From Flavobacteriaceae bacterium (GTDB lineage: Bacteria > Bacteroidota > Bacteroidia > Flavobacteriales > Flavobacteriaceae), in contig JADGEL010000001.1 of the NCBI GenBank assembly GCA_016744415.1, forward strand, positions 62,001-126,000: a stretch of DNA of 64,000 bases, written 5' to 3'. The translations under genes and the position numbers were made by a program. Below are positions 1-64,000 of this stretch, piece by piece. The first letter of the stretch is position 1, and every line of letters starts with the position of its first letter. The notes beneath the pieces were generated by a model. It did no database searches, was not told the DNA's origin, and worked only from the letters and a program-made list of their open reading frames with translations.

Positions 1-908
1 GTAGATAAAACTACATCTGCATCAGCAAAATGCAACAAAGCTCCTAAAGCTCCTTTAGTCACTTCAAAAACATAAGGAATATCCATATTGGCAATAATGT
101 CTGTAGAAGAATGCGCATGCGCAGTTTCATTTTTTTCATATAGCCCAGTAATAATTTCACCGTTATCCTCAAAAGGCATATAATCTGAAGCGTAAGCATT
201 TGAAATTTCTGTAGATAAAGAACTATACAACTCTATTGAAGTTGCAAGTTCATTTGTTAATACTGCTGATGCTGCATTGTTAACAGTTGGTGAACCTTCA
301 TCTCTTTCACACACAATAATGTTATTGGTCATACCTGCAACACCACCTACTTCATCTATATTAAAAACATATCTAATATCTAATCCAGCACCCGTATTAT
401 TAGCATAATAATCACTACCTAATAAACCTTGTTCTTCAACCGAAAAGTTAATGAATTTTATTGAATAAGCAGTAGGTACATTTGCCATTACTCTCGCAAT
501 TTCTAATAAAAGAGTAGTGCCACTACCATTATCATTTGCTCCTACACCGTTTAAAGTGTCATAGTGCCCGTCAATAATAATAAATTCATTTGGATAGACT
601 TCGCCTATTTTAGTAACAACTATATTTGTTACCGTTCTTCCATTTTCTGTAAAGTTATCTTCTACAATATCGGTATATCCAAAAGTTTGGTATTTTGCCT
701 TTAACCAATTTTTAGCATCTACTAAATTGTTGTATTTTGCTGTAGTCTTAAAAGCATTTTTCTCTCCAAAAGCGACAAATTCGTTAAGGTTAGTAGTAAT
801 ATTGGCTAAGGTTGCATTATCTACAATCCCTTGATGGTAAACATTATAAGTTTGGGCAGTTAATAGGTTTGCGAATAGCAAACCTATTATGAGGTTTAGG
901 GTTTTCAT
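1..908 (-). CDS. M28-family zinc metallopeptidase, C-terminus cut by window edge
   Basis: Partial gene: about 302 codons from ATG at 908 down to base 1, with no stop in the window. I translated it by hand. It opens with a lysine plus hydrophobic signal peptide ending near A18 (LLTAQ), so the product is exported. The M28 metal-site pattern is visible: HYD around residues 115-117, a metal-bridging Asp in ANDNGSG near 126, the EE catalytic pair near 158-159, Asp in NIDEVGG near 185, and a late AHAH motif near 265. Members are aminopeptidases or related exopeptidases. Many flavobacterial homologues continue into a type IX secretion sorting domain, but the missing C-terminus prevents checking. It lies 117 bases downstream of ilvA on the same strand and is probably a separate gene. 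Confidence 0.85.
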   Translation of the reverse strand, partial: MKTLNLIIGLLFANLLTAQTYNVYHQGIVDNATLANITTNLNEFVAFGEKNAFKTTAKYNNLVDAKNWLKAKYQTFGYTDIVEDNFTENGRTVTNIVVTKIGEVYPNEFIIIDGHYDTLNGVGANDNGSGTTLLLEIARVMANVPTAYSIKFINFSVEEQGLLGSDYYANNTGAGLDIRYVFNIDEVGGVAGMTNNIIVCERDEGSPTVNNAASAVLTNELATSIELYSSLSTEISNAYASDYMPFEDNGEIITGLYEKNETAHAHSSTDIIANMDIPYVFEVTKGALGALLHFADADVVLS

Positions 909-1025
909 AAATTGGGGTTTAGTTATTTTTTTTGGCTAATGTACATTAATATTATTTATATTATGAAAACACCGTTAAATATTTATATATTTTTGTCAAA
1001 CTTAACTCTTAAAAACAACTAACCT

Positions 1026-2282
1026 TTAAGTAATAAACTCAAACAAATGTTCATTGTCATTTAAGTACTCTCCTAAAAAACCTAACTCCTCCATTCTATT
1101 AAGTAATGGCTCAAAATCATTTTTATTTTTCAATACAATTCCTACTAGTGCCGTAGTAGTAGATCGCTGGTTTTTCTTGGTATACTCAAAATGTGTGATG
1201 TCATCAGTAGTTCCCAAAACATTTACTACAAATTCTTTTAAGGCTCCAGGGCGTTGCGGAAACTTTATTAAAAAATAATGTTTTAAGCCTTCATATAACA
1301 GGGAGCGTTCTTTCATCTCTTCCATCCGAGTGATGTCGTTATTTCCACCACTAACTATACAAACTACATTTTTACCTTTTATTTTTTCTTTCAACAATTC
1401 AAGAGCAGCAATACTTAAGGCCCCAGCTGGCTCAACCACCAAAGCATTTTCGTTATATACCTTTAATATGGTTGCACAAATCAATCCTTCTTCAATCAAT
1501 AAAACATCATCCAATACTTCTTTGCAAATTTCAAAATTTTGGTCACCCATTTTCTTGACTGATGCCCCATCTACAAACTTATCAATTTCTTTAAGTTCAG
1601 TATTCTGATTATTTTGAAGTGAAACTTTCAACGAAGGTGCCCCTGCTGGCTCTACACCAATAATTTTTGTATCAGGGCTTAATTTTTTAAATACAGTTCC
1701 AACTCCTGATGCTAATCCTCCACCACCAACTGGGAGAATTAAATAATCGATTTTTGAAGTAGCATCGTTTAATATTTCCAGACCAACAGTTCCTTGTCCA
1801 GAAATCACTTCATCGTCATCAAAAGGATGCACGAATGTACTGTTGTTTTTATCACAAAATAATCTTGCAGCTACTGAGCTTTCATCAAAAGTATCACCCA
1901 CTAATTCTATTTCAGCAAAATCACCACCAAACATAATGACTTGCTGAATTTTTTGCTGTGGTGTTGTAATTGGCATAAAAATAACTCCCTTTACCTTTAA
2001 TTTATTACATGCAAAAGCAACTCCCTGAGCGTGATTTCCTGCAGATGCGCAAACAATTCCATTTTTCAATTCTGCATCAGTCAAGTTTTTAATTTTATTA
2101 TATGCTCCTCTCAATTTATAAGAACGTACTACTTGTAAATCTTCTCTTTTAAAAAAGATGTTTGCATTATAACGATCAGAAAAAGAGGCAACATATTGCA
2201 ATGGAGTTTCTTTTACAACACCTTTAATATTTTGCTGTGCAGTAATAATTGTTTCTAATGTTATTTTTGATTTTTGATTCAT
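1026..2282 (-). CDS. ilvA: Threonine dehydratase (threonine deaminase)
   Basis: PLP enzyme converting threonine to 2-oxobutanoate and ammonia, the entry step of isoleucine synthesis. The PLP lysine is in RSYKLRGA (K56), the glycine-rich phosphate loop is GGGGLASG near 186, and a second Gly/Asn loop SGGNND lies near 310. Residues from about 330 onward form one ACT-like regulatory domain, so at 418 aa this is the shorter single-regulatory-domain type rather than the 510-aa enterobacterial type. It is the last gene of the ilv cluster, 107 bases after ilvC. A terminator-like hairpin between the two suggests that its expression is reduced relative to, or partly separate from, the upstream genes. 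Confidence 0.95.
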   Translation of the reverse strand: MNQKSKITLETIITAQQNIKGVVKETPLQYVASFSDRYNANIFFKREDLQVVRSYKLRGAYNKIKNLTDAELKNGIVCASAGNHAQGVAFACNKLKVKGVIFMPITTPQQKIQQVIMFGGDFAEIELVGDTFDESSVAARLFCDKNNSTFVHPFDDDEVISGQGTVGLEILNDATSKIDYLILPVGGGGLASGVGTVFKKLSPDTKIIGVEPAGAPSLKVSLQNNQNTELKEIDKFVDGASVKKMGDQNFEICKEVLDDVLLIEEGLICATILKVYNENALVVEPAGALSIAALELLKEKIKGKNVVCIVSGGNNDITRMEEMKERSLLYEGLKHYFLIKFPQRPGALKEFVVNVLGTTDDITHFEYTKKNQRSTTTALVGIVLKNKNDFEPLLNRMEELGFLGEYLNDNEHLFEFIT

Positions 2283-2324
2283 TTTTTTAAAATTATAGAT
2301 TCTAGCCTACGTAGGAAAGGCAAT

Positions 2325-2365
2325 GAAAAACAAAACACCCACTTCTACCTTAGTTAAAGTGGGTG
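2325..2365 (-). terminator. Intrinsic terminator between ilvC and ilvA
   Basis: On the minus strand a perfect 9-bp stem CACCCACTT / AAGTGGGTG (arms 2357-2365 and 2336-2344) is followed by TTTTGTTTTT. It lies inside the otherwise co-directional ilv cluster, after the ilvC stop. It may cut ilvA off from the operon or act as a partial terminator. Confidence 0.75.
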
Positions 2366-2389
2366 AATTAATTCAAAACTTATACTTCC

Positions 2390-3862
2390 TTAAATTTTTA
2401 CCATTGCGGTCATTGCCTCTCTAAGTTCATACCCAATCGCTTCTACTTGATGAAAACGAATTTGCTCATTTATAGCAATCAATTCTTGATTATCTACGCC
2501 TGTATCTTCACCATCACCAAACTTTTTACCAATAACATCAGTGTCAATTTTCTTCATAAAATCTTTCAACAAGGGTTTACATGCATGATCAAACAAATAG
2601 CAACCATATTCTGCCGTATCAGAAATTGTAGCATTCATTTCGTATAATTTTTTACGAGCTATCGTGTTTGCAATTAATGGAGTTTCATGTAGAGACTCAT
2701 AATATGCAGACTCCTCAATAATTCCAGATTCTACCATTGTCTCAAAAGCCAATTCTACACCACTTTTAACAAAAGCCACCATTAAAACTCCATTATCAAA
2801 ATATTCTTGTTCAGAAATTTTTATAGCACTAGCAGGAGTTTTTTCAAAATTCGTTTCTCCAGTTGCAGCTCTCCAAGTCAATAAATTTTTATCGTCATTT
2901 GCCCAATCTTCCATCATTGTTTCAGAAAAATGACCGCTAATAATATCGTCTTGATGTTTTTGAAATAATGGACGCATAATCTCTTTTAATTCTTCAGCTA
3001 ACTTAAATGCTTTAATTTTAGCAGGGTTTGATAAACGATCCATCATATTGGTAACTCCACCATGTTTTAATGCTTCGGTGATTGTCTCCCAACCATATTG
3101 AATCAATTTTGAAGCATAGCCTGCATCAATTCCTTTTTCAAGCATTTTATCAAAACAAAGAATAGAACCTGTTTGTAATAATCCACATAAAATAGTTTGC
3201 TCTCCCATTAAATCAGATTTCACTTCAGCAATAAAAGAAGAGTCTAACACTCCTGCTCTATCACCACCGGTACCAACTGCATATGCTTTTGCCTGTTCAA
3301 ATCCTTTTTGTTCAGGATCATTTTCTGGATGCACCGCAATCAGCGTTGGCACTCCAAATCCTCTTTTATATTCTTCTCTAACTTCTGATCCTGGGCATTT
3401 AGGTGCCACCATAATCACTGTTAAATCTTTACGAATTTGCATTCCTTCTTCAACAATATTAAAACCATGTGAGTAAGATAATGTAGCTCCTTTTTTCATC
3501 AGAGGCATGATTGCAGACACAACATTTGTATGTTGCTTGTCTGGAGTTAAATTCAAAACTAAATCTGCTGTCGGAATCATTTCTTCGTACGTTCCTACTT
3601 TAAAATTATTTTCAGAGGCATTTAAAAACGACTGACGTTTTTCTGAAATTGCTCCAGCTCTTAATGTGTAAGAAATATCTAAACCAGAATCTCTCATGTT
3701 TAATCCTTGGTTTAAACCTTGGGCTCCACAACCAACAATTACAATTTTTTTACCTTTTAATACTTCCACTCCTTCAGAAAATTCTGAGGAATCCATGAAT
3801 CTGCATTTACCTAATTGCTCTAATTGTTCCCTTAATGGAAGCGTGTTAAAATAATTTGCCAT
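2390..3862 (-). CDS. ilvC: Ketol-acid reductoisomerase, class II (long form)
   Basis: NADPH-dependent enzyme that isomerises and reduces acetolactate or acetohydroxybutyrate to the dihydroxy acids of valine and isoleucine synthesis. The Rossmann dinucleotide motif [10 protein letters not shown] lies near residue 45. At 490 aa the protein matches the long class II enzymes, like E. coli IlvC, which carry a duplicated knotted C-terminal domain, rather than the roughly 330-aa class I form. The start at 3862 gives the usual [12 protein letters not shown]-terminus of this class. It is the fourth gene of the ilvDBNC run, 18 bases after ilvN. Confidence 0.97.
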
Positions 3863-3880
3863 TTCTATAATTTTTATCTT

Positions 3881-4405
3881 TTAATTTAACTGTTTGTTTA
3901 ATAGTTCAGAAATTTTCATCTCTTCTTTTGATACTGATATTCTTCCAGATCGCACAAATTGCATAATTCCGAAAGGTAATAACTCATTATACAATGCTTC
4001 AATTTCTTCTTTTCTCCCTGATTTTTCAATCACAAAAAATTCTGGTGAAACGGTTACAATTTGAGCATTGCTATTTTTAATACTGTTTTGAATTTGACGT
4101 TCGTTAAAAAGCAAGTTTGATTTTATTTTGAACAATGCCGATTGAATATAAATTGATTCTTCATTGGTATGATAATATGCTTTAATTACCTCAATCTGCT
4201 TTTCTATTTGACCAATAATTTTCTTCACACTCACTTCGGTCAAATTCACCACAATAATAAAGCGAGATACATTTTGGATTTCTGTATTAGAGACTGTCAA
4301 GCTTTCAATATTGATGTGACGCTTTAAAAATATGGTCGATATTCTGTTTAACAACCCAAGGTTGTTTTCTGAATAAACTGATATTGTATATGTTTCTGCT
4401 TTCAT
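3881..4405 (-). CDS. ilvN: Acetolactate synthase regulatory (small) subunit
   Basis: The regulatory subunit of acetohydroxyacid synthase, which binds the catalytic IlvB subunit and confers valine feedback inhibition. The first 75 residues form an ACT domain (YTISVYSENNLGLLNRIS). Residues 80-165 form the second, C-terminal ACT-like domain typical of 160-180-aa IlvN/IlvH proteins. It lies 6 bases after ilvB and 18 bases before ilvC, so it is translated from the same message. The N/H naming is arbitrary because only one copy is visible here. Confidence 0.95.
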   Translation of the reverse strand: MKAETYTISVYSENNLGLLNRISTIFLKRHINIESLTVSNTEIQNVSRFIIVVNLTEVSVKKIIGQIEKQIEVIKAYYHTNEESIYIQSALFKIKSNLLFNERQIQNSIKNSNAQIVTVSPEFFVIEKSGRKEEIEALYNELLPFGIMQFVRSGRISVSKEEMKISELLNKQLN

Positions 4406-4411
4406 TCTTTT

Positions 4412-6106
4412 TTATTTTAATCTAACATCTGAAACTGTTGCTCCTGTTGGAATCATAGGAAAAACATTCCCTTCGTTTTCCACACAAACTTCTAAGAAAT
4501 AAGACTCCTTTGACCCAATCATTTCTGCAATAGCTGATTTCAACTCACCCCTTTTTGTTACTCTATTTGCTTTGATACTATATCCATCCGCAATTTTAAC
4601 AAAATCAGGATTTGTCATTACTGTTGAAGCATAACGTTTGTCAAAAAACAATTCTTGCCATTGGCGAACCATACCTAAAAACTCATTGTTTAATACCACA
4701 ATTTTTACTGCAGCTTTGGTTTGTAAAATTGTTCCTAATTCTTGGATATTCATTTGCATACCTCCATCACCAATAATCGCAACAACTTCTCTTTCTGGAG
4801 CTCCCATTTTTGCTCCAATAGAAGCCGGTAAAGCAAAACCCATGGTTCCTAAGCCTCCAGAAGTTATCTTACTTTTTTGATGGTTAAAATTGGCATATCT
4901 ACTCGCAATCATTTGGTGCTGACCAACATCTGAAACAATTATAGCATTTCCGCTGGTTTCTTTATTAATGCCTTCAATAACTTCAGCCATTGTAATTTTT
5001 TCATGACTTGAGTTTAGCTGCTCATCAATTACCTCTTTATATTCAATCGCATATAAATCTTTAAATTCTTGTAACCAAGATACGTGTTTTTGCACCTTTA
5101 ATAAAGGTGTTATTTTTGCCAAAGTGTTTTTTACATTCCCTAAAACAGCAACATCTGTTTTTACATTTTTATCAATTTCTGCTGGATCAATATCAAAATG
5201 AATAATTTTTGCTTGTTTAGCATAGGTCTCTAAATTACCTGTAACACGATCGTCAAAACGCATTCCAACAGCAATCAACACATCACATTCATTGGTTAAT
5301 TTATTGGGTGCATAATGCCCGTGCATACCAACCATACCAACATTTAAATCATGTTTTGTAGGAAATGCTGATAGCCCTAATAAAGTTGATGCCGACGGAA
5401 TATCAGCTTTTTCAACAAATCTTTTAAACTCATCTTCGGCTTTTCCTAAAGTTACTCCTTGGCCAAAAATCACAAACGGTTTTTTTGCTTTATTAATGAT
5501 TTCTGCAGCAGCTTGTAGTGTTTTTTCATCTGTATCAGGAACTGGTTTATAGCTTCTGATTTCTGTACATTTCTGATACTTAAAATCGAAGGTGTCAAAT
5601 TGTGCATCCTTTGTAACATCTATCAACACTGGTCCTGGTCTGCCTGATTTTGCAATATAAAATGCTTTTGCAAAAACTTTTGGAATTTCAGAAGCTTTTG
5701 TAATTTGACAGTTCCATTTAGTTACGGGTGTTGAAATACTAATAATATCTGTTTCCTGAAAAGCATCAGACCCTAATAAATTAGAACCTACTTGACCTGT
5801 AATACAAACTAATGGAGTAGAATCTATTTGCGCATCAGCAATACCAGTCACTAAATTTGTTGCACCTGGACCAGAAGTAGCAACTACCACACCAACTTTA
5901 CCAGACACTCTTGCAAAACCTTGCGCAGCATGAATTGCACCTTGCTCATGACGCGTTAGTACATGATTAATTTTTTCTTGATATTTATAAAGCTCATCAT
6001 AAACTGGCATGATGGCACCACCTGGATATCCATAAATTAAATCAGACCCTTCTTCTAAAAGACATTTAACAACTGCCTCTGCTCCTGATATTTTTTGTGT
6101 ATTCAT
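4412..6106 (-). CDS. ilvB: Acetolactate synthase catalytic (large) subunit
   Basis: Thiamine-diphosphate enzyme that condenses pyruvate with pyruvate or 2-oxobutanoate in valine, leucine and isoleucine synthesis. The three-part TPP fold is complete: N-terminal pyrimidine-binding part with the catalytic Glu in TRHEQGAIHAAQG near residue 55, the central FAD/regulatory part (GMRFDDRVTG), and the C-terminal diphosphate part with IGDGGMQMN and a conserved Asn about 27 residues later (LNNEFLGM). Its 564 aa is normal for the family. It starts 3 bases after the ilvD stop and precedes the regulatory subunit by 6 bases, which indicates translational coupling. Confidence 0.96.
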   Translation of the reverse strand: MNTQKISGAEAVVKCLLEEGSDLIYGYPGGAIMPVYDELYKYQEKINHVLTRHEQGAIHAAQGFARVSGKVGVVVATSGPGATNLVTGIADAQIDSTPLVCITGQVGSNLLGSDAFQETDIISISTPVTKWNCQITKASEIPKVFAKAFYIAKSGRPGPVLIDVTKDAQFDTFDFKYQKCTEIRSYKPVPDTDEKTLQAAAEIINKAKKPFVIFGQGVTLGKAEDEFKRFVEKADIPSASTLLGLSAFPTKHDLNVGMVGMHGHYAPNKLTNECDVLIAVGMRFDDRVTGNLETYAKQAKIIHFDIDPAEIDKNVKTDVAVLGNVKNTLAKITPLLKVQKHVSWLQEFKDLYAIEYKEVIDEQLNSSHEKITMAEVIEGINKETSGNAIIVSDVGQHQMIASRYANFNHQKSKITSGGLGTMGFALPASIGAKMGAPEREVVAIIGDGGMQMNIQELGTILQTKAAVKIVVLNNEFLGMVRQWQELFFDKRYASTVMTNPDFVKIADGYSIKANRVTKRGELKSAIAEMIGSKESYFLEVCVENEGNVFPMIPTGATVSDVRLK

Positions 6107-6109
6107 TTT

Positions 6110-7792
6110 TTAAAACTTATCTGTTACACAACCTTCAGATGCTGATGACACCATGTGTGCGTATTTATATAAAATTCCTTTTTTGTGTTTTAATTCTGGG
6201 GCTGTCCACTGTGTTTTTCTTTCTGCTAGTTCCTCTTTAGAAAGTAACACATTAATGGTATTGTCTTCGGCACTAATTTTAATAATGTCTCCAGTTTTTA
6301 ACAAGCCTATTGTTCCTCCTGATTGTGCTTCTGGGGTAATATGACCAACAACAAAACCGTGCGTACCTCCAGAAAAACGACCATCTGTTATTAATGCTAC
6401 AGATTTTCCTAAACCAGCACCCATAATTAATGAAGTTGGCTTTAACATTTCTGGCATTCCAGGCCCTCCTTTTGGACCTACATACCGAATAACAACTACA
6501 TCACCTTTTTTAACTTCACCATTAGAAATTCCTGTATTTGCAGCTTGCTCGCCATCATACACCACCGCTTTACCTTCAAATAATAATCCTTCATTACCAC
6601 TTATTTTTGCAACAGCACCTTCAGTGGCTAGGTTACCATATAAGATTTGTAAATTTCCTGAAGACTTCAACGCCTTATCCTTAGGATAAATCACATCTTG
6701 ATCATCTTCAAAAGAAAGAGGTGCTACATTTTCCAAATTCTCCGCCAAAGTTTTACCCGTAACGGTCATACAATCGCCATGTAAATAACCATTGTCTAAT
6801 AAATATTTCATCACTGCTGGAGTACCTCCAACACCATGCACATCTTCCATCAAATATTTACCAGATGGTTTTAAATCTGCAATCAACGGAGTTCTATCAC
6901 TCACTCTTTGAAAATCTGCCAAAGTAAATTTGATATCAGCTGCATGTGCAATCGCTAAAAAATGAAGTACCGCATTTGTTGATCCTCCCAATGCATTTAC
7001 CAATGCAATTGCATTTTCGAGTGATTTTTTAGTGATGATATCCAACGGTTTTAAATCTTTTTCCATCAAATTTACGATTGCCAAAGCTGTACGCTCACTT
7101 TCGGATAATTTATTTGGATTCTCAGCAGGAATTGAAGAATTATATGGCAATGAGAATCCCATCGCTTCAATTGCCGATGCCATTGTATTTGCAGTGTACA
7201 TTCCACCACAAGCACCTGCACCCGGAATAGCAGATTTTATAATCTCTTTATATTCTTCATCATCAATTTCTCCTGCTACTTTTTGCCCTAGCGCTTCAAA
7301 AGCTGAGACAATATTTAGTTTTCGCCCTTTATAATTTCCTGAAGCAATCGTTCCGCCATACATCATAATTGACGGGCGATTTAAACGCAACATTGCAATG
7401 ACAGCCCCAGGCATATTTTTATCACAACCTACAACTGAAACTAATGCATCATAACTCTGAGCATTCATCACAGTTTCTATTGAATCTGCAATAATATCTC
7501 TAGATGCCAACGAATAGTTCATCCCTGAAGTACCCATAGAAATTCCATCACTCACTCCAATAGTATTAAAAATTAATCCTACTTGTCCAGCAATATTACA
7601 TTCAGTTTTAACCTCAGCAGCTAAATTATTCAAGTGCATATTACATGGATTTCCTTCATAGCCTGTACTTGCTATACCAACCTGCGCTTTACTCATATCT
7701 TCATCTCTCAATCCAACAGCATACAACATTGCTTGTGATGCCGGTTGCGACTCATCTTGTGTTAATCTTTTGCTATGTTTATTCAATTCCAT
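6110..7792 (-). CDS. ilvD: Dihydroxy-acid dehydratase
   Basis: Fe-S dehydratase turning the dihydroxy acids into 2-oxoisovalerate and 2-oxo-3-methylvalerate, the common step of branched-chain amino acid synthesis. Cluster-ligand cysteines are visible in GNPCNMH (near residue 51), VGCDKNMPG (near 123) and [12 protein letters not shown] (near 195), as expected for the IlvD/Edd family. Its 560 aa is standard. It is the first structural gene of the ilv operon and follows a 320-base leader carrying a leader-peptide ORF and attenuator. ATG at 7792 gives [15 protein letters not shown], a plausible N-terminus. Confidence 0.96.
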
Positions 7793-7977
7793 GAATCTAT
7801 TTTATTTTAATTATTCAAAATTAAGTTACTTGTTTTAGACCTTATTTTCTTATTCATTTTCATTACACTGTTTAAATGCTCAAATACCAATATAACTACT
7901 TGATTTTCTTACTACTACCCTTAATTAATTTACACCAATCATATAGCTTCCAAAATATCTCCTTTTATTTACTCCAT

Positions 7978-8006
7978 AAAAAAACCTCCCTTAAAAAAGG
8001 GAGGTT
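7978..8006 (-). terminator. ilv operon attenuator terminator
   Basis: On the minus strand a perfect 10-bp stem AACCTCCCTT / AAGGGAGGTT with a TTTT loop is followed by a run of U (7984 down to 7978). It lies about 185 bases before ilvD and 40 bases after the leader-peptide stop. An upstream AAGGGA (8034-8039) can pair with the UCCCUU of its 5' arm (7997-8002) and so prevent it forming. Confidence 0.85.
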
Positions 8007-8033
8007 CTATTATTTTATAGTAAAATATATCAA

Positions 8034-8063
8034 TCCCTTATTGCTTTCATGTGATAATAATCA
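8034..8063 (-). promoter_or_regulatory. Antiterminator segment and leader hairpin of the ilv attenuator
   Basis: On the minus strand the last Val/Ile codons of the leader ORF form a small hairpin, TGTGAT-TATT-ATCACA. Seven bases after the leader stop comes AAGGGA (8039 to 8034), complementary to the 5' arm of the terminator; pairing can extend by two bases beyond one U-U mismatch. A ribosome at the stop codon would cover this segment, while a ribosome stalled at earlier Ile codons would leave it free. The folding was inferred by eye. Confidence 0.6.
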
Positions 8064-8109
8064 CAAAAAGGACAATAATTGAAATAATATTTAAATTGAT
8101 GTTTCTCAT
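8047..8109 (-). CDS. ilvL: ilv operon leader peptide (attenuator peptide)
   Basis: A 20-codon ORF: ATG at 8109, TGA at 8047. Its product contains 8 Ile, 2 Val and 2 Leu (12 of 20 residues), including Ile-Ile twice and a final Ile-Ile-Ile-Thr, the composition expected of an isoleucine/valine/leucine-sensing leader. Its ATG lies about 9 bases after a perfect -7 box, so the 5' leader before it is only a few bases. It is followed by an antiterminator segment and an intrinsic terminator, then by ilvD. Its role as a sensor is inferred from this arrangement and by analogy with enterobacterial ilv leaders. The symbol is borrowed from that analogy. Confidence 0.75.
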   Translation of the reverse strand: MRNINLNIISIIVLFVIIIT

Positions 8110-8118
8110 TTGAAAGTA

Positions 8119-8126
8119 CAAACGTA
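8119..8126 (-). promoter_or_regulatory. -7 box of the ilv operon promoter
   Basis: TACGTTTG on the minus strand matches the Bacteroidota TAnnTTTG -7 consensus exactly. It lies within 15 bases of the stop of the upstream gene, and 9 bases before the leader-peptide ATG. No clear -33 TTG element is visible. Confidence 0.65.
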
Positions 8127-8130
8127 TAAA

Positions 8131-9675
8131 TTATTTATTTAAAAGTACCGTCTTCCTTTTAATTATTTCTGAAATCGGAATTCCTTCAATATTACTTTCT
8201 AACCATGCCAAAATATCTAAATATAAAAATGCTCGTTTTTCATAAGGGTGATTTTCATATTCTAATAATTCTGAATGTAATTTTTTAAAGGCTGATTTTA
8301 ACTCACTTGGATACAAGTCAGTTAAACTTCTTAAAAAGACAATCATCTTTTTTTGAACCGCTTGCAGATCGTTCATTTTTATTAAAAATTTATAAGTCGA
8401 TTTTATCAAGGCATCAATATTTTCGTCTATTCCGGCTTCATAATGCGCCACTAAATTTAGGACTCTAGAGAAACATAGCAAATCCTCACGCATTGCCAAG
8501 TCTTTATTTTTGATAATTTTATTCAGATACAAAATAGAATTCTTGTAATCAGAAACTCCAAAATACATACATCCTATTTTATAGTAAAAAACCATGATGT
8601 GATGCTCATCAATCTTATTTTTAAACTCACCAATCTTATCTATAACAGCAGGCACATATGCTACACCTCCTTTAAAATCCGCCTCTAAAAAGTATAAATT
8701 CAATTTATTTTGATAATAATAAACATTTGCAATTGACTCGGTATTATCGTTAAACAAAAAGTTTTTCTGCTCAATATCAACTTTAAATCTATCTAAGGTC
8801 AGCCTAAACTTCTTGTGATGCTTTATCATAAAAAGTGACTCTAATAAATAATTGTATCCCTTTAAATAAAACACCGGATTCAATTTTTTCATCTCAGGTT
8901 TTGCATCGTAGATATCAATCCATTTTTGAGCATATCGATAACTACTCACAAAATCTTGAGTGATTAAACTGTACCACAAATACGCCATATACAAAAACAA
9001 CTTTTCCTTAAAACCGAGAGATCCAAAATTATATTCTGGTAATTGGGAATTAAAATAATGGGTTACTGTTTCTAAATCCTCTTCGTTTTTTGCAAAGCCT
9101 TTTTTAAGCAGCCAGCTATACAACTTTAAGGATAAATTTGACAACTTACTTGTCATTACATTTTTTTGGATCAGCCCTTTCGCCACCAAAGAAAGATTAT
9201 CAGCCCTATTACTTAAGCTACGGGTAATGTATTGAGATTCGATTGTTTTTTCGAATTCAACAATTTCATATGCCAACGTATGCTCTTCATTTTCAACTGC
9301 AGTATTTTTGGCTTTCCCTAAAATTTTTAAACTTTGATTGTACAATCCTTTATTGTATAAAATTGTTGCAAAATCAATTTGCTCACGAAGTTGACTACGA
9401 ACATTTTGATGAATTGGACTCAAGCGAAGACTCACCAATAACTGCTTATACAGATGCGCTTTTGAATTAGAAAGTTGTTGTTTTTTGATATTTGTCTTAA
9501 GCAGGATTTGTTTTTCATCATAAGCAAATGATTTATCCATCAAATTAAACAATGCCAAAAAATTTGATTCGGAATTCCCTCCTAATCGTCCAACATACAA
9601 TTTAAATTGTCGCTTTTCAGATTTAGACAGGGACTTTATCAAGGCAAATAACACATCTTTTTTTTCAGTAGCCAT
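8131..9675 (-). CDS. Conserved helical-repeat (TPR-like) protein of unknown function
   Basis: A 514-aa cytoplasmic protein with no signal peptide or membrane segment. Its sequence is a succession of amphipathic helices with TPR-like character, for example KGLYNQSLKILGKAKNTAV near residue 113 and VSDYKNSILYLNKIIKN near 390. The N-terminus is basic (KSLSKSEKRQFKLYVGRLGG), and the repeats probably form an alpha-solenoid for protein binding. I do not recognise a named family; similar genes occur as conserved hypotheticals in Flavobacteriia. It is upstream of, and co-directional with, the ilv operon, but that operon has its own promoter immediately after this stop codon, so a functional link is not implied. 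Confidence 0.8.
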   Translation of the reverse strand: MATEKKDVLFALIKSLSKSEKRQFKLYVGRLGGNSESNFLALFNLMDKSFAYDEKQILLKTNIKKQQLSNSKAHLYKQLLVSLRLSPIHQNVRSQLREQIDFATILYNKGLYNQSLKILGKAKNTAVENEEHTLAYEIVEFEKTIESQYITRSLSNRADNLSLVAKGLIQKNVMTSKLSNLSLKLYSWLLKKGFAKNEEDLETVTHYFNSQLPEYNFGSLGFKEKLFLYMAYLWYSLITQDFVSSYRYAQKWIDIYDAKPEMKKLNPVFYLKGYNYLLESLFMIKHHKKFRLTLDRFKVDIEQKNFLFNDNTESIANVYYYQNKLNLYFLEADFKGGVAYVPAVIDKIGEFKNKIDEHHIMVFYYKIGCMYFGVSDYKNSILYLNKIIKNKDLAMREDLLCFSRVLNLVAHYEAGIDENIDALIKSTYKFLIKMNDLQAVQKKMIVFLRSLTDLYPSELKSAFKKLHSELLEYENHPYEKRAFLYLDILAWLESNIEGIPISEIIKRKTVLLNK

Positions 9676-9787
9676 TGTAAATAAATGAATCTATTTTGTT
9701 AATTATCAGTTGTTAAGCTATTTCACTAAGACAATGAATGTAGTAATCACATCTTTTTTAAATGATTATCCTATAGGCTACATTATG

Positions 9788-9795
9788 TATTTTTG
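9788..9795 (+). promoter_or_regulatory. -7 box of the leuA promoter
   Basis: TATTTTTG matches TAnnTTTG exactly and lies 31 bases before the leuA ATG. The region before it also holds the divergent start of the 514-aa gene. No convincing terminator or leader peptide is seen here. Confidence 0.6.
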
Positions 9796-9826
9796 AACAT
9801 TCAAAAGTGATAAAAATATTTTAATA

Positions 9827-10996
9827 ATGAGCAAAAACCAAGTCCAAATTTTTGATACAACGCTACGCGATGGCGAGCAAGTTCCTGGATGTAAGCTAAA
9901 CACCGAACAAAAATTAGTTATTGCAAAGCAATTAGACTTTTTAGGTGTTGACGTTATTGAAGCTGGATTCCCTGTTTCTAGCCCAGGCGATTTTAAATCG
10001 GTCCAAGAAATTTCTAAGATAGTAAAAAATGCCACTGTCTGCGGATTAACTCGTGCTAATGAAAATGACATCAAAGTTGCAGCTGATTCGTTAAAATATG
10101 CTAAGAGACCTAGAATCCATACAGGAATTGGCACTTCAGACTCACATATCAAATTCAAATTCAACTCTACCCCAAAAAAAATTATTGAACGTGCTTATGA
10201 AGCAGTTTCTTATGCAAAATCATTTGTCGAAGATGTTGAATTTTATGCTGAAGATGCAGGGAGAACTGATAATGAATATTTAGCTAGAGTTTGTGAAGCA
10301 GCAATAAAAGCTGGTGCTACAGTCTTGAATATTCCAGACACCACTGGTTATTGTTTACCAGACGAATACGGCACTAAAATAAAATATCTTAGAGATAATG
10401 TAAAAGGCATTGAGAATGTTATTCTTTCTTGTCACTGTCATAACGACTTAGGCTTGGCTACAGCAAATGCAATTGCAGGAATTCAAAATGGCGCTAGACA
10501 AATTGAATGTACAATAAATGGTATTGGAGAGCGTGCAGGAAATACAGCTTTAGAAGAGGTAGTAATGATTATGAAGCAACATCCTAATTTAAATTTAGAC
10601 ACTAATATAAACACTCAAATGCTTTTTGGAATTAGCAAACTTGTGCAAGATAGTATGGGTATGAATGTACAAGCTAATAAAGCAGTTGTTGGTGACAATG
10701 CTTTTGCTCACAGCTCAGGAATACACCAAGATGGTGTTATTAAAAACCGTGAAACTTATGAAATTATGGATCCTGCTGATGTTGGGGTTACAGAATCTTC
10801 AATTATTTTAACTGCACGAAGCGGAAGAGCAGCATTGGCTTATAGGGCAAAAGATGTAGGGTATGAATTAACCAAAATGCAATTAGATGCTTTATATCCT
10901 GAATTTTTGAAATATGCCGATATGAAAAAAGAAGTGAAAAATGAGGACATACATCAATTAATGGAAATCAACAATACTTTATTATACTTTAGTTAA
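9827..10996 (+). CDS. leuA: 2-isopropylmalate synthase (short form, LeuA family)
   Basis: Member of the DRE-TIM acyltransferase family that condenses acetyl-CoA with a 2-oxo acid; the expected reaction is 2-oxoisovalerate to 2-isopropylmalate, the first step of leucine synthesis. Signatures: [13 protein letters not shown] at residues 9-21, [13 protein letters not shown] near 206, and SSGIHQDGV near 298. At 389 aa it ends soon after the catalytic and linker region and lacks the roughly 110-residue C-terminal leucine-binding regulatory domain of long LeuA proteins. leuB, leuC and leuD are not in the window, so homocitrate or citramalate synthase activity cannot be excluded from sequence alone. 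It sits next to the ilv operon, divergently oriented. Confidence 0.85.
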
Positions 10997-11080
10997 AAAT
11001 CTCATAATTTCAATTGCTAATTGATAGAAAGTCTGTTTTTGTCGACTACATTTTTTAGTTTTACACTTTAAAAGAACCAA

Positions 11081-11866
11081 ATGACAAAAGATTCTATCAT
11101 TGCCAAAATAATTTCAGATCGCGCTACGCCAAAACTCGACTATAGTATAAAACACAAAACAGAAAATTTCACAAACAATCTTTTCTTAACACTCTTTGAT
11201 GCAAAATCTTGTGTTGAAACAAATATCAATCAATTAGAAACTGATTTTATTGAAATGTATTCTTTGGCATGTTTTGATGAATCAAAACCTTGTGCAGATG
11301 TTTGGGATTCTTTTTTACAAAAATTACCAATCCTTATTGATAAGCTAAATTTAGATGCAAAGGCTTGTTTAAATTTTGATCCAGCATCTAACAACATTGA
11401 AGAAGTTTATATTGCTTATCCAGGATTTTTCGCAATAGCAATTCATAGATTTAGCCATGAGTTATACAAATTAAATGTTCCTCTAATTCCGAGATTGATG
11501 AGTGAGTTTGCTCATGGTCGTACCGGAGTTGATATTCATCCGGGTGCTACAATTGGCGATTCCTTTTTTATAGACCACGCCACAGGAATCGTAATTGGAG
11601 AAACCTGCATTATCAAAGAAAATGTAAAGGTTTATCAAGGGGTTACTTTAGGTGCGCTACAAGTAAACAAGGAAATGAAAAACACAAAAAGACATCCTAC
11701 AGTTGAAGAAAATGTAGTGATTTACGCCAACGCAACTATACTTGGCGGAGATACGGTAATTGGAGCAAATAGTACTATTGGCGGAAATGTTTGGCTGACT
11801 AAATCAGTTCCAAAAAACTCATTTGTATATCACAGCCCAGAAACCAAAATGAAACCTAAAAGATAA
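11081..11866 (+). CDS. cysE: Serine O-acetyltransferase
   Basis: Transfers acetyl from acetyl-CoA to serine, giving O-acetylserine for cysteine synthesis. The first 130 residues are helical. The rest is a left-handed beta-helix of hexapeptide repeats ([24 protein letters not shown], read as overlapping repeats near 150-175, then [10 protein letters not shown] and [16 protein letters not shown]). Conserved catalytic Asp and His lie in FIDHATG near 166-169. At 261 aa it resembles the EpsC/CysE group found in Bacteroidota. It is followed after 4 bases by a membrane TPR gene and then by cysM, its metabolic partner, suggesting one operon. Confidence 0.93.
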
Positions 11867-11870
11867 ACTT

Positions 11871-12491
11871 ATGCCTTATGGTAATCATATGCAAGGTCAA
11901 CGTAGTAATTTAAAATTATTACGAAAAATAAGTATGTTTAAAAAAACCAGAAGGTTTTTAAGTAAATCTAAAAAAGATTTTTCTTCAGAAAAAGGAATAA
12001 TTGATCTTAAAAAAAAAGGTGTCTATAATTCTGATTATTATACGGCTCAATTAAAAAGTAAAAAAGTAGAAAATAAAGAAAAGAAGAAAATATATTTAGG
12101 AGTATCATTCATCACTCTTGTAATATTAATTATCACTTTTACAATAGTTAAATCTATTTATAATAACAATCAAGAAATTTCACTTCAACAACAACAAATT
12201 AATGAACTAAACTATATTGAAAAAATTAATGAATATTCTTATTTTATTGAAGATGGAGATAATTGGATAGAAAAGAAAAACTGGCACAATGCAATTTTTA
12301 GATATAAACAGGCTGTTGATTTATTCCCTAAAAAATATGAAGCAAATTATCGTCTTATTTTAGCTTACAGCTATAATTGCACATACAAAAATAAAGATTG
12401 TGAAATTGGAAACAAATTAAATATGAGATTTTTAAAACTATTTCCAAATGATAAAAACTTACTTCAATTAGAGCAAATTTTTAATAAATAA
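11871..12491 (+). CDS. Membrane-anchored TPR-like protein of unknown function
   Basis: 206 aa. A very basic N-terminal part (residues 1-73, rich in Lys/Arg) is followed by one transmembrane helix (about 74-96, IYLGVSFITLVILIITFTIV) and a C-terminal part with one TPR-like helix pair near 130-165 (EKKNWHNAIFRYKQAVDLFP). The topology would place the basic part in the cytoplasm and the repeat outside. I do not recognise a family. It sits 4 bases after cysE and 8 bases before cysM, so it is very probably co-transcribed with them, but nothing in the sequence ties it to cysteine metabolism. Internal ATGs at 11889 and 11934 are alternative starts. Confidence 0.75.
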   Translation: MPYGNHMQGQRSNLKLLRKISMFKKTRRFLSKSKKDFSSEKGIIDLKKKGVYNSDYYTAQLKSKKVENKEKKKIYLGVSFITLVILIITFTIVKSIYNNNQEISLQQQQINELNYIEKINEYSYFIEDGDNWIEKKNWHNAIFRYKQAVDLFPKKYEANYRLILAYSYNCTYKNKDCEIGNKLNMRFLKLFPNDKNLLQLEQIFNK

Positions 12492-12499
12492 AGGAGTTC

Positions 12500-13387
12500 A
12501 TGAACACATATAATATATTAGATTTAATTGGCGATACACCTTTAGTAAAAGTTAAAAACATACTACAAAAAGAAGGTGTTTCTCTTTTACTAAAACTGGA
12601 AGGAAACAATCCAGGAGGCTCTGTAAAAGATCGTGCAGCTTTCAATATGATTCAATCTGCATTAGACCGAAATGAAATTAATCAAAACTCAAAATTAATT
12701 GAACCTACAAGTGGCAATACTGGAATTGCTTTGGCAATGATTGCACAAATTTTTGGATTGAACATTGAATTAGCAATGTCAGAGAGTGCTACCAAAGAAC
12801 GCGTACAAACCATGAGGGCTTATGGTGCAAAAGTAACTTTAACTCCAGCAGATAAAGGAATTTTAGGCGCACGTGATTACGCAGAAGCAAAAGTTAAAGA
12901 TGAAGGTTACTATATGTTTAACCAATTTGGGAATGATGACAATTGGAAAGCGCATTACAAAACCACAGGTCCAGAAATTTGGCGAGATACTGATAAAAAA
13001 ATAACTCATTTTGTTTCAGCCATGGGAACTACAGGTACTATTATGGGAACTTCAACTTTTTTAAAAGAACAAAATCCTAACATTCAAATAATCGGTACAG
13101 AACCAACTAAAGGCTCTCAAATTCCGGGAATTAGAAAATGGCCTAAGGAATATTTACCTACTATTTTTAATCGAGATAAAGTAGATACGATTCTTGAAGT
13201 AAGTGAAGTAGAAGCAAGAACTATGTCTAATTGCTTAGCAAAAGAAGAAGGTGTTTTTTGTGGAATGAGTGCTGGCGGTGCTGTTGCTACTGCACTTAAA
13301 ATTGCACAACAAATTGATAAGGGTATTGTTGTAACTGTTATCCCTGATAAAGGTGACCGCTATCTTTCATCAGACTTGTTTAAGTAA
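12500..13387 (+). CDS. cysM: Cysteine synthase (O-acetylserine sulfhydrylase, CysM/CysK family)
   Basis: PLP enzyme making cysteine from O-acetylserine and sulfide. The PLP lysine is K43 in NPGGSVKDRAA, followed by the substrate loop PTSGNTGIALA (residues 70-80). A second phosphate-binding glycine motif, SAMGTTGTIMGTS, is near 174-186. At 295 aa it is close to CysM (isozyme B) rather than the slightly longer CysK. It is the third gene of the cysE cluster. A weak AGGAG lies immediately before its ATG (AAAGGAGTTCATG), one of the few Shine-Dalgarno-like sequences in the window. Confidence 0.93.
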   Translation: MNTYNILDLIGDTPLVKVKNILQKEGVSLLLKLEGNNPGGSVKDRAAFNMIQSALDRNEINQNSKLIEPTSGNTGIALAMIAQIFGLNIELAMSESATKERVQTMRAYGAKVTLTPADKGILGARDYAEAKVKDEGYYMFNQFGNDDNWKAHYKTTGPEIWRDTDKKITHFVSAMGTTGTIMGTSTFLKEQNPNIQIIGTEPTKGSQIPGIRKWPKEYLPTIFNRDKVDTILEVSEVEARTMSNCLAKEEGVFCGMSAGGAVATALKIAQQIDKGIVVTVIPDKGDRYLSSDLFK

Positions 13388-13441
13388 AACATCATTGCTG
13401 AGAAAATTGAAAATTTACTGTGCCAATCTGTTTCTATTTAT

Positions 13442-13475
13442 GAGATTTATTCGTCGCAAAACTCCTCGTAAAGAC
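13442..13475 (+). repeat. Degenerate dispersed hairpin repeat
   Basis: GAGATTTATTCGTCGC followed by CTCCTCGTAAAGAC has the ends of the GTCATTxC...GAGATTC repeat seen elsewhere in the window (25021-25050, 18879-18947, 31122-31147), but is decayed. It lies in the gap between cysM and the aminotransferase gene. Confidence 0.4.
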
Positions 13476-13500
13476 ACTTAAAAAAGAGCCTTTTATTTCG

Positions 13501-13530
13501 TATTTTTGCTCAACACAAAAAATGTTGAAC
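13501..13530 (+). promoter_or_regulatory. Promoter and possible operator of the DegT aminotransferase gene
   Basis: TATTTTTG at 13501-13508 matches the -7 consensus. Immediately after it is the inverted repeat TCAACA-CAAAAAA-TGTTGA (13510-13528), overlapping the expected transcription start just before the ATG at 13532. The repeat could be an operator or a 5' hairpin. Confidence 0.5.
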
Positions 13531-13531
13531 A

Positions 13532-14659
13532 ATGAAAAAAATTCAAATGGTTGACCTCAAAGGTCAGTACGAAAAAATAAAATCAGCAATAGATTCATCT
13601 ATCTTAAACGTACTTGATTCTACTGCATATGTAAATGGCCCAGAAGTTCACGGTTTTCAAAAAGATTTAGAAAACTACCTAGATGTTAAACATGTAATTC
13701 CTTGTGCCAATGGTACAGATGCTTTGCAAATTGCTATGATGGGACTTGGTTTAGAACAAGGTGATGAAGTTATTACAGTCGATTTTACCTTTGCTGCAAC
13801 AGTAGAAGTCATAGCGCTTTTAAAACTAACTCCGGTCTTAATAGATGTAGAAGCAGATTCTTTTAATATGGATATCGATGCTTTGAAAAAAGCAATCACA
13901 CCAAAAACAAAAGCAATTGTTCCTGTTCATTTATTTGGTCAATGTGCCAATATGGAAGCTGTACTTGAAATTGCAAAACAACATAATTTATTTGTTGTTG
14001 AAGATACTGCTCAAGCTATTGGCGCCGATTATACTTTTAGTGATGGCACAACTAAAAAAGCTGGTACTATGGGACATGTTGGAACGACTTCTTTTTTCCC
14101 TTCTAAGAATTTAGGCTGCTATGGAGATGGTGGAGCCATATTTACCAATGATGATGATTTAGCACATACCATTCGCGGAATGGTAAATCATGGAATGTAC
14201 AGACGCTATTATCATGATGTAGTTGGTGTAAATTCAAGATTGGACAGTATTCAAGCTGCAATCCTCAGAATAAAATTACCGCTTTTAGATAGCTATTGTG
14301 ATACACGTCGTAATACTGCAACTTATTATAGCAATGCTTTTGCAAATCATCCAAATATTACAACTCCTATTACGAGTGATTTTACAACACATGTTTTTCA
14401 TCAATATACATTGCAAATAAAAAATGCAGATAGAAATGCCTTGCATCAACATTTATTAGATAACAATATTCCGAATGCAATTTATTATCCTGTACCATTA
14501 CACAGCCAAAAAGCATATCAAGATAGCCGCTATAATGAGGATGATTTTAAAGTAACAAATACATTGATCGAAACGGTTATTTCGCTACCAATGCATACCG
14601 AATTTGATAAGGAGCAATTAGAATTTATCACTCAAACTATTTTGGATTTTTTGAAATAG
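13532..14659 (+). CDS. DegT/DnrJ/EryC1/StrS-family sugar aminotransferase
   Basis: PLP aminotransferase of the family that aminates keto-sugar nucleotides for cell-surface polysaccharides. The PLP lysine is K192 in FFPSKNLGCYGDGGA. The cofactor Asp-containing segment VVEDTAQAIGA is near 155-164, and the substrate/PLP loop is ANGTDALQIA (59-68). At 375 aa it is full length. It is followed, after an inverted repeat, by galE, another sugar-nucleotide enzyme. The usual glycosyltransferases of a surface-polysaccharide cluster are absent, so the substrate is unknown. Confidence 0.9.
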   Translation: MKKIQMVDLKGQYEKIKSAIDSSILNVLDSTAYVNGPEVHGFQKDLENYLDVKHVIPCANGTDALQIAMMGLGLEQGDEVITVDFTFAATVEVIALLKLTPVLIDVEADSFNMDIDALKKAITPKTKAIVPVHLFGQCANMEAVLEIAKQHNLFVVEDTAQAIGADYTFSDGTTKKAGTMGHVGTTSFFPSKNLGCYGDGGAIFTNDDDLAHTIRGMVNHGMYRRYYHDVVGVNSRLDSIQAAILRIKLPLLDSYCDTRRNTATYYSNAFANHPNITTPITSDFTTHVFHQYTLQIKNADRNALHQHLLDNNIPNAIYYPVPLHSQKAYQDSRYNEDDFKVTNTLIETVISLPMHTEFDKEQLEFITQTILDFLK

Positions 14660-14666
14660 AATAAAC

Positions 14667-14732
14667 AGATTGCTTTAGTCACACCTCACTTTCAAAGACA
14701 CTTTTGCGAACGAGATACGAGTAAAGCAATCT
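14667..14732. repeat. Inverted repeat between the aminotransferase gene and galE
   Basis: AGATTGCTTTA at 14667-14677 is matched exactly by its complement TAAAGCAATCT at 14722-14732, enclosing 44 bases. The inner part (CAAAGACACTTTTGCGAACGAG) resembles the decayed repeat at 13442. It looks like a member of a dispersed intergenic repeat class rather than a terminator, because no U-run follows. Confidence 0.5.
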
Positions 14733-14753
14733 AATACTTATAATAAAAATACT

Positions 14754-15761
14754 ATGAAAAAAATATTAGTTACAGGCGGATTGGGATATATCGGATCCCA
14801 CACTGTTGTTGAATTGCAAAACGAAGGTTATGAAGTTGTCATTATTGATAACTTATCAAATACGACGATAGATGTCTTAGATAAAATTACGTCGATTACA
14901 GGTATAAAACCTGCTTTTGAAGAAATTGATTTAAAAAATAAAGAAGCTGTAAAACACTTTTTCAAATACTATGATGTTGATGGCGTCATCCATTTTGCAG
15001 CTTCGAAAGCTGTGGGTGAAAGTGTTCATGAGCCTTTAAAATATTATGAAAATAATATTACCACATTAACTTATGTGTTACAAGAAATGGTGGACAACAG
15101 CGTTTCAAATTTTATTTTTAGTTCTTCATGTACTGTTTATGGGCAAGCAGATGAATTGCCAATTACGGAAAGTGCCCCAACAAAACCCGCCGAATCACCT
15201 TATGGAGCTACCAAAAAGATGGGTGAAATTATTATTGAAGATACTAGTAAAGCAACCGATTTAAAAGCCATTGCCTTACGCTATTTTAACCCAATTGGGG
15301 CGCACGAAACTGCCAAAATTGGAGAATTGCCAATTGGTGTCCCTCAAAATTTAATTCCGTATGTAGTGCAAACTGCAGCAGGAATCAGAGAATGTCTTTC
15401 TATTTTTGGTGATGATTATGATACTGTAGATGGTACAGCAGTACGTGATTATATTCATGTAGTTGATTTGGCAAAAGCTCATATTGCTGCGTTGAACAGA
15501 TTACTCAATGGTGAAAACAAAGCTAACTGCGAGTATTTTAATATTGGTACGGGTACAGGAAGTTCCGTTTTAGAAGTGGTAAATACTTTTGAAAAAGCAA
15601 CTGGTAAAAAAGTAAATTATAAAATTGTTGATAGACGTGAAGGAGATATCACCGCTGCTTATGCAAATACTGATTTAGCAAATAATGAATTGGGATGGAA
15701 AGCCAAGTTGAATTTAGAAACTGCCTTGGCAAGTGCATGGAAATGGCAAGAAAATCAATAA
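14754..15761 (+). CDS. galE: UDP-glucose 4-epimerase
   Basis: Interconverts UDP-glucose and UDP-galactose using bound NAD. It is a short-chain dehydrogenase with nucleotide motif TGGLGYIGSH (residues 7-16), the catalytic YGATK (Y150, K154) and the SSSCTVYG serine cluster near 123-130. At 335 aa it is full length and close to the typical GalE of about 338 aa. It is placed next to a sugar-nucleotide aminotransferase, so a role in surface polysaccharide precursors is likely, alongside galactose metabolism. Confidence 0.95.
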   Translation: MKKILVTGGLGYIGSHTVVELQNEGYEVVIIDNLSNTTIDVLDKITSITGIKPAFEEIDLKNKEAVKHFFKYYDVDGVIHFAASKAVGESVHEPLKYYENNITTLTYVLQEMVDNSVSNFIFSSSCTVYGQADELPITESAPTKPAESPYGATKKMGEIIIEDTSKATDLKAIALRYFNPIGAHETAKIGELPIGVPQNLIPYVVQTAAGIRECLSIFGDDYDTVDGTAVRDYIHVVDLAKAHIAALNRLLNGENKANCEYFNIGTGTGSSVLEVVNTFEKATGKKVNYKIVDRREGDITAAYANTDLANNELGWKAKLNLETALASAWKWQENQ

Positions 15762-15786
15762 TTTATTTTCCTAAATTAAACATAAT

Positions 15787-16037
15787 ATGTTCCTAATAGA
15801 CCACCCCTTTGTTTCAGATTTCCTTATAGACTCTATAAAGGAAAACAACTTTAAAATTGTTGCTACAAAAAAAGCAAAAGAGTTGATTTTAGATAATTCT
15901 TTAAATTGAGTTTCAGAAAAAAATAATAAAAACATCCCATATTTAGTTTTGTCTTTGTAGAAGCTAGCTTAAATAATGAGCAAAAACTAACTAATATTCT
16001 TACTTCTGAAGTAAAGAAATATATCATTATGCAATAA
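15787..16037 (+). pseudogene. Coding-gene remnants in the galE downstream gap
   Basis: The 426-base gap 15762-16187 holds two protein-like fragments. A 40-codon ORF with ATG at 15787 begins MFLIDHPFVSDFLIDSIKEN and stops at TGA 15907, after which the same frame continues as VSEKNN; the stop could be a former TGG. A second fragment in another frame (15930-16037) reads FVEASLNNEQKLTNILTSEV and ends at TAA. The first resembles, from memory, N-termini of flavobacterial ATP-grasp proteins. Whether both pieces come from one gene is unclear. The rest of the gap is AT-rich and shows nothing else. Confidence 0.35.
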
Positions 16038-16187
16038 TCTAGCTTGCTACTAAACTTAAAAATTCCTAAATTTGTTTATCAATTGAATTTTATTAATTAA
16101 AATCACTCATTTACAATACATTACAAAAACCGTATTAAAAACAAACATTATATAAGGTGATTAATAAATATTTACACACATAATTAA

Positions 16188-17054
16188 ATGAAAACAAAAT
16201 TTAGAATTTTAGGAGTTGCATTATTAATTGGGTTTATCAATTTGAATGCACAAGATGTTACTACTGTTGAGGCAACAAATAGTGAAATTAGTGAAAACTT
16301 AGACTTAGAAGCTGTGGCTTCAGTATTTGGTGAGTCAGAAGATCTTGAAGATTTTGAAAAAAGATTGAATGACCCCGATACTCAAATATCTAATTTAGAT
16401 TTAAACAACGATGGAGAGGTTGATTATTTAAGAGTAAACGAGTCTTCAAAAAATGACACTCATAAAGTAACGATACAAGCTGTAATTGAAAAAGATAAAT
16501 ATCAAGATGTTGCAGTTATTAATGTTGAAAAAGATGGTGATGAAGAAACAGTAGAAGTTGTAGGAGATGTAAGTATGTATGGTTCTTCTTATGTTCTTTA
16601 CCCTGTTTATGTGCATCCACCAGTTATTATTATTTGGTTTTGGGGGCCACATTATAATCCTTGGAGGTCTCCTTATTACTGGGGTTATTATCCTCCTTAC
16701 TATCGTCCTTGGAGACCTTATCCAACAAATGTATATAGAACAAATGTACACGTTCATGTAAACACTAAAAATTCGTATAGTCGAACAAATAAGCGTAATA
16801 GTAAAAAAGAAGTCGCTGACAATAAAAAACCTGAAAAAGCGAATAAAGAAGTAAAATCAACAGGCAAAGAAGTCCAAAAAGACTGGAAAACAGAAGCTGA
16901 AACAAAAGGTAAAAAAAGTAACGTGAAAGATAATAAAACTTCTGTTCCTTCAACAAAGCCTACTTCTAAACCTACAAGTAAACCCTCAACCAAACCAGCA
17001 GCGAAACCAAAGAGTAAGCCAACTTCAAAACCAAAAGGGAAAAAGAAAAATTAA
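16188..17054 (+). CDS. Secreted protein with EF-hand-like loop, Tyr/Pro/Trp-rich middle and Lys/Pro-rich tail
   Basis: 288 aa with a signal peptide (cleavage likely after A21, NLNAQ). Residues 71-82 (DLNNDGEVDYLR) form an EF-hand or dockerin-like calcium loop. A segment at about 136-180 is rich in Tyr, Pro and Trp (YWGYYPPYYRPWRPYP). The last 90 residues are a low-complexity, highly basic tail ending in repeats of TSKPTSKPSTKP type. Similar DxNxDGxVDYLR proteins are common conserved hypotheticals in Bacteroidota. The function is unknown; the tail may bind acidic polymers or nucleic acid. A strong terminator follows, so it is probably monocistronic. Confidence 0.8.
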   Translation: MKTKFRILGVALLIGFINLNAQDVTTVEATNSEISENLDLEAVASVFGESEDLEDFEKRLNDPDTQISNLDLNNDGEVDYLRVNESSKNDTHKVTIQAVIEKDKYQDVAVINVEKDGDEETVEVVGDVSMYGSSYVLYPVYVHPPVIIIWFWGPHYNPWRSPYYWGYYPPYYRPWRPYPTNVYRTNVHVHVNTKNSYSRTNKRNSKKEVADNKKPEKANKEVKSTGKEVQKDWKTEAETKGKKSNVKDNKTSVPSTKPTSKPTSKPSTKPAAKPKSKPTSKPKGKKKN

Positions 17055-17083
17055 AATACGTGCTGTAACATAGCATATAAAAA

Positions 17084-17135
17084 GATAGCAGTTAAATATT
17101 ATGTTTTGGCTTAGTATTTAACTGCTGTCTTTTTT
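17084..17135 (+). terminator. Intrinsic terminator after the secreted-protein gene
   Basis: A 15-bp stem, GATAGCAGTTAAATA (17084-17098) paired with TATTTAACTGCTGTC (17115-17129), one G-U pair, is followed by TTTTTT. Confidence 0.85.
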
Positions 17136-17207
17136 ATTAAACTAAAAATATAGTACATAAAAACGCTCAATATTCCATAGATAAAATGATAAGTGAACTA
17201 TTCTAAT

Positions 17208-18095
17208 TTACACTTCAAAACTCGCTCCACTTGCAGCAACAGATCTATCAATCTTACGCATCAAACCTTGGAGCACTTTTCCTGGTCCAACTTCTATAAA
17301 TTCTGTTCCGCCATCAGCAACCATGGCTTGGATACATTGTGTCCATCTAACTGGTGCCGTTAATTGTGCAATTAAATTTTCTTTAATTTCATCTGGGTTC
17401 GTCACTCCTTTTGCCACTACATTTTGATATACAGGGCAGTTAGGTTCACTAAAAGTAGTCTCAGATATTGCTGCTTCCAATTCTTCACGAGCAGGCTCCA
17501 TTAACGGCGAATGAAATGCACCACCAACTGGCAACACCAAAGCTCGCCTTGCGCCTTTTTCTGTTAACAATTCACAGGCTTTATTAATTGCATTAATTTC
17601 TCCAGAAATCACTAATTGTCCTGGACAATTGTAATTTGCTGCAACTACAATTCCATCAATCTCAGCACAAGTATCTTCAACTATTTTATCATCCAAACCT
17701 AATACTGCCGCCATGGTAGATTCTTGTGCTTCACATGCTTTCTGCATGGCCAATGCACGTTTAGATACTAATCTTAATCCATCTTCAAAAGTTAAAACTC
17801 CGTTTGCAACCAACGCAGATAACTCTCCTAAAGAATGTCCCGCAACCATTTCTGGTTGAAATGAATCTCCTAACACTTTAGCTAAAATAACGGAATGTAA
17901 AAAAATTGCAGGTTGTGTTACTTTAGTTTGCTTTAATTCCTCAGTAGTTCCTTGAAACATGATGTCGGTAATACTAAATCCCAAAATATCATTTGCTTGC
18001 TCAAAAAGTTCTTGTGCTAATGTTGAATTTTCGTATAAATCTAAACCCATTCCTATAAATTGTGCGCCCTGACCTGGAAAAATATATGCTTTCAT
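17208..18095 (-). CDS. fabD: Malonyl-CoA:ACP transacylase
   Basis: Loads malonyl groups onto acyl carrier protein for fatty-acid synthesis. Family signatures: FPGQGAQFIGMG (residues 6-17), the catalytic serine S88 in AGHSLGE, and the catalytic His in GGAFHSPLM near 193. Its 295 aa is normal. It stands alone rather than beside other fab genes. Its promoter lies in the 90-base gap to the divergent queuosine-precursor transporter gene. Confidence 0.95.
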   Translation of the reverse strand: MKAYIFPGQGAQFIGMGLDLYENSTLAQELFEQANDILGFSITDIMFQGTTEELKQTKVTQPAIFLHSVILAKVLGDSFQPEMVAGHSLGELSALVANGVLTFEDGLRLVSKRALAMQKACEAQESTMAAVLGLDDKIVEDTCAEIDGIVVAANYNCPGQLVISGEINAINKACELLTEKGARRALVLPVGGAFHSPLMEPAREELEAAISETTFSEPNCPVYQNVVAKGVTNPDEIKENLIAQLTAPVRWTQCIQAMVADGGTEFIEVGPGKVLQGLMRKIDRSVAASGASFEV

Positions 18096-18127
18096 TTTAG
18101 TAGTTTATTGATTTGTATAATTCTATG

Positions 18128-18135
18128 CAAAAATA
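18128..18135 (-). promoter_or_regulatory. -7 box of the fabD promoter
   Basis: TATTTTTG on the minus strand matches TAnnTTTG and lies 32 bases before the fabD ATG. Confidence 0.6.
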
Positions 18136-18185
18136 AAGAAATAATACCAAAAACAATTTTAATATATTCGTACTTTATAATTTCT

Positions 18186-18875
18186 ATGACAACCCAAAAT
18201 AAAATCTTAGCACAAAACATTTATTTGATTCTTGCTGGAATGTTTATTGCTGCATTAGTTGCATCTAACTTAATATTCCAAAAATTCTTTTTTTGGAATC
18301 CTTTTGGGTGGTTTCGATTTGAAATTTCCGTTGGGATTATACCTTATCCCATCACCTTTTTAATTACAGATATTATCTCAGAAATCTATGGCAAAAAGAA
18401 AGCGAATCAAGTAGTGGTTGCTGGAATCGTTGCTTCTGTTTTTTCTATGGGAATTATTTATATAGCTGATTATGTTCCAGCTACAGGTTGGTCACCAGTG
18501 ACAAATGACATTTTCTCTGATGTGTTCGGTAGAACTATTCTTGCTGTTTCTGCATCGATGATTGCCTATTTGTTTGCCCAATTTATAGATATCCGGATTT
18601 TTCACTATTGGAAAATAAAGACTAAAGGAAAACATTTATGGCTCCGTAATAATTTTTCAACATTCACTTCTCAATTTATTGATACGTTTACAGTTGTAAC
18701 TTTACTATGTTACTTTGATGTGATTTCTTGGAATAATTATGGCATATTATTACTTAGCGGATTCTTATTTAAAGTAATAATTGCAGCACTAGATACTCCT
18801 ATTTTGTATGCTCTTGTTTACGCATTTAGACAAAAATTTGGTTTAAAAGCTGGAGAGGAAATAGATCTTAGTTGA
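18186..18875 (+). CDS. Queuosine-precursor transporter (YhhQ / DUF165 family)
   Basis: A 229-aa integral membrane protein with about six hydrophobic helices. The family pattern includes the early ASNLIFQKFF and the PYPITFLITDIISEIYGKKKA segment near 57-77, where the acidic TD..SE residues are conserved in the family. Members import 7-cyano- or 7-aminomethyl-7-deazaguanine for tRNA queuosine modification. queA, 5 kb away, catalyses a later queuosine step, which supports the call. I chose ATG at 18186 because the in-frame upstream stretch lacks the family's N-terminus and overlaps the fabD promoter. Confidence 0.88.
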   Translation: MTTQNKILAQNIYLILAGMFIAALVASNLIFQKFFFWNPFGWFRFEISVGIIPYPITFLITDIISEIYGKKKANQVVVAGIVASVFSMGIIYIADYVPATGWSPVTNDIFSDVFGRTILAVSASMIAYLFAQFIDIRIFHYWKIKTKGKHLWLRNNFSTFTSQFIDTFTVVTLLCYFDVISWNNYGILLLSGFLFKVIIAALDTPILYALVYAFRQKFGLKAGEEIDLS

Positions 18876-18878
18876 TAG

Positions 18879-18947
18879 TTGTCATTCCGCACTCGATGCG
18901 GAATCTAATTTCACTAAATATGGATTCCCGTTTTCACGGGAATGACA
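18879..18947. repeat. Paired inverted hairpin repeat (BIME-like)
   Basis: Two hairpins in opposite orientation: TTGTCATTCCGCA-CTCGA-TGCGGAATC (18879-18905) and GGATTCCCGT-TTTC-ACGGGAATGACAA (18921-18947). The outer ends TTGTCATTCC and GGAATGACAA are complementary. Related single copies lie at 31122-31147 and 25021-25050. It sits between the convergent ends of the transporter and DUF2797 genes. Confidence 0.75.
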
Positions 18948-18948
18948 A

Positions 18949-19743
18949 TCATACTTTAATAGAAACCACTAAGCCTTCATTAGCTCTCACATTAAAGACA
19001 GTATTGTCTTCAAAAATTAAGTATTGTCCTTTTATTCCTTTTAAGACACCTTTATAGTTTCCGTTTTTCAATAAATTCAAACTCTTTACTTTTTCTGGAT
19101 ACATGTTAACAGGAAAATTAATATGAATCTCATTATTATTCTCTTTTAAATAATACTCTTTGGCTTCATCTGGAATATATTGTGCTAACTTTTCTTTTTC
19201 AGCAACCAAATTAGCATCTGTAATATTATTCTGTAACATCTTTCGCCAATTTGTTTTATCTGACACATACTCTTTCAAAGCAACCTCAGTAATTCCCGCT
19301 AAATACCTATTTGGCACTTCAACAATTTCAATAGCCTCATGTGCCCCTTGATCTATCCAACGTGTTGGCACTTGAGTTTTACGCGTCACCCCAACTTTTA
19401 CTTCACTAGAATTGGCTAAATACACAATATGAGGTTTTAATTGCACTGATTTTTCATATTCCAAATCTCTATCTTCTTTACCTAAATGTGCGGTGCTCAA
19501 TTCAGGTTTCATAATCCAATCACCAGCTGTTGGAGTTTCGAAAAAACATTTTTGGCAAAACCCTTGACGATATATTTGCTTGTCTAAATGACAATTAAGG
19601 CATTCGAACTTAACAAATGAAAGTTCAATTTCGCGGTCTAATAATTGATTCATATTTAAAAAATCATTCTCTACATCTAAATAATATTGAACGGTTTCCT
19701 CATGAACTGTCATCATTTTTTTGAGTACTCCTTGATAAGTCAT
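18949..19743 (-). CDS. DUF2797 family protein
   Basis: 264 aa from the ATG at 19743 (MTYQGVLKKM); I reject the in-frame upstream ATG at 19806 because it runs into the divergent GH3 gene. A zinc-ribbon-like cluster CLNC...CQKC is followed by a middle part reading VYLANSSEVKVGVTRKTQVP with a conserved RWIDQGA, typical of DUF2797. The function is not established, though resemblance of the middle part to GIY-YIG nucleases has been suggested for this type of sequence. It is cytoplasmic. Its start lies 43 bases from the divergent GH3-like gene. Confidence 0.8.
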   Translation of the reverse strand: MTYQGVLKKMMTVHEETVQYYLDVENDFLNMNQLLDREIELSFVKFECLNCHLDKQIYRQGFCQKCFFETPTAGDWIMKPELSTAHLGKEDRDLEYEKSVQLKPHIVYLANSSEVKVGVTRKTQVPTRWIDQGAHEAIEIVEVPNRYLAGITEVALKEYVSDKTNWRKMLQNNITDANLVAEKEKLAQYIPDEAKEYYLKENNNEIHINFPVNMYPEKVKSLNLLKNGNYKGVLKGIKGQYLIFEDNTVFNVRANEGLVVSIKV

Positions 19744-19786
19744 AATAGATTTCGTATTTTTAACTCGATAAAGATAATCAATTAAG

Positions 19787-21313
19787 ATGCCCATACCAAT
19801 AGTCAACTCAATAATTTCTTGGTTCTTAAAGAAACGAATTCATCAAATAGAATTATTTTTAAAATACCCTATTGATGTACAAAACGAGTTACTTCTTAAA
19901 CTCATTTCTACAGCAAAAAACACTGAGTTTGGTAAACAATATGATTTTAAAAATATTAAAAATTATCAAATCTTTTCTAACAAAATTCCAATTCAACAAT
20001 ACGAAACTTTTGCTCCTCTAATTGAGCGCAATAGAAAAGGAGAACAACAATTATTTTGGAACACACCTATCAAATGGTTTGCAAAATCTAGCGGTACTAC
20101 TAATGCAAAAAGCAAATTTATCCCTGTAAGTGAAGAGGCAATTGAAGACTGCCACATGAAAGCAGGTAAAGATATGCTGTGTTTGTATATCAACAATAAT
20201 TTAGAATCGCAGTTATTTACTGGCAAAGGGCTAAGGCTTGGGGGTAGCTCTGCTATTTATGAAGATAATAATACTTATTTCGGTGATCTTTCAGCTATCA
20301 TTATTGAACATCTGCCTTTTTGGGCAGACTATAGTTCGGCTCCAAAACAAGAAACTGCTTTGATGGGAGAATGGGAAGCCAAAATGGATGCTATCATCAA
20401 AGAAACCATTGATGAGAATATTACAAGTTTAGTTGGTGTCCCTTCGTGGATGTTGGTATTATTGAATAAAGTGTTAGAAACAACAGGTAAAAATAACATC
20501 TTAGAAGTTTGGCCAAATCTGGAAGTGTATTTTCACGGAGGTGTAAACTTTAATCCATATCGTGAGCAATTCAAAAAACTGATACCTAAAAAATCATTTA
20601 AATATTACGAGACATACAATGCATCTGAAGGGTTTTTTGCGATACAAGATCAAAACGATTCGCTAGAACTTTTGCTGATGTTAGATTATGGTATCTTTTA
20701 TGAATTCATTCCAATGTCTAATTATGATGGTGAAAATTCTATTGCCATACCATTAACAGAAGTTAAACTGAATACTAATTATGCTTTGGTTATTTCTACC
20801 AATGGAGGTTTATGGAGGTACCTAGTTGGCGATACTATTAAATTTACATCATTAGACCCATACCGAATTAAAATTACAGGACGTACCAAGCATTTTATAA
20901 ATGTATTTGGTGAAGAACTGATTATTGAAAATGCCGAAGAAGCTTTGAAACAAGCCTGTAAAAAAACAAGAGCAACTATTATAGATTATACAGTTGCTCC
21001 TATTTTTATGGAAGGCAAACAAAGTGGATCTCATGAATGGATGATCGAATTTGCTAAAGCTCCAAAAAACCTCAGCTATTTTACGGAATTATTAGACAAT
21101 GCCTTGAAAGCAATCAATTCTGATTACGAGGCAAAACGCTATAATAATATGGCTTTGGCTATGCCAATAGTACATCAAGCAAGAAAAGAGCTGTTTTATG
21201 ATTGGCTAAAAATGAAAGGTAAATTAGGTGGGCAACACAAAATACCTCGGCTTTCTAATAAAAGAGATTTTATAGAAGAATTGTTGCAGTTGAGTATTGT
21301 AACTAGCAATTAG
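19787..21313 (+). CDS. GH3-like acyl-acid-amido synthetase family protein
   Basis: 508 aa. The adenylate-forming motif KSSGTTNAKSKFIPVS (about residues 104-119) and the later RYLVGDTIKFTS and ITGRTKHFINVFGEELI segments are those of the GH3 family, named for plant enzymes that conjugate amino acids to jasmonate or auxin. Bacterial members are widespread in Bacteroidota, but their substrates are not known to me. No signal peptide is present, so it acts in the cytoplasm. Its 3' end overlaps the end of a convergent 101-aa ORF by 11 bases. Confidence 0.88.
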   Translation: MPIPIVNSIISWFLKKRIHQIELFLKYPIDVQNELLLKLISTAKNTEFGKQYDFKNIKNYQIFSNKIPIQQYETFAPLIERNRKGEQQLFWNTPIKWFAKSSGTTNAKSKFIPVSEEAIEDCHMKAGKDMLCLYINNNLESQLFTGKGLRLGGSSAIYEDNNTYFGDLSAIIIEHLPFWADYSSAPKQETALMGEWEAKMDAIIKETIDENITSLVGVPSWMLVLLNKVLETTGKNNILEVWPNLEVYFHGGVNFNPYREQFKKLIPKKSFKYYETYNASEGFFAIQDQNDSLELLLMLDYGIFYEFIPMSNYDGENSIAIPLTEVKLNTNYALVISTNGGLWRYLVGDTIKFTSLDPYRIKITGRTKHFINVFGEELIIENAEEALKQACKKTRATIIDYTVAPIFMEGKQSGSHEWMIEFAKAPKNLSYFTELLDNALKAINSDYEAKRYNNMALAMPIVHQARKELFYDWLKMKGKLGGQHKIPRLSNKRDFIEELLQLSIVTSN

Positions 21314-21608
21314 GTTTAGCTATTTTTATCAAGGCGTTTTGTAAATCTTTAATAGCATTTGAATCTTTAAACAACAAAATTTTAGAGTATATAAAATCTT
21401 CTAAATCTAAATAATTTGGGTTTGAAATCTCATTTATATAAAGAGATAAATCTAATTCTGTTGAATTTGGTTCATTATCAATCTTATTAATTATATACAT
21501 GTAGTTTTCGGAAGATGTTTTATTCGACAATTTATTCAGAATCATCTCAAATTTATCGGCGTATTTTGATGATAGATATAGATTAATTAATTTATCAATA
21601 TCATTCAT
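21303..21608 (-). CDS. Small hypothetical protein downstream of polyprenyl synthase
   Basis: A 101-aa ORF, acidic and predicted to be all-helical (MNDIDKLINLYLSSKYADKF), with no membrane segment or recognisable motif. It starts 6 bases after the polyprenyl synthase stop on the same strand, which supports co-translation. It ends within the 3' end of the convergent GH3-like gene. I do not recognise a family. It is probably real because of its tight placement and clean start, but the evidence is positional only. Confidence 0.55.
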   Translation of the reverse strand: MNDIDKLINLYLSSKYADKFEMILNKLSNKTSSENYMYIINKIDNEPNSTELDLSLYINEISNPNYLDLEDFIYSKILLFKDSNAIKDLQNALIKIAKPNC

Positions 21609-21614
21609 TTTAAA

Positions 21615-22592
21615 TTATATTTTACGATCAATTACATAGTCCACCATCAATTGTAATGAATTTTTATATTCAGAATCTGGATACGTGTTTAGAATTTCTA
21701 AGGCTTGTTGTTGGTATGATTCCATTTTTGAAGTTGTGTATTCGATTCCTCCTTTTTCTTTTACAAAAGCAATAATTTCTCTTACTCGCTTTTTATCTTT
21801 GTTGTGATTTTTTACAGAATTAATCAACCACTTACGCTCTTTAACGTCACAATTATTCAATGTAAAAATAAGAGGTAAGGTCATTTTCTGTTCTTTAATA
21901 TCAATCCCTGTTGGCTTTCCAATTTTAGCATCGGTATAATCAAACAGGTCATCTTTTATTTGAAATGCTATTCCGATTAGTTCACCAAACTTACGCATTT
22001 TTTCTACTTCCACTTCATTTCCACCAACAGATGCCGCTCCAATTCCGCAACAAGCAGCAATCAATGTCGCTGTTTTTTGACGGATGATATCAAAGTATAT
22101 ATCTTCAGTAATATCTAGTTTTCTTGCTTTTTCAATTTGCAATAATTCGCCTTCACTCATTTCACGTACAGCAACTGAAATTAATTTTAATAAATCAAAA
22201 TCATCATTATCAATAGAAAGCAACAATCCTTTTGACAATAAAAAATCGCCTACTAAAACTGCAATTTTGTTTTTCCACAAAGCATTTAATGAAAAGAATC
22301 CTCGACGTCTATTACTATCATCAACTACATCATCATGCACCAAAGTAGCTGTATGAATTAGTTCTATAACCGAAGCGCCACGATAAGTACGCTCATTAAA
22401 ATCACCATCTGAAACCATTTTAGCTACCAAAAAAACAAACATAGGCCGCATTTGTTTCCCTTTTCTTCTAACGATATAATGTGTGATTCTGTTAAGTAGC
22501 GGAACATTGGAAATCATGGACTCTTTGAACTTCTCTTCAAAGCGTTCCATCTCATTTACAATCGGAAGTTTTATTTGTTCAACTGTCTTCAT
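21615..22592 (-). CDS. Polyprenyl (octaprenyl/heptaprenyl-type) diphosphate synthase
   Basis: trans-Prenyltransferase that elongates isoprenyl diphosphate chains for the quinone side chain; Bacteroidota use menaquinone. Both aspartate-rich motifs are present: VHDDVVDDSNRRRG near residues 90-103, and QIKDDLFDYT near 209-218. GKPTGIDIKEQKMTLPLI is also typical. Its 325 aa is standard. The chain length produced cannot be read from sequence with confidence. A perfect -7 box ends 8 bases before the ATG, so the message may be leaderless. Confidence 0.93.
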   Translation of the reverse strand: MKTVEQIKLPIVNEMERFEEKFKESMISNVPLLNRITHYIVRRKGKQMRPMFVFLVAKMVSDGDFNERTYRGASVIELIHTATLVHDDVVDDSNRRRGFFSLNALWKNKIAVLVGDFLLSKGLLLSIDNDDFDLLKLISVAVREMSEGELLQIEKARKLDITEDIYFDIIRQKTATLIAACCGIGAASVGGNEVEVEKMRKFGELIGIAFQIKDDLFDYTDAKIGKPTGIDIKEQKMTLPLIFTLNNCDVKERKWLINSVKNHNKDKKRVREIIAFVKEKGGIEYTTSKMESYQQQALEILNTYPDSEYKNSLQLMVDYVIDRKI

Positions 22593-22599
22593 TCGGAAA

Positions 22600-22607
22600 T
22601 CAAAAAT
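22600..22607 (-). promoter_or_regulatory. -7 box of the polyprenyl synthase promoter
   Basis: TATTTTTG on the minus strand ends 8 bases before the ATG at 22592, implying a leaderless or nearly leaderless transcript. Confidence 0.55.
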
Positions 22608-22648
22608 AAGAAAAGTATTGTTTACAAAGAAAGAGATTGCTTCGTTTT

Positions 22649-23689
22649 TTATTTCGATTTATTAGCTAATTGCCCACAGGCAGCATCAATATCTTTTCCT
22701 CTACTTCTACGTACATTTACAACAATATCATTCATTTCTAAAATTGCAACATAGTCATTAACACTTCTTTTAGATGCTTGCTGAAACCGTCCATCATCAA
22801 TAGGATTGTATTCTATCAAATTGACTTTACACGGAATATATTTACAGAATTTTACCAACGCATTGATATCTTCTCTACTGTCATTTATTCCATCCCAAAC
22901 AATGTATTCGTAAGTAATCATTCGTTCAGTTTTCTCATACCAATACTCCAACGACTCTCTTAAATCATCCAATGGAAAATTTTCATTGAATGGCATAATC
23001 TGTGTTCGAATCTCATCAATTGCAGAATGTAATGAAACTGCTAAATTGAATTTAACTTCATCATCTGCTAATTTTTTAATCATTTTTGGAACCCCAGAAG
23101 TTGACAAGGTGATTCTTTTCGGAGACATTCCCAAGCCTTCTGGCGACGTAATTTTTTCTATCGATTTTAATACATTGTTGTAATTCATGAGTGGCTCTCC
23201 CATCCCCATAAAAACAATATTTGTCAACTTTTTGTTGTGATATAACAAACTCTCTTGATTGATGGCTGCCACCTGATCATAAATTTCATCAGGATTTAAA
23301 TTTCGCATCTTTTTTAAACTTGCTGTAGCACAAAAAGTACAATCTAAACTACAACCTACTTGACTCGAAACACATGCTGTAGTTCGGCTATCTGTCGGAA
23401 TCAAAACTGACTCTACCAACAAGCCATCATGCAAGCGAATAGCATTTTTAATAGTCCCATCTTTACTTCGTTGCATTTCATCAACCTTAATATGATTGAT
23501 AACAAAGTTGTCTTCTAACATCTGTCTGGTCGCTTTTGAGATATTTGTCATATCATCAAAAGAGTGTGCTACCTTATGCCACAACCATTCGTACACTTGA
23601 TTTCCACGGAATGCCTTATCCTCATTCTCTACAAAAAAATTGCGGAGTTGTTCTTTGGTTAATGCCCTAATGTCTTTTTTTTTATTCAA
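22649..23689 (-). CDS. rlmN: Dual-specificity RNA methyltransferase RlmN
   Basis: Radical-SAM enzyme that methylates C2 of an adenosine in 23S rRNA and in some tRNAs. The Fe-S motif CX3CX2C is GCSLDCTFCATA near residues 114-125. The C-terminal DAACGQLA near 337-344 supplies the methyl-carrying cysteine of the mechanism. Glycine/glutamate motif GMGEPLMNY lies near 171. Its 346 aa is normal. It lies between polyprenyl synthase and queA on the same strand but has its own -7 box. Confidence 0.96.
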   Translation of the reverse strand: MNKKKDIRALTKEQLRNFFVENEDKAFRGNQVYEWLWHKVAHSFDDMTNISKATRQMLEDNFVINHIKVDEMQRSKDGTIKNAIRLHDGLLVESVLIPTDSRTTACVSSQVGCSLDCTFCATASLKKMRNLNPDEIYDQVAAINQESLLYHNKKLTNIVFMGMGEPLMNYNNVLKSIEKITSPEGLGMSPKRITLSTSGVPKMIKKLADDEVKFNLAVSLHSAIDEIRTQIMPFNENFPLDDLRESLEYWYEKTERMITYEYIVWDGINDSREDINALVKFCKYIPCKVNLIEYNPIDDGRFQQASKRSVNDYVAILEMNDIVVNVRRSRGKDIDAACGQLANKSK

Positions 23690-23708
23690 GAGGAAAAAGG
23701 TTTATTTT

Positions 23709-23716
23709 CAAATTTA
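23709..23716 (-). promoter_or_regulatory. -7 box of the rlmN promoter
   Basis: TAAATTTG on the minus strand, an exact match to TAnnTTTG, 19 bases before the rlmN ATG and just downstream of the queA terminator. Confidence 0.55.
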
Positions 23717-23719
23717 ATC

Positions 23720-23753
23720 AAAAAAACCTACAAGGCTTTTGAAACCTTGCAGG
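23720..23753 (-). terminator. Intrinsic terminator of queA
   Basis: On the minus strand CCTGCAAGG and CCTTGTAGG flank a 9-base spacer, pair with one G-U, and are followed by seven U. The core resembles the acr3 terminator at 30278, suggesting a dispersed terminator-repeat family. Confidence 0.8.
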
Positions 23754-23823
23754 AAATTATTTTTTAGCTTAATTGTGTTAATACTTAGAATCTAATGTAT
23801 AAAACCAACAGATTAACTGTCTA

Positions 23824-24873
23824 TTATATAATCAACATTGCATCACCGTAAGAGTAAAAACGATAATTTTCTTTGATTGCTTCTTGGTAGGCCTCCATCA
23901 AGAAATCATGACCAGCAAAAGCTGATGCCATCATCATCAAAGTAGATTTTGGCATGTGAAAATTGGTAATCATACAATTGGGAATAGAAAATTCGTATGG
24001 TGGAAAAATAAATTTATTAGTCCAACCTTCAAATGAATTTAATCTTCCGTTTGATGAAACTGAGCTTTCTAAAGTTCGCATTGCAGTAGTACCAACTGCA
24101 CAAATTCTGCGTTTCTTTTCAAGGGCAGAATTTACCATTTTAGCAGCTTTCTTATTAATTTTAATTTGCTCAGAATCCATTTTATGTTTTGATAAATCTT
24201 CAACCTCAACTGGGTTAAAAGTCCCCAAGCCAACATGTAAAGTCACATTTGCAAAATCAATTCCTTTAATTTCTAATCTTTTTAATAAGTGTTTAGAAAA
24301 ATGCAAACCAGCAGTTGGTGCAGCAACCGACCCTTCATTTTTAGCATAAATTGTTTGGTAACGTTCAATATCAGATGGCTCTGCGGCTCTCTGAATATAT
24401 TTAGGAAGTGGAGTCTCTCCCATGTCATTTAGCTTTACTCTAAACTCTTCGTAAGAACCATCAAACAAAAAACGAAGCGTTCGACCTCTAGAAGTTGTAT
24501 TGTCTATTACCTCAGCAACCAAACTTTCATCATCTCCAAAAAACAGCTTATTCCCAATTCTGATTTTACGAGCTGGATCTACCAATACATCCCAAAGGCG
24601 TTGTTCTTCATTCAATTCTCTCAACAAGAAAACTTCGATACGTGCTCCTGTTTTTTCTTTTTCGCCATATAAGCGAGCAGGAAAAACTTTGGTATCATTC
24701 AAAACCATTAAATCTCCCTCATCAAAATAATTGATTAAATCTTTAAATTGTTTATGTTCAATAGTTTGATCTTTACGATTTAACACCATTAAACGCGACT
24801 CATCACGATGTTCAGCAGGATATTCTGCTAATAAATTTTCTGGAAATTCAAATGTAAATTCTGATAACTTCAT
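23824..24873 (-). CDS. queA: S-adenosylmethionine:tRNA ribosyltransferase-isomerase
   Basis: Transfers and isomerises the ribosyl part of SAM onto preQ1 in tRNA, forming epoxyqueuosine. I chose ATG at 24873, giving [28 protein letters not shown], the usual QueA start (349 aa); an in-frame ATG 12 codons upstream would overlap the -7 box region. Conserved segments: [12 protein letters not shown] near 60, PTAGLHFS near 187, [10 protein letters not shown] near 211, and [22 protein letters not shown] near the end. Together with the queuosine-precursor transporter at 18.2 kb it points to a salvage or synthesis route. Confidence 0.96.
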
Positions 24874-24906
24874 ATTAGGTATAGGCTTTAAATTTTTTAA
24901 CGGTTG

Positions 24907-24914
24907 CAAATATA
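24907..24914 (-). promoter_or_regulatory. -7 box of the queA promoter
   Basis: TATATTTG on the minus strand matches TAnnTTTG; a TTG lies 21 bases further upstream and could be the -33 element (ACTTGACAAC). Confidence 0.6.
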
Positions 24915-25020
24915 CAACATCGAGATAGGCGTTGTCAAGTGTTTGAGTAGAAAAGTTTTAGAAACACTAATTAACAGGCACTTAAAATGGATTCCACATA
25001 CGCCAGAAAAATAAAAATTT

Positions 25021-25050
25021 CGTCATTACAAGTAAAATGAAGGAATCTCA
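25021..25050. repeat. Dispersed repeat copy, degenerate
   Basis: CGTCATTACAAG...AAGGAATCTC has the GTCATT and GGAATCTC ends of the repeat class seen at 18879 and 31122. A fragment CAGATTGC (25074-25081) nearby may be part of a second decayed copy. The 254-base gap between queA and aroA holds little else besides the queA promoter. Confidence 0.4.
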
Positions 25051-25127
25051 AAATACTTTTTGAATTTTTCAAACAGATTGCCCCACCGAGTCCGCAAAAA
25101 ACGAATATCTCAATTGGAGCTTAAAAT

Positions 25128-26339
25128 TTAATCAGCAGTAAGCTGATCAATGTCTCTCCAAAAATCTGGATAGGATTTTGACACTACGCTGGCATCTTCA
25201 ATCTCTAAGCTTATTTTTAATAACAAAGGTGCAAATGCCATCGCCATTCTATGGTCGTCAAATGTTTTAATAAGCACATCGCTATTTATTTTTGTTGATG
25301 GTTTTAAGTGCAAACTATTATCAGTCACTTCAATCTCTGCTCCTAATTTTGTGAGTTCAGACTTTAATGCTTCTAGCCTATCTGTCTCTTTAATTTTTAA
25401 GGTATGTAATCCTGTTAAGTCACAGGAAACTCCCAACCCAAAACAAGTAACCGCAATTGTTTGCGCAATGTCAGGGGCATTTTTTAAATTGAATGATAAA
25501 GGTTGTAAGTTGGTAGTTTCTTCCTTTTCTAGGATAATTGAATTTTCAACAAAAGTTGTTTTTACTCCAAAGTGTTGATAGATTTCTGCTAAAATGGAAT
25601 CTCCTTGTAAGCTGTTTTGTTTGTATGAATTTAATGTAATTTTAGCCGATTCACTCAATGCAGCCAAACTATAATAATAGGATGCTGAGCTCCAATCAGA
25701 TTCTACAATTGCTATTTTATCATTGATAGATTTTGTATCTGCTACTTTTATAACATCCTCTTTCCATGAATTTTCGATTCCTAATTCTGTCAATAAACCC
25801 AACGTCATATTGATATAAGGCACCGAAGTTACTTTGCCTTCAAAAGTTAATTCGAGTCCGTTTTCTAAACTCGGAGCAATCAATAATAAAGCAGAAATAT
25901 ATTGGCTACTCACACTACCATTGATTGTAACCTTATTGTTTGACAATTTATTACCTATAATTTTTATCGGTGGATAGCCTTCGTTTTCTAAATAAGAAAT
26001 ATCAGCTCCTAAAGATTTTAACGCATCAACCAATAATTTTATCGGGCGCTCTTTCATTCTTTTTGACCCTGTTAAAATTGTTTCTCTTCTTTCAGCCACA
26101 GAAAAGTATGCTGTCAAAAAACGCATTGCTGTTCCTGCATGATGAATGTCAACCATTTTTGATTCTGAAGCCAAGGCTTTTTGCATGTATTGTGCGTCAT
26201 CAGAATTCCCTAAATTATCAATTTGTAGGTTTTTAAAAAATTGTTGCAATATCAACAAACGATTCGACTCACTTTTAGACCCTGTAATTTGAATTACTCC
26301 AGTGATTGGTTTAGAGTAGTGTGCTAATTTTAAATTCAC
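25128..26339 (-). CDS. aroA: 3-phosphoshikimate 1-carboxyvinyltransferase (EPSP synthase)
   Basis: Shikimate-pathway enzyme joining PEP and shikimate-3-phosphate. Signature elements: ITGSKSESNRLLIL near residues 18-31 (the phosphate-binding Lys and Ser), HHAGTAMRFLTAYFS near 66-80 and IKETDRLEALKSEL near 327-340, with DDHRMAMAFAPL near 360. At 403 aa it is slightly shorter than enterobacterial AroA, as usual in Bacteroidota. It is the last gene of a minus-strand run, 3 bases after a small membrane protein gene. Confidence 0.95.
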   Translation of the reverse strand: MNLKLAHYSKPITGVIQITGSKSESNRLLILQQFFKNLQIDNLGNSDDAQYMQKALASESKMVDIHHAGTAMRFLTAYFSVAERRETILTGSKRMKERPIKLLVDALKSLGADISYLENEGYPPIKIIGNKLSNNKVTINGSVSSQYISALLLIAPSLENGLELTFEGKVTSVPYINMTLGLLTELGIENSWKEDVIKVADTKSINDKIAIVESDWSSASYYYSLAALSESAKITLNSYKQNSLQGDSILAEIYQHFGVKTTFVENSIILEKEETTNLQPLSFNLKNAPDIAQTIAVTCFGLGVSCDLTGLHTLKIKETDRLEALKSELTKLGAEIEVTDNSLHLKPSTKINSDVLIKTFDDHRMAMAFAPLLLKISLEIEDASVVSKSYPDFWRDIDQLTAD

Positions 26340-26342
26340 CTT

Positions 26343-26582
26343 TTACTTCTTTATATATTTGTAATAACCTGCCATGAGCAATCCGTATAAAAGCGACATT
26401 GTTGCCTGAGTTCGTAAAAACAGTTGCCATTTACCTTCATTTAAATAAGCATTTTTGAGGCCTTCTATTCCATCGAATTTAAAAAACCCCATAAACAATC
26501 TGAGAATTGTTACTAATACAAAAAATACAATGACAAATCGGATGGTTAATTTTAAAAAGGAAGTGTTTTTATATTGGTTCAT
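26343..26582 (-). CDS. Small two-helix membrane protein
   Basis: 79 aa from ATG at 26582 (MNQYKNTSF); an in-frame ATG at 26615 is possible but its extra residues (KKYHFEPNNT) look non-coding. Two hydrophobic helices, about residues 13-32 and 55-75, flank a short charged loop. I do not recognise a family. It lies between a MazG-like gene (60 bases upstream) and aroA (3 bases downstream), so it belongs to that operon. No function can be assigned. Confidence 0.65.
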   Translation of the reverse strand: MNQYKNTSFLKLTIRFVIVFFVLVTILRLFMGFFKFDGIEGLKNAYLNEGKWQLFLRTQATMSLLYGLLMAGYYKYIKK

Positions 26583-26642
26583 AGTATTATTAGGTTCAAA
26601 GTGATACTTTTTCAAAGGCTCAACTTTGCCTCTTTGTTTCTT

Positions 26643-26969
26643 TTATTTTAATTTTTCATTATTCTGATGGCGATCATGATCGCGTTTTGTTTTGACATCT
26701 AACTTTTTATCGAAAGCTTCTTGCAAATCAATTCCTGTTTGATTGGCTAAACAAAGCACCACAAACATTACATCAGCCAATTCTTCTCCTAAATCTTTAT
26801 TTTTATCACTTTCTTTTTCACTTTGCTCTCCATATCGGCGTGCAATGATTCGTGCTACTTCACCAACTTCTTCGGTAAGTTGTGCCATATTGGTTAACTC
26901 ATTAAAATACCGAACTCCATGTTCTTTAATCCAATTATCTACGGTAAGCTGTGCGTTTTTTAGGTTCAT
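26643..26969 (-). CDS. MazG-like nucleotide pyrophosphohydrolase
   Basis: A 108-aa single-domain member of the all-alpha NTP pyrophosphatase superfamily. The EEVGEVARI (residues 30-38) and later EELADVMFVVLCLA (62-75) segments supply the EExxE and ExxD magnesium-binding residues of MazG/dUTPase-like enzymes. Such proteins hydrolyse NTPs or modified nucleotides for housecleaning; the substrate here is unknown. It heads the operon with the small membrane protein and aroA. Confidence 0.9.
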   Translation of the reverse strand: MNLKNAQLTVDNWIKEHGVRYFNELTNMAQLTEEVGEVARIIARRYGEQSEKESDKNKDLGEELADVMFVVLCLANQTGIDLQEAFDKKLDVKTKRDHDRHQNNEKLK

Positions 26970-26995
26970 AAAAAATTGATTAAAATTTAAAAAGT

Positions 26996-27003
26996 CAAAG
27001 ATA
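26996..27003 (-). promoter_or_regulatory. -7 box of the MazG-aroA operon
   Basis: TATCTTTG on the minus strand matches TAnnTTTG and lies 26 bases before the MazG-like ATG. Confidence 0.55.
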
Positions 27004-27112
27004 TAGATTCTTAGTTTAGTTTGTTTCTAAAATTTAAAAAATCGATATTCGTTGTTAGTTAGATTTAAACAATTAGAACTATTTATATCCAGTCGTTAGC
27101 AATAATTGAAAA

Positions 27113-27667
27113 ATGGAAGATCAAGAACAAAAAAAATATCATTCTAATATTGAACAATTTGAAAAGGAGATTCTTAGGAATCATATTGACCATGTATCAT
27201 TTGTCCTTGACAAGGAGCCTACATTTGATTTAAATAACGTTCCGTTTAGGTTCTCATATGCACATTCGATAACAATCCATTGTACGAATGAAAATTATTT
27301 GATTCATTCCTCGCAAACGTCACGAGCTGTTGACACATTGTGGATCGAAAAGATTGAAAAAGATGAGTGCGTGAAAGAAGGCGACTTAATCAAAGGAATT
27401 GATGAACCAGTCCTAAAGCTTCAATCAAAAATCGGATATGACCAGTTTTGTTTCAAAATTAAAATTGAGACTAAGAATCATTTCATCATTTTTTATGCCG
27501 CTGAAATTTATGACCAACCTAACGGTACATTGGATTATAAAATGAATGACGAAATGATCCTAGCATTTGATGATTTAAGGGAATCAGATATATTCGAAAA
27601 TAAATTAAAAGCTGCTAGCAAAACCAAAACTGTCAATCCACAACGCAATCATAACCAAAACCGATAA
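27113..27667 (+). CDS. Hypothetical protein, cytoplasmic
   Basis: 184 aa without signal peptide or membrane helices. Composition suggests a mixed alpha/beta domain with beta strands such as HSITIHCTNENYLIHSS and FCFKIKIETKNHFIIFYAAEIYD, and a disordered basic tail (KAASKTKTVNPQRNHNQNR). I do not recognise a family. It stands alone between the MazG operon and the arsenic operon with 112 bases before the arsR start. The codon use is somewhat less AT-biased (CGT, TCG, ACG codons) than its neighbours, which could indicate recent acquisition, but the sample is small. Confidence 0.65.
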   Translation: MEDQEQKKYHSNIEQFEKEILRNHIDHVSFVLDKEPTFDLNNVPFRFSYAHSITIHCTNENYLIHSSQTSRAVDTLWIEKIEKDECVKEGDLIKGIDEPVLKLQSKIGYDQFCFKIKIETKNHFIIFYAAEIYDQPNGTLDYKMNDEMILAFDDLRESDIFENKLKAASKTKTVNPQRNHNQNR

Positions 27668-27745
27668 GCGCAACCCCAAATCAAACCCAAAATTTAAAAA
27701 TTCTTTTCAATTCATTAAAAAATAATTTTGACCATTCAATTATCC

Positions 27746-27768
27746 ATCGTAATATTGCAATGAATTTG
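27746..27768 (+). promoter_or_regulatory. Likely ArsR operator and arsRC-acr3 promoter
   Basis: ATCGTAATATTGCAAT (27746-27761) is a 16-bp imperfect palindrome (6 of 8 positions symmetrical) with the central AATATT typical of ArsR/SmtB sites. It directly abuts TGAATTTG (27761-27768), a one-mismatch -7 box, 12 bases before the arsR ATG. Binding would block transcription of the operon. Confidence 0.6.
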
Positions 27769-27779
27769 TAAAGATAATT

Positions 27780-28112
27780 ATGGGAGTTACCAAATCAGAA
27801 ATTTTTACAGACCAACAAAACCAGATTTCAACCTTTGCAAAAGCATTTGCACATCCTGCCCGTGTTGCAATACTAGAGCATTTATTTAATCTGAGTGCTT
27901 GTGTATGTGGCGACTTGGTCAACGAAATTGGCTTAGCACAAGCAACTATTTCGCAACATTTAAAAGAGTTAAAAAACTTAGGCCTCATTAAAGGTGAAGT
28001 AGAAGGAACCAAGGTTTGCTATTGCATTCATCAAGAAAATTGGACTGCTATGAAAGAAATAATGAATGAATTTTTAAATCAAGATAAAACAGTAACACCT
28101 GAGTGTTGTTAA
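27780..28112 (+). CDS. arsR: ArsR-family metalloregulator
   Basis: A 110-aa winged-helix repressor. The helix-turn-helix spans about residues 55-76 (QATISQHLKELKNLGLIKGE). Cys41 and Cys43 in SACVCGDL match the CxC arsenite-binding motif of ArsR, and a Cys-Cys pair ends the protein (PECC). It heads a four-gene operon with an arsenate reductase-like protein and an Acr3 efflux pump, and a palindrome overlies its promoter, all consistent with arsenite-relieved autorepression. Confidence 0.93.
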   Translation: MGVTKSEIFTDQQNQISTFAKAFAHPARVAILEHLFNLSACVCGDLVNEIGLAQATISQHLKELKNLGLIKGEVEGTKVCYCIHQENWTAMKEIMNEFLNQDKTVTPECC

Positions 28113-28138
28113 ATTAATAATCCTAAAAAGTAGAAATT

Positions 28139-28582
28139 ATGAAACTATCAGAAATAAAAAAACACCTAGGTAATTTAGACAAAATTGCATTTATGCTACC
28201 AAACGGAACATTGGTGCCAAGCCATTTTCACGTAACAGAAATTGGAAAAGTAAACAAGCATTTTATTGATTGTGGCGGAACTGTTAGAACAGAAAACGTT
28301 ATTAATTTCCAATTGTGGGAAGCTGATGATTACGATCACAGATTACATCCAGAAAAATTAGTCCACATTATTGAGCTATCCGAAAAAGTACTGGAATTGG
28401 AAGATTTAGACATTGAAGTAGAATATCAAGGCGAAACTATCGGTAAATTTGGGTTAGATTTTGACGGCGTCAATTTCTTACTTACTACCAAACAAACAGA
28501 CTGTTTGGCAAGAGAAAATTGTGGTATACCAGAAGTTGAAACTGCTGATTCTTGTTGCGAACCTGGAGGAACTTGTTGTTAA
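28139..28582 (+). CDS. DUF6428-like protein of the arsenic operon, cysteine-rich tail
   Basis: 147 aa, cytoplasmic. The body reads as an alpha/beta domain (NGTLVPSHFHVTEIGKVNKHFIDCGG). The C-terminal tail carries several cysteines (CLARENCGIP, then SCCEPGGTCC). I recall this family as DUF6428, regularly found in ars operons of Bacteroidota; the name is from memory. The thiol-rich tail could bind arsenite or deliver it to the pump, but that is inference. It lies 26 bases after arsR and 31 bases before the reductase gene. Confidence 0.75.
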   Translation: MKLSEIKKHLGNLDKIAFMLPNGTLVPSHFHVTEIGKVNKHFIDCGGTVRTENVINFQLWEADDYDHRLHPEKLVHIIELSEKVLELEDLDIEVEYQGETIGKFGLDFDGVNFLLTTKQTDCLARENCGIPEVETADSCCEPGGTCC

Positions 28583-28613
28583 TCCTATTTTATTATCAAA
28601 AAAAAATAAACCA

Positions 28614-29228
28614 ATGCTTTTTACATCCATCAAGAAACAAGTTGATACTCTAAATTTTAGTGCTATTTCTGAAAACAGAAAATTGATTTTACAACCTCTT
28701 ATTGATTTTATTCAAGACAAAATAAATCAGCAAAAGGAAATAAAACTCAACTTTATTTGTACTCATAACTCTAGACGAAGTCATTTATCGCAGGTATGGG
28801 CACAAACTTTAGCCCAATACTATACTATCACTAATATAGTTTGTTACTCTGGAGGAACAGAGGCAACTGCCATGTATCCAATGGTTGTAAAAACATTAAA
28901 ACAATCAGGGTTTAATATTAAGATAAAAGAAGAAAGCGCCAATCCTATTTATCAAATTGAATATGCTAAAAATATAGCTCCTATTATCTGTTTTTCTAAA
29001 ACCTATGATGATGCATATAACCCTCAATCTAAATTTGCAGCAATTCTAACTTGCTCTAATGCCGATGAAAATTGTCCGTTTATTGCAGGTGCCGAAAGAA
29101 GAATTCCCATTACTTTTGAAGATCCAAAAGAATTTGACGATTCACCATTACAAGAAGCAAAATATTTGGAGCGGAGTTTGCAAATTGCTACTGAATTAAA
29201 ATATGTATTTTCACAAATCAAAAAATAG
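28614..29228 (+). CDS. arsC: Arsenate reductase-like low-molecular-weight phosphatase
   Basis: 204 aa from ATG at 28614; the longer in-frame extension overlaps the preceding gene and is rejected. The LMW protein tyrosine phosphatase P-loop CTHNSRRS gives C49-x5-R55, as in thioredoxin-linked ArsC proteins. Further cysteines ([13 protein letters not shown]) in the usual ArsC region near 140-152 fit a disulfide relay. It probably reduces arsenate to arsenite for export by the next gene. The N-terminal 40-residue helical part is longer than in classical ArsC but common in Bacteroidota. Confidence 0.85.
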
Positions 29229-29230
29229 AA

Positions 29231-30265
29231 ATGGCATCAAATAAAAAATTGAGTTTTCTAGATAGTAAACTAACATTATGGATTTTTGTTGCTATGGCAT
29301 TGGGTGTTGGTGTTGGATATTTGGCGCCATCAATTCCTGATAGCATAAATAAAATGAGTAGTGGCACGACAAATATTCCGATTGCTATTGGTTTGATTTT
29401 GATGATGTATCCTCCACTTGCCAAGGTAAATTACGCACTCTTACCTAAGGTGTTTAAAAATGTGAAGATCTTATCAATTTCTTTAGTAATGAATTGGATT
29501 GTTGGTCCGATTTTGATGTTCATTTTGGCAATTATATTTTTACATGACTACCCAGAATATATGGTGGGGCTAATATTAATTGGATTGGCTAGATGTATCG
29601 CTATGGTCTTAGTTTGGAACGATTTGGCAGAAGGCAGTAGCGAATATGGTGCTGGTTTGGTTGCTCTAAACAGTATTTTTCAAGTGTTTGCTTATAGCTT
29701 TTATGCGTGGTTGTTTATTACAATTCTACCTCCTTATTTTGGTTTTGAAGGTGCTATTGTAGATATTTCAATTGCGATTATTGCCGAAAGTGTTGCTATC
29801 TATTTAGGGCTTCCTTTTGTATTAGGGATTCTAAGTCGTTTAATTTTAGTCAAAATAAAAGGAGAAGAATGGTACTCCAAAAAATTTATCCCAACGATTT
29901 CTCCATTAACATTAATTGCTTTGCTATTTACCATTGTAGTTATGTTTTCATTAAAAGGAGAATTGATTGTAGAAATACCTATGGATGTGTTACTAATAGC
30001 AATTCCGCTAATGATTTATTTTGTGTTAATGTTCTTAATTTCATTTTTTGCGAGCAAAGCAATGGGTGCCCCATATGACAAAAACGTATCGATTTCTTTC
30101 ACAGCAACTGGCAATAATTTTGAATTGGCAATTGCTGTAGCCATTGCGGTTTTTGGTCTAAACTCAGGGCAAGCATTTGCAGGAGTTATTGGTCCGCTGA
30201 TAGAAGTACCAGCTTTAATATTATTGGTGAAGGTTGCCTTTTGGTTAAAGAAGAAATATTATTAA
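29231..30265 (+). CDS. acr3: Acr3-family arsenite efflux permease
   Basis: A 344-aa inner-membrane protein with about ten hydrophobic helices. The family-defining cysteine lies in [13 protein letters not shown] (C122), and the later [13 protein letters not shown] segment holds the conserved glutamate. Members extrude arsenite using the proton motive force. It starts 3 bases after the reductase gene, is the last gene of the operon and is followed by a hairpin terminator. The set arsR, DUF6428-like, arsC, acr3 is a complete arsenic-resistance operon. Confidence 0.95.
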
Positions 30266-30277
30266 AAAAGATATAAG

Positions 30278-30310
30278 TCCTACAAGGTTTCAAAAATTTT
30301 GTAGGATTTT
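30278..30310 (+). terminator. Terminator of the arsenic operon
   Basis: Stem TCCTACAA (30278-30285) and TTGTAGGA (30299-30306) is followed by TTTT. Its core is like the queA terminator at 23720. Confidence 0.7.
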
Positions 30311-30374
30311 AAAATAAAGCATTGATATGAGATTTTACCCTGTGCTAGAAATGACAAAGCCTGTTTAGAATGTT

Positions 30375-31007
30375 TTAGTTAGGTAAAAACTTTAAAAAAT
30401 CGACTCTATCAATTTCTTTGGCACCCAAACTTTCTAAATGTTCGTTGTAAATTTGGCAATCAATGAGTTTGTATTTCTTTGGTGCATAATTTATTAAATT
30501 GACAAATGCCACTTTAGATGCATTACTCTCTTTGCTAAACATAGATTCTCCACAAAAGATAGTCCCAATTTCGAGCCCGTATAAACCGCCAACTAATTTA
30601 TTATTTCTCCATACTTCTACTGATTTTGCAATTCCAAACTTATGTAATTTTATATAAGCTTCTTGCATTTCGTCTGTAATCCAAGTTCCGAATTCATCTT
30701 TTCTTTTAATATTTTTGCAATTGAAAATCACTTCTTCAAAAGCCTGATTAAAAGTCACTTTAAAAATATCTTTCTTCAACAGCTGGTCAAGACTTTTTGA
30801 TATTTTTAATTTGTGAGGAAACAATACCATTCGTTTATTAGGACTATACCATACAATAGGTTCACCTTCAGAATACCAAGGAAAAATTCCGCTGTTGTAA
30901 GCCAATAACAATCTTTCTGTTGATAAATCGCCTCCAAGTGCCAACATACCATATTCATTTACTATAGTAACATCTGGAAATTCTAATTTATCAGTAAGAA
31001 AGCACAT
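30375..31007 (-). CDS. aat: Leucyl/phenylalanyl-tRNA-protein transferase
   Basis: Adds Leu or Phe from aminoacyl-tRNA to proteins with N-terminal Arg or Lys, marking them for ClpS-ClpAP degradation. Family motifs: YGMLALGGDLSTERLLLAY (residues 19-37), GIFPWYSEGEPIVWYSPNKRMV (40-61) and VGGLYGLEIGTIFCGESMFS (139-158). Its 210 aa is standard. A near-consensus -7 box (TACTTTTA) ends 4 bases before the ATG, suggesting a leaderless message. Confidence 0.95.
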   Translation of the reverse strand: MCFLTDKLEFPDVTIVNEYGMLALGGDLSTERLLLAYNSGIFPWYSEGEPIVWYSPNKRMVLFPHKLKISKSLDQLLKKDIFKVTFNQAFEEVIFNCKNIKRKDEFGTWITDEMQEAYIKLHKFGIAKSVEVWRNNKLVGGLYGLEIGTIFCGESMFSKESNASKVAFVNLINYAPKKYKLIDCQIYNEHLESLGAKEIDRVDFLKFLPN

Positions 31008-31078
31008 AGTGTAAAAGTAAAACTATTTTAATTGTTTAATGGGTTTACGCTTACGTGAGAAGGCAAAATTACTGTAAT

Positions 31079-31110
31079 AAAAAAAAGCGTATCAAATTTA
31101 AGATACGCTT
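31079..31110 (-). terminator. Terminator of the DUF3127 gene
   Basis: On the minus strand AAGCGTATC and GATACGCTT form a perfect 9-bp stem (31102-31110 and 31085-31093), followed by six U after the stem. Confidence 0.8.
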
Positions 31111-31121
31111 GTTCTTTTTAT

Positions 31122-31147
31122 ATTCCTGTTTCCACAGGAATGACAAT
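31122..31147. repeat. Single copy of the GGAATGACAAT hairpin repeat
   Basis: ATTCCTGT-TTCC-ACAGGAAT followed by GACAAT is a hairpin of the same class as the right half of 18879-18947. It lies between the DUF3127 stop and its terminator. Confidence 0.6.
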
Positions 31148-31151
31148 TATA

Positions 31152-31520
31152 TTAAAATGGTAAATCGTCTGGCTCATTGCTAGATAAATCTGCCGCTTGT
31201 ATTTCTTCCATTGGTGGCACATCAGCTCCTTGAGGTGCAGCTGCTTGTAAATTCTCAATTCTCCATCCCTGAATAGAGTTAAAATATTTAGCAACTCCTT
31301 CTGGGTTAATCCATTCTCTTCCTCTTAAGTTGATGGCTACTTTTACATCTTGTCCAACAGCATAACTGTTTAACATATCACATTTATCTTGTACAAACTC
31401 AATCATCAACATTTGTGGATATTGCTCGTTTGTAGTAATTACCAATTCTCTTTTTCTAAATCCGCTCGCTCCAAAAGTTTGCGTTTCATTAATCAATTTA
31501 ATTTTCCCTGTTACTTCCAT
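31152..31520 (-). CDS. DUF3127 protein, OB-fold-like with SSB-type acidic tail
   Basis: 122 aa. Beta-rich body (VTGKIKLINETQTFGASGFRKRELVI...) of the size and pattern of an OB fold, then an acidic linker and the C-terminal tip SSNEPDDLPF, which resembles the DDxPF tip with which bacterial SSB proteins recruit partners. This combination defines the DUF3127 family of Bacteroidota as I know it. A single-stranded DNA-binding role is likely but inferred. It is separated from neighbours, with its own promoter and terminator. Confidence 0.85.
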   Translation of the reverse strand: MEVTGKIKLINETQTFGASGFRKRELVITTNEQYPQMLMIEFVQDKCDMLNSYAVGQDVKVAINLRGREWINPEGVAKYFNSIQGWRIENLQAAAPQGADVPPMEEIQAADLSSNEPDDLPF

Positions 31521-31546
31521 CGTATTGTTTCAAAATTTTTGTGTGA

Positions 31547-31554
31547 CAAATGTA
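31547..31554 (-). promoter_or_regulatory. -7 box of the DUF3127 gene
   Basis: TACATTTG on the minus strand, an exact TAnnTTTG match, 26 bases before the ATG. Confidence 0.55.
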
Positions 31555-31779
31555 CGTTTTTTGATGTTTTTTATCCTGTTCAACTTTTAGAAACTTATCA
31601 ACAAACAATAAATTAATCATTAAAAACCCACATCAATTATACGAACACAAACCGATGTTCGTTTTATCGATATCATTTCATGTTCATATACTATTTTATA
31701 AATCGATCAACATGGTACATCCATTTAGTACTATCATAGAGTATCGAGGTTTGGTTATGGATGGTTCATTAATAAACTT

Positions 31780-31787
31780 TATATTTG
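31780..31787 (+). promoter_or_regulatory. -7 box directly before the histidine kinase gene
   Basis: TATATTTG matches TAnnTTTG and ends 5 bases before the ATG at 31793; the transcript would be leaderless. The remaining 200 bases upstream show only this and the divergent DUF3127 promoter. Confidence 0.5.
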
Positions 31788-31792
31788 TGTAT

Positions 31793-32974
31793 ATGTCTGT
31801 ACTAAAAAACACTCAGGTTACCCGTTGGATTGCTATCATTGCAGCTTTTACAGTTGTTACTTTAATACTTTGGAATACCTATACATTCTTCCAGAAATTT
31901 AAAACAGAGGAACGGTCAAAAATGGAGATTTTGGGTGAAGCCTATGAGCGATTTGCTACTGTTGATTTGGATGTTGATGTCGAATTAGAGCGATTTATTT
32001 TAGAGAGCAACAATTCCATTCCAATGATAATTACTGATGGCAAAGACAATATTACACTTTGGAGAAATTTAAATGTTTCAGATACAATTCCATATAACAA
32101 ACTGAGTGTAAAGCAGCGTATGTTGCTGACCAATCAGCTAGATTTAATGAAATCACAAAACACACCAATTGATGTAAGTTATGAGGTTGAAACTCTTAAT
32201 GTACAGCAATTTATTTACTATCAAGATTCTGATTTGCTCACTAAACTAAAATACTATCCACTTGCATTAGTATTGATTCTAGTATTATTTTCTTCAGTAA
32301 TTTTTCTCTTTTTTAAATCTTCAAAAATTGCAGAACAAAACAAATTATGGACGGGAATGGCAAAAGAAACAGCGCATCAAATAGGCACTCCACTTTCTTC
32401 ATTGCTAGGTTGGATTGAGTTATTGCGATTAGAAAATATTGACAAAAGTATTCCTGACGAAATCGAAAAAGATGTAACTCGATTGAACGTGATTGCCGAA
32501 CGTTTTTCAAAAATTGGCTCTGTCCCTACCCTAAAAAAACACAATATTGTTACAGAAACAAAAACAGCTTATAACTATTTTGAATCACGTAGTTCTAAAC
32601 AAATTAAGTTTATATTTAATAGTGACATAAAAGAAATTACAGCTTTATTAAATGAACAATTATATGGTTGGGTAATAGAAAATTTAATTAAAAACTCTAT
32701 CGATGCCATGCAAGGTAAAGGATGTATAACTATCAGCATTACTGAAACTTCAAAATTGATAAACATCTCAATTTCTGATACAGGTAAAGGCATTCCGAAA
32801 AATCTACGTCAACAAATATTTAGCCCTGGATACACCACCAAAAAGCGAGGTTGGGGACTTGGTCTTTCTTTATCAAAAAGAATCGTTGAAGAATATCACA
32901 ACGGAAAAATATTTGTTCAAAAATCTGAAATTGGAAAAGGAACTACGTTTTGTGTGAGTTTAAAAAAGGCGTAG
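31793..32974 (+). CDS. Membrane sensor histidine kinase
   Basis: 393 aa from ATG at 31793; the in-frame upstream 46 codons look non-coding and contain the -7 box. Transmembrane helices at about 12-30 and 155-174 enclose a roughly 125-residue extracytoplasmic sensor region. The phosphoacceptor is H195 in KETAHQIGTPLSSLLGW. The ATPase part shows the N box ENLIKNSIDAM, G1 SDTGKGIP, and G2 GWGLGLSLSKRIVEEY. No response regulator is adjacent, so its partner must be encoded elsewhere and its signal is unknown. Confidence 0.92.
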   Translation: MSVLKNTQVTRWIAIIAAFTVVTLILWNTYTFFQKFKTEERSKMEILGEAYERFATVDLDVDVELERFILESNNSIPMIITDGKDNITLWRNLNVSDTIPYNKLSVKQRMLLTNQLDLMKSQNTPIDVSYEVETLNVQQFIYYQDSDLLTKLKYYPLALVLILVLFSSVIFLFFKSSKIAEQNKLWTGMAKETAHQIGTPLSSLLGWIELLRLENIDKSIPDEIEKDVTRLNVIAERFSKIGSVPTLKKHNIVTETKTAYNYFESRSSKQIKFIFNSDIKEITALLNEQLYGWVIENLIKNSIDAMQGKGCITISITETSKLINISISDTGKGIPKNLRQQIFSPGYTTKKRGWGLGLSLSKRIVEEYHNGKIFVQKSEIGKGTTFCVSLKKA

Positions 32975-33033
32975 CAAATTTTTAGTTGCTGATTTTTAAA
33001 TAGTTAAAAAATTACTTTTATAAAATATTTTTT

Positions 33034-33041
33034 TACTTTTG
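33034..33041 (+). promoter_or_regulatory. -7 box of the TPR-protein gene
   Basis: TACTTTTG matches TAnnTTTG and lies 49 bases before the ATG at 33090. Confidence 0.55.
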
Positions 33042-33089
33042 TAGTAATCCCTTCATTATCCCAATAATTACTAACTAAAATTTTTCTTT

Positions 33090-34790
33090 ATGAAATCCAA
33101 GTCAAGTATCGCACTGTTGACCCTTGTTCCATTATTTCTTTTTATCATTTCTTTTAATTATATCAGTAAAGAGACAACACCAATACCAAAAGCAGCGATG
33201 AACATTATTAAATGTACATCCACAAATTTCTTATTAGACCAAGTTGATACTACACGACAAATTGCGCCTTTATTTAATGACTTAGGAAATCACTATTATA
33301 CAATCAGTACAAAAAATAAAGAAGCACAACTGTTTTTTAATCAAGGACTCAATCTAACCTATGCTTTTAATCATGCTGAAGCACATCGTGCTTTTATGGA
33401 AGCTGCTAGATTAGATCCAAATTCTGCCATGGCATATTGGGGGCAAGCTTATGTTTTAGGTCCTAACATAAATGATCAATTACCCGATGCTGAAAGAAGG
33501 CAAAAAGCGTATGAAGCAATAAAAAAAGCTAAAAAATTAGTTTCTAATGCAAGTAATGCAAGTGAAAAAGAACATGATTTGGTAAGAGCATTGACATTTA
33601 GATACAGCAAAGATTCGGTCGACATTAAAAAATTGAATTTGGCGTATATGGAAGAAATGGCAAGGGTTGCAAATAAATATCCAAGTGATCCAGATATTCT
33701 TACGCTCTATGCTGCCGCAATTATGAATACTGTACCTTGGGATTATTGGGATAAAAATGGTAATCCATCACCCAATATTCAAGAAGCAAAATTAGCCTTA
33801 GAAAAGGCAAAAAAATTAAATTCAAAACATCCAGGAGCAAACCATTATTATATACATATGGTAGAGTTACCAAAACCAGATTTAGGTGTAGAAAGTGCCG
33901 ATATATTAAATGATTTAAAATTAGGCGCTGGACATCTAGTTCACATGCCTGGGCATATTTACATGCGTGTTGGGCGCTATGAAGATGCTGTTAAAGTTAA
34001 CCAAAAAGCAATACTTTCTGATGAACGATATATCTCACAATGTTTTGCTCAAGGCATGTATCCTTTAGCGTACTATCCACATAATATTCATTTTTTATGG
34101 TCAGCTTCGAGCATGTTAGGAAATAGTGAAATTGCGATTGATGCGGCTAAAAAAACTGCTGAGAAAGTCCCAATAGACCTGTTAAAAGATTCAAGGTTCC
34201 ATCAAAGTTTTGCTTCTACTCCAATTTTAGCTTATACACGGTTTGGAAAATGGAATGAGGTTTTGACAATGCCTAATCCTGGTGAAGAGCATGATTATAT
34301 GCAACTAATTTGGCATTATGCTCGTGGAATAGCTTTTCTTAGAAAAGACAATTTAAAAGATGCTAAAGAGGAGTTAGAATTTATTGCTAATCGTGATAAG
34401 GAATTAGATTTTGAAAATATAGCATTGGTTGCTTATGAGGTTTTATCTGGAGAGATTGAAGCTTATAAAGGTAATTTAGAAAAAGCAATATCGCATTTAG
34501 AAAAAGCAGTAATTTATGAAGATGAATTGCCTTATGACGAACCTTCGGTATGGTATATACCTACGCGACAAACATTTGGAGCTATTTTATTAAAGGCCCA
34601 AAAATATGAAGAAGCAGAAAAAATATATCGCGAAGATTTAGAATATTACCGTCAAAATGGATGGTCTCTCAAAGGACTTTATCTTAGTTTAAAAGCACAA
34701 AATCATGTTTATGAAGCCGAACAAGTAAGAACCTCTTTTGAAAAATCTTGGAAAAAATCAGATATAGAAATTAATAGTTCGGTGTTGTAA
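33090..34790 (+). CDS. Exported tetratricopeptide-repeat protein
   Basis: 566 aa. An N-terminal hydrophobic segment (about residues 8-26, IALLTLVPLFLFIISFNYI) acts as signal or anchor. TPR units are clear near 85-120 (FNQGLNLTYAFNHAEAHRAFMEAARLDP) and near 440-545 (AYKGNLEKAISHLEKAVIYED and KAQKYEEAEKIYREDLEYY). A His-rich middle (HLVHMPGHIYMRVGRYEDA, near 290) is typical of a widespread bacterial TPR family of unknown role. It is likely a periplasmic or membrane-anchored protein-interaction scaffold. It is monocistronic, with its own promoter and a terminator after the stop. Confidence 0.85.
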   Translation: MKSKSSIALLTLVPLFLFIISFNYISKETTPIPKAAMNIIKCTSTNFLLDQVDTTRQIAPLFNDLGNHYYTISTKNKEAQLFFNQGLNLTYAFNHAEAHRAFMEAARLDPNSAMAYWGQAYVLGPNINDQLPDAERRQKAYEAIKKAKKLVSNASNASEKEHDLVRALTFRYSKDSVDIKKLNLAYMEEMARVANKYPSDPDILTLYAAAIMNTVPWDYWDKNGNPSPNIQEAKLALEKAKKLNSKHPGANHYYIHMVELPKPDLGVESADILNDLKLGAGHLVHMPGHIYMRVGRYEDAVKVNQKAILSDERYISQCFAQGMYPLAYYPHNIHFLWSASSMLGNSEIAIDAAKKTAEKVPIDLLKDSRFHQSFASTPILAYTRFGKWNEVLTMPNPGEEHDYMQLIWHYARGIAFLRKDNLKDAKEELEFIANRDKELDFENIALVAYEVLSGEIEAYKGNLEKAISHLEKAVIYEDELPYDEPSVWYIPTRQTFGAILLKAQKYEEAEKIYREDLEYYRQNGWSLKGLYLSLKAQNHVYEAEQVRTSFEKSWKKSDIEINSSVL

Positions 34791-34792
34791 AA

Positions 34793-34843
34793 AAATCTCT
34801 TTGGTAATTTGATTAACTATTCAGTTGCTAAAGAGATTTTTTT
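34793..34843. terminator. Bidirectional terminator between convergent genes
   Basis: AAATCTCTTT (34793-34802) pairs perfectly with AAAGAGATTT (34830-34839), flanked by A-run on the left and T-run on the right, so it can serve both the TPR gene (plus) and the NTP pyrophosphohydrolase gene (minus). Confidence 0.8.
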
Positions 34844-34851
34844 ATCACCAA

Positions 34852-35241
34852 CTACTTCTTCTCTAATATCTCCTGAATATTCGGTTTAAAATAAGAGGGG
34901 CCTTTCAACACCTTACCATCTTCCCTGTAAATGGGTTTTCCATCAGCACCCAACTTACTCATATTGCTACGTTGAATTTCGTTAAAAACCTCTTCAATCT
35001 TATATTGCATTCCGTGTTCTAAAATAGTACCACATAAAATATAGAGCATATCTCCCAAGGCATCCGCAACCTCAACCAAATCATTATTTTGTGCAGCTTC
35101 AAAATACTCTTCGTTCTCTTCCTCCATTAAATTAAAGCGAAGTTTATTTTTGGCTTCTCCCAAATTTGCAGTTGGGTCGTGTTTTATCCCTAATTTAAAA
35201 GCTTCATGAAATTGCTGTACTGCACTTATTTTATTCTTCAT
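34852..35241 (-). CDS. NTP pyrophosphohydrolase-like protein (PRA-PH/MazG superfamily)
   Basis: 129 aa from ATG at 35241 (MKNKISAVQQFHEAF); the longer in-frame extension crosses the divergent promoter and is rejected. The all-alpha NTP-pyrophosphatase pattern is visible: MEEENEEYFEA near 38-48 and EVADALGDMLYILCGTILEHG near 56-76, giving the EExxE and ExxD metal ligands. The substrate is unknown. It is divergent from a 61-aa membrane protein gene and is the second such enzyme in the window. Confidence 0.85.
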   Translation of the reverse strand: MKNKISAVQQFHEAFKLGIKHDPTANLGEAKNKLRFNLMEEENEEYFEAAQNNDLVEVADALGDMLYILCGTILEHGMQYKIEEVFNEIQRSNMSKLGADGKPIYREDGKVLKGPSYFKPNIQEILEKK

Positions 35242-35259
35242 TATCCTTGATATTTTATG

Positions 35260-35267
35260 TAAATTTG
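35260..35267 (+). promoter_or_regulatory. -7 box of the 61-aa membrane protein gene
   Basis: TAAATTTG matches TAnnTTTG and lies 20 bases before the ATG at 35288. Confidence 0.5.
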
Positions 35268-35287
35268 TGTGCTTAAAGATATACAAT

Positions 35288-35473
35288 ATGTTTACATCAG
35301 GACAGTTAATTTTTGCGATACTATTTGTAATTGTTTTTGCAGCTGTTATGGTATGGACATACAGAAAAGATTTAAAACTACACAAAGTCCATTATAAAAA
35401 TACATACGTCGTAGGACTTTCAATTCTAGCGGTTATCCTACTTTTTGTATTGATTACTTTTTCGATGCACTAA
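35288..35473 (+). CDS. Small two-helix membrane protein
   Basis: 61 aa from ATG at 35288 (MFTSGQLIFAI); the in-frame ATG 7 codons earlier lies on the -7 box and is rejected. Hydrophobic helices at about residues 6-23 and 41-59 flank a basic loop (YRKDLKLHKVHYKN). It is a typical short conserved membrane protein of Flavobacteriia, function unknown. It has its own promoter and no co-directional neighbour. Confidence 0.7.
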   Translation: MFTSGQLIFAILFVIVFAAVMVWTYRKDLKLHKVHYKNTYVVGLSILAVILLFVLITFSMH

Positions 35474-35553
35474 AATTAGACGACATATTTTATACGCTAA
35501 TCTTTAGAAGTACAAAACTAGAATTTGAAAGTTTTAGAAGCAAAAAAAACTAA

Positions 35554-36243
35554 TTAGCTCTCGCAAGCTTGCCAAATAACATCTTTTGGAGTTGGCGCTA
35601 AAAGCTCAATTTTTTCTTTACTAACAGGATGAACAAACGCAATCTTACGTGCGTGTAAATGAATGCTAGCATCTTTATTACTCCGGTTAAATCCGTATTT
35701 TAAATCGCCTTTTATTGGGCAACCGATAGAAGAAAGTTGAGAGCGTATTTGGTGATGTCGCCCCGTTTCTAAATCAATTTCTAACAAATAGTAACTGTCT
35801 AATTCTTTGATAAGTTTATAATGAAGGATTGCCTTTTTACATTCATCTGTTTCTTTTATAAAAGCTGTAGATTTATTGTTTTTTGGATTTTTACGCAACC
35901 AATTGATAAGGGTATCTTGATCCTTTGGAGGTTCATTTTTAACCACAGCCCAATAGGTTTTATCAATTTGTTTTTCTCTCAACATTTTATTCAACCGCTC
36001 TAATGCTTTGGAGGTTTTGGCAAAAATTACAATTCCGGATGTTGGTCTATCCAATCTATGAACAACACCCAAATACACATTGTTTGGTTTGTTGTATTTG
36101 TCTTTGATACAACTCTTTACAACTTCGCTCAGAGGCTTGTCGCCCGTTTTGTCGCCTTGTACAATATCACCTGCGCGTTTGTTAACAATAATGATATGAT
36201 TGTCTTCAAATAAAACTTGTACATTGTGTTTTGTTGTGTGCAT
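35554..36243 (-). CDS. RluA-family RNA pseudouridine synthase
   Basis: Isomerises uridine to pseudouridine in rRNA or tRNA. The catalytic Asp is in GVVHRLDRPTSGIVIFAKT (near residues 59-77), and further family segments are DIETGRHHQIRSQLSSIGCPIKGDLKYG (read as overlapping pieces near 155-182). At 229 aa it has only the catalytic domain, without an S4 domain, like RluC-short or TruC-type proteins. The target nucleotide cannot be told from sequence. It follows engB by 73 bases on the minus strand and has its own -7 box. Confidence 0.9.
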   Translation of the reverse strand: MHTTKHNVQVLFEDNHIIIVNKRAGDIVQGDKTGDKPLSEVVKSCIKDKYNKPNNVYLGVVHRLDRPTSGIVIFAKTSKALERLNKMLREKQIDKTYWAVVKNEPPKDQDTLINWLRKNPKNNKSTAFIKETDECKKAILHYKLIKELDSYYLLEIDLETGRHHQIRSQLSSIGCPIKGDLKYGFNRSNKDASIHLHARKIAFVHPVSKEKIELLAPTPKDVIWQACES

Positions 36244-36290
36244 GGATTTAGTATTCAGTTAACAATCACAATTTTTAGTTTAAAATCAAC

Positions 36291-36298
36291 CAAAATTA
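36291..36298 (-). promoter_or_regulatory. -7 box of the pseudouridine synthase gene
   Basis: TAATTTTG on the minus strand, exact TAnnTTTG match, 47 bases before the ATG. Confidence 0.5.
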
Positions 36299-36316
36299 TG
36301 CATAGTCAAAACCTAA

Positions 36317-36928
36317 TTATTTGAAGTTATCAGCAACATTTGTGTTTACTTGTTCAATAAAATTAAGCACCTCATCACGTCCCATTTCACTTTCTGCAGA
36401 TGTGATAAAATGTGTAGGAATTGACTCCCAAGTTTTGAGCAATTGCTTTTTATATTTTGTGATATTTTTATTTAAAGATGAACTTCCTAATTTATCTGAT
36501 TTTGTAAATATGATTCCGAATGGCACTCCATTTTCTCCCAAAAATTGCATGAATTCTAAATCTATCTTTTGAGGTTCATGTCTTGAATCAACCAAAATAA
36601 AAGAGCAAACCAATTGTTTTCTTTGTAAAAAATAATCTTTGATAAAGCCCTGAAAAGTTTTGCGTTTACTTTTTGAAACTTGTGCATATCCATATCCGGG
36701 TAAATCAACTAAAAACCAAGAGTCATTTATTTTAAAATGATTAATAAGCTGTGTTTTTCCAGGTTTACCAGAGGTTTTTGCCAATTTTTTATGATTGGTC
36801 AGCATATTGATTAATGAAGATTTCCCAACATTAGAACGTCCTATAAAAGCATATTCTGGAATGTTGTCTTTTGGGCAACGAGAAACGTCAGTATTACTGA
36901 TGATGAAAGTGGCAGTGTTAATTTTCAC
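36317..36928 (-). CDS. engB: Ribosome-biogenesis GTPase EngB (YsxC/YihA)
   Basis: GTPase needed for large ribosomal subunit assembly. The G motifs are complete: G1 GRSNVGKSSL (residues 31-40), G2 threonine near 57, G3 DLPGYGY (74-80), G4 FTKSDKL near 141 and G5 SAES near 175. Its 203 aa is normal. It starts 4 bases after the stop of the alpha/beta hydrolase gene, so the two are probably translated together. Confidence 0.95.
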   Translation of the reverse strand: MKINTATFIISNTDVSRCPKDNIPEYAFIGRSNVGKSSLINMLTNHKKLAKTSGKPGKTQLINHFKINDSWFLVDLPGYGYAQVSKSKRKTFQGFIKDYFLQRKQLVCSFILVDSRHEPQKIDLEFMQFLGENGVPFGIIFTKSDKLGSSSLNKNITKYKKQLLKTWESIPTHFITSAESEMGRDEVLNFIEQVNTNVADNFK

Positions 36929-36932
36929 GGAA

Positions 36933-37697
36933 TTAAAGGTTTCGTTTAGTAAGCCAATTGTCTAATACTTGATTGAATTCATCAGGGCGCTCCATCATAG
37001 GTGCATGTCCACATTTTTCAATCCAAAATAATTCAGAATCTGGAAATAATCTATGAAAGTCATTTGCAACTTCAGGAGGTGTAACAATATCATTTTCTCC
37101 CCAAATCAAACAAACAGGAATGTTCATGTCTGGAATGCTATCAGCCATATTATGTCGAATAGCACTTTTTGCTATAGACAACGTTTTTAAGGCTTTAACT
37201 CGGTCGTTTACAATATCAAAAACTTCATCAACCAATTCTGGCGTAGCAATTTTATCATCATAAAAAACTTCTTTCACCTTGTTTTCAATAAACTCTTTAT
37301 TCCCTCTTTTAGGATAGGTATCTCCCATTGAGTTTTCATATAAACCAGAACTTCCGGTTAATACGATGGCTTTTACATTTTTAAGATTACGTTGGGCAAA
37401 ATATAGTGAGATATGTCCTCCCAAAGAATTTCCCATAAAAATAATATTATTAAGGCCTTTGTGATTAATGAACTCTTTTACAAATTTTGACAAGTTCCTA
37501 ACATTTGTTTTAAGCATTGGCATAGAGTACAAAGGCAACTCAGGAATTAAAACTTTATATCCTTTTTTAGAAAAATGTGAAACTACACCATCAAAATTAC
37601 TCAAAGCCCCCATTAAACCGTGCAACACAATTATAGGTTGCCCTTCTCCCTCTTCTATATAGTTAAATTTTCCTTCTTTTTTAAGTGTATAACTCAT
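36933..37697 (-). CDS. Alpha/beta-hydrolase-fold protein
   Basis: 254 aa from ATG at 37697 (MSYTLKKEGKFNYIEEGEG); the in-frame extension to 37775 covers the promoter and is rejected. The fold is shown by the oxyanion HG motif VLHGLMGALSNFD (near residue 26), the nucleophile elbow GNSLGGH (S91 region), an acidic residue in WGENDIVTP near 195 and the catalytic His in CGHAPMMERP near 224. Substrate unknown; the sequence is closest to esterase or MhpC-like hydrolases. It precedes engB by 4 bases. Confidence 0.88.
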   Translation of the reverse strand: MSYTLKKEGKFNYIEEGEGQPIIVLHGLMGALSNFDGVVSHFSKKGYKVLIPELPLYSMPMLKTNVRNLSKFVKEFINHKGLNNIIFMGNSLGGHISLYFAQRNLKNVKAIVLTGSSGLYENSMGDTYPKRGNKEFIENKVKEVFYDDKIATPELVDEVFDIVNDRVKALKTLSIAKSAIRHNMADSIPDMNIPVCLIWGENDIVTPPEVANDFHRLFPDSELFWIEKCGHAPMMERPDEFNQVLDNWLTKRNL

Positions 37698-37724
37698 CCG
37701 TATCTTCTTGATTTTAACTAGTTG

Positions 37725-37732
37725 CAAATGTA
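37725..37732 (-). promoter_or_regulatory. -7 box of the hydrolase-engB operon
   Basis: TACATTTG on the minus strand, exact TAnnTTTG match, 27 bases before the ATG. Confidence 0.55.
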
Positions 37733-37853
37733 ACCAATTTAGAGCAAAATACGATATTTTTAGAGATATCAGCAACTAAATTTAACTCTAAAGATAAATT
37801 ATTGAAAGATGTTTAAAAAAATTTATTCTCTCAGTAAAAATATACTATTCCAA

Positions 37854-38423
37854 TTATTCTTGAACTTGTTTATGTCGAAAACAATCAACCAAATGGTCAT
37901 TTACCATTCCTGTTGCTTGCATGTGTGCATAAATTACAGTAGAGCCTACAAATTTGAATCCTCTCTTTTTTAAATCTTTTGAAATCTTGTCAGACAACTC
38001 AGTGTTAGCTGGCAATTCACTTGTGCTTTTCCATTTGTTTTTAATAGGTTTCCCTCCAGTAAATTCCCAAATATATTTTGAAAATGTTCCAAACTCTTTT
38101 TGGATTTCTATAAAAGCGATTGCATTAGAAATGGTCGCCTTAATTTTTAACTTATTTCTGATAATGCCTGCATCTTGTATTAACTCTTCAAATTTATCAT
38201 TTCCGTACTTCGCAATTTTTTGATAATCAAAATTGTCTAACGCTTTTCTAAAATTTTCTCGTTTTCGCAAAATAGTAATCCAAGATAACCCTGCCTGAAA
38301 AGTTTCGAGTATCAAAAACTCAAATAATTTATCATCATCATATATTGGAGTTCCCCATTCGGTATCGTGATACTCTAAATACTGTGGGTCATCCTTTGGC
38401 CAATCACATCTCTTTTTATCCAT
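37854..38423 (-). CDS. tag: DNA-3-methyladenine glycosylase I
   Basis: Base-excision repair enzyme removing 3-methyladenine. 189 aa from ATG at 38423 (MDKKRCDWPKDDPQYLEYHDTEWG), the usual Tag start; an in-frame ATG at 38513 is rejected. Cys6 and His19 of the N-terminal segment, with HLVDCFRHKQ near the C-terminus (about residues 176-185), make up the zinc site of the family. The recognition glutamate lies in FLILETFQAGLSW near 40. It is monocistronic. Confidence 0.94.
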   Translation of the reverse strand: MDKKRCDWPKDDPQYLEYHDTEWGTPIYDDDKLFEFLILETFQAGLSWITILRKRENFRKALDNFDYQKIAKYGNDKFEELIQDAGIIRNKLKIKATISNAIAFIEIQKEFGTFSKYIWEFTGGKPIKNKWKSTSELPANTELSDKISKDLKKRGFKFVGSTVIYAHMQATGMVNDHLVDCFRHKQVQE

Positions 38424-38580
38424 AATAAATTCAGTTTTCACAAATTTAACTTTTTTTGATGCATTTGAAAAAATAGAATTCATAATTTTACTGTATGAAA
38501 CGAGCATGTTCAAGTTTTATCATCTACGGAATTACTAATTGCGAACAGCATGTGGCCGATTTAAAAAATAATATAGACAC

Positions 38581-38985
38581 ATGAAAAATCTAGTCTATTT
38601 TTTGGCAATTGCATTAATGGTTATAAGTTGTGGAACTGTGAATACAAAAAACACATCAGATTCTAAAAAAGATATGAGGGAAGCTGTCGTTATTTCTAAT
38701 GATAGTCTAGAATATGAAATCATTATTTATGATATTGGGTTTAGCACCTATCTCAATACTATAGCAAAACCAATGGAATTTTACTCGCAAAACTATTTAG
38801 AAGCAAAAAACAATTTCTATGTTGTAGCTTGGAATATACGAGCCAACAACCCTATAAGATATGGAGATTTGTATGGTAACCAAATTGACTATTCAACTTA
38901 TATTGATTACGGATTAGAAGTAAACTATAAGCTCTATAATTACTTTAAATTTTTTGAAAAAAAATATAAGATAAGGCTTCGGTAA
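38581..38985 (+). CDS. Lipoprotein, DUF6146-like
   Basis: 134 aa with a lipoprotein signal: hydrophobic N-terminus and lipobox ending at C17 (VISC followed by GTV). The mature part is rich in Tyr and Asn, and includes EYEIIIYDIGFSTYLNTIAKPMEFYSQ near 50-75 and NFYVVAWNIRANNP, which I associate from memory with a flavobacterial family named DUF6146. It is probably an outer- or inner-membrane lipoprotein of unknown role. No operon partner is evident. Confidence 0.75.
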   Translation: MKNLVYFLAIALMVISCGTVNTKNTSDSKKDMREAVVISNDSLEYEIIIYDIGFSTYLNTIAKPMEFYSQNYLEAKNNFYVVAWNIRANNPIRYGDLYGNQIDYSTYIDYGLEVNYKLYNYFKFFEKKYKIRLR

Positions 38986-39037
38986 AAATCTTCATTCAAT
39001 AAAATTACATTCTTAAATTAAACTCGTTTTATTTTAT

Positions 39038-39045
39038 TATTTTTG
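39038..39045 (+). promoter_or_regulatory. -7 box of the 163-aa/94-aa gene pair
   Basis: TATTTTTG matches TAnnTTTG and lies 29 bases before the ATG at 39074. Confidence 0.55.
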
Positions 39046-39073
39046 GTCTAATGTATAACGTTATAGATAACTT

Positions 39074-39565
39074 ATGGCTAACGCAAGAATTGAAATAAAA
39101 ATTGGATACATTGAATTTATTGGTGAAGGGGAACAAGAGTGGGTAACTGAACAACTAGATAAAATTTTAGAAAAGGCAGAAACCCTAGAGTCTAAAATTA
39201 AAAAGGTGACACCTACGGTTGCCTCAAATGAGATTGTTGCAACTACAATTGACCAGCATCCTACTGATTTATTTTCGACTCCAAAGCCAAAACGAGTAAT
39301 TCCTGAAAACCTTTCTACTTTTTTACGTAAAAAAGATGCGGTTGATAAGCAGCGTAGAAAATTTTTAGGGGCAGCTGTCTGGTTGCAACTCAATGGTCAA
39401 CAAATGATTAAAACAAAAGAAGTTACAGATGCGTTACGTGTTGCAAGACAGGTTAAAATAACCAACCCAAGTCATCAGTTAAATCAAAATATTGCTCAAG
39501 GTTTTTGCCAAAAAGAAGGGCGTGGTTTTTATGTTACACCGCAAGGTGTTGAAAATATTATGTAG
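39074..39565 (+). CDS. Hypothetical protein with possible C-terminal winged-helix
   Basis: 163 aa, cytoplasmic. The first 60 residues look like a short beta-beta-helix unit (RIEIKIGYIEFIGEGEQEWVTEQLDKILEKA); the region beyond about 85 is basic and ends with an apparent helix-turn-helix-like part (KEVTDALRVARQVKITNPSHQLNQNIAQGF...GRGFYVTPQGV). I do not recognise a named family. It is followed after 5 bases by a 94-aa membrane protein gene with GTG start, so the two form a unit. A nucleic-acid-binding role is only a guess from basic charge and helix pattern. Confidence 0.65.
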   Translation: MANARIEIKIGYIEFIGEGEQEWVTEQLDKILEKAETLESKIKKVTPTVASNEIVATTIDQHPTDLFSTPKPKRVIPENLSTFLRKKDAVDKQRRKFLGAAVWLQLNGQQMIKTKEVTDALRVARQVKITNPSHQLNQNIAQGFCQKEGRGFYVTPQGVENIM

Positions 39566-39570
39566 GTTAA

Positions 39571-39855
39571 GTGAGTGGTGGTGCAGGACATATTGCAGAT
39601 ATGAATAATAGGATGCGACAAAACCGCTCTATGAAGGCATCAAATAAACCTAAATTTAAATCTGGAAATAGAGATTTAAACTTTAACAGTAAAAAATTAT
39701 CATTTAAAAAAATTTCTGAAATCGAGCTAAAGAAGATAAAGTGTAAAATTCAGAAAGACTTAAAAAAAGATAGAAAAAATCAACTCTATATTTTTATAAT
39801 TTCTCTACTAATTACAGTAGTAATTATTTTTATAAGCTTTTTAATTCTTACTTGA
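39571..39855 (+). CDS. Small C-terminally anchored membrane protein
   Basis: 94 aa with an apparent GTG start at 39571. The N-terminus (MSGGAGHIADMNNRMRQNRS) is glycine/asparagine-rich, followed by a very basic region (residues 20-70) and one C-terminal transmembrane helix (about 73-92, IFIISLLITVVIIFISFLIL), so it is tail-anchored with the basic part in the cytoplasm. I recall this N-terminal pattern from other flavobacterial hypotheticals, but no function is known to me. It lies 5 bases after the 163-aa gene. An ATG at 39601 is an alternative start. Confidence 0.65.
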   Translation: MSGGAGHIADMNNRMRQNRSMKASNKPKFKSGNRDLNFNSKKLSFKKISEIELKKIKCKIQKDLKKDRKNQLYIFIISLLITVVIIFISFLILT

Positions 39856-39879
39856 TTTTTTATATTCTCAACAATACTA

Positions 39880-41118
39880 TTAGAAATAAAACATCAATCC
39901 AAAGCTAATTCGCATTGCATCTCGATTTTTATTTTCTTCAAAAACAGCATTGTTTAAACTTCCAGAAGCTTCTAATTTTTTTATACCATAATCTAATTCT
40001 AGCCCAAAGGTCATTCTTTCGAAGGGATCGTACATTACATTTACAATTCCATAACCATGAATATGATTTATATCTCCATTTACTATAACTTCTCCTATCA
40101 AAGAAGAATTATCAATTATAAGAAAACGTTCAATATCATCTGTAAAATACCTAGTATATCCTAATACAGTATTAGCATGAATTTTATCTGTAAAATAATG
40201 TTCGTAAGATGCCCAACCTCCATATGCTGGAGTTGCTTTAAAATCTCCACTCGATGTTGGGAAGCCATCATAACCAAAACCACCTACACTTGTGATATAT
40301 GCCGAAATTCCTTGCCCACCAGTTAATTGGTATTGAAAATTATTTCTGTTTTTTTTCAGCATTCCCGAAAAGGAAAATCCATAACCAAAAAAATTATCTT
40401 TTTCACCTTCAAATTTGTAAGTAATATTTCTAAAAATGGTTGCAAATCTAAAATGCCCCCAATCTTTTTCGTGCTTTACACCCAAAACTAAATCTGGCAT
40501 CACTTGATTAGCTTCTTCTAGCAAAGGTTCAATTTCGCCATATTTATTATAATCGGTAATTGGTGCGTCTAGCGCAATAATGTATCTCCAATCTGGATTA
40601 CCGGCTATGATATTAAAATATTTAATATGTGGTGATCGTACCCATATACCAGAAGGCGGTCCTTCCCACTCCATAATATTTGGCCAAAGCGCTTCATCAC
40701 CAAAAGACGCCCAACTTTGCCCAATTTGCCAATGATCAAATTCTACATACGCTTTCCGTAATCTCATTTGCCCATTACCTCCCCAAAAATCAAATTCGAC
40801 AACAGCTTCTATTTTTTTTTTGTTTTTTGTCATAATGGCTGTTTCAAACTTTATTTGAGTCTGATACATATCCATATTAAAACTCCCAGAATCGTCATCG
40901 CCAAAAACATTTATCAATCCAATATTAAAAGTGTCGTTATCTTGCAAACCACCAAAAACATCGTAATAACCATTCAATTTAATATTTGCTCCAAGACTCG
41001 CTTTAAATTCTGGCTCACCGTTTATTGAATCTTGTGATTTTACTGTAAGGTATCGGTCTTGCCCGTAAAAAGTTAAAACAGCAAAACCTGTAAGTAAAAA
41101 TGAATAGCTTTTTTTCAT
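39880..41118 (-). CDS. DcaP-like outer-membrane porin
   Basis: 412 aa with a signal peptide (about 19 residues, cut before QDRYLTVK) and a beta-barrel pattern ending in an aromatic (SFGLMFYF). An early coil is followed by KLNGYYDVFGGLQDNDTFNI and by alternating amphipathic strands with Gly/Trp/Tyr girdles. The segment IGQSWASFGDEALWPNIMEWEGPPSG near 132-157 and the absence of plug/TonB-box regions fit the DcaP-type trimeric porin group. The permeant is unknown. No promoter consensus is clear; it is downstream of, but 56 bases from, the 517-aa gene and could be separate. Confidence 0.75.
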   Translation of the reverse strand: MKKSYSFLLTGFAVLTFYGQDRYLTVKSQDSINGEPEFKASLGANIKLNGYYDVFGGLQDNDTFNIGLINVFGDDDSGSFNMDMYQTQIKFETAIMTKNKKKIEAVVEFDFWGGNGQMRLRKAYVEFDHWQIGQSWASFGDEALWPNIMEWEGPPSGIWVRSPHIKYFNIIAGNPDWRYIIALDAPITDYNKYGEIEPLLEEANQVMPDLVLGVKHEKDWGHFRFATIFRNITYKFEGEKDNFFGYGFSFSGMLKKNRNNFQYQLTGGQGISAYITSVGGFGYDGFPTSSGDFKATPAYGGWASYEHYFTDKIHANTVLGYTRYFTDDIERFLIIDNSSLIGEVIVNGDINHIHGYGIVNVMYDPFERMTFGLELDYGIKKLEASGSLNNAVFEENKNRDAMRISFGLMFYF

Positions 41119-41173
41119 GATGTCAATTTTATATTTAAATAAATATACTAAAATTAATTGACCTCAATTTAAT

Positions 41174-42727
41174 TTAATCTGTTGCAACAGTTTTAAAATC
41201 TTGATACAAAATTCGAATTTCTTTATAACTTTTTATCAAGGCAAATAACAATTTTGCCCAACCAATATATCCTTGTACTAATTCTTTGAAAATTTTAAAA
41301 AGCCAACCAACAATTCTACATCCTAAATTAAATGCTTTAGATTGTTTTCTCAATTTATCAATACTTGCTTGCATATTTTCTTGAGTTGCATTTTGACTTA
41401 AAAAAACAGTTGTGTCCATATCTTTCGAAAATTCAAAACAAGACTTTTCTGACACCATGTCGCCTTTAAAATAAACTTTAAAAGCTTTAATAACATTTTT
41501 AACCCCTTTTGCTACTATTTTGTAGGCTTTTGAAACGTACCTAAAAAAAGCTTTGAAAATATTATTTTTAATAAAACCCGCTACTTTTTTTCCAATTTTT
41601 TTTATCCATCTCCAAACTCTTTTTAGTCCATCAAACAATCGCATTCCTTTGGTTTTTATATAATTCCATGCTTCAGAAACTTCTTTAGTAGATTTTACGT
41701 TTATAGCTATTTGTTCACTTGCATCATCCATGTTTGTTTCTCCATCTATTTTATTTGCTTTTGCGATTCCAAGAAAGAATTTTGGAGAAATTCTTTTAGA
41801 CAAATCTGATGCTACCCCTTTTTTTTGCTCCTCGAACAATTGATAATAGCGCGTCATTTCCTTTCTAAGACGTCCCCTCTTTAGTGTAGTCATTTTTCGC
41901 ATTAACCGATTCGAAACTTCATCACCGATAGCAACATCAAAACCCAATAGCCACAATTCTATTCTTGCACAATTCACAATAAATTTACGTCCCAACTCTT
42001 TTAATTTGGAAATATCATCAACTTCAGGTGTGCTATTTACAACAGCTTTTACATTGTATAAAAATGCATCTCTATTTGGGTATTTACTTTTGCCAATTGC
42101 AATTGAAAAAGTATCTTGATCAAACAACAATTGAAGTGAATATCGGTTCAGCCCTATTCTATTTGGGTCATGTTTAATAGAAAATAAATGCAAAACTTTT
42201 TTAAAATCAGATAAATCATTCATTTGTATTGGTGAGAATTCTTTAGTTGGTCTTTGATCCATCAATCCTAAACTCCAAAGTCGCAATTGAGCTGCTCTAT
42301 TGATTGCTACAAAAGCATTGCCAATAATATTATCTCCCTCAAACCAATGCACTGGAGAAAAATGAGATTCATAACTTACAAGTTCATCTAAGGCATACCA
42401 TGTTTTATTTCCTACCCAATAATCTTGTTTCAAATTGGCATCTTGTTGAAATTGAATTACCGCTTTTCTAATAATCGTTTTATTCTTTTCAATTTCATTT
42501 GGAGAAATTTTTTTTGGAAGATATCCTAACAACCATAACCTAGATGCAACCGTTTGTATTCTTACCTGTTGGCTTTTTACTTCATAGGTTTCATCATCAC
42601 TTTCAGGGGTCGTACTTACAACACCATTTACTTTGGCTGTTTCAAAAATATTTTCGAACATACCTAATTGTTGTGAGGGAGAACCTTCTATTTCAGGAAA
42701 ATCATATACTGGTAATTCATTGCTCAT
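41174..42727 (-). CDS. Protein with three PG-binding-like repeats and a very basic helical C-terminal domain
   Basis: 517 aa, not recognised. No signal peptide. Three similar units, each with an R-LW-LG motif: ASRLWLLGYLPKK near residue 60 (followed by AVIQFQQDANL and WYALDELV), QLRLWSLGLMDQR near 147, and RIELWLLGFDVA near 255. This matches peptidoglycan_binding_1 repeats (L..LG followed by a Q-F-Q helix) though divergent. From about 350 on the chain becomes strongly basic and amphipathic (LKRVWRWIKKIGKKVAGFIKNN), and ends with hydrophobic helices (FNLGCRIVGWLFKIF, GWAKLLFALIKSY). It follows a 111-aa gene after 12 bases. Envelope- or cell-wall-directed activity is an inference only. Confidence 0.6.
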   Translation of the reverse strand: MSNELPVYDFPEIEGSPSQQLGMFENIFETAKVNGVVSTTPESDDETYEVKSQQVRIQTVASRLWLLGYLPKKISPNEIEKNKTIIRKAVIQFQQDANLKQDYWVGNKTWYALDELVSYESHFSPVHWFEGDNIIGNAFVAINRAAQLRLWSLGLMDQRPTKEFSPIQMNDLSDFKKVLHLFSIKHDPNRIGLNRYSLQLLFDQDTFSIAIGKSKYPNRDAFLYNVKAVVNSTPEVDDISKLKELGRKFIVNCARIELWLLGFDVAIGDEVSNRLMRKMTTLKRGRLRKEMTRYYQLFEEQKKGVASDLSKRISPKFFLGIAKANKIDGETNMDDASEQIAINVKSTKEVSEAWNYIKTKGMRLFDGLKRVWRWIKKIGKKVAGFIKNNIFKAFFRYVSKAYKIVAKGVKNVIKAFKVYFKGDMVSEKSCFEFSKDMDTTVFLSQNATQENMQASIDKLRKQSKAFNLGCRIVGWLFKIFKELVQGYIGWAKLLFALIKSYKEIRILYQDFKTVATD

Positions 42728-42739
42728 AACAGCAATTAT

Positions 42740-43075
42740 TTATTTTATCAAACCTTTAAACAAACCTAGTAAACCTAGACGTGTTTCAATACCAGCCTCC
42801 ACAGCATTCTTATGAACTTCTAATGCCAATGTAGGTATATCACTTAAATCTTGTTTTACAAAATTATAAGAATCTCCATCAAACTGCGCTAATGTTTCGG
42901 CAACCAAAGTTAAGTTACCATCTTTAATAGCTTTTTTCATTTCTGCTCTCAAAGTGTCATATCCTTTATCACTACTCAAAGTAATACTAAGTTCTCCGCT
43001 AAATGTTTGTACGTGTAATGATGTTAAATCTTTAACGGCTGTGTCCAATTTTTGTAATGCTGCTTTTAATCCCAT
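42740..43075 (-). CDS. Small protein partner of the 517-aa gene, function unknown
   Basis: 111 aa without signal peptide. The first half (MGLKAALQKLDTAVKDLTSLHVQTFSGELSI) has helix then beta-strand character, the middle (LRAEMKKAIKDGNLTLVAETLAQFDGDS) is helical, and the C-terminal 25 residues (NAVEAGIETRLGLLGLFKGL) form a hydrophobic amphipathic helix. I do not recognise a family. It is the first gene of a pair, 12 bases before the 517-aa gene, under a region with a perfect palindrome. An assembly or regulatory partner of the next gene is plausible. Confidence 0.6.
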   Translation of the reverse strand: MGLKAALQKLDTAVKDLTSLHVQTFSGELSITLSSDKGYDTLRAEMKKAIKDGNLTLVAETLAQFDGDSYNFVKQDLSDIPTLALEVHKNAVEAGIETRLGLLGLFKGLIK

Positions 43076-43130
43076 AATATTTCATTTTTAGTTAATAATA
43101 AAGTTACATATTTAGTGTAATTACGAAATA

Positions 43131-43142
43131 TTGCTATAGCAA
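43131..43142. promoter_or_regulatory. 12-bp palindrome upstream of the 111-aa gene
   Basis: TTGCTATAGCAA is a perfect palindrome, 55 bases before the 111-aa ATG on the minus strand. A near -7 box (TAACTTTA) lies between. The 218-base gap to LysR shows nothing else clear. Confidence 0.4.
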
Positions 43143-43293
43143 GATTTTCTACAAACGGATGTTTGAGAGTATGGAGTTTAAAAAATAAGGGGAATTAGCA
43201 ATCTTTCTTTTATGATGCTAATATACAGATTTTGTGCTGATTAACAAAACTACCTGTAAGAAACCAATTCATTTAATACTGTATTCTATTGAA

Positions 43294-44160
43294 TCAAAAG
43301 TGTTCTAGTATGTTTTTCAATACAGGATTTCGATTACTTGTATTCCAAGCTACTGACAAAACAGTTCTTTGTTTTATTTTATGTAGTTCTACAAATTTAA
43401 TATTCATGTTATAACCTAACTTTAAGGCAGTAGGTACAATCGAAATTCCAAAATTATTTTCTACTAATTTAAAAATCGTGCTTGCATGCACCGTATTGTG
43501 AGAAATTGTTGGGGCAAAACCACTATCACCAAAAATCTGCATTACCTGTTCGTAATAATCTGGACTGTAAGATTGCTCGAACAAAATAAACTCTTCGTTT
43601 TTTAATTGTGATAGATTTCTAAAATTATTTGAATTAATAGGATGGTTCTTTGGCAACACCAATGAAAAAGTGTCCTCAAAAACTGATTTGATTTTTAAAC
43701 CTTTCGGAATTTTATTCAGCCGTACAAAACCTAAATCTATTTCTTGTAGCAACAACGATTTAATTTGATCTGGGTTTTCCATTTCTTTAAAACCAAAATG
43801 CAAATTTGGATAATTACCTCTCGCTTTCACTAATAAATCTGGTAATACATTTTGCATCGCTGAACCTACATACCCAAAATTGATATTTCCTTCGTCTCCT
43901 TTATTTAATAATTTAGCATGACTAATAACTCTATCTAAATTTTTTAAAGTCATCTCAAATTCTTGCTTAAGATAAGTTCCTGCCTGGGTCAATTTAACCT
44001 TTCTATTGTTGCGCTCAAAAAGCAAAAATCCCAATTCATCCTCTAATTGCTTTATTTGACGACTCAAACCTGGTTGCGAAATAAACAAACGTTCTGCTGC
44101 CTTCCTAAAGTGTAAATCTTCAGCTACTGCTAAAAAATAGTTGATATGACGCAATTCCAT
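43294..44160 (-). CDS. LysR-family transcriptional regulator
   Basis: 288 aa. The N-terminal 60 residues contain the LysR helix-turn-helix (RKAAERLFISQPGLSRQIKQLEDELGFLLFERN, read as overlapping pieces at about 19-51). The remainder is the effector-binding domain with two alpha/beta lobes (INFGYVGSAMQNVLPDL at about 93-109). Divergent orientation from hutH-hutU, with 93 bases between the starts and a palindrome in that gap, suggests it controls histidine degradation, perhaps with urocanate as effector; that is inferred from position only. The effector is not evident from sequence. Confidence 0.9.
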   Translation of the reverse strand: MELRHINYFLAVAEDLHFRKAAERLFISQPGLSRQIKQLEDELGFLLFERNNRKVKLTQAGTYLKQEFEMTLKNLDRVISHAKLLNKGDEGNINFGYVGSAMQNVLPDLLVKARGNYPNLHFGFKEMENPDQIKSLLLQEIDLGFVRLNKIPKGLKIKSVFEDTFSLVLPKNHPINSNNFRNLSQLKNEEFILFEQSYSPDYYEQVMQIFGDSGFAPTISHNTVHASTIFKLVENNFGISIVPTALKLGYNMNIKFVELHKIKQRTVLSVAWNTSNRNPVLKNILEHF

Positions 44161-44176
44161 TTAATTACTATTAGTT

Positions 44177-44189
44177 ATCAATTATTGAT
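44177..44189. promoter_or_regulatory. LysR-type palindrome between the regulator gene and hutH
   Basis: ATCAATTATTGAT is a perfect 13-base palindrome around a central T, lying 16 bases before the LysR start and 64 before hutH, the usual place for an autoregulatory LysR site. Confidence 0.5.
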
Positions 44190-44222
44190 TTTAATGGTAT
44201 TAATAAGCATCAAATATAATTG

Positions 44223-44230
44223 TAAATTTG
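44223..44230 (+). promoter_or_regulatory. -7 box of hutH
   Basis: TAAATTTG matches TAnnTTTG and lies 23 bases before the hutH ATG at 44254, downstream of the LysR palindrome. Confidence 0.55.
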
Positions 44231-44253
44231 GATATATAAAAACACTTTAAATT

Positions 44254-45744
44254 ATGTTTAAATACGGACTGGATTCCTTAACAGTTACTAAAGTCATCGG
44301 AATTGCATCAGGAAAATTGAATGCAACACTGACAGATGATGCTATTAAAAAAGTAACATCCTGCAGACAAAAAGTTGAAACCATGGCTACTTCTAAAAAT
44401 GTTGTATATGGAATCAATACAGGGTTTGGCCCTTTATGTGACGTACAAATTACTCCAGACGAAACTAGTAAACTTCAAGAAAATTTACTGATTACTCACG
44501 CTGTTGGTGTTGGCAATCCGATTGACAAACAGTTGTCAAAAATAATGATGATTTGTAAAGTCCATGCACTTTGCCAAGGGTTTTCTGGAATTCGCTTAAA
44601 AGTAATTAAACGTATTATCTATTTTATTGAAAATGATTTATTACCTGTTGTTCCCGAACAAGGATCTGTTGGTGCATCTGGAGATTTAGCTCCACTATCA
44701 CATCTATTTTTACCATTGCTAGGTGAAGGTGATTTTTGGATTGACAATAAAATTACTCCTGCCAAAGAAATTTTAACAAAGTACAATTTAGAACCAATTA
44801 CTTTACAAGCTAAAGAAGGATTGGCACTTATTAATGGTACTCAATTTATTTTAGCTCACACAATTGTTGGATTAAATAAAATGAAATATCTTCTTAACCT
44901 TGCTGACGTTGCCGGTGCAATGAGTATAGAAGGGTATAAAGGAAGTGCTTCTCCATTTAAAAGTGAGTTACATCAAATTAGACCATTTAAAGGAACTAAA
45001 AAAGTTGCTAAACGAATGCGAATGTTGTTTGAAAATTCTGAAAATATCATGTCGCATGAAGATTGTGAACGTGTGCAAGATCCATATTCAATGCGTTGTA
45101 TTCCGCAAGTGCATGGCGCTTCTAGAAATGCTTATTATCATTTAAATGAATTAGCAAAAACAGAAATGAATTCAGTAACTGATAACCCAATTGTTTTGAG
45201 TGATACTGTTGCAATTTCTGGCGGTAACTTTCATGGGCAACCTCTAGCCATGGCATTAGATTACTGTTCAATAGCAGCTTCGGAATTGGGAAATATTTCT
45301 GATAGACGTTCTTATTTATTGTTAGAAGGTAAATATGGATTACCTCGACTATTGACCGATAAAGGTGGATTAAATTCTGGCTTTATGATTCCGCAATACA
45401 CAACCGCTGCCTTGGTTACAGAAAATAAATCTTTGTGCTTTCCGCCATCTGCTGACAGTATTCCGACTTCTTTAGGACAAGAAGATCATGTTTCTATGGG
45501 AAGTATTTCTGGGCGACAATTTAATCAGATATTAGGAAATTTAGAAAAGATTTTAGCGATCGAATTAATGTATGCTGCACAAGCAATCGAATTTAGAAGG
45601 CCAGAAAAATGTTCTGACATTATAGAAGAAAATCATACAATCATCAGAAACAGAGTGGATAAATTAGAAGATGACAGATTACTAAAAGACGATATTAATG
45701 CTATGATAAATTTAGTTAAAGAGCAAAAATTTAGAGTGCAATAA
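44254..45744 (+). CDS. hutH: Histidine ammonia-lyase
   Basis: Deaminates histidine to urocanate, the first step of histidine degradation. The MIO cofactor forms from A141-S142-G143 in SVGASGDLAPLSH; Tyr52 in YGINTGFGPL is the conserved catalytic tyrosine. Further family segments are SAPFKSEL-like ASPFKSELHQIRPF near 228 and QDPYSMRCIPQVHGASRN near 270. Its 496 aa is typical. It is followed after 10 bases by hutU. Confidence 0.96.
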   Translation: MFKYGLDSLTVTKVIGIASGKLNATLTDDAIKKVTSCRQKVETMATSKNVVYGINTGFGPLCDVQITPDETSKLQENLLITHAVGVGNPIDKQLSKIMMICKVHALCQGFSGIRLKVIKRIIYFIENDLLPVVPEQGSVGASGDLAPLSHLFLPLLGEGDFWIDNKITPAKEILTKYNLEPITLQAKEGLALINGTQFILAHTIVGLNKMKYLLNLADVAGAMSIEGYKGSASPFKSELHQIRPFKGTKKVAKRMRMLFENSENIMSHEDCERVQDPYSMRCIPQVHGASRNAYYHLNELAKTEMNSVTDNPIVLSDTVAISGGNFHGQPLAMALDYCSIAASELGNISDRRSYLLLEGKYGLPRLLTDKGGLNSGFMIPQYTTAALVTENKSLCFPPSADSIPTSLGQEDHVSMGSISGRQFNQILGNLEKILAIELMYAAQAIEFRRPEKCSDIIEENHTIIRNRVDKLEDDRLLKDDINAMINLVKEQKFRVQ

Positions 45745-45754
45745 AAAATATAAT

Positions 45755-47755
45755 ATGACTTTTAAAGAACAAATCCTTCAAGGAATACCAAATAGACTTC
45801 CTTCAAAAAGAGAAATTCCATCTAGTGTAAATCGTGCGCCAAAACGAAAAGATATTCTATCGACTGATGAAAAAAAATTAGCTATCAGAAATGCATTACG
45901 CTATTTTCCAAAAGATTGGCATCCGGTTTTAGCGAAAGAATTTACACAAGAATTGAATGATTTTGGGCGCATATACATGTATCGTTTTAAACCGAACTAT
46001 GATTTTTATGCAAGACCAATAAATGAATATCCTGCAAAGACATCGGCAGCTGCTGCCATCATGCTGATGATTCAGAATAACTTAAATCCAGCAGTGGCTC
46101 AACATCCTGAGGAATTAATAACCTATGGTGGTAATGGTGCAGTTTTTCAAAACTGGGCACAATATCTGGTAACCATGCAATATTTGGCAATCATGACTGA
46201 CACGCAAACATTGCATATGTACTCAGGGCATCCTATGGGATTATTTCCATCAACAAAAGAAGCTCCAAGAGTAATTGTAACTAACGGAATGATGGTTCCT
46301 AACTATTCTAAGCCTGATGATTTAGAAAAATTTAATGCGTTGGGCGTCACTCAATATGGACAAATGACTGCAGGTTCATTTATGTATATCGGCCCCCAAG
46401 GAATTGTACACGGAACAACTATCACTTTAATGAATGCCTTTAGAAAAATATTAAATAAGAGTGATAATCCGAAGGGGAAAATATTCTTAACTTCTGGTTT
46501 GGGAGGAATGAGTGGTGCACAGCCTAAAGCTGGTAATATTACAAAATGTATTACGGTTTGTGCCGAAGTAAATCCGAATGCTGCTAAAAAACGCCACGAA
46601 CAAGGTTGGGCAGATGTGTTGATTGATTCTATGGGTGAATTGATTTCTAGAGTTAAAGAAGCTCAAGTAAATAACGAAGTAGTATCCATTGCCTTTATCG
46701 GAAATATTGTTGATGTATGGGAGCGGTTTGACACAGAAAATATTTATGTACATGTTGGTTCCGATCAAACTTCATTACACAATCCGTGGTCTGGAGGCTA
46801 TTATCCTGTTGAATTAAGTTTTGAGGAATCAAATGATTTGATAAAATCAAATCCAGGCTTATTTAAAGAGAAAGTACAAGAATCATTAAGACGACAAACA
46901 ACGGCTATCAATAATCATACAGCAAAAGGAACTTATTTCTTTGATTATGGAAATGCCTTTTTGCTAGAAGCTTCTCGAGCAGGTGCAGAAATTATGGCCG
47001 AAAATAATATTGATTTCAGATACAAATCTTATGTACAAGATATCTTAGGGCCTATGTGTTTCGATTATGGATTTGGTCCTTTTAGATGGGTATGTACATC
47101 AGGCAACTCAGAAGATTTAGACAAAACAGATGAAATTGCAATGAATATTTTGACAGAAATTATGACAAAATCACCTGATGAAATCAAACTTCAAATGCAA
47201 GATAACATCACCTGGATAAAAGATGCTAAAAAGAATAAATTGGTGGTGGGCTCACAAGCTAGAATTTTATATGCCGATGCTGAAGGACGTATAAAAATTG
47301 CCTCTGCATTTAACAAGGCTGTTGAAAATGGAACGCTCTCTGCTCCTGTTGTTTTAGGAAGAGATCATCATGATGTTAGTGGTACAGATTCGCCATATAG
47401 AGAAACGAGTAATATTTATGATGGTAGTCAATTTACGGCAGATATGTCTATTCATAATGTGATTGGCGATAGTTTTAGAGGTGCTACATGGGTATCTATT
47501 CACAATGGAGGAGGCGTTGGTTGGGGAGAAGTTAGCAATGGTGGTTTTGGCATGTTACTAGATGGCACATCAAAAACTCATAGGAAACTAGAAAATATGC
47601 TTTTTTATGATGTAAATAACGGAATAGCTAGAAGAAGTTGGGCACGGAATGATGAAGCATTATTTGCTATTAAACGTGAAATGGAAAGATCACCAAATTT
47701 AAAAGTAACCTTACCAAATATGGTGGAAGATGATTTGTTGGAGGGGTTAGTTTAA
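45755..47755 (+). CDS. hutU: Urocanate hydratase
   Basis: NAD-dependent hydration of urocanate to imidazolonepropionate, the second step of histidine degradation. At 666 aa it is the long form seen in Bacteroidota rather than the roughly 555-aa pseudomonad form. Clear segments are YGGNGAVFQNWAQY (near 126), LTSGLGGMSGAQPKAG (near 246), and DILGPMCFDYGFGPFRWVCTSGN (read in pieces near 429-451, with the conserved Cys). hutI and hutG or hutF, needed to complete the pathway, are not in the window. No terminator is clear after it. Confidence 0.95.
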   Translation: MTFKEQILQGIPNRLPSKREIPSSVNRAPKRKDILSTDEKKLAIRNALRYFPKDWHPVLAKEFTQELNDFGRIYMYRFKPNYDFYARPINEYPAKTSAAAAIMLMIQNNLNPAVAQHPEELITYGGNGAVFQNWAQYLVTMQYLAIMTDTQTLHMYSGHPMGLFPSTKEAPRVIVTNGMMVPNYSKPDDLEKFNALGVTQYGQMTAGSFMYIGPQGIVHGTTITLMNAFRKILNKSDNPKGKIFLTSGLGGMSGAQPKAGNITKCITVCAEVNPNAAKKRHEQGWADVLIDSMGELISRVKEAQVNNEVVSIAFIGNIVDVWERFDTENIYVHVGSDQTSLHNPWSGGYYPVELSFEESNDLIKSNPGLFKEKVQESLRRQTTAINNHTAKGTYFFDYGNAFLLEASRAGAEIMAENNIDFRYKSYVQDILGPMCFDYGFGPFRWVCTSGNSEDLDKTDEIAMNILTEIMTKSPDEIKLQMQDNITWIKDAKKNKLVVGSQARILYADAEGRIKIASAFNKAVENGTLSAPVVLGRDHHDVSGTDSPYRETSNIYDGSQFTADMSIHNVIGDSFRGATWVSIHNGGGVGWGEVSNGGFGMLLDGTSKTHRKLENMLFYDVNNGIARRSWARNDEALFAIKREMERSPNLKVTLPNMVEDDLLEGLV

Positions 47756-47836
47756 GTTCACAAAGTTCAAAACATTAAAGCAAAAATCATTTCATTCGCT
47801 TTATGCAAAGGATTGTAACAGTAAAATATCTTTACC

Positions 47837-47911
47837 TTAAGCTAAAAGACCTAAAAGGACGAATAGCGTTACAAATAATAGACCTAATATTACACTTCTC
47901 CAAGCGTTCAT
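47837..47911 (-). CDS. Possible 24-residue hydrophobic peptide
   Basis: ATG at 47911 to TAA at 47837. The product is MNAWRSVI followed by a run of Leu, Val, Phe and Gly (GLLFVTLFVLLGLLA), a plausible single membrane span. The hairpin GAAAGCA...TGCTTTC (47928-47948) lies just upstream. It stands alone in the 413-base gap after hutU, so a leader-peptide role is unlikely. It is supported only by composition and a clean start, and may be spurious. The rest of the gap is AT-rich with no other signal. Confidence 0.3.
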   Translation of the reverse strand: MNAWRSVILGLLFVTLFVLLGLLA

Positions 47912-48168
47912 CTCAATTATTATTTATGAAAGCACGCTAAATGCTTTCTTGTTTATATTATAAATTAGTTGGTGGGGTCGTAAATAAAAAACTACTTAAC
48001 GCCCTAATATACAACATTTCGTGTTAAATAACAACTATTTTACACCAAAATTTAATTAATAATCTTATTTGATTAAAGAAAAACGCTTCAACTTAACTAA
48101 TCAATATTTTGTACTTTTAGCATATAATTAATTTTGAGATATATCAACAACAACTAAAAACAACTATT

Positions 48169-48297
48169 ATGGGCAGTAAATTCTTTGGTAATAAATCTGA
48201 ACAACAAACTAATAAAAAAGGGAAAAGTAAGGCTGGAAAAAGCAATAGTAATGTAAATAAATCAGCAAGTGTTAAAAAGAGTGGAAGGGGAAAATAA
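48169..48297 (+). CDS. Small basic protein, Lys/Ser/Asn-rich
   Basis: 42 aa, starting MGSKFFGNKSEQQ and ending SVKKSGRGK, with 14 basic residues and many Ser/Asn/Gly. It has no membrane part, and is predicted to be disordered. A bidirectional terminator follows the stop. The ATG is preceded by ACAACTATT and by a near -7 box (TACTTTTA) about 50 bases upstream. I do not recognise a family, but short basic proteins of this shape are found in Bacteroidota and may bind nucleic acid or ribosomes; that is a guess. Confidence 0.5.
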   Translation: MGSKFFGNKSEQQTNKKGKSKAGKSNSNVNKSASVKKSGRGK

Positions 48298-48299
48298 AA

Positions 48300-48324
48300 A
48301 AAGCAACATTTAAAACGTTGCTTT
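48300..48324. terminator. Bidirectional terminator between the small basic gene and tRNA-Ala
   Basis: AAAGCAAC (48300-48307) pairs with GTTGCTTT (48317-48324). The minus-strand reading is followed by TTTTATTTT, so it is the stronger direction and would end the tRNA transcript. Confidence 0.65.
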
Positions 48325-48333
48325 CTTATTCTG

Positions 48334-48407
48334 TGGAGAAGATGGGAGTCGAACCCACGACCTCTTGACTGCCAGTCAAACGCTCTAGCCAGCTGAGCTA
48401 CATCCCC
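48334..48407 (-). tRNA. tRNA-Ala (anticodon GGC)
   Basis: 74 nt on the minus strand, CCA not encoded. Cloverleaf: acceptor GGGGATG / CTTCTCC, D arm GCTC...GAGC, anticodon arm TTTGA-CTGGCAG-TCAAG with anticodon GGC, T arm GTGGG-TTCGACT-CCCAT. The G3-U70 wobble pair, the alanine identity element, is present. Odd point: acceptor position 6 is T and position 67 is T, a mismatch where an A-T pair would be expected. Confidence 0.92.
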
Positions 48408-48448
48408 AAGTTTAAAAAAACAAATATCAATAAATCAAATTCCAAAAC

Positions 48449-48477
48449 CAAAAAAGACTCTCGTTTTTTGAGAGCCT
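48449..48477 (-). terminator. Terminator of ahcY
   Basis: On the minus strand GGCTCTC and GAGAGTC flank AAAAAAC, pair with one G-U, and are followed by TTTTTT. Confidence 0.75.
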
Positions 48478-48501
48478 CTTTTATATTTATCGTTTAAAAT
48501 C

Positions 48502-49818
48502 TTAATAACGATAATATTCGGGTTTAAATGGCCCTTCAACAGGTACGCTAATATAATCTGCTTGGTCTTTACGTAACTCTGTAAGTTCGACGCCAATTTT
48601 TGCTAAGTGTAATCTTGCTACTTTTTCATCTAAATGTTTTGGCAACATATACACTTCGTTCTTATATTTTTCTGGGTGCAACCATAATTCTAATTGCGCC
48701 AAAGTTTGGTTTGTAAATGAATTACTCATCACAAAACTTGGGTGACCTGTTGCACAACCTAAGTTTACCAATCTTCCTTCTGCTAATAATAAAATATCTT
48801 TACCATCAATGGTATATTTATCAACCTGAGGTTTGATTTCTACTTTAGAAGCTCCATGATTTCCATTTAACCATGCCATATCAATTTCATTATCAAAATG
48901 ACCAATATTGCAAACAATAGTTTTGTCTTTCATCGCTTCAAAATGACGCCCTTGAACGATATCTTTATTTCCTGTTGTAGTAATAACAACATCTGCAGTA
49001 CCAACAACAGATTCTAATCTTTTTACTTCAAAACCATCCATTGCAGCTTGCAATGCACAAATTGGGTCAATTTCTGTAACCGTAACGATAGCACCTGTAC
49101 CTTTAAATGAAGCTGCTGTACCTTTACCAACATCACCATAACCGCAAACAATTACACGTTTACCTGCTAACATAATATCAGTGGCTCTTCGGATAGCATC
49201 AACTGCAGATTCTCTACAACCATACTTATTATCAAACTTAGATTTTGTTACCGAATCATTTACATTGATTGCTGGCATTGGCAATGTTCCGTTTTCCATA
49301 CGTTCATATAAACGATGAACTCCAGTTGTAGTTTCTTCAGACAATCCTTTGATGCCAGAAACCAATTCAGGATATTTATCTAAAACCATATTGGTTAAAT
49401 CACCACCATCATCTAAAATCAAATTCAATGGTTTTTTATCTTCACCAAAAAATAATGTTTGCTCAATACACCAATCAAATTCCTCATCATTCAAACCTTT
49501 CCATGCATAAACTGAAACTCCTTTTTCTGCAACTGCTGCTGCTGCTTGGTCTTGAGTTGAAAAAATATTACAAGAGCTCCAAGTAACATCAGCACCCAAA
49601 GCTACCAACGTTTCGATTAAAACTGCTGTTTGAATTGTCATGTGCAAACATCCTGCAATTCTTGCTCCTTTTAAAGGTTGTGAATCTCCATATTCTTCTC
49701 TTAAACTCATTAACCCTGGCATTTCTGCTTCGGCCAATTCAATTTCTTTTCGCCCCCAATCTGCAAGATTGATGTCTTTCACTTTATATTTTGTGTAAGT
49801 TGATGTTTCTGTGCTCAT
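48502..49818 (-). CDS. ahcY: Adenosylhomocysteinase
   Basis: Hydrolyses S-adenosylhomocysteine to adenosine and homocysteine in the methyl cycle. 438 aa from ATG at 49818 ([22 protein letters not shown]); the longer in-frame extension to 49896 overlaps the divergent gene and is rejected. The NAD motif is [12 protein letters not shown], preceded by [16 protein letters not shown] and [11 protein letters not shown], and the metal-free substrate region includes [14 protein letters not shown]. It follows its own -7 box and ends with a terminator. Confidence 0.97.
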
Positions 49819-49838
49819 AATTGTATATTTTTGAGGTG

Positions 49839-49846
49839 CAAAATTA
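49839..49846 (-). promoter_or_regulatory. -7 box of ahcY
   Basis: TAATTTTG on the minus strand matches TAnnTTTG, 20 bases before the ahcY ATG. Confidence 0.55.
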
Positions 49847-49888
49847 CGAATTAAAGTACGAACTACAAAGTTAGATATACGAAGTAAA

Positions 49889-50509
49889 ATGCCCATTTAC
49901 AAAACAATAAAAGCAAACAGACATACTTCCATTTATATATGGAAAATTGAAGAATCTTTTGATAACTTATTCAATAATATCTATCTGAATAATTTGAGCA
50001 TGAATAGGGTACAGAAAATGAAATCTGAAATACAGCAATGTGGATTTTTGAGTGTGCGCTATCTATTAAGAGAGGCTGGATATAGTGATGATGACTTATT
50101 TTATACAGAAGATGGAAAGCCGCATTTAAAAAATGGGAAACGAGTTTCTATTACACATTCCTATACTTTTGCAGCGATTATTATTAGCGATACGCAAGTG
50201 GGGATTGATATGGAAAAAAACCGTGATAAGATTCAACGAATAGCACATAAATTTGTAGATACTGAAAGTGAATTTTTAGATGAAAATAATTTGATTCAAC
50301 ACTTAACTATGATTTGGGGCGCAAAAGAAAGTTTATTCAAAATTCATCCAGATGGAGGATTGCTATTTAAACAGCATTTGCCTATTGAGCCTTTTCAGAT
50401 CACAGATAAAATAACAAAAGGGTGGATAAAAACAGCTGTTTTCTATGAAAATTTCGATGTACATTTTGAACAAATTGAAGACTATACTTTGGTCTATGCG
50501 ATGAACTAA
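49889..50509 (+). CDS. 4'-Phosphopantetheinyl transferase superfamily protein
   Basis: 206 aa. Transfers the phosphopantetheine arm from CoA to carrier proteins. Motifs: [12 protein letters not shown] near residues 87-98, [16 protein letters not shown] near 104-119 (Mg-binding Asp and Glu), and [11 protein letters not shown] near 143-153 (the catalytic KE pair). Its size fits the Sfp/HetI group that modifies fatty-acid or secondary-metabolite carriers. It heads a five-gene operon: GGGP synthase starts 1 base after its stop. Confidence 0.9.
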
Positions 50510-50510
50510 T

Positions 50511-51236
50511 ATGAGTAAAGCGCTCCTCAAACATATTATTAACTCCAAAGAAAAAGGTCAAAAATTATTGGCTATTTTATTAGATCCTGATAAATTAACT
50601 ATTGCCAATTTACCAGATACAGCGGCCAAAATAAATTTAAATAAGGTTGATTTTATCTTTGTTGGTGGTAGCTCTGTTAATTTAAGAATTACAGATGCTT
50701 TTGTTGGAAAACTTAAAAGTCTAACAAATATTCCAATCATTCTTTTCCCAGGCGATTACACACATCTTACTAATAAAGCTGATGCTCTTTTATTTTTATC
50801 ATTACTCTCTGGCAGGAATCCTGAATATTTAATTGAGCAGCAAATAAAGTCGGTTGATTTTTTAAAGAACTCAAATTTAGAAATTATTCCAACTGCCTAT
50901 ATCCTTATTGATGGGGGAATTGAAACAGCAGTTCAAAAAGTGAGTAAAACAGATCCTATATCTCAAAATAATATTGATGAAATAGTGAATACTGCTATTG
51001 CTTCAGAATACTTAGGAAAACAACTTGTTTACCTAGAAGCCGGAAGCGGAGCAACCGATGCGGTTAATCCAGAAATTATTAAAACAGTGGCTAAAAATAT
51101 TGATATTCCAATAATTGTTGGAGGAGGAATTAGATCTAAAAAACAATTAGAACTTGCTTACAACAATGGTGCTGATTTAGTTGTTATTGGTACTGCATTT
51201 GAAGAAAATAACAATGCCCTAAATTCCATCCTATGA
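50511..51236 (+). CDS. Geranylgeranylglyceryl-phosphate synthase-type protein (PcrB family)
   Basis: 241 aa, TIM-barrel prenyltransferase that joins a polyprenyl group to sn-glycerol-1-phosphate. Signatures: LLDPDKL near residue 24-30, FVGGSSV near 48, ILFPGDY near 75, and IIVGGGIRSKKQLE near 205 for phosphate binding. The family is archaeal and bacterial; Bacteroidota members make archaeal-type ether lipids precursors in vitro as I recall. It overlaps the next gene (pnuC) by 4 bases (ATGA overlap), typical of translational coupling. Confidence 0.88.
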   Translation: MSKALLKHIINSKEKGQKLLAILLDPDKLTIANLPDTAAKINLNKVDFIFVGGSSVNLRITDAFVGKLKSLTNIPIILFPGDYTHLTNKADALLFLSLLSGRNPEYLIEQQIKSVDFLKNSNLEIIPTAYILIDGGIETAVQKVSKTDPISQNNIDEIVNTAIASEYLGKQLVYLEAGSGATDAVNPEIIKTVAKNIDIPIIVGGGIRSKKQLELAYNNGADLVVIGTAFEENNNALNSIL

Positions 51237-51943
51237 ACCAACTAATTGATTTCTTTTTAGAACCTTATTTACATTCAACAACTTTTGACATCTTGCTTGA
51301 AGCTACAGCAGCAATCTTTGGCATATTGAGTGTTTGGTTTGCTAAAAAAGAAAATATTCTTGTTTTCCCTACGGGTATAATAAGTACTTTTCTTTATATT
51401 TTTATATGCTACAGATTTATTTTATATGGTGATTTAATTGTAAATGTCTATTATACACTCATGAGTATCTATGGTTGGTATATGTGGAGTAAAATAATTG
51501 ACACAAATCAACATCATATTCTAATCTCTAGAACTACAAAAACAGACAAACTAAAAGCCTTTGGTATTTTTTTACTTACTTCAATTTTTGTGATTGTGGT
51601 GTATCGCTATTATAATGTGATGCCAAACAATTTAAATTTTAGCGAAAGTATTAATGATGCCTTAACTAAATTAAGTTCTGGAAATTTAGCAGAATTTAGA
51701 AAAGGAACTCCTTATTTAGATACCTTTACAACGGGAGTCTTTTTTGCCGCTATGTGGTTGATGGCAAATAAAAAAATAGAAAACTGGACGCTTTGGATTG
51801 TAGGTAATATTGTATCCATACCTTTGTATTTCGTAAAGGGGCTAGGCTTTACAGGAATTCAATATAGTATATTTTTAATTTTAGCAATATTTGGCTATAT
51901 CGCATGGAAGAAAAACTTAGACAACAAAAAGCAAACATTATAA
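51233..51943 (+). CDS. pnuC: PnuC-family nicotinamide riboside transporter
   Basis: 236-aa inner-membrane protein with about seven hydrophobic helices. Family segments include IFGILSVWFAKKENILVFPTGIIST and YTLMSIYGWYMWSK (near residue 75-88, the WxxW-like substrate loop). Together with the next gene, nicotinamide riboside kinase, it would import nicotinamide riboside and phosphorylate it to NMN. The reading frame continues 40 bases into the kinase gene. No riboswitch-like leader is visible upstream, since it lies inside an operon. Confidence 0.9.
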   Translation: MNQLIDFFLEPYLHSTTFDILLEATAAIFGILSVWFAKKENILVFPTGIISTFLYIFICYRFILYGDLIVNVYYTLMSIYGWYMWSKIIDTNQHHILISRTTKTDKLKAFGIFLLTSIFVIVVYRYYNVMPNNLNFSESINDALTKLSSGNLAEFRKGTPYLDTFTTGVFFAAMWLMANKKIENWTLWIVGNIVSIPLYFVKGLGFTGIQYSIFLILAIFGYIAWKKNLDNKKQTL

Positions 51944-52503
51944 AGGTCGTTTTATTCGGCCCAGAATCTACAGGGAAAACAACACTTTCTCGCCAGTTAG
52001 CAGTACACTACAATACAGTTTGGGCGCCAGAATATGCACGTGAATATTTGCAGAAAAAATGGAATAATGAACGTAGTACTTGTACCAATAAAGATCTAAT
52101 TAAGATTGCAATCGGACAAATGGAAATTGAAAATAGGCTTTCTAAAAAAGCAGATCGTATTTTAATTTGTGATACTGATTTATTAGAAACAAAAGTATAT
52201 TCCGAAAGTTATTATGGTGGTTTTGTAGATTCAGAATTGAATAAACACGCAATTGAAAACACTTATGATTTGTATTTTTTAACCTATATTGATACGCCAT
52301 GGGAAGCCGATGATTTAAGAGACCGACCCAACGAACGTAAAGAAATGTTTGACACTTTTGAAAAAGCATTGATTAAATACAAACGACCATACATTACTTT
52401 AAAAGGTGGTAAGGTAACACGCTTGCAAACAGCTGTTAACGTTATTGACAAATTATTGTCTGAACGTAAAAACTTAGATAGATTTTCAGATTCTTTATCC
52501 TAA
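51904..52503 (+). CDS. nadR: Nicotinamide riboside kinase (NadR C-domain type ATPase)
   Basis: 199-aa P-loop kinase. Walker A is GPESTGKTTL near residues 18-27, with EYAREYL near 43-49 and DTDLLETKVYSESYYGG near 88-104 in the substrate-binding region, then DLRDRPNERKEMF. It corresponds to the ribosylnicotinamide kinase part of NadR and lacks the N-terminal NMN adenylyltransferase domain, so the product is likely NMN. Its ATG lies 40 bases inside the pnuC frame, an unusually long overlap that couples transport and phosphorylation. Confidence 0.88.
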   Translation: MEEKLRQQKANIIKVVLFGPESTGKTTLSRQLAVHYNTVWAPEYAREYLQKKWNNERSTCTNKDLIKIAIGQMEIENRLSKKADRILICDTDLLETKVYSESYYGGFVDSELNKHAIENTYDLYFLTYIDTPWEADDLRDRPNERKEMFDTFEKALIKYKRPYITLKGGKVTRLQTAVNVIDKLLSERKNLDRFSDSLS

Positions 52504-52504
52504 A

Positions 52505-52909
52505 ATGAAACCAGAGGAACTCATAAAAGAACTCAACTTTAAAGCCACAAGAAGTAGTGGTGCTGGCGGGCAACATGTAAATAAGGTTTCTTCTAAAATC
52601 GTGCTTTTTTTTGATGTTAACAATTCTGTAAGCCTTACTACAGAAGAAAAAGAAATACTACTTAATAATCTACATACAAAACTCACCAAAGAAAATATTC
52701 TTATTCTTAATTGTGATGAAAGTAGAAGTCAACATAAAAACAAGGCAATTGTAATTGCTCGTTTTCTAAAAATTATTACTGAAAAATTGAAAGTTCAAAA
52801 AACTAGAAAAGCGACTAAGATTCCAAGATCAGTTATTAGAAAAAGATTGGAATCAAAGAAAAAACTAGCCTTTAAAAAAGCGAATCGTAAAAAACTAGAT
52901 TTGGATTAA
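52505..52909 (+). CDS. arfB: Alternative ribosome-rescue factor ArfB (YaeJ)
   Basis: Peptidyl-tRNA hydrolase that releases stalled ribosomes. The GGQ catalytic motif is at residues 21-23 in RSSGAGGQHVNK, and the 134-aa chain ends in the basic tail (KTRKATKIPRSVIRKRLESKKK) that enters the mRNA channel of a stalled ribosome. It lacks the codon-recognition domains of RF1/RF2, so it is ArfB rather than a class I release factor. It is the last gene of the operon, 1 base after the kinase stop, with no obvious link to NAD metabolism. Confidence 0.93.
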   Translation: MKPEELIKELNFKATRSSGAGGQHVNKVSSKIVLFFDVNNSVSLTTEEKEILLNNLHTKLTKENILILNCDESRSQHKNKAIVIARFLKIITEKLKVQKTRKATKIPRSVIRKRLESKKKLAFKKANRKKLDLD

Positions 52910-52911
52910 AC

Positions 52912-53796
52912 CTACCTATTAGTCTGCGTCATATTATCAGCAACCACAATAATATAATTAGCAATCTCAGTTTTTTCTTCTTTGGTCATTTCTTTCCATT
53001 CTGATTGCATTACCGTAGTAATCGATTTGATAGTTAACCCTGGTTGTATTTTGTTTATCCACCATATAATTCCTTGACTATTATTAGAATGGTATGAACC
53101 ATTAAAGTGAAAATATAAATCACCTTCATTGAAATTCTTTACAGAAAAATATGCCATCGTTGCATCTTTTGCTGCTTGTGCAGTTTGGATGTTTAACATA
53201 TTTGGAGGAACATGTTCACCCATCATATCTGCCATTTCAGCATATGCCTTTACCGTTGGGTCAAAATAAGTTGACAAATCTGGACCAATCAAAGCCAAAG
53301 CTTCTGGGCTTAACTCTTTTAACACATCAATTCCTTTTTTGTTAATCATAGATGCATATCTACGTGGAATGTTAGAAGCAATAAATCGTAAGTTATTCTC
53401 TTTTGCAAACTCAACCAATGGCTTGTAATCTGTTTGATAGTTACCCCACATTTGTGTCATTTCTGGCATCATTTTTTTCTCTGGATAAAAATTTGCTAAG
53501 TATTCATTCATTACCAATTGATTACCGCTTTCAAACATTTCGGCACCAAAAAATAGTTTATCACTCTTCAATTCAAAGAAACTCATCGCCATTTCAATCT
53601 GCATCCAATGCGAAATCGGGTTGGTATGATACTCGCCAAAAAATACCATATCACTTTCAGCAAGATCCTTAATCATTTTTTTATATTTTACCTTTTTCCC
53701 TTTATTATTGTATAATTGAGATGCAACTTTATCTTGTGCATTACTGATTTGTGCAAAAGATACAATTGCTAAAATACTGATGATGATGTTTTTCAT
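52912..53796 (-). CDS. ChaN-family (heme-binding-like) secreted protein
   Basis: 294 aa with a signal peptide cut after A20 (QISNAQ). The ChaN/DUF399 pattern is visible: VFFGEYHTNPISHW near residues 51-64, FFGAEMFE near 83, and a late HFNGSYHS near 230 with metal or heme-contact His/Glu candidates. Characterised ChaN proteins bind heme and are iron-regulated, so a periplasmic heme-acquisition role is likely but not shown by this sequence. It is convergent with arfB (2-base gap) and has no terminator seen. Confidence 0.85.
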   Translation of the reverse strand: MKNIIISILAIVSFAQISNAQDKVASQLYNNKGKKVKYKKMIKDLAESDMVFFGEYHTNPISHWMQIEMAMSFFELKSDKLFFGAEMFESGNQLVMNEYLANFYPEKKMMPEMTQMWGNYQTDYKPLVEFAKENNLRFIASNIPRRYASMINKKGIDVLKELSPEALALIGPDLSTYFDPTVKAYAEMADMMGEHVPPNMLNIQTAQAAKDATMAYFSVKNFNEGDLYFHFNGSYHSNNSQGIIWWINKIQPGLTIKSITTVMQSEWKEMTKEEKTEIANYIIVVADNMTQTNR

Positions 53797-53860
53797 TTTT
53801 TTGATATTTGTTTTTTACTCTTTGATTGTATTCCCATTTTAACAGAAAAGACAATTAGTA

Positions 53861-55129
53861 CTATCTTCTCCTATTTCGGTTTCTATTTTTATTTTGGCCA
53901 CCAGAATTTTGATTGGAGTTATTTTGAGGTCTTGGTTTTCTTTTCTTATTTCGATTATTACCTCCTCTTTGTTTGGGTTTACTTCCTGCAGGTTTTGCAG
54001 TTGGTTCAAATCCTGCAATAATTTCTGAAGGCAATTTTTCTCCTAGTAATTTTTCAATATCTCTCAAATAATCACGCTCATCAACATCAACCAGAGAGAT
54101 CGCTTCTCCACTCGCTCCTGCCCTACCAGTACGTCCAATTCTATGCACATAATCTTCAGGTACATTTGGTAATTCAAAATTAATAACATGTGGCAATAAT
54201 GGAATATCTAAACCACGAGCGGCAATATCAGTAGCTACCAAAACACGAATTTTACTACTCTTAAACCCAGACAATGCTTTGGTTCTAGCTCCTTGACTTT
54301 TGTTTCCATGAATCGCAGCAGATGAAATTCCTGCCTTTACTAATTTTTCACTCAAACGGTTTGCACGATGTTTAGTCCGAGTAAAAATCAATACCTGTTT
54401 CCAGTTTCCATCAGCAATTAATTTAATTGTAACTTCAACTTTATCGGCCTTATCAACACTAAATGTTTTATGCTCTACTTTTTGTGCAGTAGAATTTTCT
54501 GGCTCTGCCTCTACTAAAACAGGTCTGTGCAAAATACCTTCCGCAAGTTTTTTGATATCTTTAGAAAAAGTTGCGGAGAATAATAAATTCTGACGCTGCT
54601 TAGGCATCAAAGAAATTACTTTTTTGATATCTCGCAAGAATCCCATATCTAACATTCTGTCTGCCTCATCCAACACCAAAATCTCAACACGCCCTAAAGA
54701 CAGTGCTCCTTGATTTTCTAAATCTAGCAATCTACCAGGAGTTGCAACCAAAATATCGATTCCTCCTCTTATAGTTCTAATCTGTGGTTTTGCATTTACA
54801 CCACCAAAAATCACAGTAGATTTAATATCTAAAAATTGAGCATAATCACGAACATTATCATGAACTTGAGCAGCCAACTCTCTTGTTGGAGTCAAAATTA
54901 AAGCTCTAATTGGACGATGTCGCTGTTTTCTTGTGGCATCTAAAGTTTGTAATAATGGCAAAGTGAACCCTGCAGTTTTCCCTGTTCCTGTTTGGGCAGA
55001 TGCTAATACATCTCTACCTTCTAATATTATTGGAATTGTTTTTTCTTGAATTGGTGATGGGGTGTGATACCCTTGTTTATTGACTGCTTTTAGCAGTTCT
55101 GGTATTAATCCTAAGGATTTAAATGACAT
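53861..55129 (-). CDS. DEAD-box RNA helicase, RhlE-like
   Basis: 422 aa. Motifs in order: Q motif near 18-24 ([13 protein letters not shown]), Walker [11 protein letters not shown] (near 43-52), [20 protein letters not shown] in [13 protein letters not shown] near 150, SAT in LFSATF, and later [16 protein letters not shown]. The C-terminal 60 residues are basic and Gly/Asn/Arg-rich ([21 protein letters not shown]), which would help RNA binding. Function as RhlE-type ribosome-assembly or cold-adaptation helicase is inferred from family. Confidence 0.93.
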
Positions 55130-55148
55130 AGTATGTTTTTGTAGGTGG

Positions 55149-55156
55149 CAAAGATA
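55149..55156 (-). promoter_or_regulatory. -7 box of the DEAD-box helicase gene
   Basis: TATCTTTG on the minus strand matches TAnnTTTG, 19 bases before the ATG. Confidence 0.55.
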
Positions 55157-55248
55157 AGGTTAATAAAATTAGAAATACAAAGTACATTTTAGGAGTTTAA
55201 CAAAAAATATATTTTTACATCAAAATCAATCCGAATAAATATTTCGTC

Positions 55249-55256
55249 TATTTTTG
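55249..55256 (+). promoter_or_regulatory. -7 box directly before the outer-membrane protein gene
   Basis: TATTTTTG ends 4 bases before the ATG at 55261, so the transcript would be leaderless. Confidence 0.55.
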
Positions 55257-55260
55257 CGCA

Positions 55261-56481
55261 ATGATTAAAAAAGGAGTACTTATTTTTATATGTCTTTTAT
55301 TGGCAAAAAATCTTTTCGCACAGAATGAGAGCCACACATCATTAAAAAACGGAATTGACAATCCAAGCACAGTAACTTTGCACCCCTTCGGAATTTTTAG
55401 TTCACGTATCAACCAAAACTTTAAAATTAGACCTGCAAAAAAAATGGATTTCAATTTTAGCATTACGAGTGCTAACACTTTTTTACCTTTTGTTGAAGCT
55501 TACTATCCTGAAGACCCTGAGGTAAGAGAAGCTTTGAGTCATGTAACTTGGTATTATCGAAATTTTAATTTTATAGATCAAGAAACAACACCTGCCGCTT
55601 ATACTAATATCGTGATTGATGCTGTTATAAAAGAATTTAGGTTTGATTTTAATTTGCGTTTGGCCGAAGAGCACGAACTAAAAGCATCAGTTAGTTCTTA
55701 TTTAATCACCAAAGGAAAAACACCAACTTCACTATTAACAAGTGATAATTTTTTAGAATGGTTTCATAGCAATATTGCTGGCGGAGAAGATCCGTTTGGT
55801 AGAAAATATTACGGATTAAATAAAGTTGATTATAAATATACTGATAGAAATGGTGAAGTGTTAGAACTAAATTCTGGCGATTTTTTTGTTGGCGGAATTG
55901 AACTTAACTATTTCTATTATCCAAAATTTCTTATCAATCAAAAAAGAAACTTCTTTGTCAATTTTGGGAGTCATGTTGGCATAAATACCTCTAAATATAA
56001 TCCTTCTATGGATTTTGGATTTTCAGGAAATGCAATTAAAACGCTTACATTAAAAAACGACAATCAATTTAATTTTGCTCTTGGCTTGAGTGTTTTAAGA
56101 AAAAACCTAGTTGATTTTGACACAGTAGTTGAGTTGGGAAATAATAAATTTTTAGGAAGCTTAGAAGCAGAAGTTGAATATACACTGTACACCAAAAAGA
56201 AAAATTATCACTCTTTCGGAATCTTGTATCAGCTCCAAACGAGCTATAATAAAAAGGAAGAAGCAGATTATTATAAGCTTCTTGGTCAATGGAGCGAAAT
56301 TAATGCAGGGTGGCATAATGGAGTTACAACGCTACATCAAAATTTATCTAATTGGACATTTATATATGGATATACAACTCCTAAATTCAAAATTTATGGC
56401 TACATAAAAGAAGATTTAGATGTAAACAATGCTCCAGATTTACAAACATCGATTGGTATTCAATTTCCAATTGGGTATTAA
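55261..56481 (+). CDS. Predicted outer-membrane beta-barrel protein, unknown function
   Basis: 406 aa with a signal peptide cut after A20 (KNLFAQNE). The mature protein alternates Tyr/Phe/Asn-rich amphipathic strands (FNFSITSANTFLPFV; FDFNLRLAEEHELKASVSSYLI; KNYHSFGILYQLQTSY) in a pattern typical of a barrel. The C-terminal end QTSIGIQFPIGY resembles the last strand of outer-membrane barrels. I recall DUF3187-like proteins with a similar layout, but this is a weak match. It stands 24 bases before pabB on the same strand but that gene has its own box. Confidence 0.72.
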   Translation: MIKKGVLIFICLLLAKNLFAQNESHTSLKNGIDNPSTVTLHPFGIFSSRINQNFKIRPAKKMDFNFSITSANTFLPFVEAYYPEDPEVREALSHVTWYYRNFNFIDQETTPAAYTNIVIDAVIKEFRFDFNLRLAEEHELKASVSSYLITKGKTPTSLLTSDNFLEWFHSNIAGGEDPFGRKYYGLNKVDYKYTDRNGEVLELNSGDFFVGGIELNYFYYPKFLINQKRNFFVNFGSHVGINTSKYNPSMDFGFSGNAIKTLTLKNDNQFNFALGLSVLRKNLVDFDTVVELGNNKFLGSLEAEVEYTLYTKKKNYHSFGILYQLQTSYNKKEEADYYKLLGQWSEINAGWHNGVTTLHQNLSNWTFIYGYTTPKFKIYGYIKEDLDVNNAPDLQTSIGIQFPIGY

Positions 56482-56491
56482 CAAAGTTATG

Positions 56492-56499
56492 TATTTTTG
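56492..56499 (+). promoter_or_regulatory. -7 box of the chorismate-binding enzyme gene
   Basis: TATTTTTG ends 6 bases before the ATG at 56506, again suggesting leaderless transcription. It lies inside the gap after the outer-membrane protein gene stop. Confidence 0.55.
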
Positions 56500-56505
56500 T
56501 ATCCA

Positions 56506-57822
56506 ATGTTAAGAACCGAACACTCTTTTACTATTAAGAATATTGCCAAATTTAAATCTAATTTATTGGCTTGGGCACAACAATTTAACAAAGCTATTTG
56601 GCTAGATTCTAACAACCCTAACATCAATAATAACAATTTTAATTTATCTGATTATGATACAGTATTAGCTGTAGATGCACTCACCGATTTAAAATGTGAT
56701 TCGCAAAATTCATTTCAAAAACTAAAAGAATATCAAGAAAATTTAGAAGATTATATCTTTGGATATTTGAGTTATGATTTAAAAAATGATGCTGAGAAAT
56801 TGACTTCAAATAATTTTGATGGATTGCATTTTCCTGATTTATATTTCTTTCAACCTAAAAAAATATTCTTTATAAAAGAGAATTTGATTACTGTAAAATA
56901 CATAGTTGATTTTTCTAATAAAATTGAATTTGACATTGCTGAGATTAAATCCTTCAATATTAAAAAGGAGTCTTCAAAAGAAAATGAAATTAAAATAAAA
57001 CTGAGAATTCACAAAGATGAATATCACAATAAATTAGAAACAGTTTTAAATCATATTTCTAGAGGCGATATTTATGAGGTTTGTTTTTGTCAGGAATTTT
57101 ATGCTGAAGATTCTGAGATTAATCCTCTAAAAGTTTATCAAAATCTAAATGAAATTTCGAGTTCTCCTTTTGCTGCTTTTCTAAAATTAAACGATAAATT
57201 TTTATTATCAGCTTCTCCAGAGCGATTTTTAAAACGCAATAAAAATTCCATTATATCACAGCCTATCAAAGGAACTATTAAGCGTGGAGAAAATAAATTA
57301 GAAGACGAAAAGCTAAAACTCCAACTTACAAATGATCTAAAAGAACGCGCCGAAAATATTATGATTGTCGATTTGGTTAGAAACGATTTATCTCGAACTG
57401 CCGTTAAGGGAAGTGTGAAAGTTGAAGAATTGTGTAAAGTTTATTCTTTTAAACAAGTGCACCAATTAATTTCGACAGTAGTTTCTGAAGTAAAACCTGA
57501 AACTAATTCAGTAGATATCATCAAAAGTTTATTCCCAATGGGGTCTATGACAGGGGCTCCTAAAATTGCAGCTATGAAAATTATTGAAGATTTAGAAGAA
57601 ACAAAACGCGGACTTTTTTCAGGTGCTGTGGGCTATTTTTCTCCTTCTGGTGATTTTGATTTTAATGTTATCATTCGTAGTATTTTATACAATGCTATCA
57701 ATAAATATATTTCCTATTCAGTAGGTGGAGCCATCACCTCAAAGTCAATTATTGAAAAAGAATACGAAGAATGTTTACTTAAAGCCAAGGCAATGCGTCA
57801 GGTTTTATTACAACCTAATTAG
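56506..57822 (+). CDS. pabB: Chorismate-binding enzyme, aminodeoxychorismate synthase component I type
   Basis: 438 aa from ATG at 56506; a TTG three codons earlier overlaps the -7 box and is rejected. Chorismate-binding family motifs: RGDIYEVCFCQEF near 185-197, SSPFAAFLKLN near 220, ISQPIKGTIKRGE near 250-262, and IVDLVRNDLSRTA near 289. MGSMTGAPKIAAMKIIEDLE completes the catalytic core. The sequence best fits PabB (folate) rather than TrpE, but anthranilate synthase cannot be excluded. It precedes tilS by 16 bases. Confidence 0.85.
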   Translation: MLRTEHSFTIKNIAKFKSNLLAWAQQFNKAIWLDSNNPNINNNNFNLSDYDTVLAVDALTDLKCDSQNSFQKLKEYQENLEDYIFGYLSYDLKNDAEKLTSNNFDGLHFPDLYFFQPKKIFFIKENLITVKYIVDFSNKIEFDIAEIKSFNIKKESSKENEIKIKLRIHKDEYHNKLETVLNHISRGDIYEVCFCQEFYAEDSEINPLKVYQNLNEISSSPFAAFLKLNDKFLLSASPERFLKRNKNSIISQPIKGTIKRGENKLEDEKLKLQLTNDLKERAENIMIVDLVRNDLSRTAVKGSVKVEELCKVYSFKQVHQLISTVVSEVKPETNSVDIIKSLFPMGSMTGAPKIAAMKIIEDLEETKRGLFSGAVGYFSPSGDFDFNVIIRSILYNAINKYISYSVGGAITSKSIIEKEYEECLLKAKAMRQVLLQPN

Positions 57823-57838
57823 TATCTTTACATTTACA

Positions 57839-59155
57839 ATGCTAACTGATTTTCAAAAACATATCAATCTTAAATTTCCTTTTTTAAAGGATGCTAAATT
57901 GCTTATCGCAATTTCTGGAGGAATTGATTCTGTCGTTTTAACCCAACTTTTACTCCAATTAAACTTTGACATTTCTTTAGCGCATTGTAATTTTCAATTA
58001 AGAGGAAACGAAAGTGATTTGGATGAAGAATTCGTTAAAAAACTTGCAACAAATTTAAACATTGACTGCCACTCTATCTCTTTTAACACAAATGCAATAT
58101 CTAAAGAAAAAAAGATTTCAACCCAAATGGCAGCACGCGATTTACGTTACCACTGGTTTGATAATTTGATAGAGAAAAACAACTATGACTATGTTTTAAC
58201 TGCACATCAAAAAGATGATGTGCTAGAAACCTTCATAATCAATTTTACAAGAGGAACTGGACTTGATGGGTTAACTGGGATTCCCGAAATCAACAATAAT
58301 ATAGTACGCCCACTCTTGGTATTTACAAGAAATGATGTTGAAAACTTTGCCAAAGAAAATAATATTTCTTGGAGAGAAGATCAAAGTAATACCTCTACAA
58401 AATATCTACGGAATAAGATTCGTCATGATGTAATTCCGGTCTTAAAAGAAATAAATCCGAGTTTGATGGATACTTTCAACAACACAATAGAATACCTAAA
58501 AGAGAGTCAAGCTATAGTTAGAGACAATATTGAAAATATCAAAAAGAAAGCGACCATTTTAAAAAATGGTATTTTAAAAATTGATGTCATTGAAATAAAA
58601 TCACTCTCTAATCCAAAAGCCTATTTGTTTGAGTTATTAAAAGGATATCACTTTACAGAATGGAATGATGTTGTTGCTTTATTAGATGCGCAAAGTGGCA
58701 AACAGGTTTTCTCAAAATCACATAGATTGATAAAAGATCGGGAGTATCTATTACTTACTAAAATTGATGATAAAGGTTCAACTCAATCATATACTATTCA
58801 AAATTTTAATGAAGATTTTACTTCGAATGATTTTACATTAAAATTTCAAATAGAGGATGATTATAATCAACAATCATTAAGTGACAACTCGGTTAGTTTA
58901 GATTTTGACCAACTATCATTCCCCCTAATAGTTAGAAAATGGCAACATGGAGATTTCTTTTATCCAACAGGAATGAAAGGGAAAAAAAAATTGAGTAATT
59001 TTTTTAATGATGAAAAAATGTCCATCTTAGAAAAAGAAAAAACTTGGTTGCTAACAACTTCAAAAAATGAAATTATATGGGTTGTTGGCAAACGACTTGA
59101 CGATAGGTTTCAAATTAATCCAGCCACTAAAAAAATAGTTAGTATTACTTTATAA
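57839..59155 (+). CDS. tilS: tRNA(Ile)-lysidine synthase
   Basis: Converts C34 of the CAU-anticodon tRNA-Ile to lysidine. 438 aa from ATG at 57839; a longer in-frame ORF overlaps pabB and is rejected. The ATP pyrophosphatase P-loop SGGIDS is at residues 26-31, followed by AHCNFQLRGNESDLDEEF and TAHQKDDVLETF near 120. The C-terminal part is the TilS substrate-binding domain (about 290-438). It is 16 bases after the chorismate enzyme gene, so likely co-transcribed. Confidence 0.94.
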   Translation: MLTDFQKHINLKFPFLKDAKLLIAISGGIDSVVLTQLLLQLNFDISLAHCNFQLRGNESDLDEEFVKKLATNLNIDCHSISFNTNAISKEKKISTQMAARDLRYHWFDNLIEKNNYDYVLTAHQKDDVLETFIINFTRGTGLDGLTGIPEINNNIVRPLLVFTRNDVENFAKENNISWREDQSNTSTKYLRNKIRHDVIPVLKEINPSLMDTFNNTIEYLKESQAIVRDNIENIKKKATILKNGILKIDVIEIKSLSNPKAYLFELLKGYHFTEWNDVVALLDAQSGKQVFSKSHRLIKDREYLLLTKIDDKGSTQSYTIQNFNEDFTSNDFTLKFQIEDDYNQQSLSDNSVSLDFDQLSFPLIVRKWQHGDFFYPTGMKGKKKLSNFFNDEKMSILEKEKTWLLTTSKNEIIWVVGKRLDDRFQINPATKKIVSITL

Positions 59156-59172
59156 TATTGGGTAACGGTTTT

Positions 59173-59373
59173 TTAATCATCATCATTTAAAAAGAAAATA
59201 TCATCAACTCGTTTTTCAAAAGTACGTGCAATTTTTAAAGCCAAAACTGTAGATGGCACGTATTTATTCAATTCCATTGCATTTATTGTTTGTCTACTCA
59301 CTCCAATAATTTCAGCAAGCTGTGCCTGTGTAATATTCTTTATTGCACGCTCTACTTTAATATTATTCTTCAT
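59173..59373 (-). CDS. Small XRE-family helix-turn-helix regulator
   Basis: 66 aa, almost entirely the HTH domain: TQAQLAEIIGVSRQTINAMELNKYVPS at residues 16-42. The pattern matches short Bacteroidota/Firmicutes YozG-like regulators that are co-transcribed with a small membrane protein. The start overlaps the end of the membrane gene by 11 bases, and an inverted repeat lies over the operon promoter, so autoregulation is likely. The signal is unknown. Confidence 0.9.
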   Translation of the reverse strand: MKNNIKVERAIKNITQAQLAEIIGVSRQTINAMELNKYVPSTVLALKIARTFEKRVDDIFFLNDDD

Positions 59374-59845
59374 AGCTCAAACTCTTTTTAGTTTTGTATA
59401 AAACATAATGAAACCTTAAAATAAAGAAAATCAAAATGGTGAACATATTATAAATGAGTACATTGAAAAATGCCATATCAAAAACAAATAAAACAGTTAA
59501 CAAAAGTACAATATAGTTAACATAGGTTGCCCAAATCAATGACTCCATTCTAATTTTTGAAATAAACTCATCCTCATCTTTTGCTTTACTAAAGGCAAGT
59601 AATACGCCTCCAACTATTAAAAGTATTGAAGCCAATTCATCTGTAATATTATTACTAGACCAAACCATGCTTTCGTTTTCTACAAATAGACCAGCCTTTT
59701 CTCCAATCAAAGGAAAAACATTCATTTCCCAGCTTGGTGTTTCAAAATCATTTAATAAAAGAATTACTCCTAAAATTAATCCAATTACAAATAAAGTCCA
59801 TCCAACTTTCTTATATTTATGTGGAAACAAATAACGTGCTTTCAT
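59363..59845 (-). CDS. Four-helix membrane protein paired with the XRE regulator
   Basis: 160 aa with four hydrophobic helices at about residues 15-33, 67-84, 103-124 and 128-148. There is no signal peptide, and both termini are likely cytoplasmic. The tail (HYVLYKTKKSLSYEE) is charged. It does not match a named family for me. It is the first gene of a pair with the XRE regulator (11-base overlap), under a palindromic promoter. Such pairs are often stress- or membrane-sensing, but this is only by analogy. Confidence 0.8.
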   Translation of the reverse strand: MKARYLFPHKYKKVGWTLFVIGLILGVILLLNDFETPSWEMNVFPLIGEKAGLFVENESMVWSSNNITDELASILLIVGGVLLAFSKAKDEDEFISKIRMESLIWATYVNYIVLLLTVLFVFDMAFFNVLIYNMFTILIFFILRFHYVLYKTKKSLSYEE

Positions 59846-59870
59846 ATCATGAAATTTTTATATTATTTTT

Positions 59871-59895
59871 CAAATGTAAAATATTTTTTACATTT
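59871..59895 (-). promoter_or_regulatory. Promoter with perfect 24-bp palindrome before the XRE pair
   Basis: AAATGTAAAA (59872-59881) and TTTTACATTT (59886-59895) are perfect complements with a 4-base spacer. The -7 box TACATTTG on the minus strand (59878 to 59871) lies inside the left arm, 26 bases before the ATG at 59845. A dimeric repressor bound here would block the promoter. Confidence 0.7.
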
Positions 59896-60065
59896 AGACA
59901 ATTTTTTTTTACTTTTATTCTTTTAAATTCATCTCATCTATTATAATAAAATGCGAAATAGTCAGTATTATGGCTTCAAAATCTGATATTAATAAATATT
60001 TAATCAGTATCCCAAATCTTCCTCAAAACTTAATATAGGCTATAAATAAATTGCACATCCTTCCG

Positions 60066-60073
60066 TAACTTTG
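60066..60073 (+). promoter_or_regulatory. -7 box of ppc
   Basis: TAACTTTG matches TAnnTTTG and lies 22 bases before the ATG at 60096. The 170 bases before it, up to the XRE operator, show nothing further. Confidence 0.55.
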
Positions 60074-60095
60074 TGTCTTAATTTAATATTTTACA

Positions 60096-62687
60096 ATGGC
60101 TACAAAAACAAAATTAAAACGGTTTAACGATAGTGTTTTAGGCAAATATCAAATCTATAATAGCATATTTACATCACTCCCTTTCGACAACATAAATAAT
60201 ACTGGAGTATTAATTCCACTATTGCATGAAACTTGTCAAAAAGGTTTTAATAACAAAAAAAATCCAACTGAAATTATTGAATATTTCTTCGAAAAATATC
60301 ATGACAACCCAAGCGAAGAAGAAAAAATTAAAATGATCTTTCGCTTTATTCAATACATCGAAAGACAAATTGTTTTATTTGATGCTATAGAGGACGCAGC
60401 TTTTCCTGTGGTTAATAATATGAATGGTATTGGTACTTTAAGAAATATTAAAGAAGTTGCAAAATCGACTTATAAAAGAGAAGAATTGGTGAAATATTTG
60501 AATGAGTTTAAAGTTCGAATTGTTTTAACAGCACACCCAACACAATTTTACCCTGGCACTGTTTTAGGTATTATTACCGACCTAACAAAAGCAATTGAAA
60601 TTGGAGATTTACCAACAATCAAAAAATTACTAGCTCAGTTAGGGAAAACACAATTTTACAAACAAAACAAACCTACACCTTTTGACGAAGCCGTAAATTT
60701 AATTTGGTATTTAGAAAATGTTTTTTATCATTCATTTGGAAAAATAAGCAACTATATCCAAAATAATATTGGTGCTGGAAGACCTATAAACAACGAAGTT
60801 ATCAATATTGGATTTTGGCCAGGGGGAGATAGAGATGGCAATCCATTTGTTACTACAGAGATTACATTGCATGTTGCAAAACGATTGAGACACACGCTGC
60901 TAATTAATTATTTTAGAGATCTTAGAAAATTAAAACGCCGTTTAACTTTTGAGTTGGTTAAAGAACCAATTGCAGCTTTAGAACAAAAAGTTTATAAAGA
61001 AATTACATTTCCAAGCGCAAAAAGACCCCCGTTTAAATTAAAGCCCTTTAAAGATGAATTGTTGAAAATTAGAGAAATTTTAATTTCAGAATACAACTCG
61101 CTATTTTTAGAAGAATTAGATGATTTAATTAATAAAGTACATCTATTTGGATTGCACTTTGCAACTTTAGATATTCGACAAGATAGTCGAGTTCATCACA
61201 CCGCTTTTACCGAATTAGTAAAAGAATTACAAAGTGATGGGGATACTACTTTTCCTAAAAACTTTAGTTCTTTATCTGAAGATGAACAAGTAGAATTTCT
61301 CTCAACCGTTAAAGGAAAAATTAAATCTACTGGATATAAAAACGAAATATTAGATAAAACTATCGGCTCTATTTTTGCACTAAAAACCATCCAAAAAAAG
61401 AATGGGGAATTGGGCTGTAACAGATACATTATTAGCAACAACCAAACTGCATTGAATGTAATGGAAACTTTTGCTATGTTGAATTTATGCGGATTTAAAA
61501 GCAAATTACCAGTTGATGTGATTCCGCTTTTCGAAACCATCGAAGATTTGGAAGTTGCTGATAAAGTGATGGAACAATTGTATCAAAACAAGGCGTATAG
61601 TAAGCATTTAAAAAATAGAAATTACAAACAAACCATCATGCTAGGCTTCTCTGACGGCACCAAAGATGGCGGCTATTTAATGGCAAATTGGGGTATCTAC
61701 AAAGCCAAAGAAAACCTAACGGCAATGTCTAGAAAATATGGAGTAAAAGTTGTTTTCTTTGATGGTCGTGGCGGACCACCTGCTCGGGGCGGTGGTAAAA
61801 CACATCAATTTTACGCATCATTTGGACCATCAATAGAAAATAAAGAAATTCAATTAACCGTTCAAGGGCAAACTATTAGTTCTAACTTCGGGACCTTAGA
61901 ATCATCACAATACAATTTAGAGCAATTGTTAAGTGCAGGAATCTCTAACGAGTTATTTAGCGGAACAAAAAACTGCTTGTCAAAAGAGCAAAAAGAATTA
62001 ATGAACAACATGGCGCAAACCAGTTATGACTCTTATGTTGATTTTAAAAATCATCCGAAATTTTTACCGTATTTAGAGCAAATGAGTACGCTGAAATATT
62101 ATGCAAAAACTAATATCGGAAGTCGCCCATCTAAAAGAGCTGGGGCAGACAAATTAGATTTTGCTGATTTAAGAGCTATTCCGTTTGTTGGATCTTGGAG
62201 TCAATTAAAGCAAAATGTTCCTGGGTTTTTCGGAGTTGGTACAGCAATTAAAAAATATGAAGATACCGGTGAATTACAAAAAATTAAAGCCCTCTACCAC
62301 AATTCTGATTTCTTTAAAACCTTATTAGAAAATAGTATGATGTCATTATCAAAATCATTTTTTGAGCTGACATCTTATATGGCAGATGACAAAGAATTTG
62401 GAGATTTTTGGAGATTAATTTACAAGGAATACAAACTCACAAAACGACTAATTTTAGAAGTTGCAGGACATACACAGATGATGCAATCGAGTCCTGAAAA
62501 CAAAGCATCTATTGATATTCGAGAAAATATTGTGTTGCCATTGTTGACAATTCAACAATACGCATTGCGTAAAATTCAGGAAATAAAAAATCAACCAAAA
62601 GTTGATTTGGAACAATTAGAAATCTATGAAAAAATTGTAACTAGATCACTCTTTGGAAACATCAATGCGAGTCGAAATTCTGCTTAA
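60096..62687 (+). CDS. ppc: Phosphoenolpyruvate carboxylase
   Basis: Carboxylates PEP to oxaloacetate, replenishing the TCA cycle. 863 aa, full length. The catalytic His is H147 in VLTAHPTQ; other family segments are GGDRDGNPFVT near 247-257, FDGRGGPPARGGGKT near 556-570, and NIGSRPSKRAGADKLDF near 671. It has TAHPTQ and FDGRGGPPARGG where enterobacterial PEPC has TAHPTE and FHGRGGxxxRGG, differences that are usual in Bacteroidota PEPC as I recall. A terminator follows. Confidence 0.95.
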   Translation: MATKTKLKRFNDSVLGKYQIYNSIFTSLPFDNINNTGVLIPLLHETCQKGFNNKKNPTEIIEYFFEKYHDNPSEEEKIKMIFRFIQYIERQIVLFDAIEDAAFPVVNNMNGIGTLRNIKEVAKSTYKREELVKYLNEFKVRIVLTAHPTQFYPGTVLGIITDLTKAIEIGDLPTIKKLLAQLGKTQFYKQNKPTPFDEAVNLIWYLENVFYHSFGKISNYIQNNIGAGRPINNEVINIGFWPGGDRDGNPFVTTEITLHVAKRLRHTLLINYFRDLRKLKRRLTFELVKEPIAALEQKVYKEITFPSAKRPPFKLKPFKDELLKIREILISEYNSLFLEELDDLINKVHLFGLHFATLDIRQDSRVHHTAFTELVKELQSDGDTTFPKNFSSLSEDEQVEFLSTVKGKIKSTGYKNEILDKTIGSIFALKTIQKKNGELGCNRYIISNNQTALNVMETFAMLNLCGFKSKLPVDVIPLFETIEDLEVADKVMEQLYQNKAYSKHLKNRNYKQTIMLGFSDGTKDGGYLMANWGIYKAKENLTAMSRKYGVKVVFFDGRGGPPARGGGKTHQFYASFGPSIENKEIQLTVQGQTISSNFGTLESSQYNLEQLLSAGISNELFSGTKNCLSKEQKELMNNMAQTSYDSYVDFKNHPKFLPYLEQMSTLKYYAKTNIGSRPSKRAGADKLDFADLRAIPFVGSWSQLKQNVPGFFGVGTAIKKYEDTGELQKIKALYHNSDFFKTLLENSMMSLSKSFFELTSYMADDKEFGDFWRLIYKEYKLTKRLILEVAGHTQMMQSSPENKASIDIRENIVLPLLTIQQYALRKIQEIKNQPKVDLEQLEIYEKIVTRSLFGNINASRNSA

Positions 62688-62710
62688 ATAGAATTCAAGC
62701 TTTAAGAAAG

Positions 62711-62747
62711 AACAAAGGATTGGTATTGTATCAGTCCTCTGTTTTTT
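62711..62747 (+). terminator. Terminator of ppc
   Basis: AACAAAGGATTG (62711-62722) pairs imperfectly with CAGTCCTCTGTT, with one mismatch and one G-U, followed by TTTTT. Confidence 0.65.
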
Positions 62748-62818
62748 ATGAAGAATTCTCAATTCAAATTGACAAATAATTTCAGTATATTTATGCTGAA
62801 AAATAACACCCATTTCCC

Positions 62819-64000
62819 ATGAAAAAAGTTCTACTTAAAATCACCAAAATTCTTATTGTACTTTTCCTACTCATTATTGTTGGAGTCTATTTTTTTATCA
62901 ATAGTTTAAAACCTACTTATGAAGGTTCTCAAAGTTTAGCTGGTTTAAAATCAGAAACAACTGTAAAATTTGATGACTACGGCATACCACATATATATGC
63001 CGAAAACCAAGAAGATGCTATGCGCTCCTTAGGATACGTCCATGCTCAAGATAGGCTTTGGCAAATGGAAATATTACGTCGAATTGCCCCTGGAAGGTTA
63101 TCAGAAATGTTTGGAGAAAAAACCTTGGAAAACGATCTATTCTTTGCAGGATTGGGTATTGAAGCTTATTCTAAAAAAGCAGTTGAAAACTTAGACAAAA
63201 ATGATATGGCCTACAAAATATCGATGGCATATTTAGACGGAGTTAATCAATTTATTGATGAAGGAGCTACCCCGATTGAGTTTCATATTTTAAGCTTGGA
63301 AAAGAAAAAATTCGACTTAGTTGATACCTATAACATTTTTGGATATATGGCATTTAGTTTTGCCATGGCACACAAAACAGATCCAGTTTTGAGTATGATT
63401 CAATCAAAATTGGGTGATGATTATTTGAATGAACTAGGAATAGAAATTCCAACAAATACCACACATATTAAAAATTTTAATCAAAATTCTGCAGAAATTT
63501 CTGTGGCTATAAATCAAATTTTAGAGCAATCTCCTTTTTCTGGTTTTATTGGCTCAAATAGCTGGGTAGTAGATAGTGAAAAAAGCAGTACAGGAGGAGT
63601 GTTATTTTCAAACGATCCACACATGGGGTTTTCATCACCTGGTGTTTGGTATGAGGCGCATATTAAAACTCCAAATTTTGAAAGTTATGGTTATTATTTA
63701 GGGGGTGTTCCGTTTCCGTTACTTTCACACAATCATGATTATGCATATGGCTTAACGATGTTTGAGAATGATGACATTTCTTTTTATCAAGAAACAAATG
63801 TAGAAAATGATGATTCAAAATATTTGTTTAAAGGAGAGCAAAAATCGTATCAGATAACAGAAAAAATAATTAAAGTAAAAGATGCTGAAGATGTAACTTT
63901 AACAGTAAAATCATCAATCCACGGTCCAGTCATGAATGATTTGATTGAAACTATTGATACAAAAAATCCTATCACAATGAATTGGATTTATACAAAAAAG
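62819..64000 (+). CDS. Penicillin acylase-family (Ntn-hydrolase) protein, C-terminus cut by window edge
   Basis: Partial: 394 codons from ATG at 62819 to the window end without a stop. An N-terminal hydrophobic segment (about 7-28, KITKILIVLFLLIIVGVYFFI) is a signal or anchor. The alpha-chain region has VKFDDYGIPHIYAENQEDAMRSLGYVHAQDRLWQMEILRR (read as pieces near 49-88), typical of the family. The autoprocessing site is G246-S247 in GFIGSNSWVV, with S247 as the N-terminal nucleophile of the beta chain. Members hydrolyse acyl-amides (penicillins, acyl-homoserine lactones or others); the substrate is not readable. The full protein is expected to be about 790 aa. Confidence 0.9.
   Translation, partial: MKKVLLKITKILIVLFLLIIVGVYFFINSLKPTYEGSQSLAGLKSETTVKFDDYGIPHIYAENQEDAMRSLGYVHAQDRLWQMEILRRIAPGRLSEMFGEKTLENDLFFAGLGIEAYSKKAVENLDKNDMAYKISMAYLDGVNQFIDEGATPIEFHILSLEKKKFDLVDTYNIFGYMAFSFAMAHKTDPVLSMIQSKLGDDYLNELGIEIPTNTTHIKNFNQNSAEISVAINQILEQSPFSGFIGSNSWVVDSEKSSTGGVLFSNDPHMGFSSPGVWYEAHIKTPNFESYGYYLGGVPFPLLSHNHDYAYGLTMFENDDISFYQETNVENDDSKYLFKGEQKSYQITEKIIKVKDAEDVTLTVKSSIHGPVMNDLIETIDTKNPITMNWIYTKK

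Follow-up and report, generated by a model that had tools for sequence, protein, structure and literature searches.

How is transcription of the ilvD-ilvB-ilvN-ilvC-ilvA operon controlled in a member of the Flavobacteriaceae? The operon is on the minus strand of the window, the 64,000-nucleotide stretch of DNA analysed here. Its genes, identified with NCBIfam profiles, are separated by gaps of 3, 6, 18, and 107 nt, and another gene on the same strand ends upstream of it:

9675-8131, minus strand: upstream gene of 514 aa
7792-6110, minus strand: ilvD, dihydroxy-acid dehydratase (TIGR00110, over cut-off)
6106-4412, minus strand: ilvB, acetolactate synthase large subunit (TIGR00118, over cut-off)
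4405-3881, minus strand: ilvN, acetolactate synthase small subunit (TIGR00119, over cut-off)
3862-2390, minus strand: ilvC, ketol-acid reductoisomerase (NF003557 and TIGR00465, over cut-off)
2282-1026, minus strand: ilvA, threonine ammonia-lyase (NF006390 and TIGR02079, over cut-off)

A sequence-only reading of this DNA had proposed that ilvDBNCA is subject to ribosome-mediated attenuation. The anatomy of the region, the gene content, conservation, ribosome-masked folds, and parallels at His and Trp operons all support this proposal. Thus, the operon is very probably controlled by a classical ribosome-mediated attenuator that would respond to the charging of tRNA for Ile and Val, and to a lesser degree for Leu, and that stands directly before the biosynthetic operon of the amino acids it would sense.

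Anatomy of the leader region

Read on the minus strand, the region between the 514-aa gene and ilvD contains the following parts:

8126-8119, minus strand: P1, a -7 box, TACGTTTG, an exact match to the consensus TAnnTTTG that ends 9 nt before the leader ATG
8112-8116, minus strand: predicted transcription start, at ~8114, placed from the position of the box
8109-8047, minus strand: leader ORF MRNINLNIISIIVLFVIIIT, 20 codons, with its ATG at 8109
8092-8081, minus strand: region 1, AAATATTATTTC, codons 6-10 of the ORF, pairing with region 2 in minimum free energy (MFE) folds and by covariation
8065-8050, minus strand: small hairpin TGTGAT-TATT-ATCACA over the final Val/Ile codons, present in sequence and folds
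8043-8025, minus strand: region 2, with a core AAGGGA at 8039-8034, pairing with region 1 or with the 5' arm of the terminator
8006-7983, minus strand: regions 3:4, the intrinsic terminator AACCTCCCTT-TTTT-AAGGGAGGTT, 10 perfect bp with a TTTT loop
7984-7978, minus strand: terminator T tract, the whole 3:4 element spanning 8006-7978

Twelve of the 20 leader codons specify branched-chain residues (8 Ile, 2 Val, and 2 Leu), an enrichment in codons for the products of the operon. The first base of AAGGGA comes 7 nt past the leader stop, and the terminator stands between the leader ORF and the first structural gene, ilvD being 185 nt further on. The sequence-only reading had named the exact -7 box, the ORF and its composition, the small hairpin, the AAGGGA segment, and the perfect terminator, and each of these is present as it described, the hairpin extending over Val as well as Ile codons; a role as a pause hairpin is possible. 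It had overlooked region 1 (8092-8081), whose pairing with the post-stop segment from within the ORF completes the classical 1:2, 2:3, 3:4 logic. By eye, a good -33 element is not seen with P1.

The leader RNA folds at -35.2 kcal/mol, compared with -19.1 +/- 3.5 for shuffled versions (z -4.6; 0 of 200 as low). When both strands of the window are scanned for a short amino-acid-biased ATG ORF with a terminator, there are two matches, the leader itself and an ORF at 8229 on the plus strand, which is antisense within the 514-aa gene and is without a promoter box.

From these parts, we infer the following sequence of events in the cell. Transcription would begin about 5 nt ahead of the leader ATG. 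In the absence of a ribosome, regions 1 and 2 would pair, leaving 3:4 free to form and to terminate transcription. When Ile- or Val-tRNA is scarce, a ribosome translating the leader would stall on the Ile/Val codons and cover region 1; region 2 would then pair with region 3, blocking the terminator and allowing read-through into ilvD. When the amino acids are plentiful, the ribosome would reach the stop codon and cover part of region 2, and the terminator would form. In addition, a second promoter beside ilvD may supply basal, unattenuated transcription.

Occurrence in related genomes

Among 119 genomes, including the source genome, 73 have an ilvD-family match at E <= 1e-50. Upstream stretches were taken from 63 genomes (L001-L064 minus L055, which is 76 nt long; nine distant or short matches were left out). 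A further 80 named loci came from a genome scan, in which they ranked best among 589 encoding a relative. Removal of 4 duplicates left 139 distinct ilvD-upstream regions. A leader was called by a strict rule: an ORF of 12-30 aa starting with ATG, with at least 6 and at least 35% Ile/Leu/Val, and a terminator beginning -5 to +60 nt from the ORF stop. This combination is present in 91 of the 139 regions and in 0 of 695 dinucleotide shuffles, and a chance ORF is rejected on this count. The sequence-only reading had proposed such an alignment and had held that a lack of conservation in close relatives would speak against an attenuator; instead, the leader ORF and stems are kept in relatives, with covariation in 1:2 and 3:4.

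The 98 leader calls fall into two classes. Terminators of class A (n=83), to which the window leader belongs, are mostly built around CCTTCC, and those of class B (n=15) around CCTGTATC. When the 48 regions without a strict call are searched with a class A covariance model, 10 match at E <= 0.001, the degenerate L002 among them; some of the remaining uncalled regions come from other families of the order or from short contigs. The strict rule also misses loci in which another gene comes first (L242 in G026 and L239 in G088), where the gene after the leader resembles ilvE by eye. The leaders of L079, L057, and L058 are likewise far upstream of ilvD.

Close relatives include both retention and loss. 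One genome (G008; IlvD 97% over 434 aa) retains a nearly identical leader. In two others (G007, locus L002, IlvD 96%; G004, locus L003, IlvD 94%) most or all of the leader ORF is gone, and a promoter-like box and the terminator are still present. The leader device can be lost. By eye, a GTG in L002 could open a 5-codon ORF that shares the ending of the old one.

The class A model R1 has a match at E <= 0.01 in 70 of the 119 genomes, many of them weak. Two matches that were read, at L240 (E 1.7e-4) and L241 (E 0.0044), look like plain terminators, and the weak ones were therefore not used. Elsewhere in the window R1 has a weak match at 31076-31177 on the minus strand (E 0.023) and another match at 48445-48529 (E 0.54). 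In two genomes from another family of the order (G092 and G079; loci L237 and L238), a more distant ilvD-family gene is preceded by a leader and a terminator, the leader being MNNITDTLLITILLLLTGDTVR in one case and a similar peptide in the other.

Alternative helices

The class A alignment contains 76 leaders, 7 with an unusual ORF length having been left out. It shows a block within the ORF, consensus AAATATCATTTC, that is complementary to a post-stop block, GGAATGGTATTT, and the GGAA part of the latter is also complementary to the 5' arm of the terminator. RNAalifold, run on this alignment (A1), returned the terminator only. Since 1:2 and 2:3 were first picked out by eye in the same aligned sequences and only then counted, comparison with slid controls favours both to some degree: 1:2 is paired in 82.5% of 893 cells versus 47-56% when slid, and 2:3 in 75.7% versus 42-64.5%, its own register pairing best. 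Helix 3:4 is paired in 89.2% of 802 cells, with two-sided changes at 9 of 11 pairs. In a test against 500 shuffles, which the relatedness of the sequences inflates, the covariation score of 1:2 is reached by none; for 2:3, 100 shuffles reach the percentage paired, 308 the number of pair types, and 4 the covariation score. Covariation is seen in 1:2 and 3:4; helix 2:3 is less secure.

Folding of the window RNA up to the terminator loop shows the switch in silico. Without a ribosome, 1:2 forms and the antiterminator is absent from the MFE fold. When the RNA is masked by a ribosome whose A site holds any of codons 8-20, 2:3 forms with 6 bp; at codons 5-7 the helix has 5 bp, and at the stop codon it is cut to 3 bp. 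The leaders of both classes were folded with a 13-nt lead, an antiterminator being defined as at least 4 bp. In class A (n=83), 2:3 forms at 759 of 818 Ile/Leu/Val codons versus 14 of 83 stop codons; in class B (n=15), these values are 126 of 136 and 5 of 15. Without a ribosome, 72 of the 83 class A leaders form 1:2 in MFE folds, yet 46 also form 2:3, and the antiterminator likewise appears in 8 of the 15 class B leaders. Controls with a shuffled spacer reach a 2:3 helix of at least 4 bp in 152 of 249 folds, compared with 83 of 83 real sequences. The pairing of the terminator arm with the AAGGGA segment, which was part of the original proposal, does form in ribosome-masked folds, but a fifth of the shuffles (100/500) pair to the same percentage. 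The predicted switch is well supported in outline, with helix 2:3 as its weakest point.

Predicted transcription start and a possible second promoter

In Flavobacterium psychrophilum, the TAnnTTTG box occupies positions -12 to -5 (PMC9723704). The same spacing places the window start at ~8114 and predicts a 5' UTR of ~5 nt. Thus, as the sequence-only reading had suggested, the leader ATG would be almost at the start of the transcript. This layout recurs in the relatives. A box with 5 or 6 of 6 matches lies inside 45 nt in 74 of the 83 leaders of class A, with a median predicted 5' UTR of 6 nt. For 64 of the 83, the predicted 5' UTR is no longer than 10 nt, compared with 103 of 1296 other ATGs from these regions. 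In F. psychrophilum, the 5' UTR has a median of 24 nt, and leaderless mRNAs make up 5.5% (PMC9723704). The box is farther off in His leaders, mostly ~15-19 nt by eye, and its distance in Trp leaders varies. Leaderless leader peptides occur in Sinorhizobium, Corynebacterium, and Mycobacterium; the near-leaderless layout is thus a feature of these attenuators and would involve no new principle.

A further box, missed in the sequence-only reading, lies downstream of the attenuator:

7823-7816, minus strand: P2, a candidate promoter box, TAATTTTG, an exact TAnnTTTG that begins 31 nt before the ilvD ATG

Of 12 same-genus loci (a 13th, L042, was left out), 10 have an exact TAnnTTTG no more than 48 nt from ilvD. 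When the box is counted in 50-nt bins over the 139 regions, the two bins nearest ilvD have 24 and 28 loci, versus 3-14 in the other ten. Since an exact box is this close to ilvD, part of ilvDBNCA transcription may bypass the attenuator, and P2 may give a basal, unattenuated level of ilvD expression. The sequence-only reading had held that transcription starting downstream of the terminator would count against an attenuator, and P2 is a candidate for such a start.

Histidine, tryptophan, and tandem leaders

Similar leaders precede other amino acid operons in these bacteria. In scans without a shuffle control, a His-rich leader with a terminator is present before 25 of 26 hisG loci, the one miss being a truncated locus, and leaders with 2 or 3 Trp codons are present before 28 of 28 trpE-like loci scanned, out of 30 returned (L199 and L200 were left out). 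The designation "trpE-like" is used because none of 40 genomes has a TrpE match over the TIGR00564 cut-off. The source genome itself contributes the leaders MNFNLTHRHHFFPYCSGEFVML (L153) and MTIIQNNIWWWNSLK (L190) to this His/Trp set, and His and Trp leaders with terminators in relatives are among loci L145-L198.

The window has a single attenuator. In 12 of the 139 ilv regions, however, two Ile/Val-rich leaders and two terminators stand in series, seven of these being found by the strict rule (L032, L046, L063, L094, L106, L121, and L141) and five by the model or a second scan (L024, L044, which is the same as L242, L057, L058, and L079). In the seven strict tandems, the second ATG has no box with at least 5 of 6 matches inside 16 nt; thus, the second leader probably relies on read-through of the first.

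Alternative explanations

An attenuator is one of several ways in which these parts could be read. The hairpin might simply be the terminator of the 514-aa gene, with ilvD using its own promoter, P2, and the Ile-rich ORF arising as a by-product of AT-rich DNA. This would fit the position of the 514-aa gene, which is on the same strand and ends at 8131, the exact box 31 nt before ilvD together with its counterparts in 10 of the 12 same-genus loci, and the want of a good -33 element at P1. It would not lead one to expect an exact -7 box between the 514-aa gene and the leader ORF, nor boxes that predict a 5' UTR of at most 10 nt ahead of 64 of 83 class A leaders when only 103 of 1296 other ATGs have them. 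Moreover, the ORF, the 1:2 helix, and the terminator are retained jointly across the 76 aligned class A sequences, and leader plus terminator never appears in the 695 shuffles. We consider this explanation quite unlikely.

The two remaining explanations, each of which we regard as very improbable, give the leader another way of acting. One holds that the RNA is sensed directly, by a riboswitch, a T-box, or an RNA-binding protein, and that the ORF is a relic or an additional peptide gene. The leader RNA is indeed structured, but in an Rfam scan of the whole window only a tRNA reaches the gathering score, with no family at the leader, and on this basis a riboswitch or T-box was rejected. In addition, the run of codons tracks the operon, with Ile/Val codons ahead of ilvD, His codons ahead of hisG, and Trp codons ahead of trpE-like genes; such tracking is not predicted for a ligand-binding RNA. 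The other holds that the peptide itself acts, in trans or through nascent-chain arrest. A trans role has been reported for a Sinorhizobium leader peptide (PMC7298713), and such action would explain why many class A peptides are alike in their N-terminal part, MKKQILNIIS. However, the codons for ILNIIS are largely those of region 1, whose pairing with region 2 is accompanied by covariation; RNA pairing thus explains part of the likeness, and ahead of this block the window peptide differs (MRNINLNIIS). Ribosome-mediated attenuation remains the reading that we favour.

A poly-asparagine leader before gat genes

The strongest R1 matches away from ilv (E 1.4e-6 to 6.4e-5, in six genomes) are to a poly-Asn leader, e.g. 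MRNNNNNNNFNNPNA, followed by a CCTTCC terminator and then by gat genes:

L231-L236, L243, L244, L246-L249, and L273-L298 (e.g. L231:229-339): poly-Asn leader loci, in relatives only

The coding pattern is present in 32 of 397 family genomes and in 24 of 237 genera; in this search of 397 genomes, the source genome did not have it. Of the 32 genomes, 21 were read at this locus, and a GatA-like gene follows in 20, the contig ending after the GatC-like gene in the other. Where the sequence was read further, the order is GatC-like, GatA-like, GatB-like. The GatA match scores 429.5 bits, under the curated cut-off of 481.1. Two GatC-like proteins were scanned; a GatC match, itself below threshold, was obtained for one of them and no match for the other. 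At L293:191-3523, a 1111-aa ORF with GatB_N, GatB_Yqey, OB fold, tRNA-synt_2, and GAD domains joins a gatB-like gene to aspartyl-tRNA synthetase; an ORF read in the L294 sequence resembles it in build and length.

Among 12 family genomes with a close GatA-like protein, 6 have the Asn leader, 5 do not, and 1 is truncated. Asparaginyl-tRNA synthetase is present in all 12 genomes with a GatA-like gene. An asparagine synthetase B over the cut-off is absent from 7 of 10 tested genomes with the Asn leader versus 1 of 5 with a GatA-like gene and no leader, a comparison that covers the B family of the enzyme. In six Asn leaders that were folded, 2:3 is lost when the stop codon is in the A site; it forms in all six without a ribosome. 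Together, these observations suggest that the poly-Asn leader is an attenuator that senses Asn-tRNA and acts on tRNA-dependent asparagine synthesis. If it works in this way, asparagine would join the amino acids sensed by leader peptides, and asparagine sensing would be linked to an operon for indirect tRNA charging. A literature search, with most subscription journals outside its reach, found no paper on an Asn leader peptide.

A more general picture can be drawn, tentatively and with slightly more doubt than confidence. The Flavobacteriaceae may use one near-leaderless scaffold, with CCTTCC terminators and post-stop segments that resemble one another, whose target is set by the run of codons and which can occur in more than one copy. 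At ilv the codons would be Ile/Val, in a single unit as in the window or in two units in series acting as a multiplicative gate. At gatC-gatA-gatB::aspS they would be Asn, and the attenuator would respond to Asn-tRNA and regulate the tRNA-dependent synthesis of asparagine.

Comparison with known systems

The attenuators of the enterobacterial ilvGMEDA, ilvBN, trp, and his operons have an ORF rich in codons for the product, mutually exclusive helices, and a terminator before the structural genes. The window has such an ORF and such a terminator, and the helices predicted for it would likewise exclude one another. It differs in its predicted 5' UTR of ~5 nt, in its Bacteroidota TAnnTTTG promoter, and in the position of region 1, in the first half of the ORF. 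The proposed mechanism, as judged from the sequence and the folds, would be the ordinary one.

Leader control of ilv genes is also found in other phyla. The Corynebacterium glutamicum ilvBNC operon is described as having a three-hairpin attenuator (PMC11857589); it differs in phylum and gene order, and the likeness is one of description, not homology. In Staphylococcus aureus and Listeria, again of another phylum, branched-chain amino acid genes are under a leader peptide or attenuator, with CodY as part of the control (PMC5794164, PMC5864092). The two short ORFs and serial attenuation of the Salmonella mgtCBR operon (PMC3641672) resemble the 12 tandem ilv regions; mgtCBR, however, is a Mg2+ transport/virulence operon, whereas both ilv leaders are Ile/Val-rich.

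A 2004 comparative study is said to have predicted attenuators in Bacteroidetes/Chlorobi. The authors of a 2010 survey wrote that they knew of no leader-peptide system shown outside the Proteobacteria and Actinobacteria (PMC2965389). Some long 5' UTRs of Bacteroides thetaiotaomicron, of the same phylum, contain short ORFs described as reminiscent of attenuation leader peptides; the one given as an example is upstream of a gene for a hypothetical protein, and its authors defer validation to later work (PMC7366714). The nearest report is a 2021 transcriptome of F. psychrophilum, also a flavobacterium, which presents strong clues for leader-peptide attenuation, with structured 5' regions ahead of amino acid operons; the text does not use the term "ilv", and its main-text passages on the subject give no helices (PMC9723704). 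Leader-peptide attenuation is thus already reported in outline for one Flavobacterium. A literature search, which most subscription journals lay outside, found no paper on an Ile leader of ilvD in Flavobacteriaceae.

To this outline the present analysis adds the explicit parts of the attenuator and their distribution among relatives, and it describes a near-leaderless layout, tandem arrangements, and a related leader with a poly-Asn run. Flavobacteria are described as having no Shine-Dalgarno sequences (PMC9723704); thus, it is not obvious how a leader ORF could be loaded quickly enough to be coupled to RNA polymerase. A leader ATG ~5 nt from the predicted start, as in the window and at a similar distance in most class A relatives, offers a concrete answer that can be tested. 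Attenuation has been reported in outline for this phylum, and the set supplies named regions 1-4, together with natural deletions (G007 and G004) and natural duplications for comparison.
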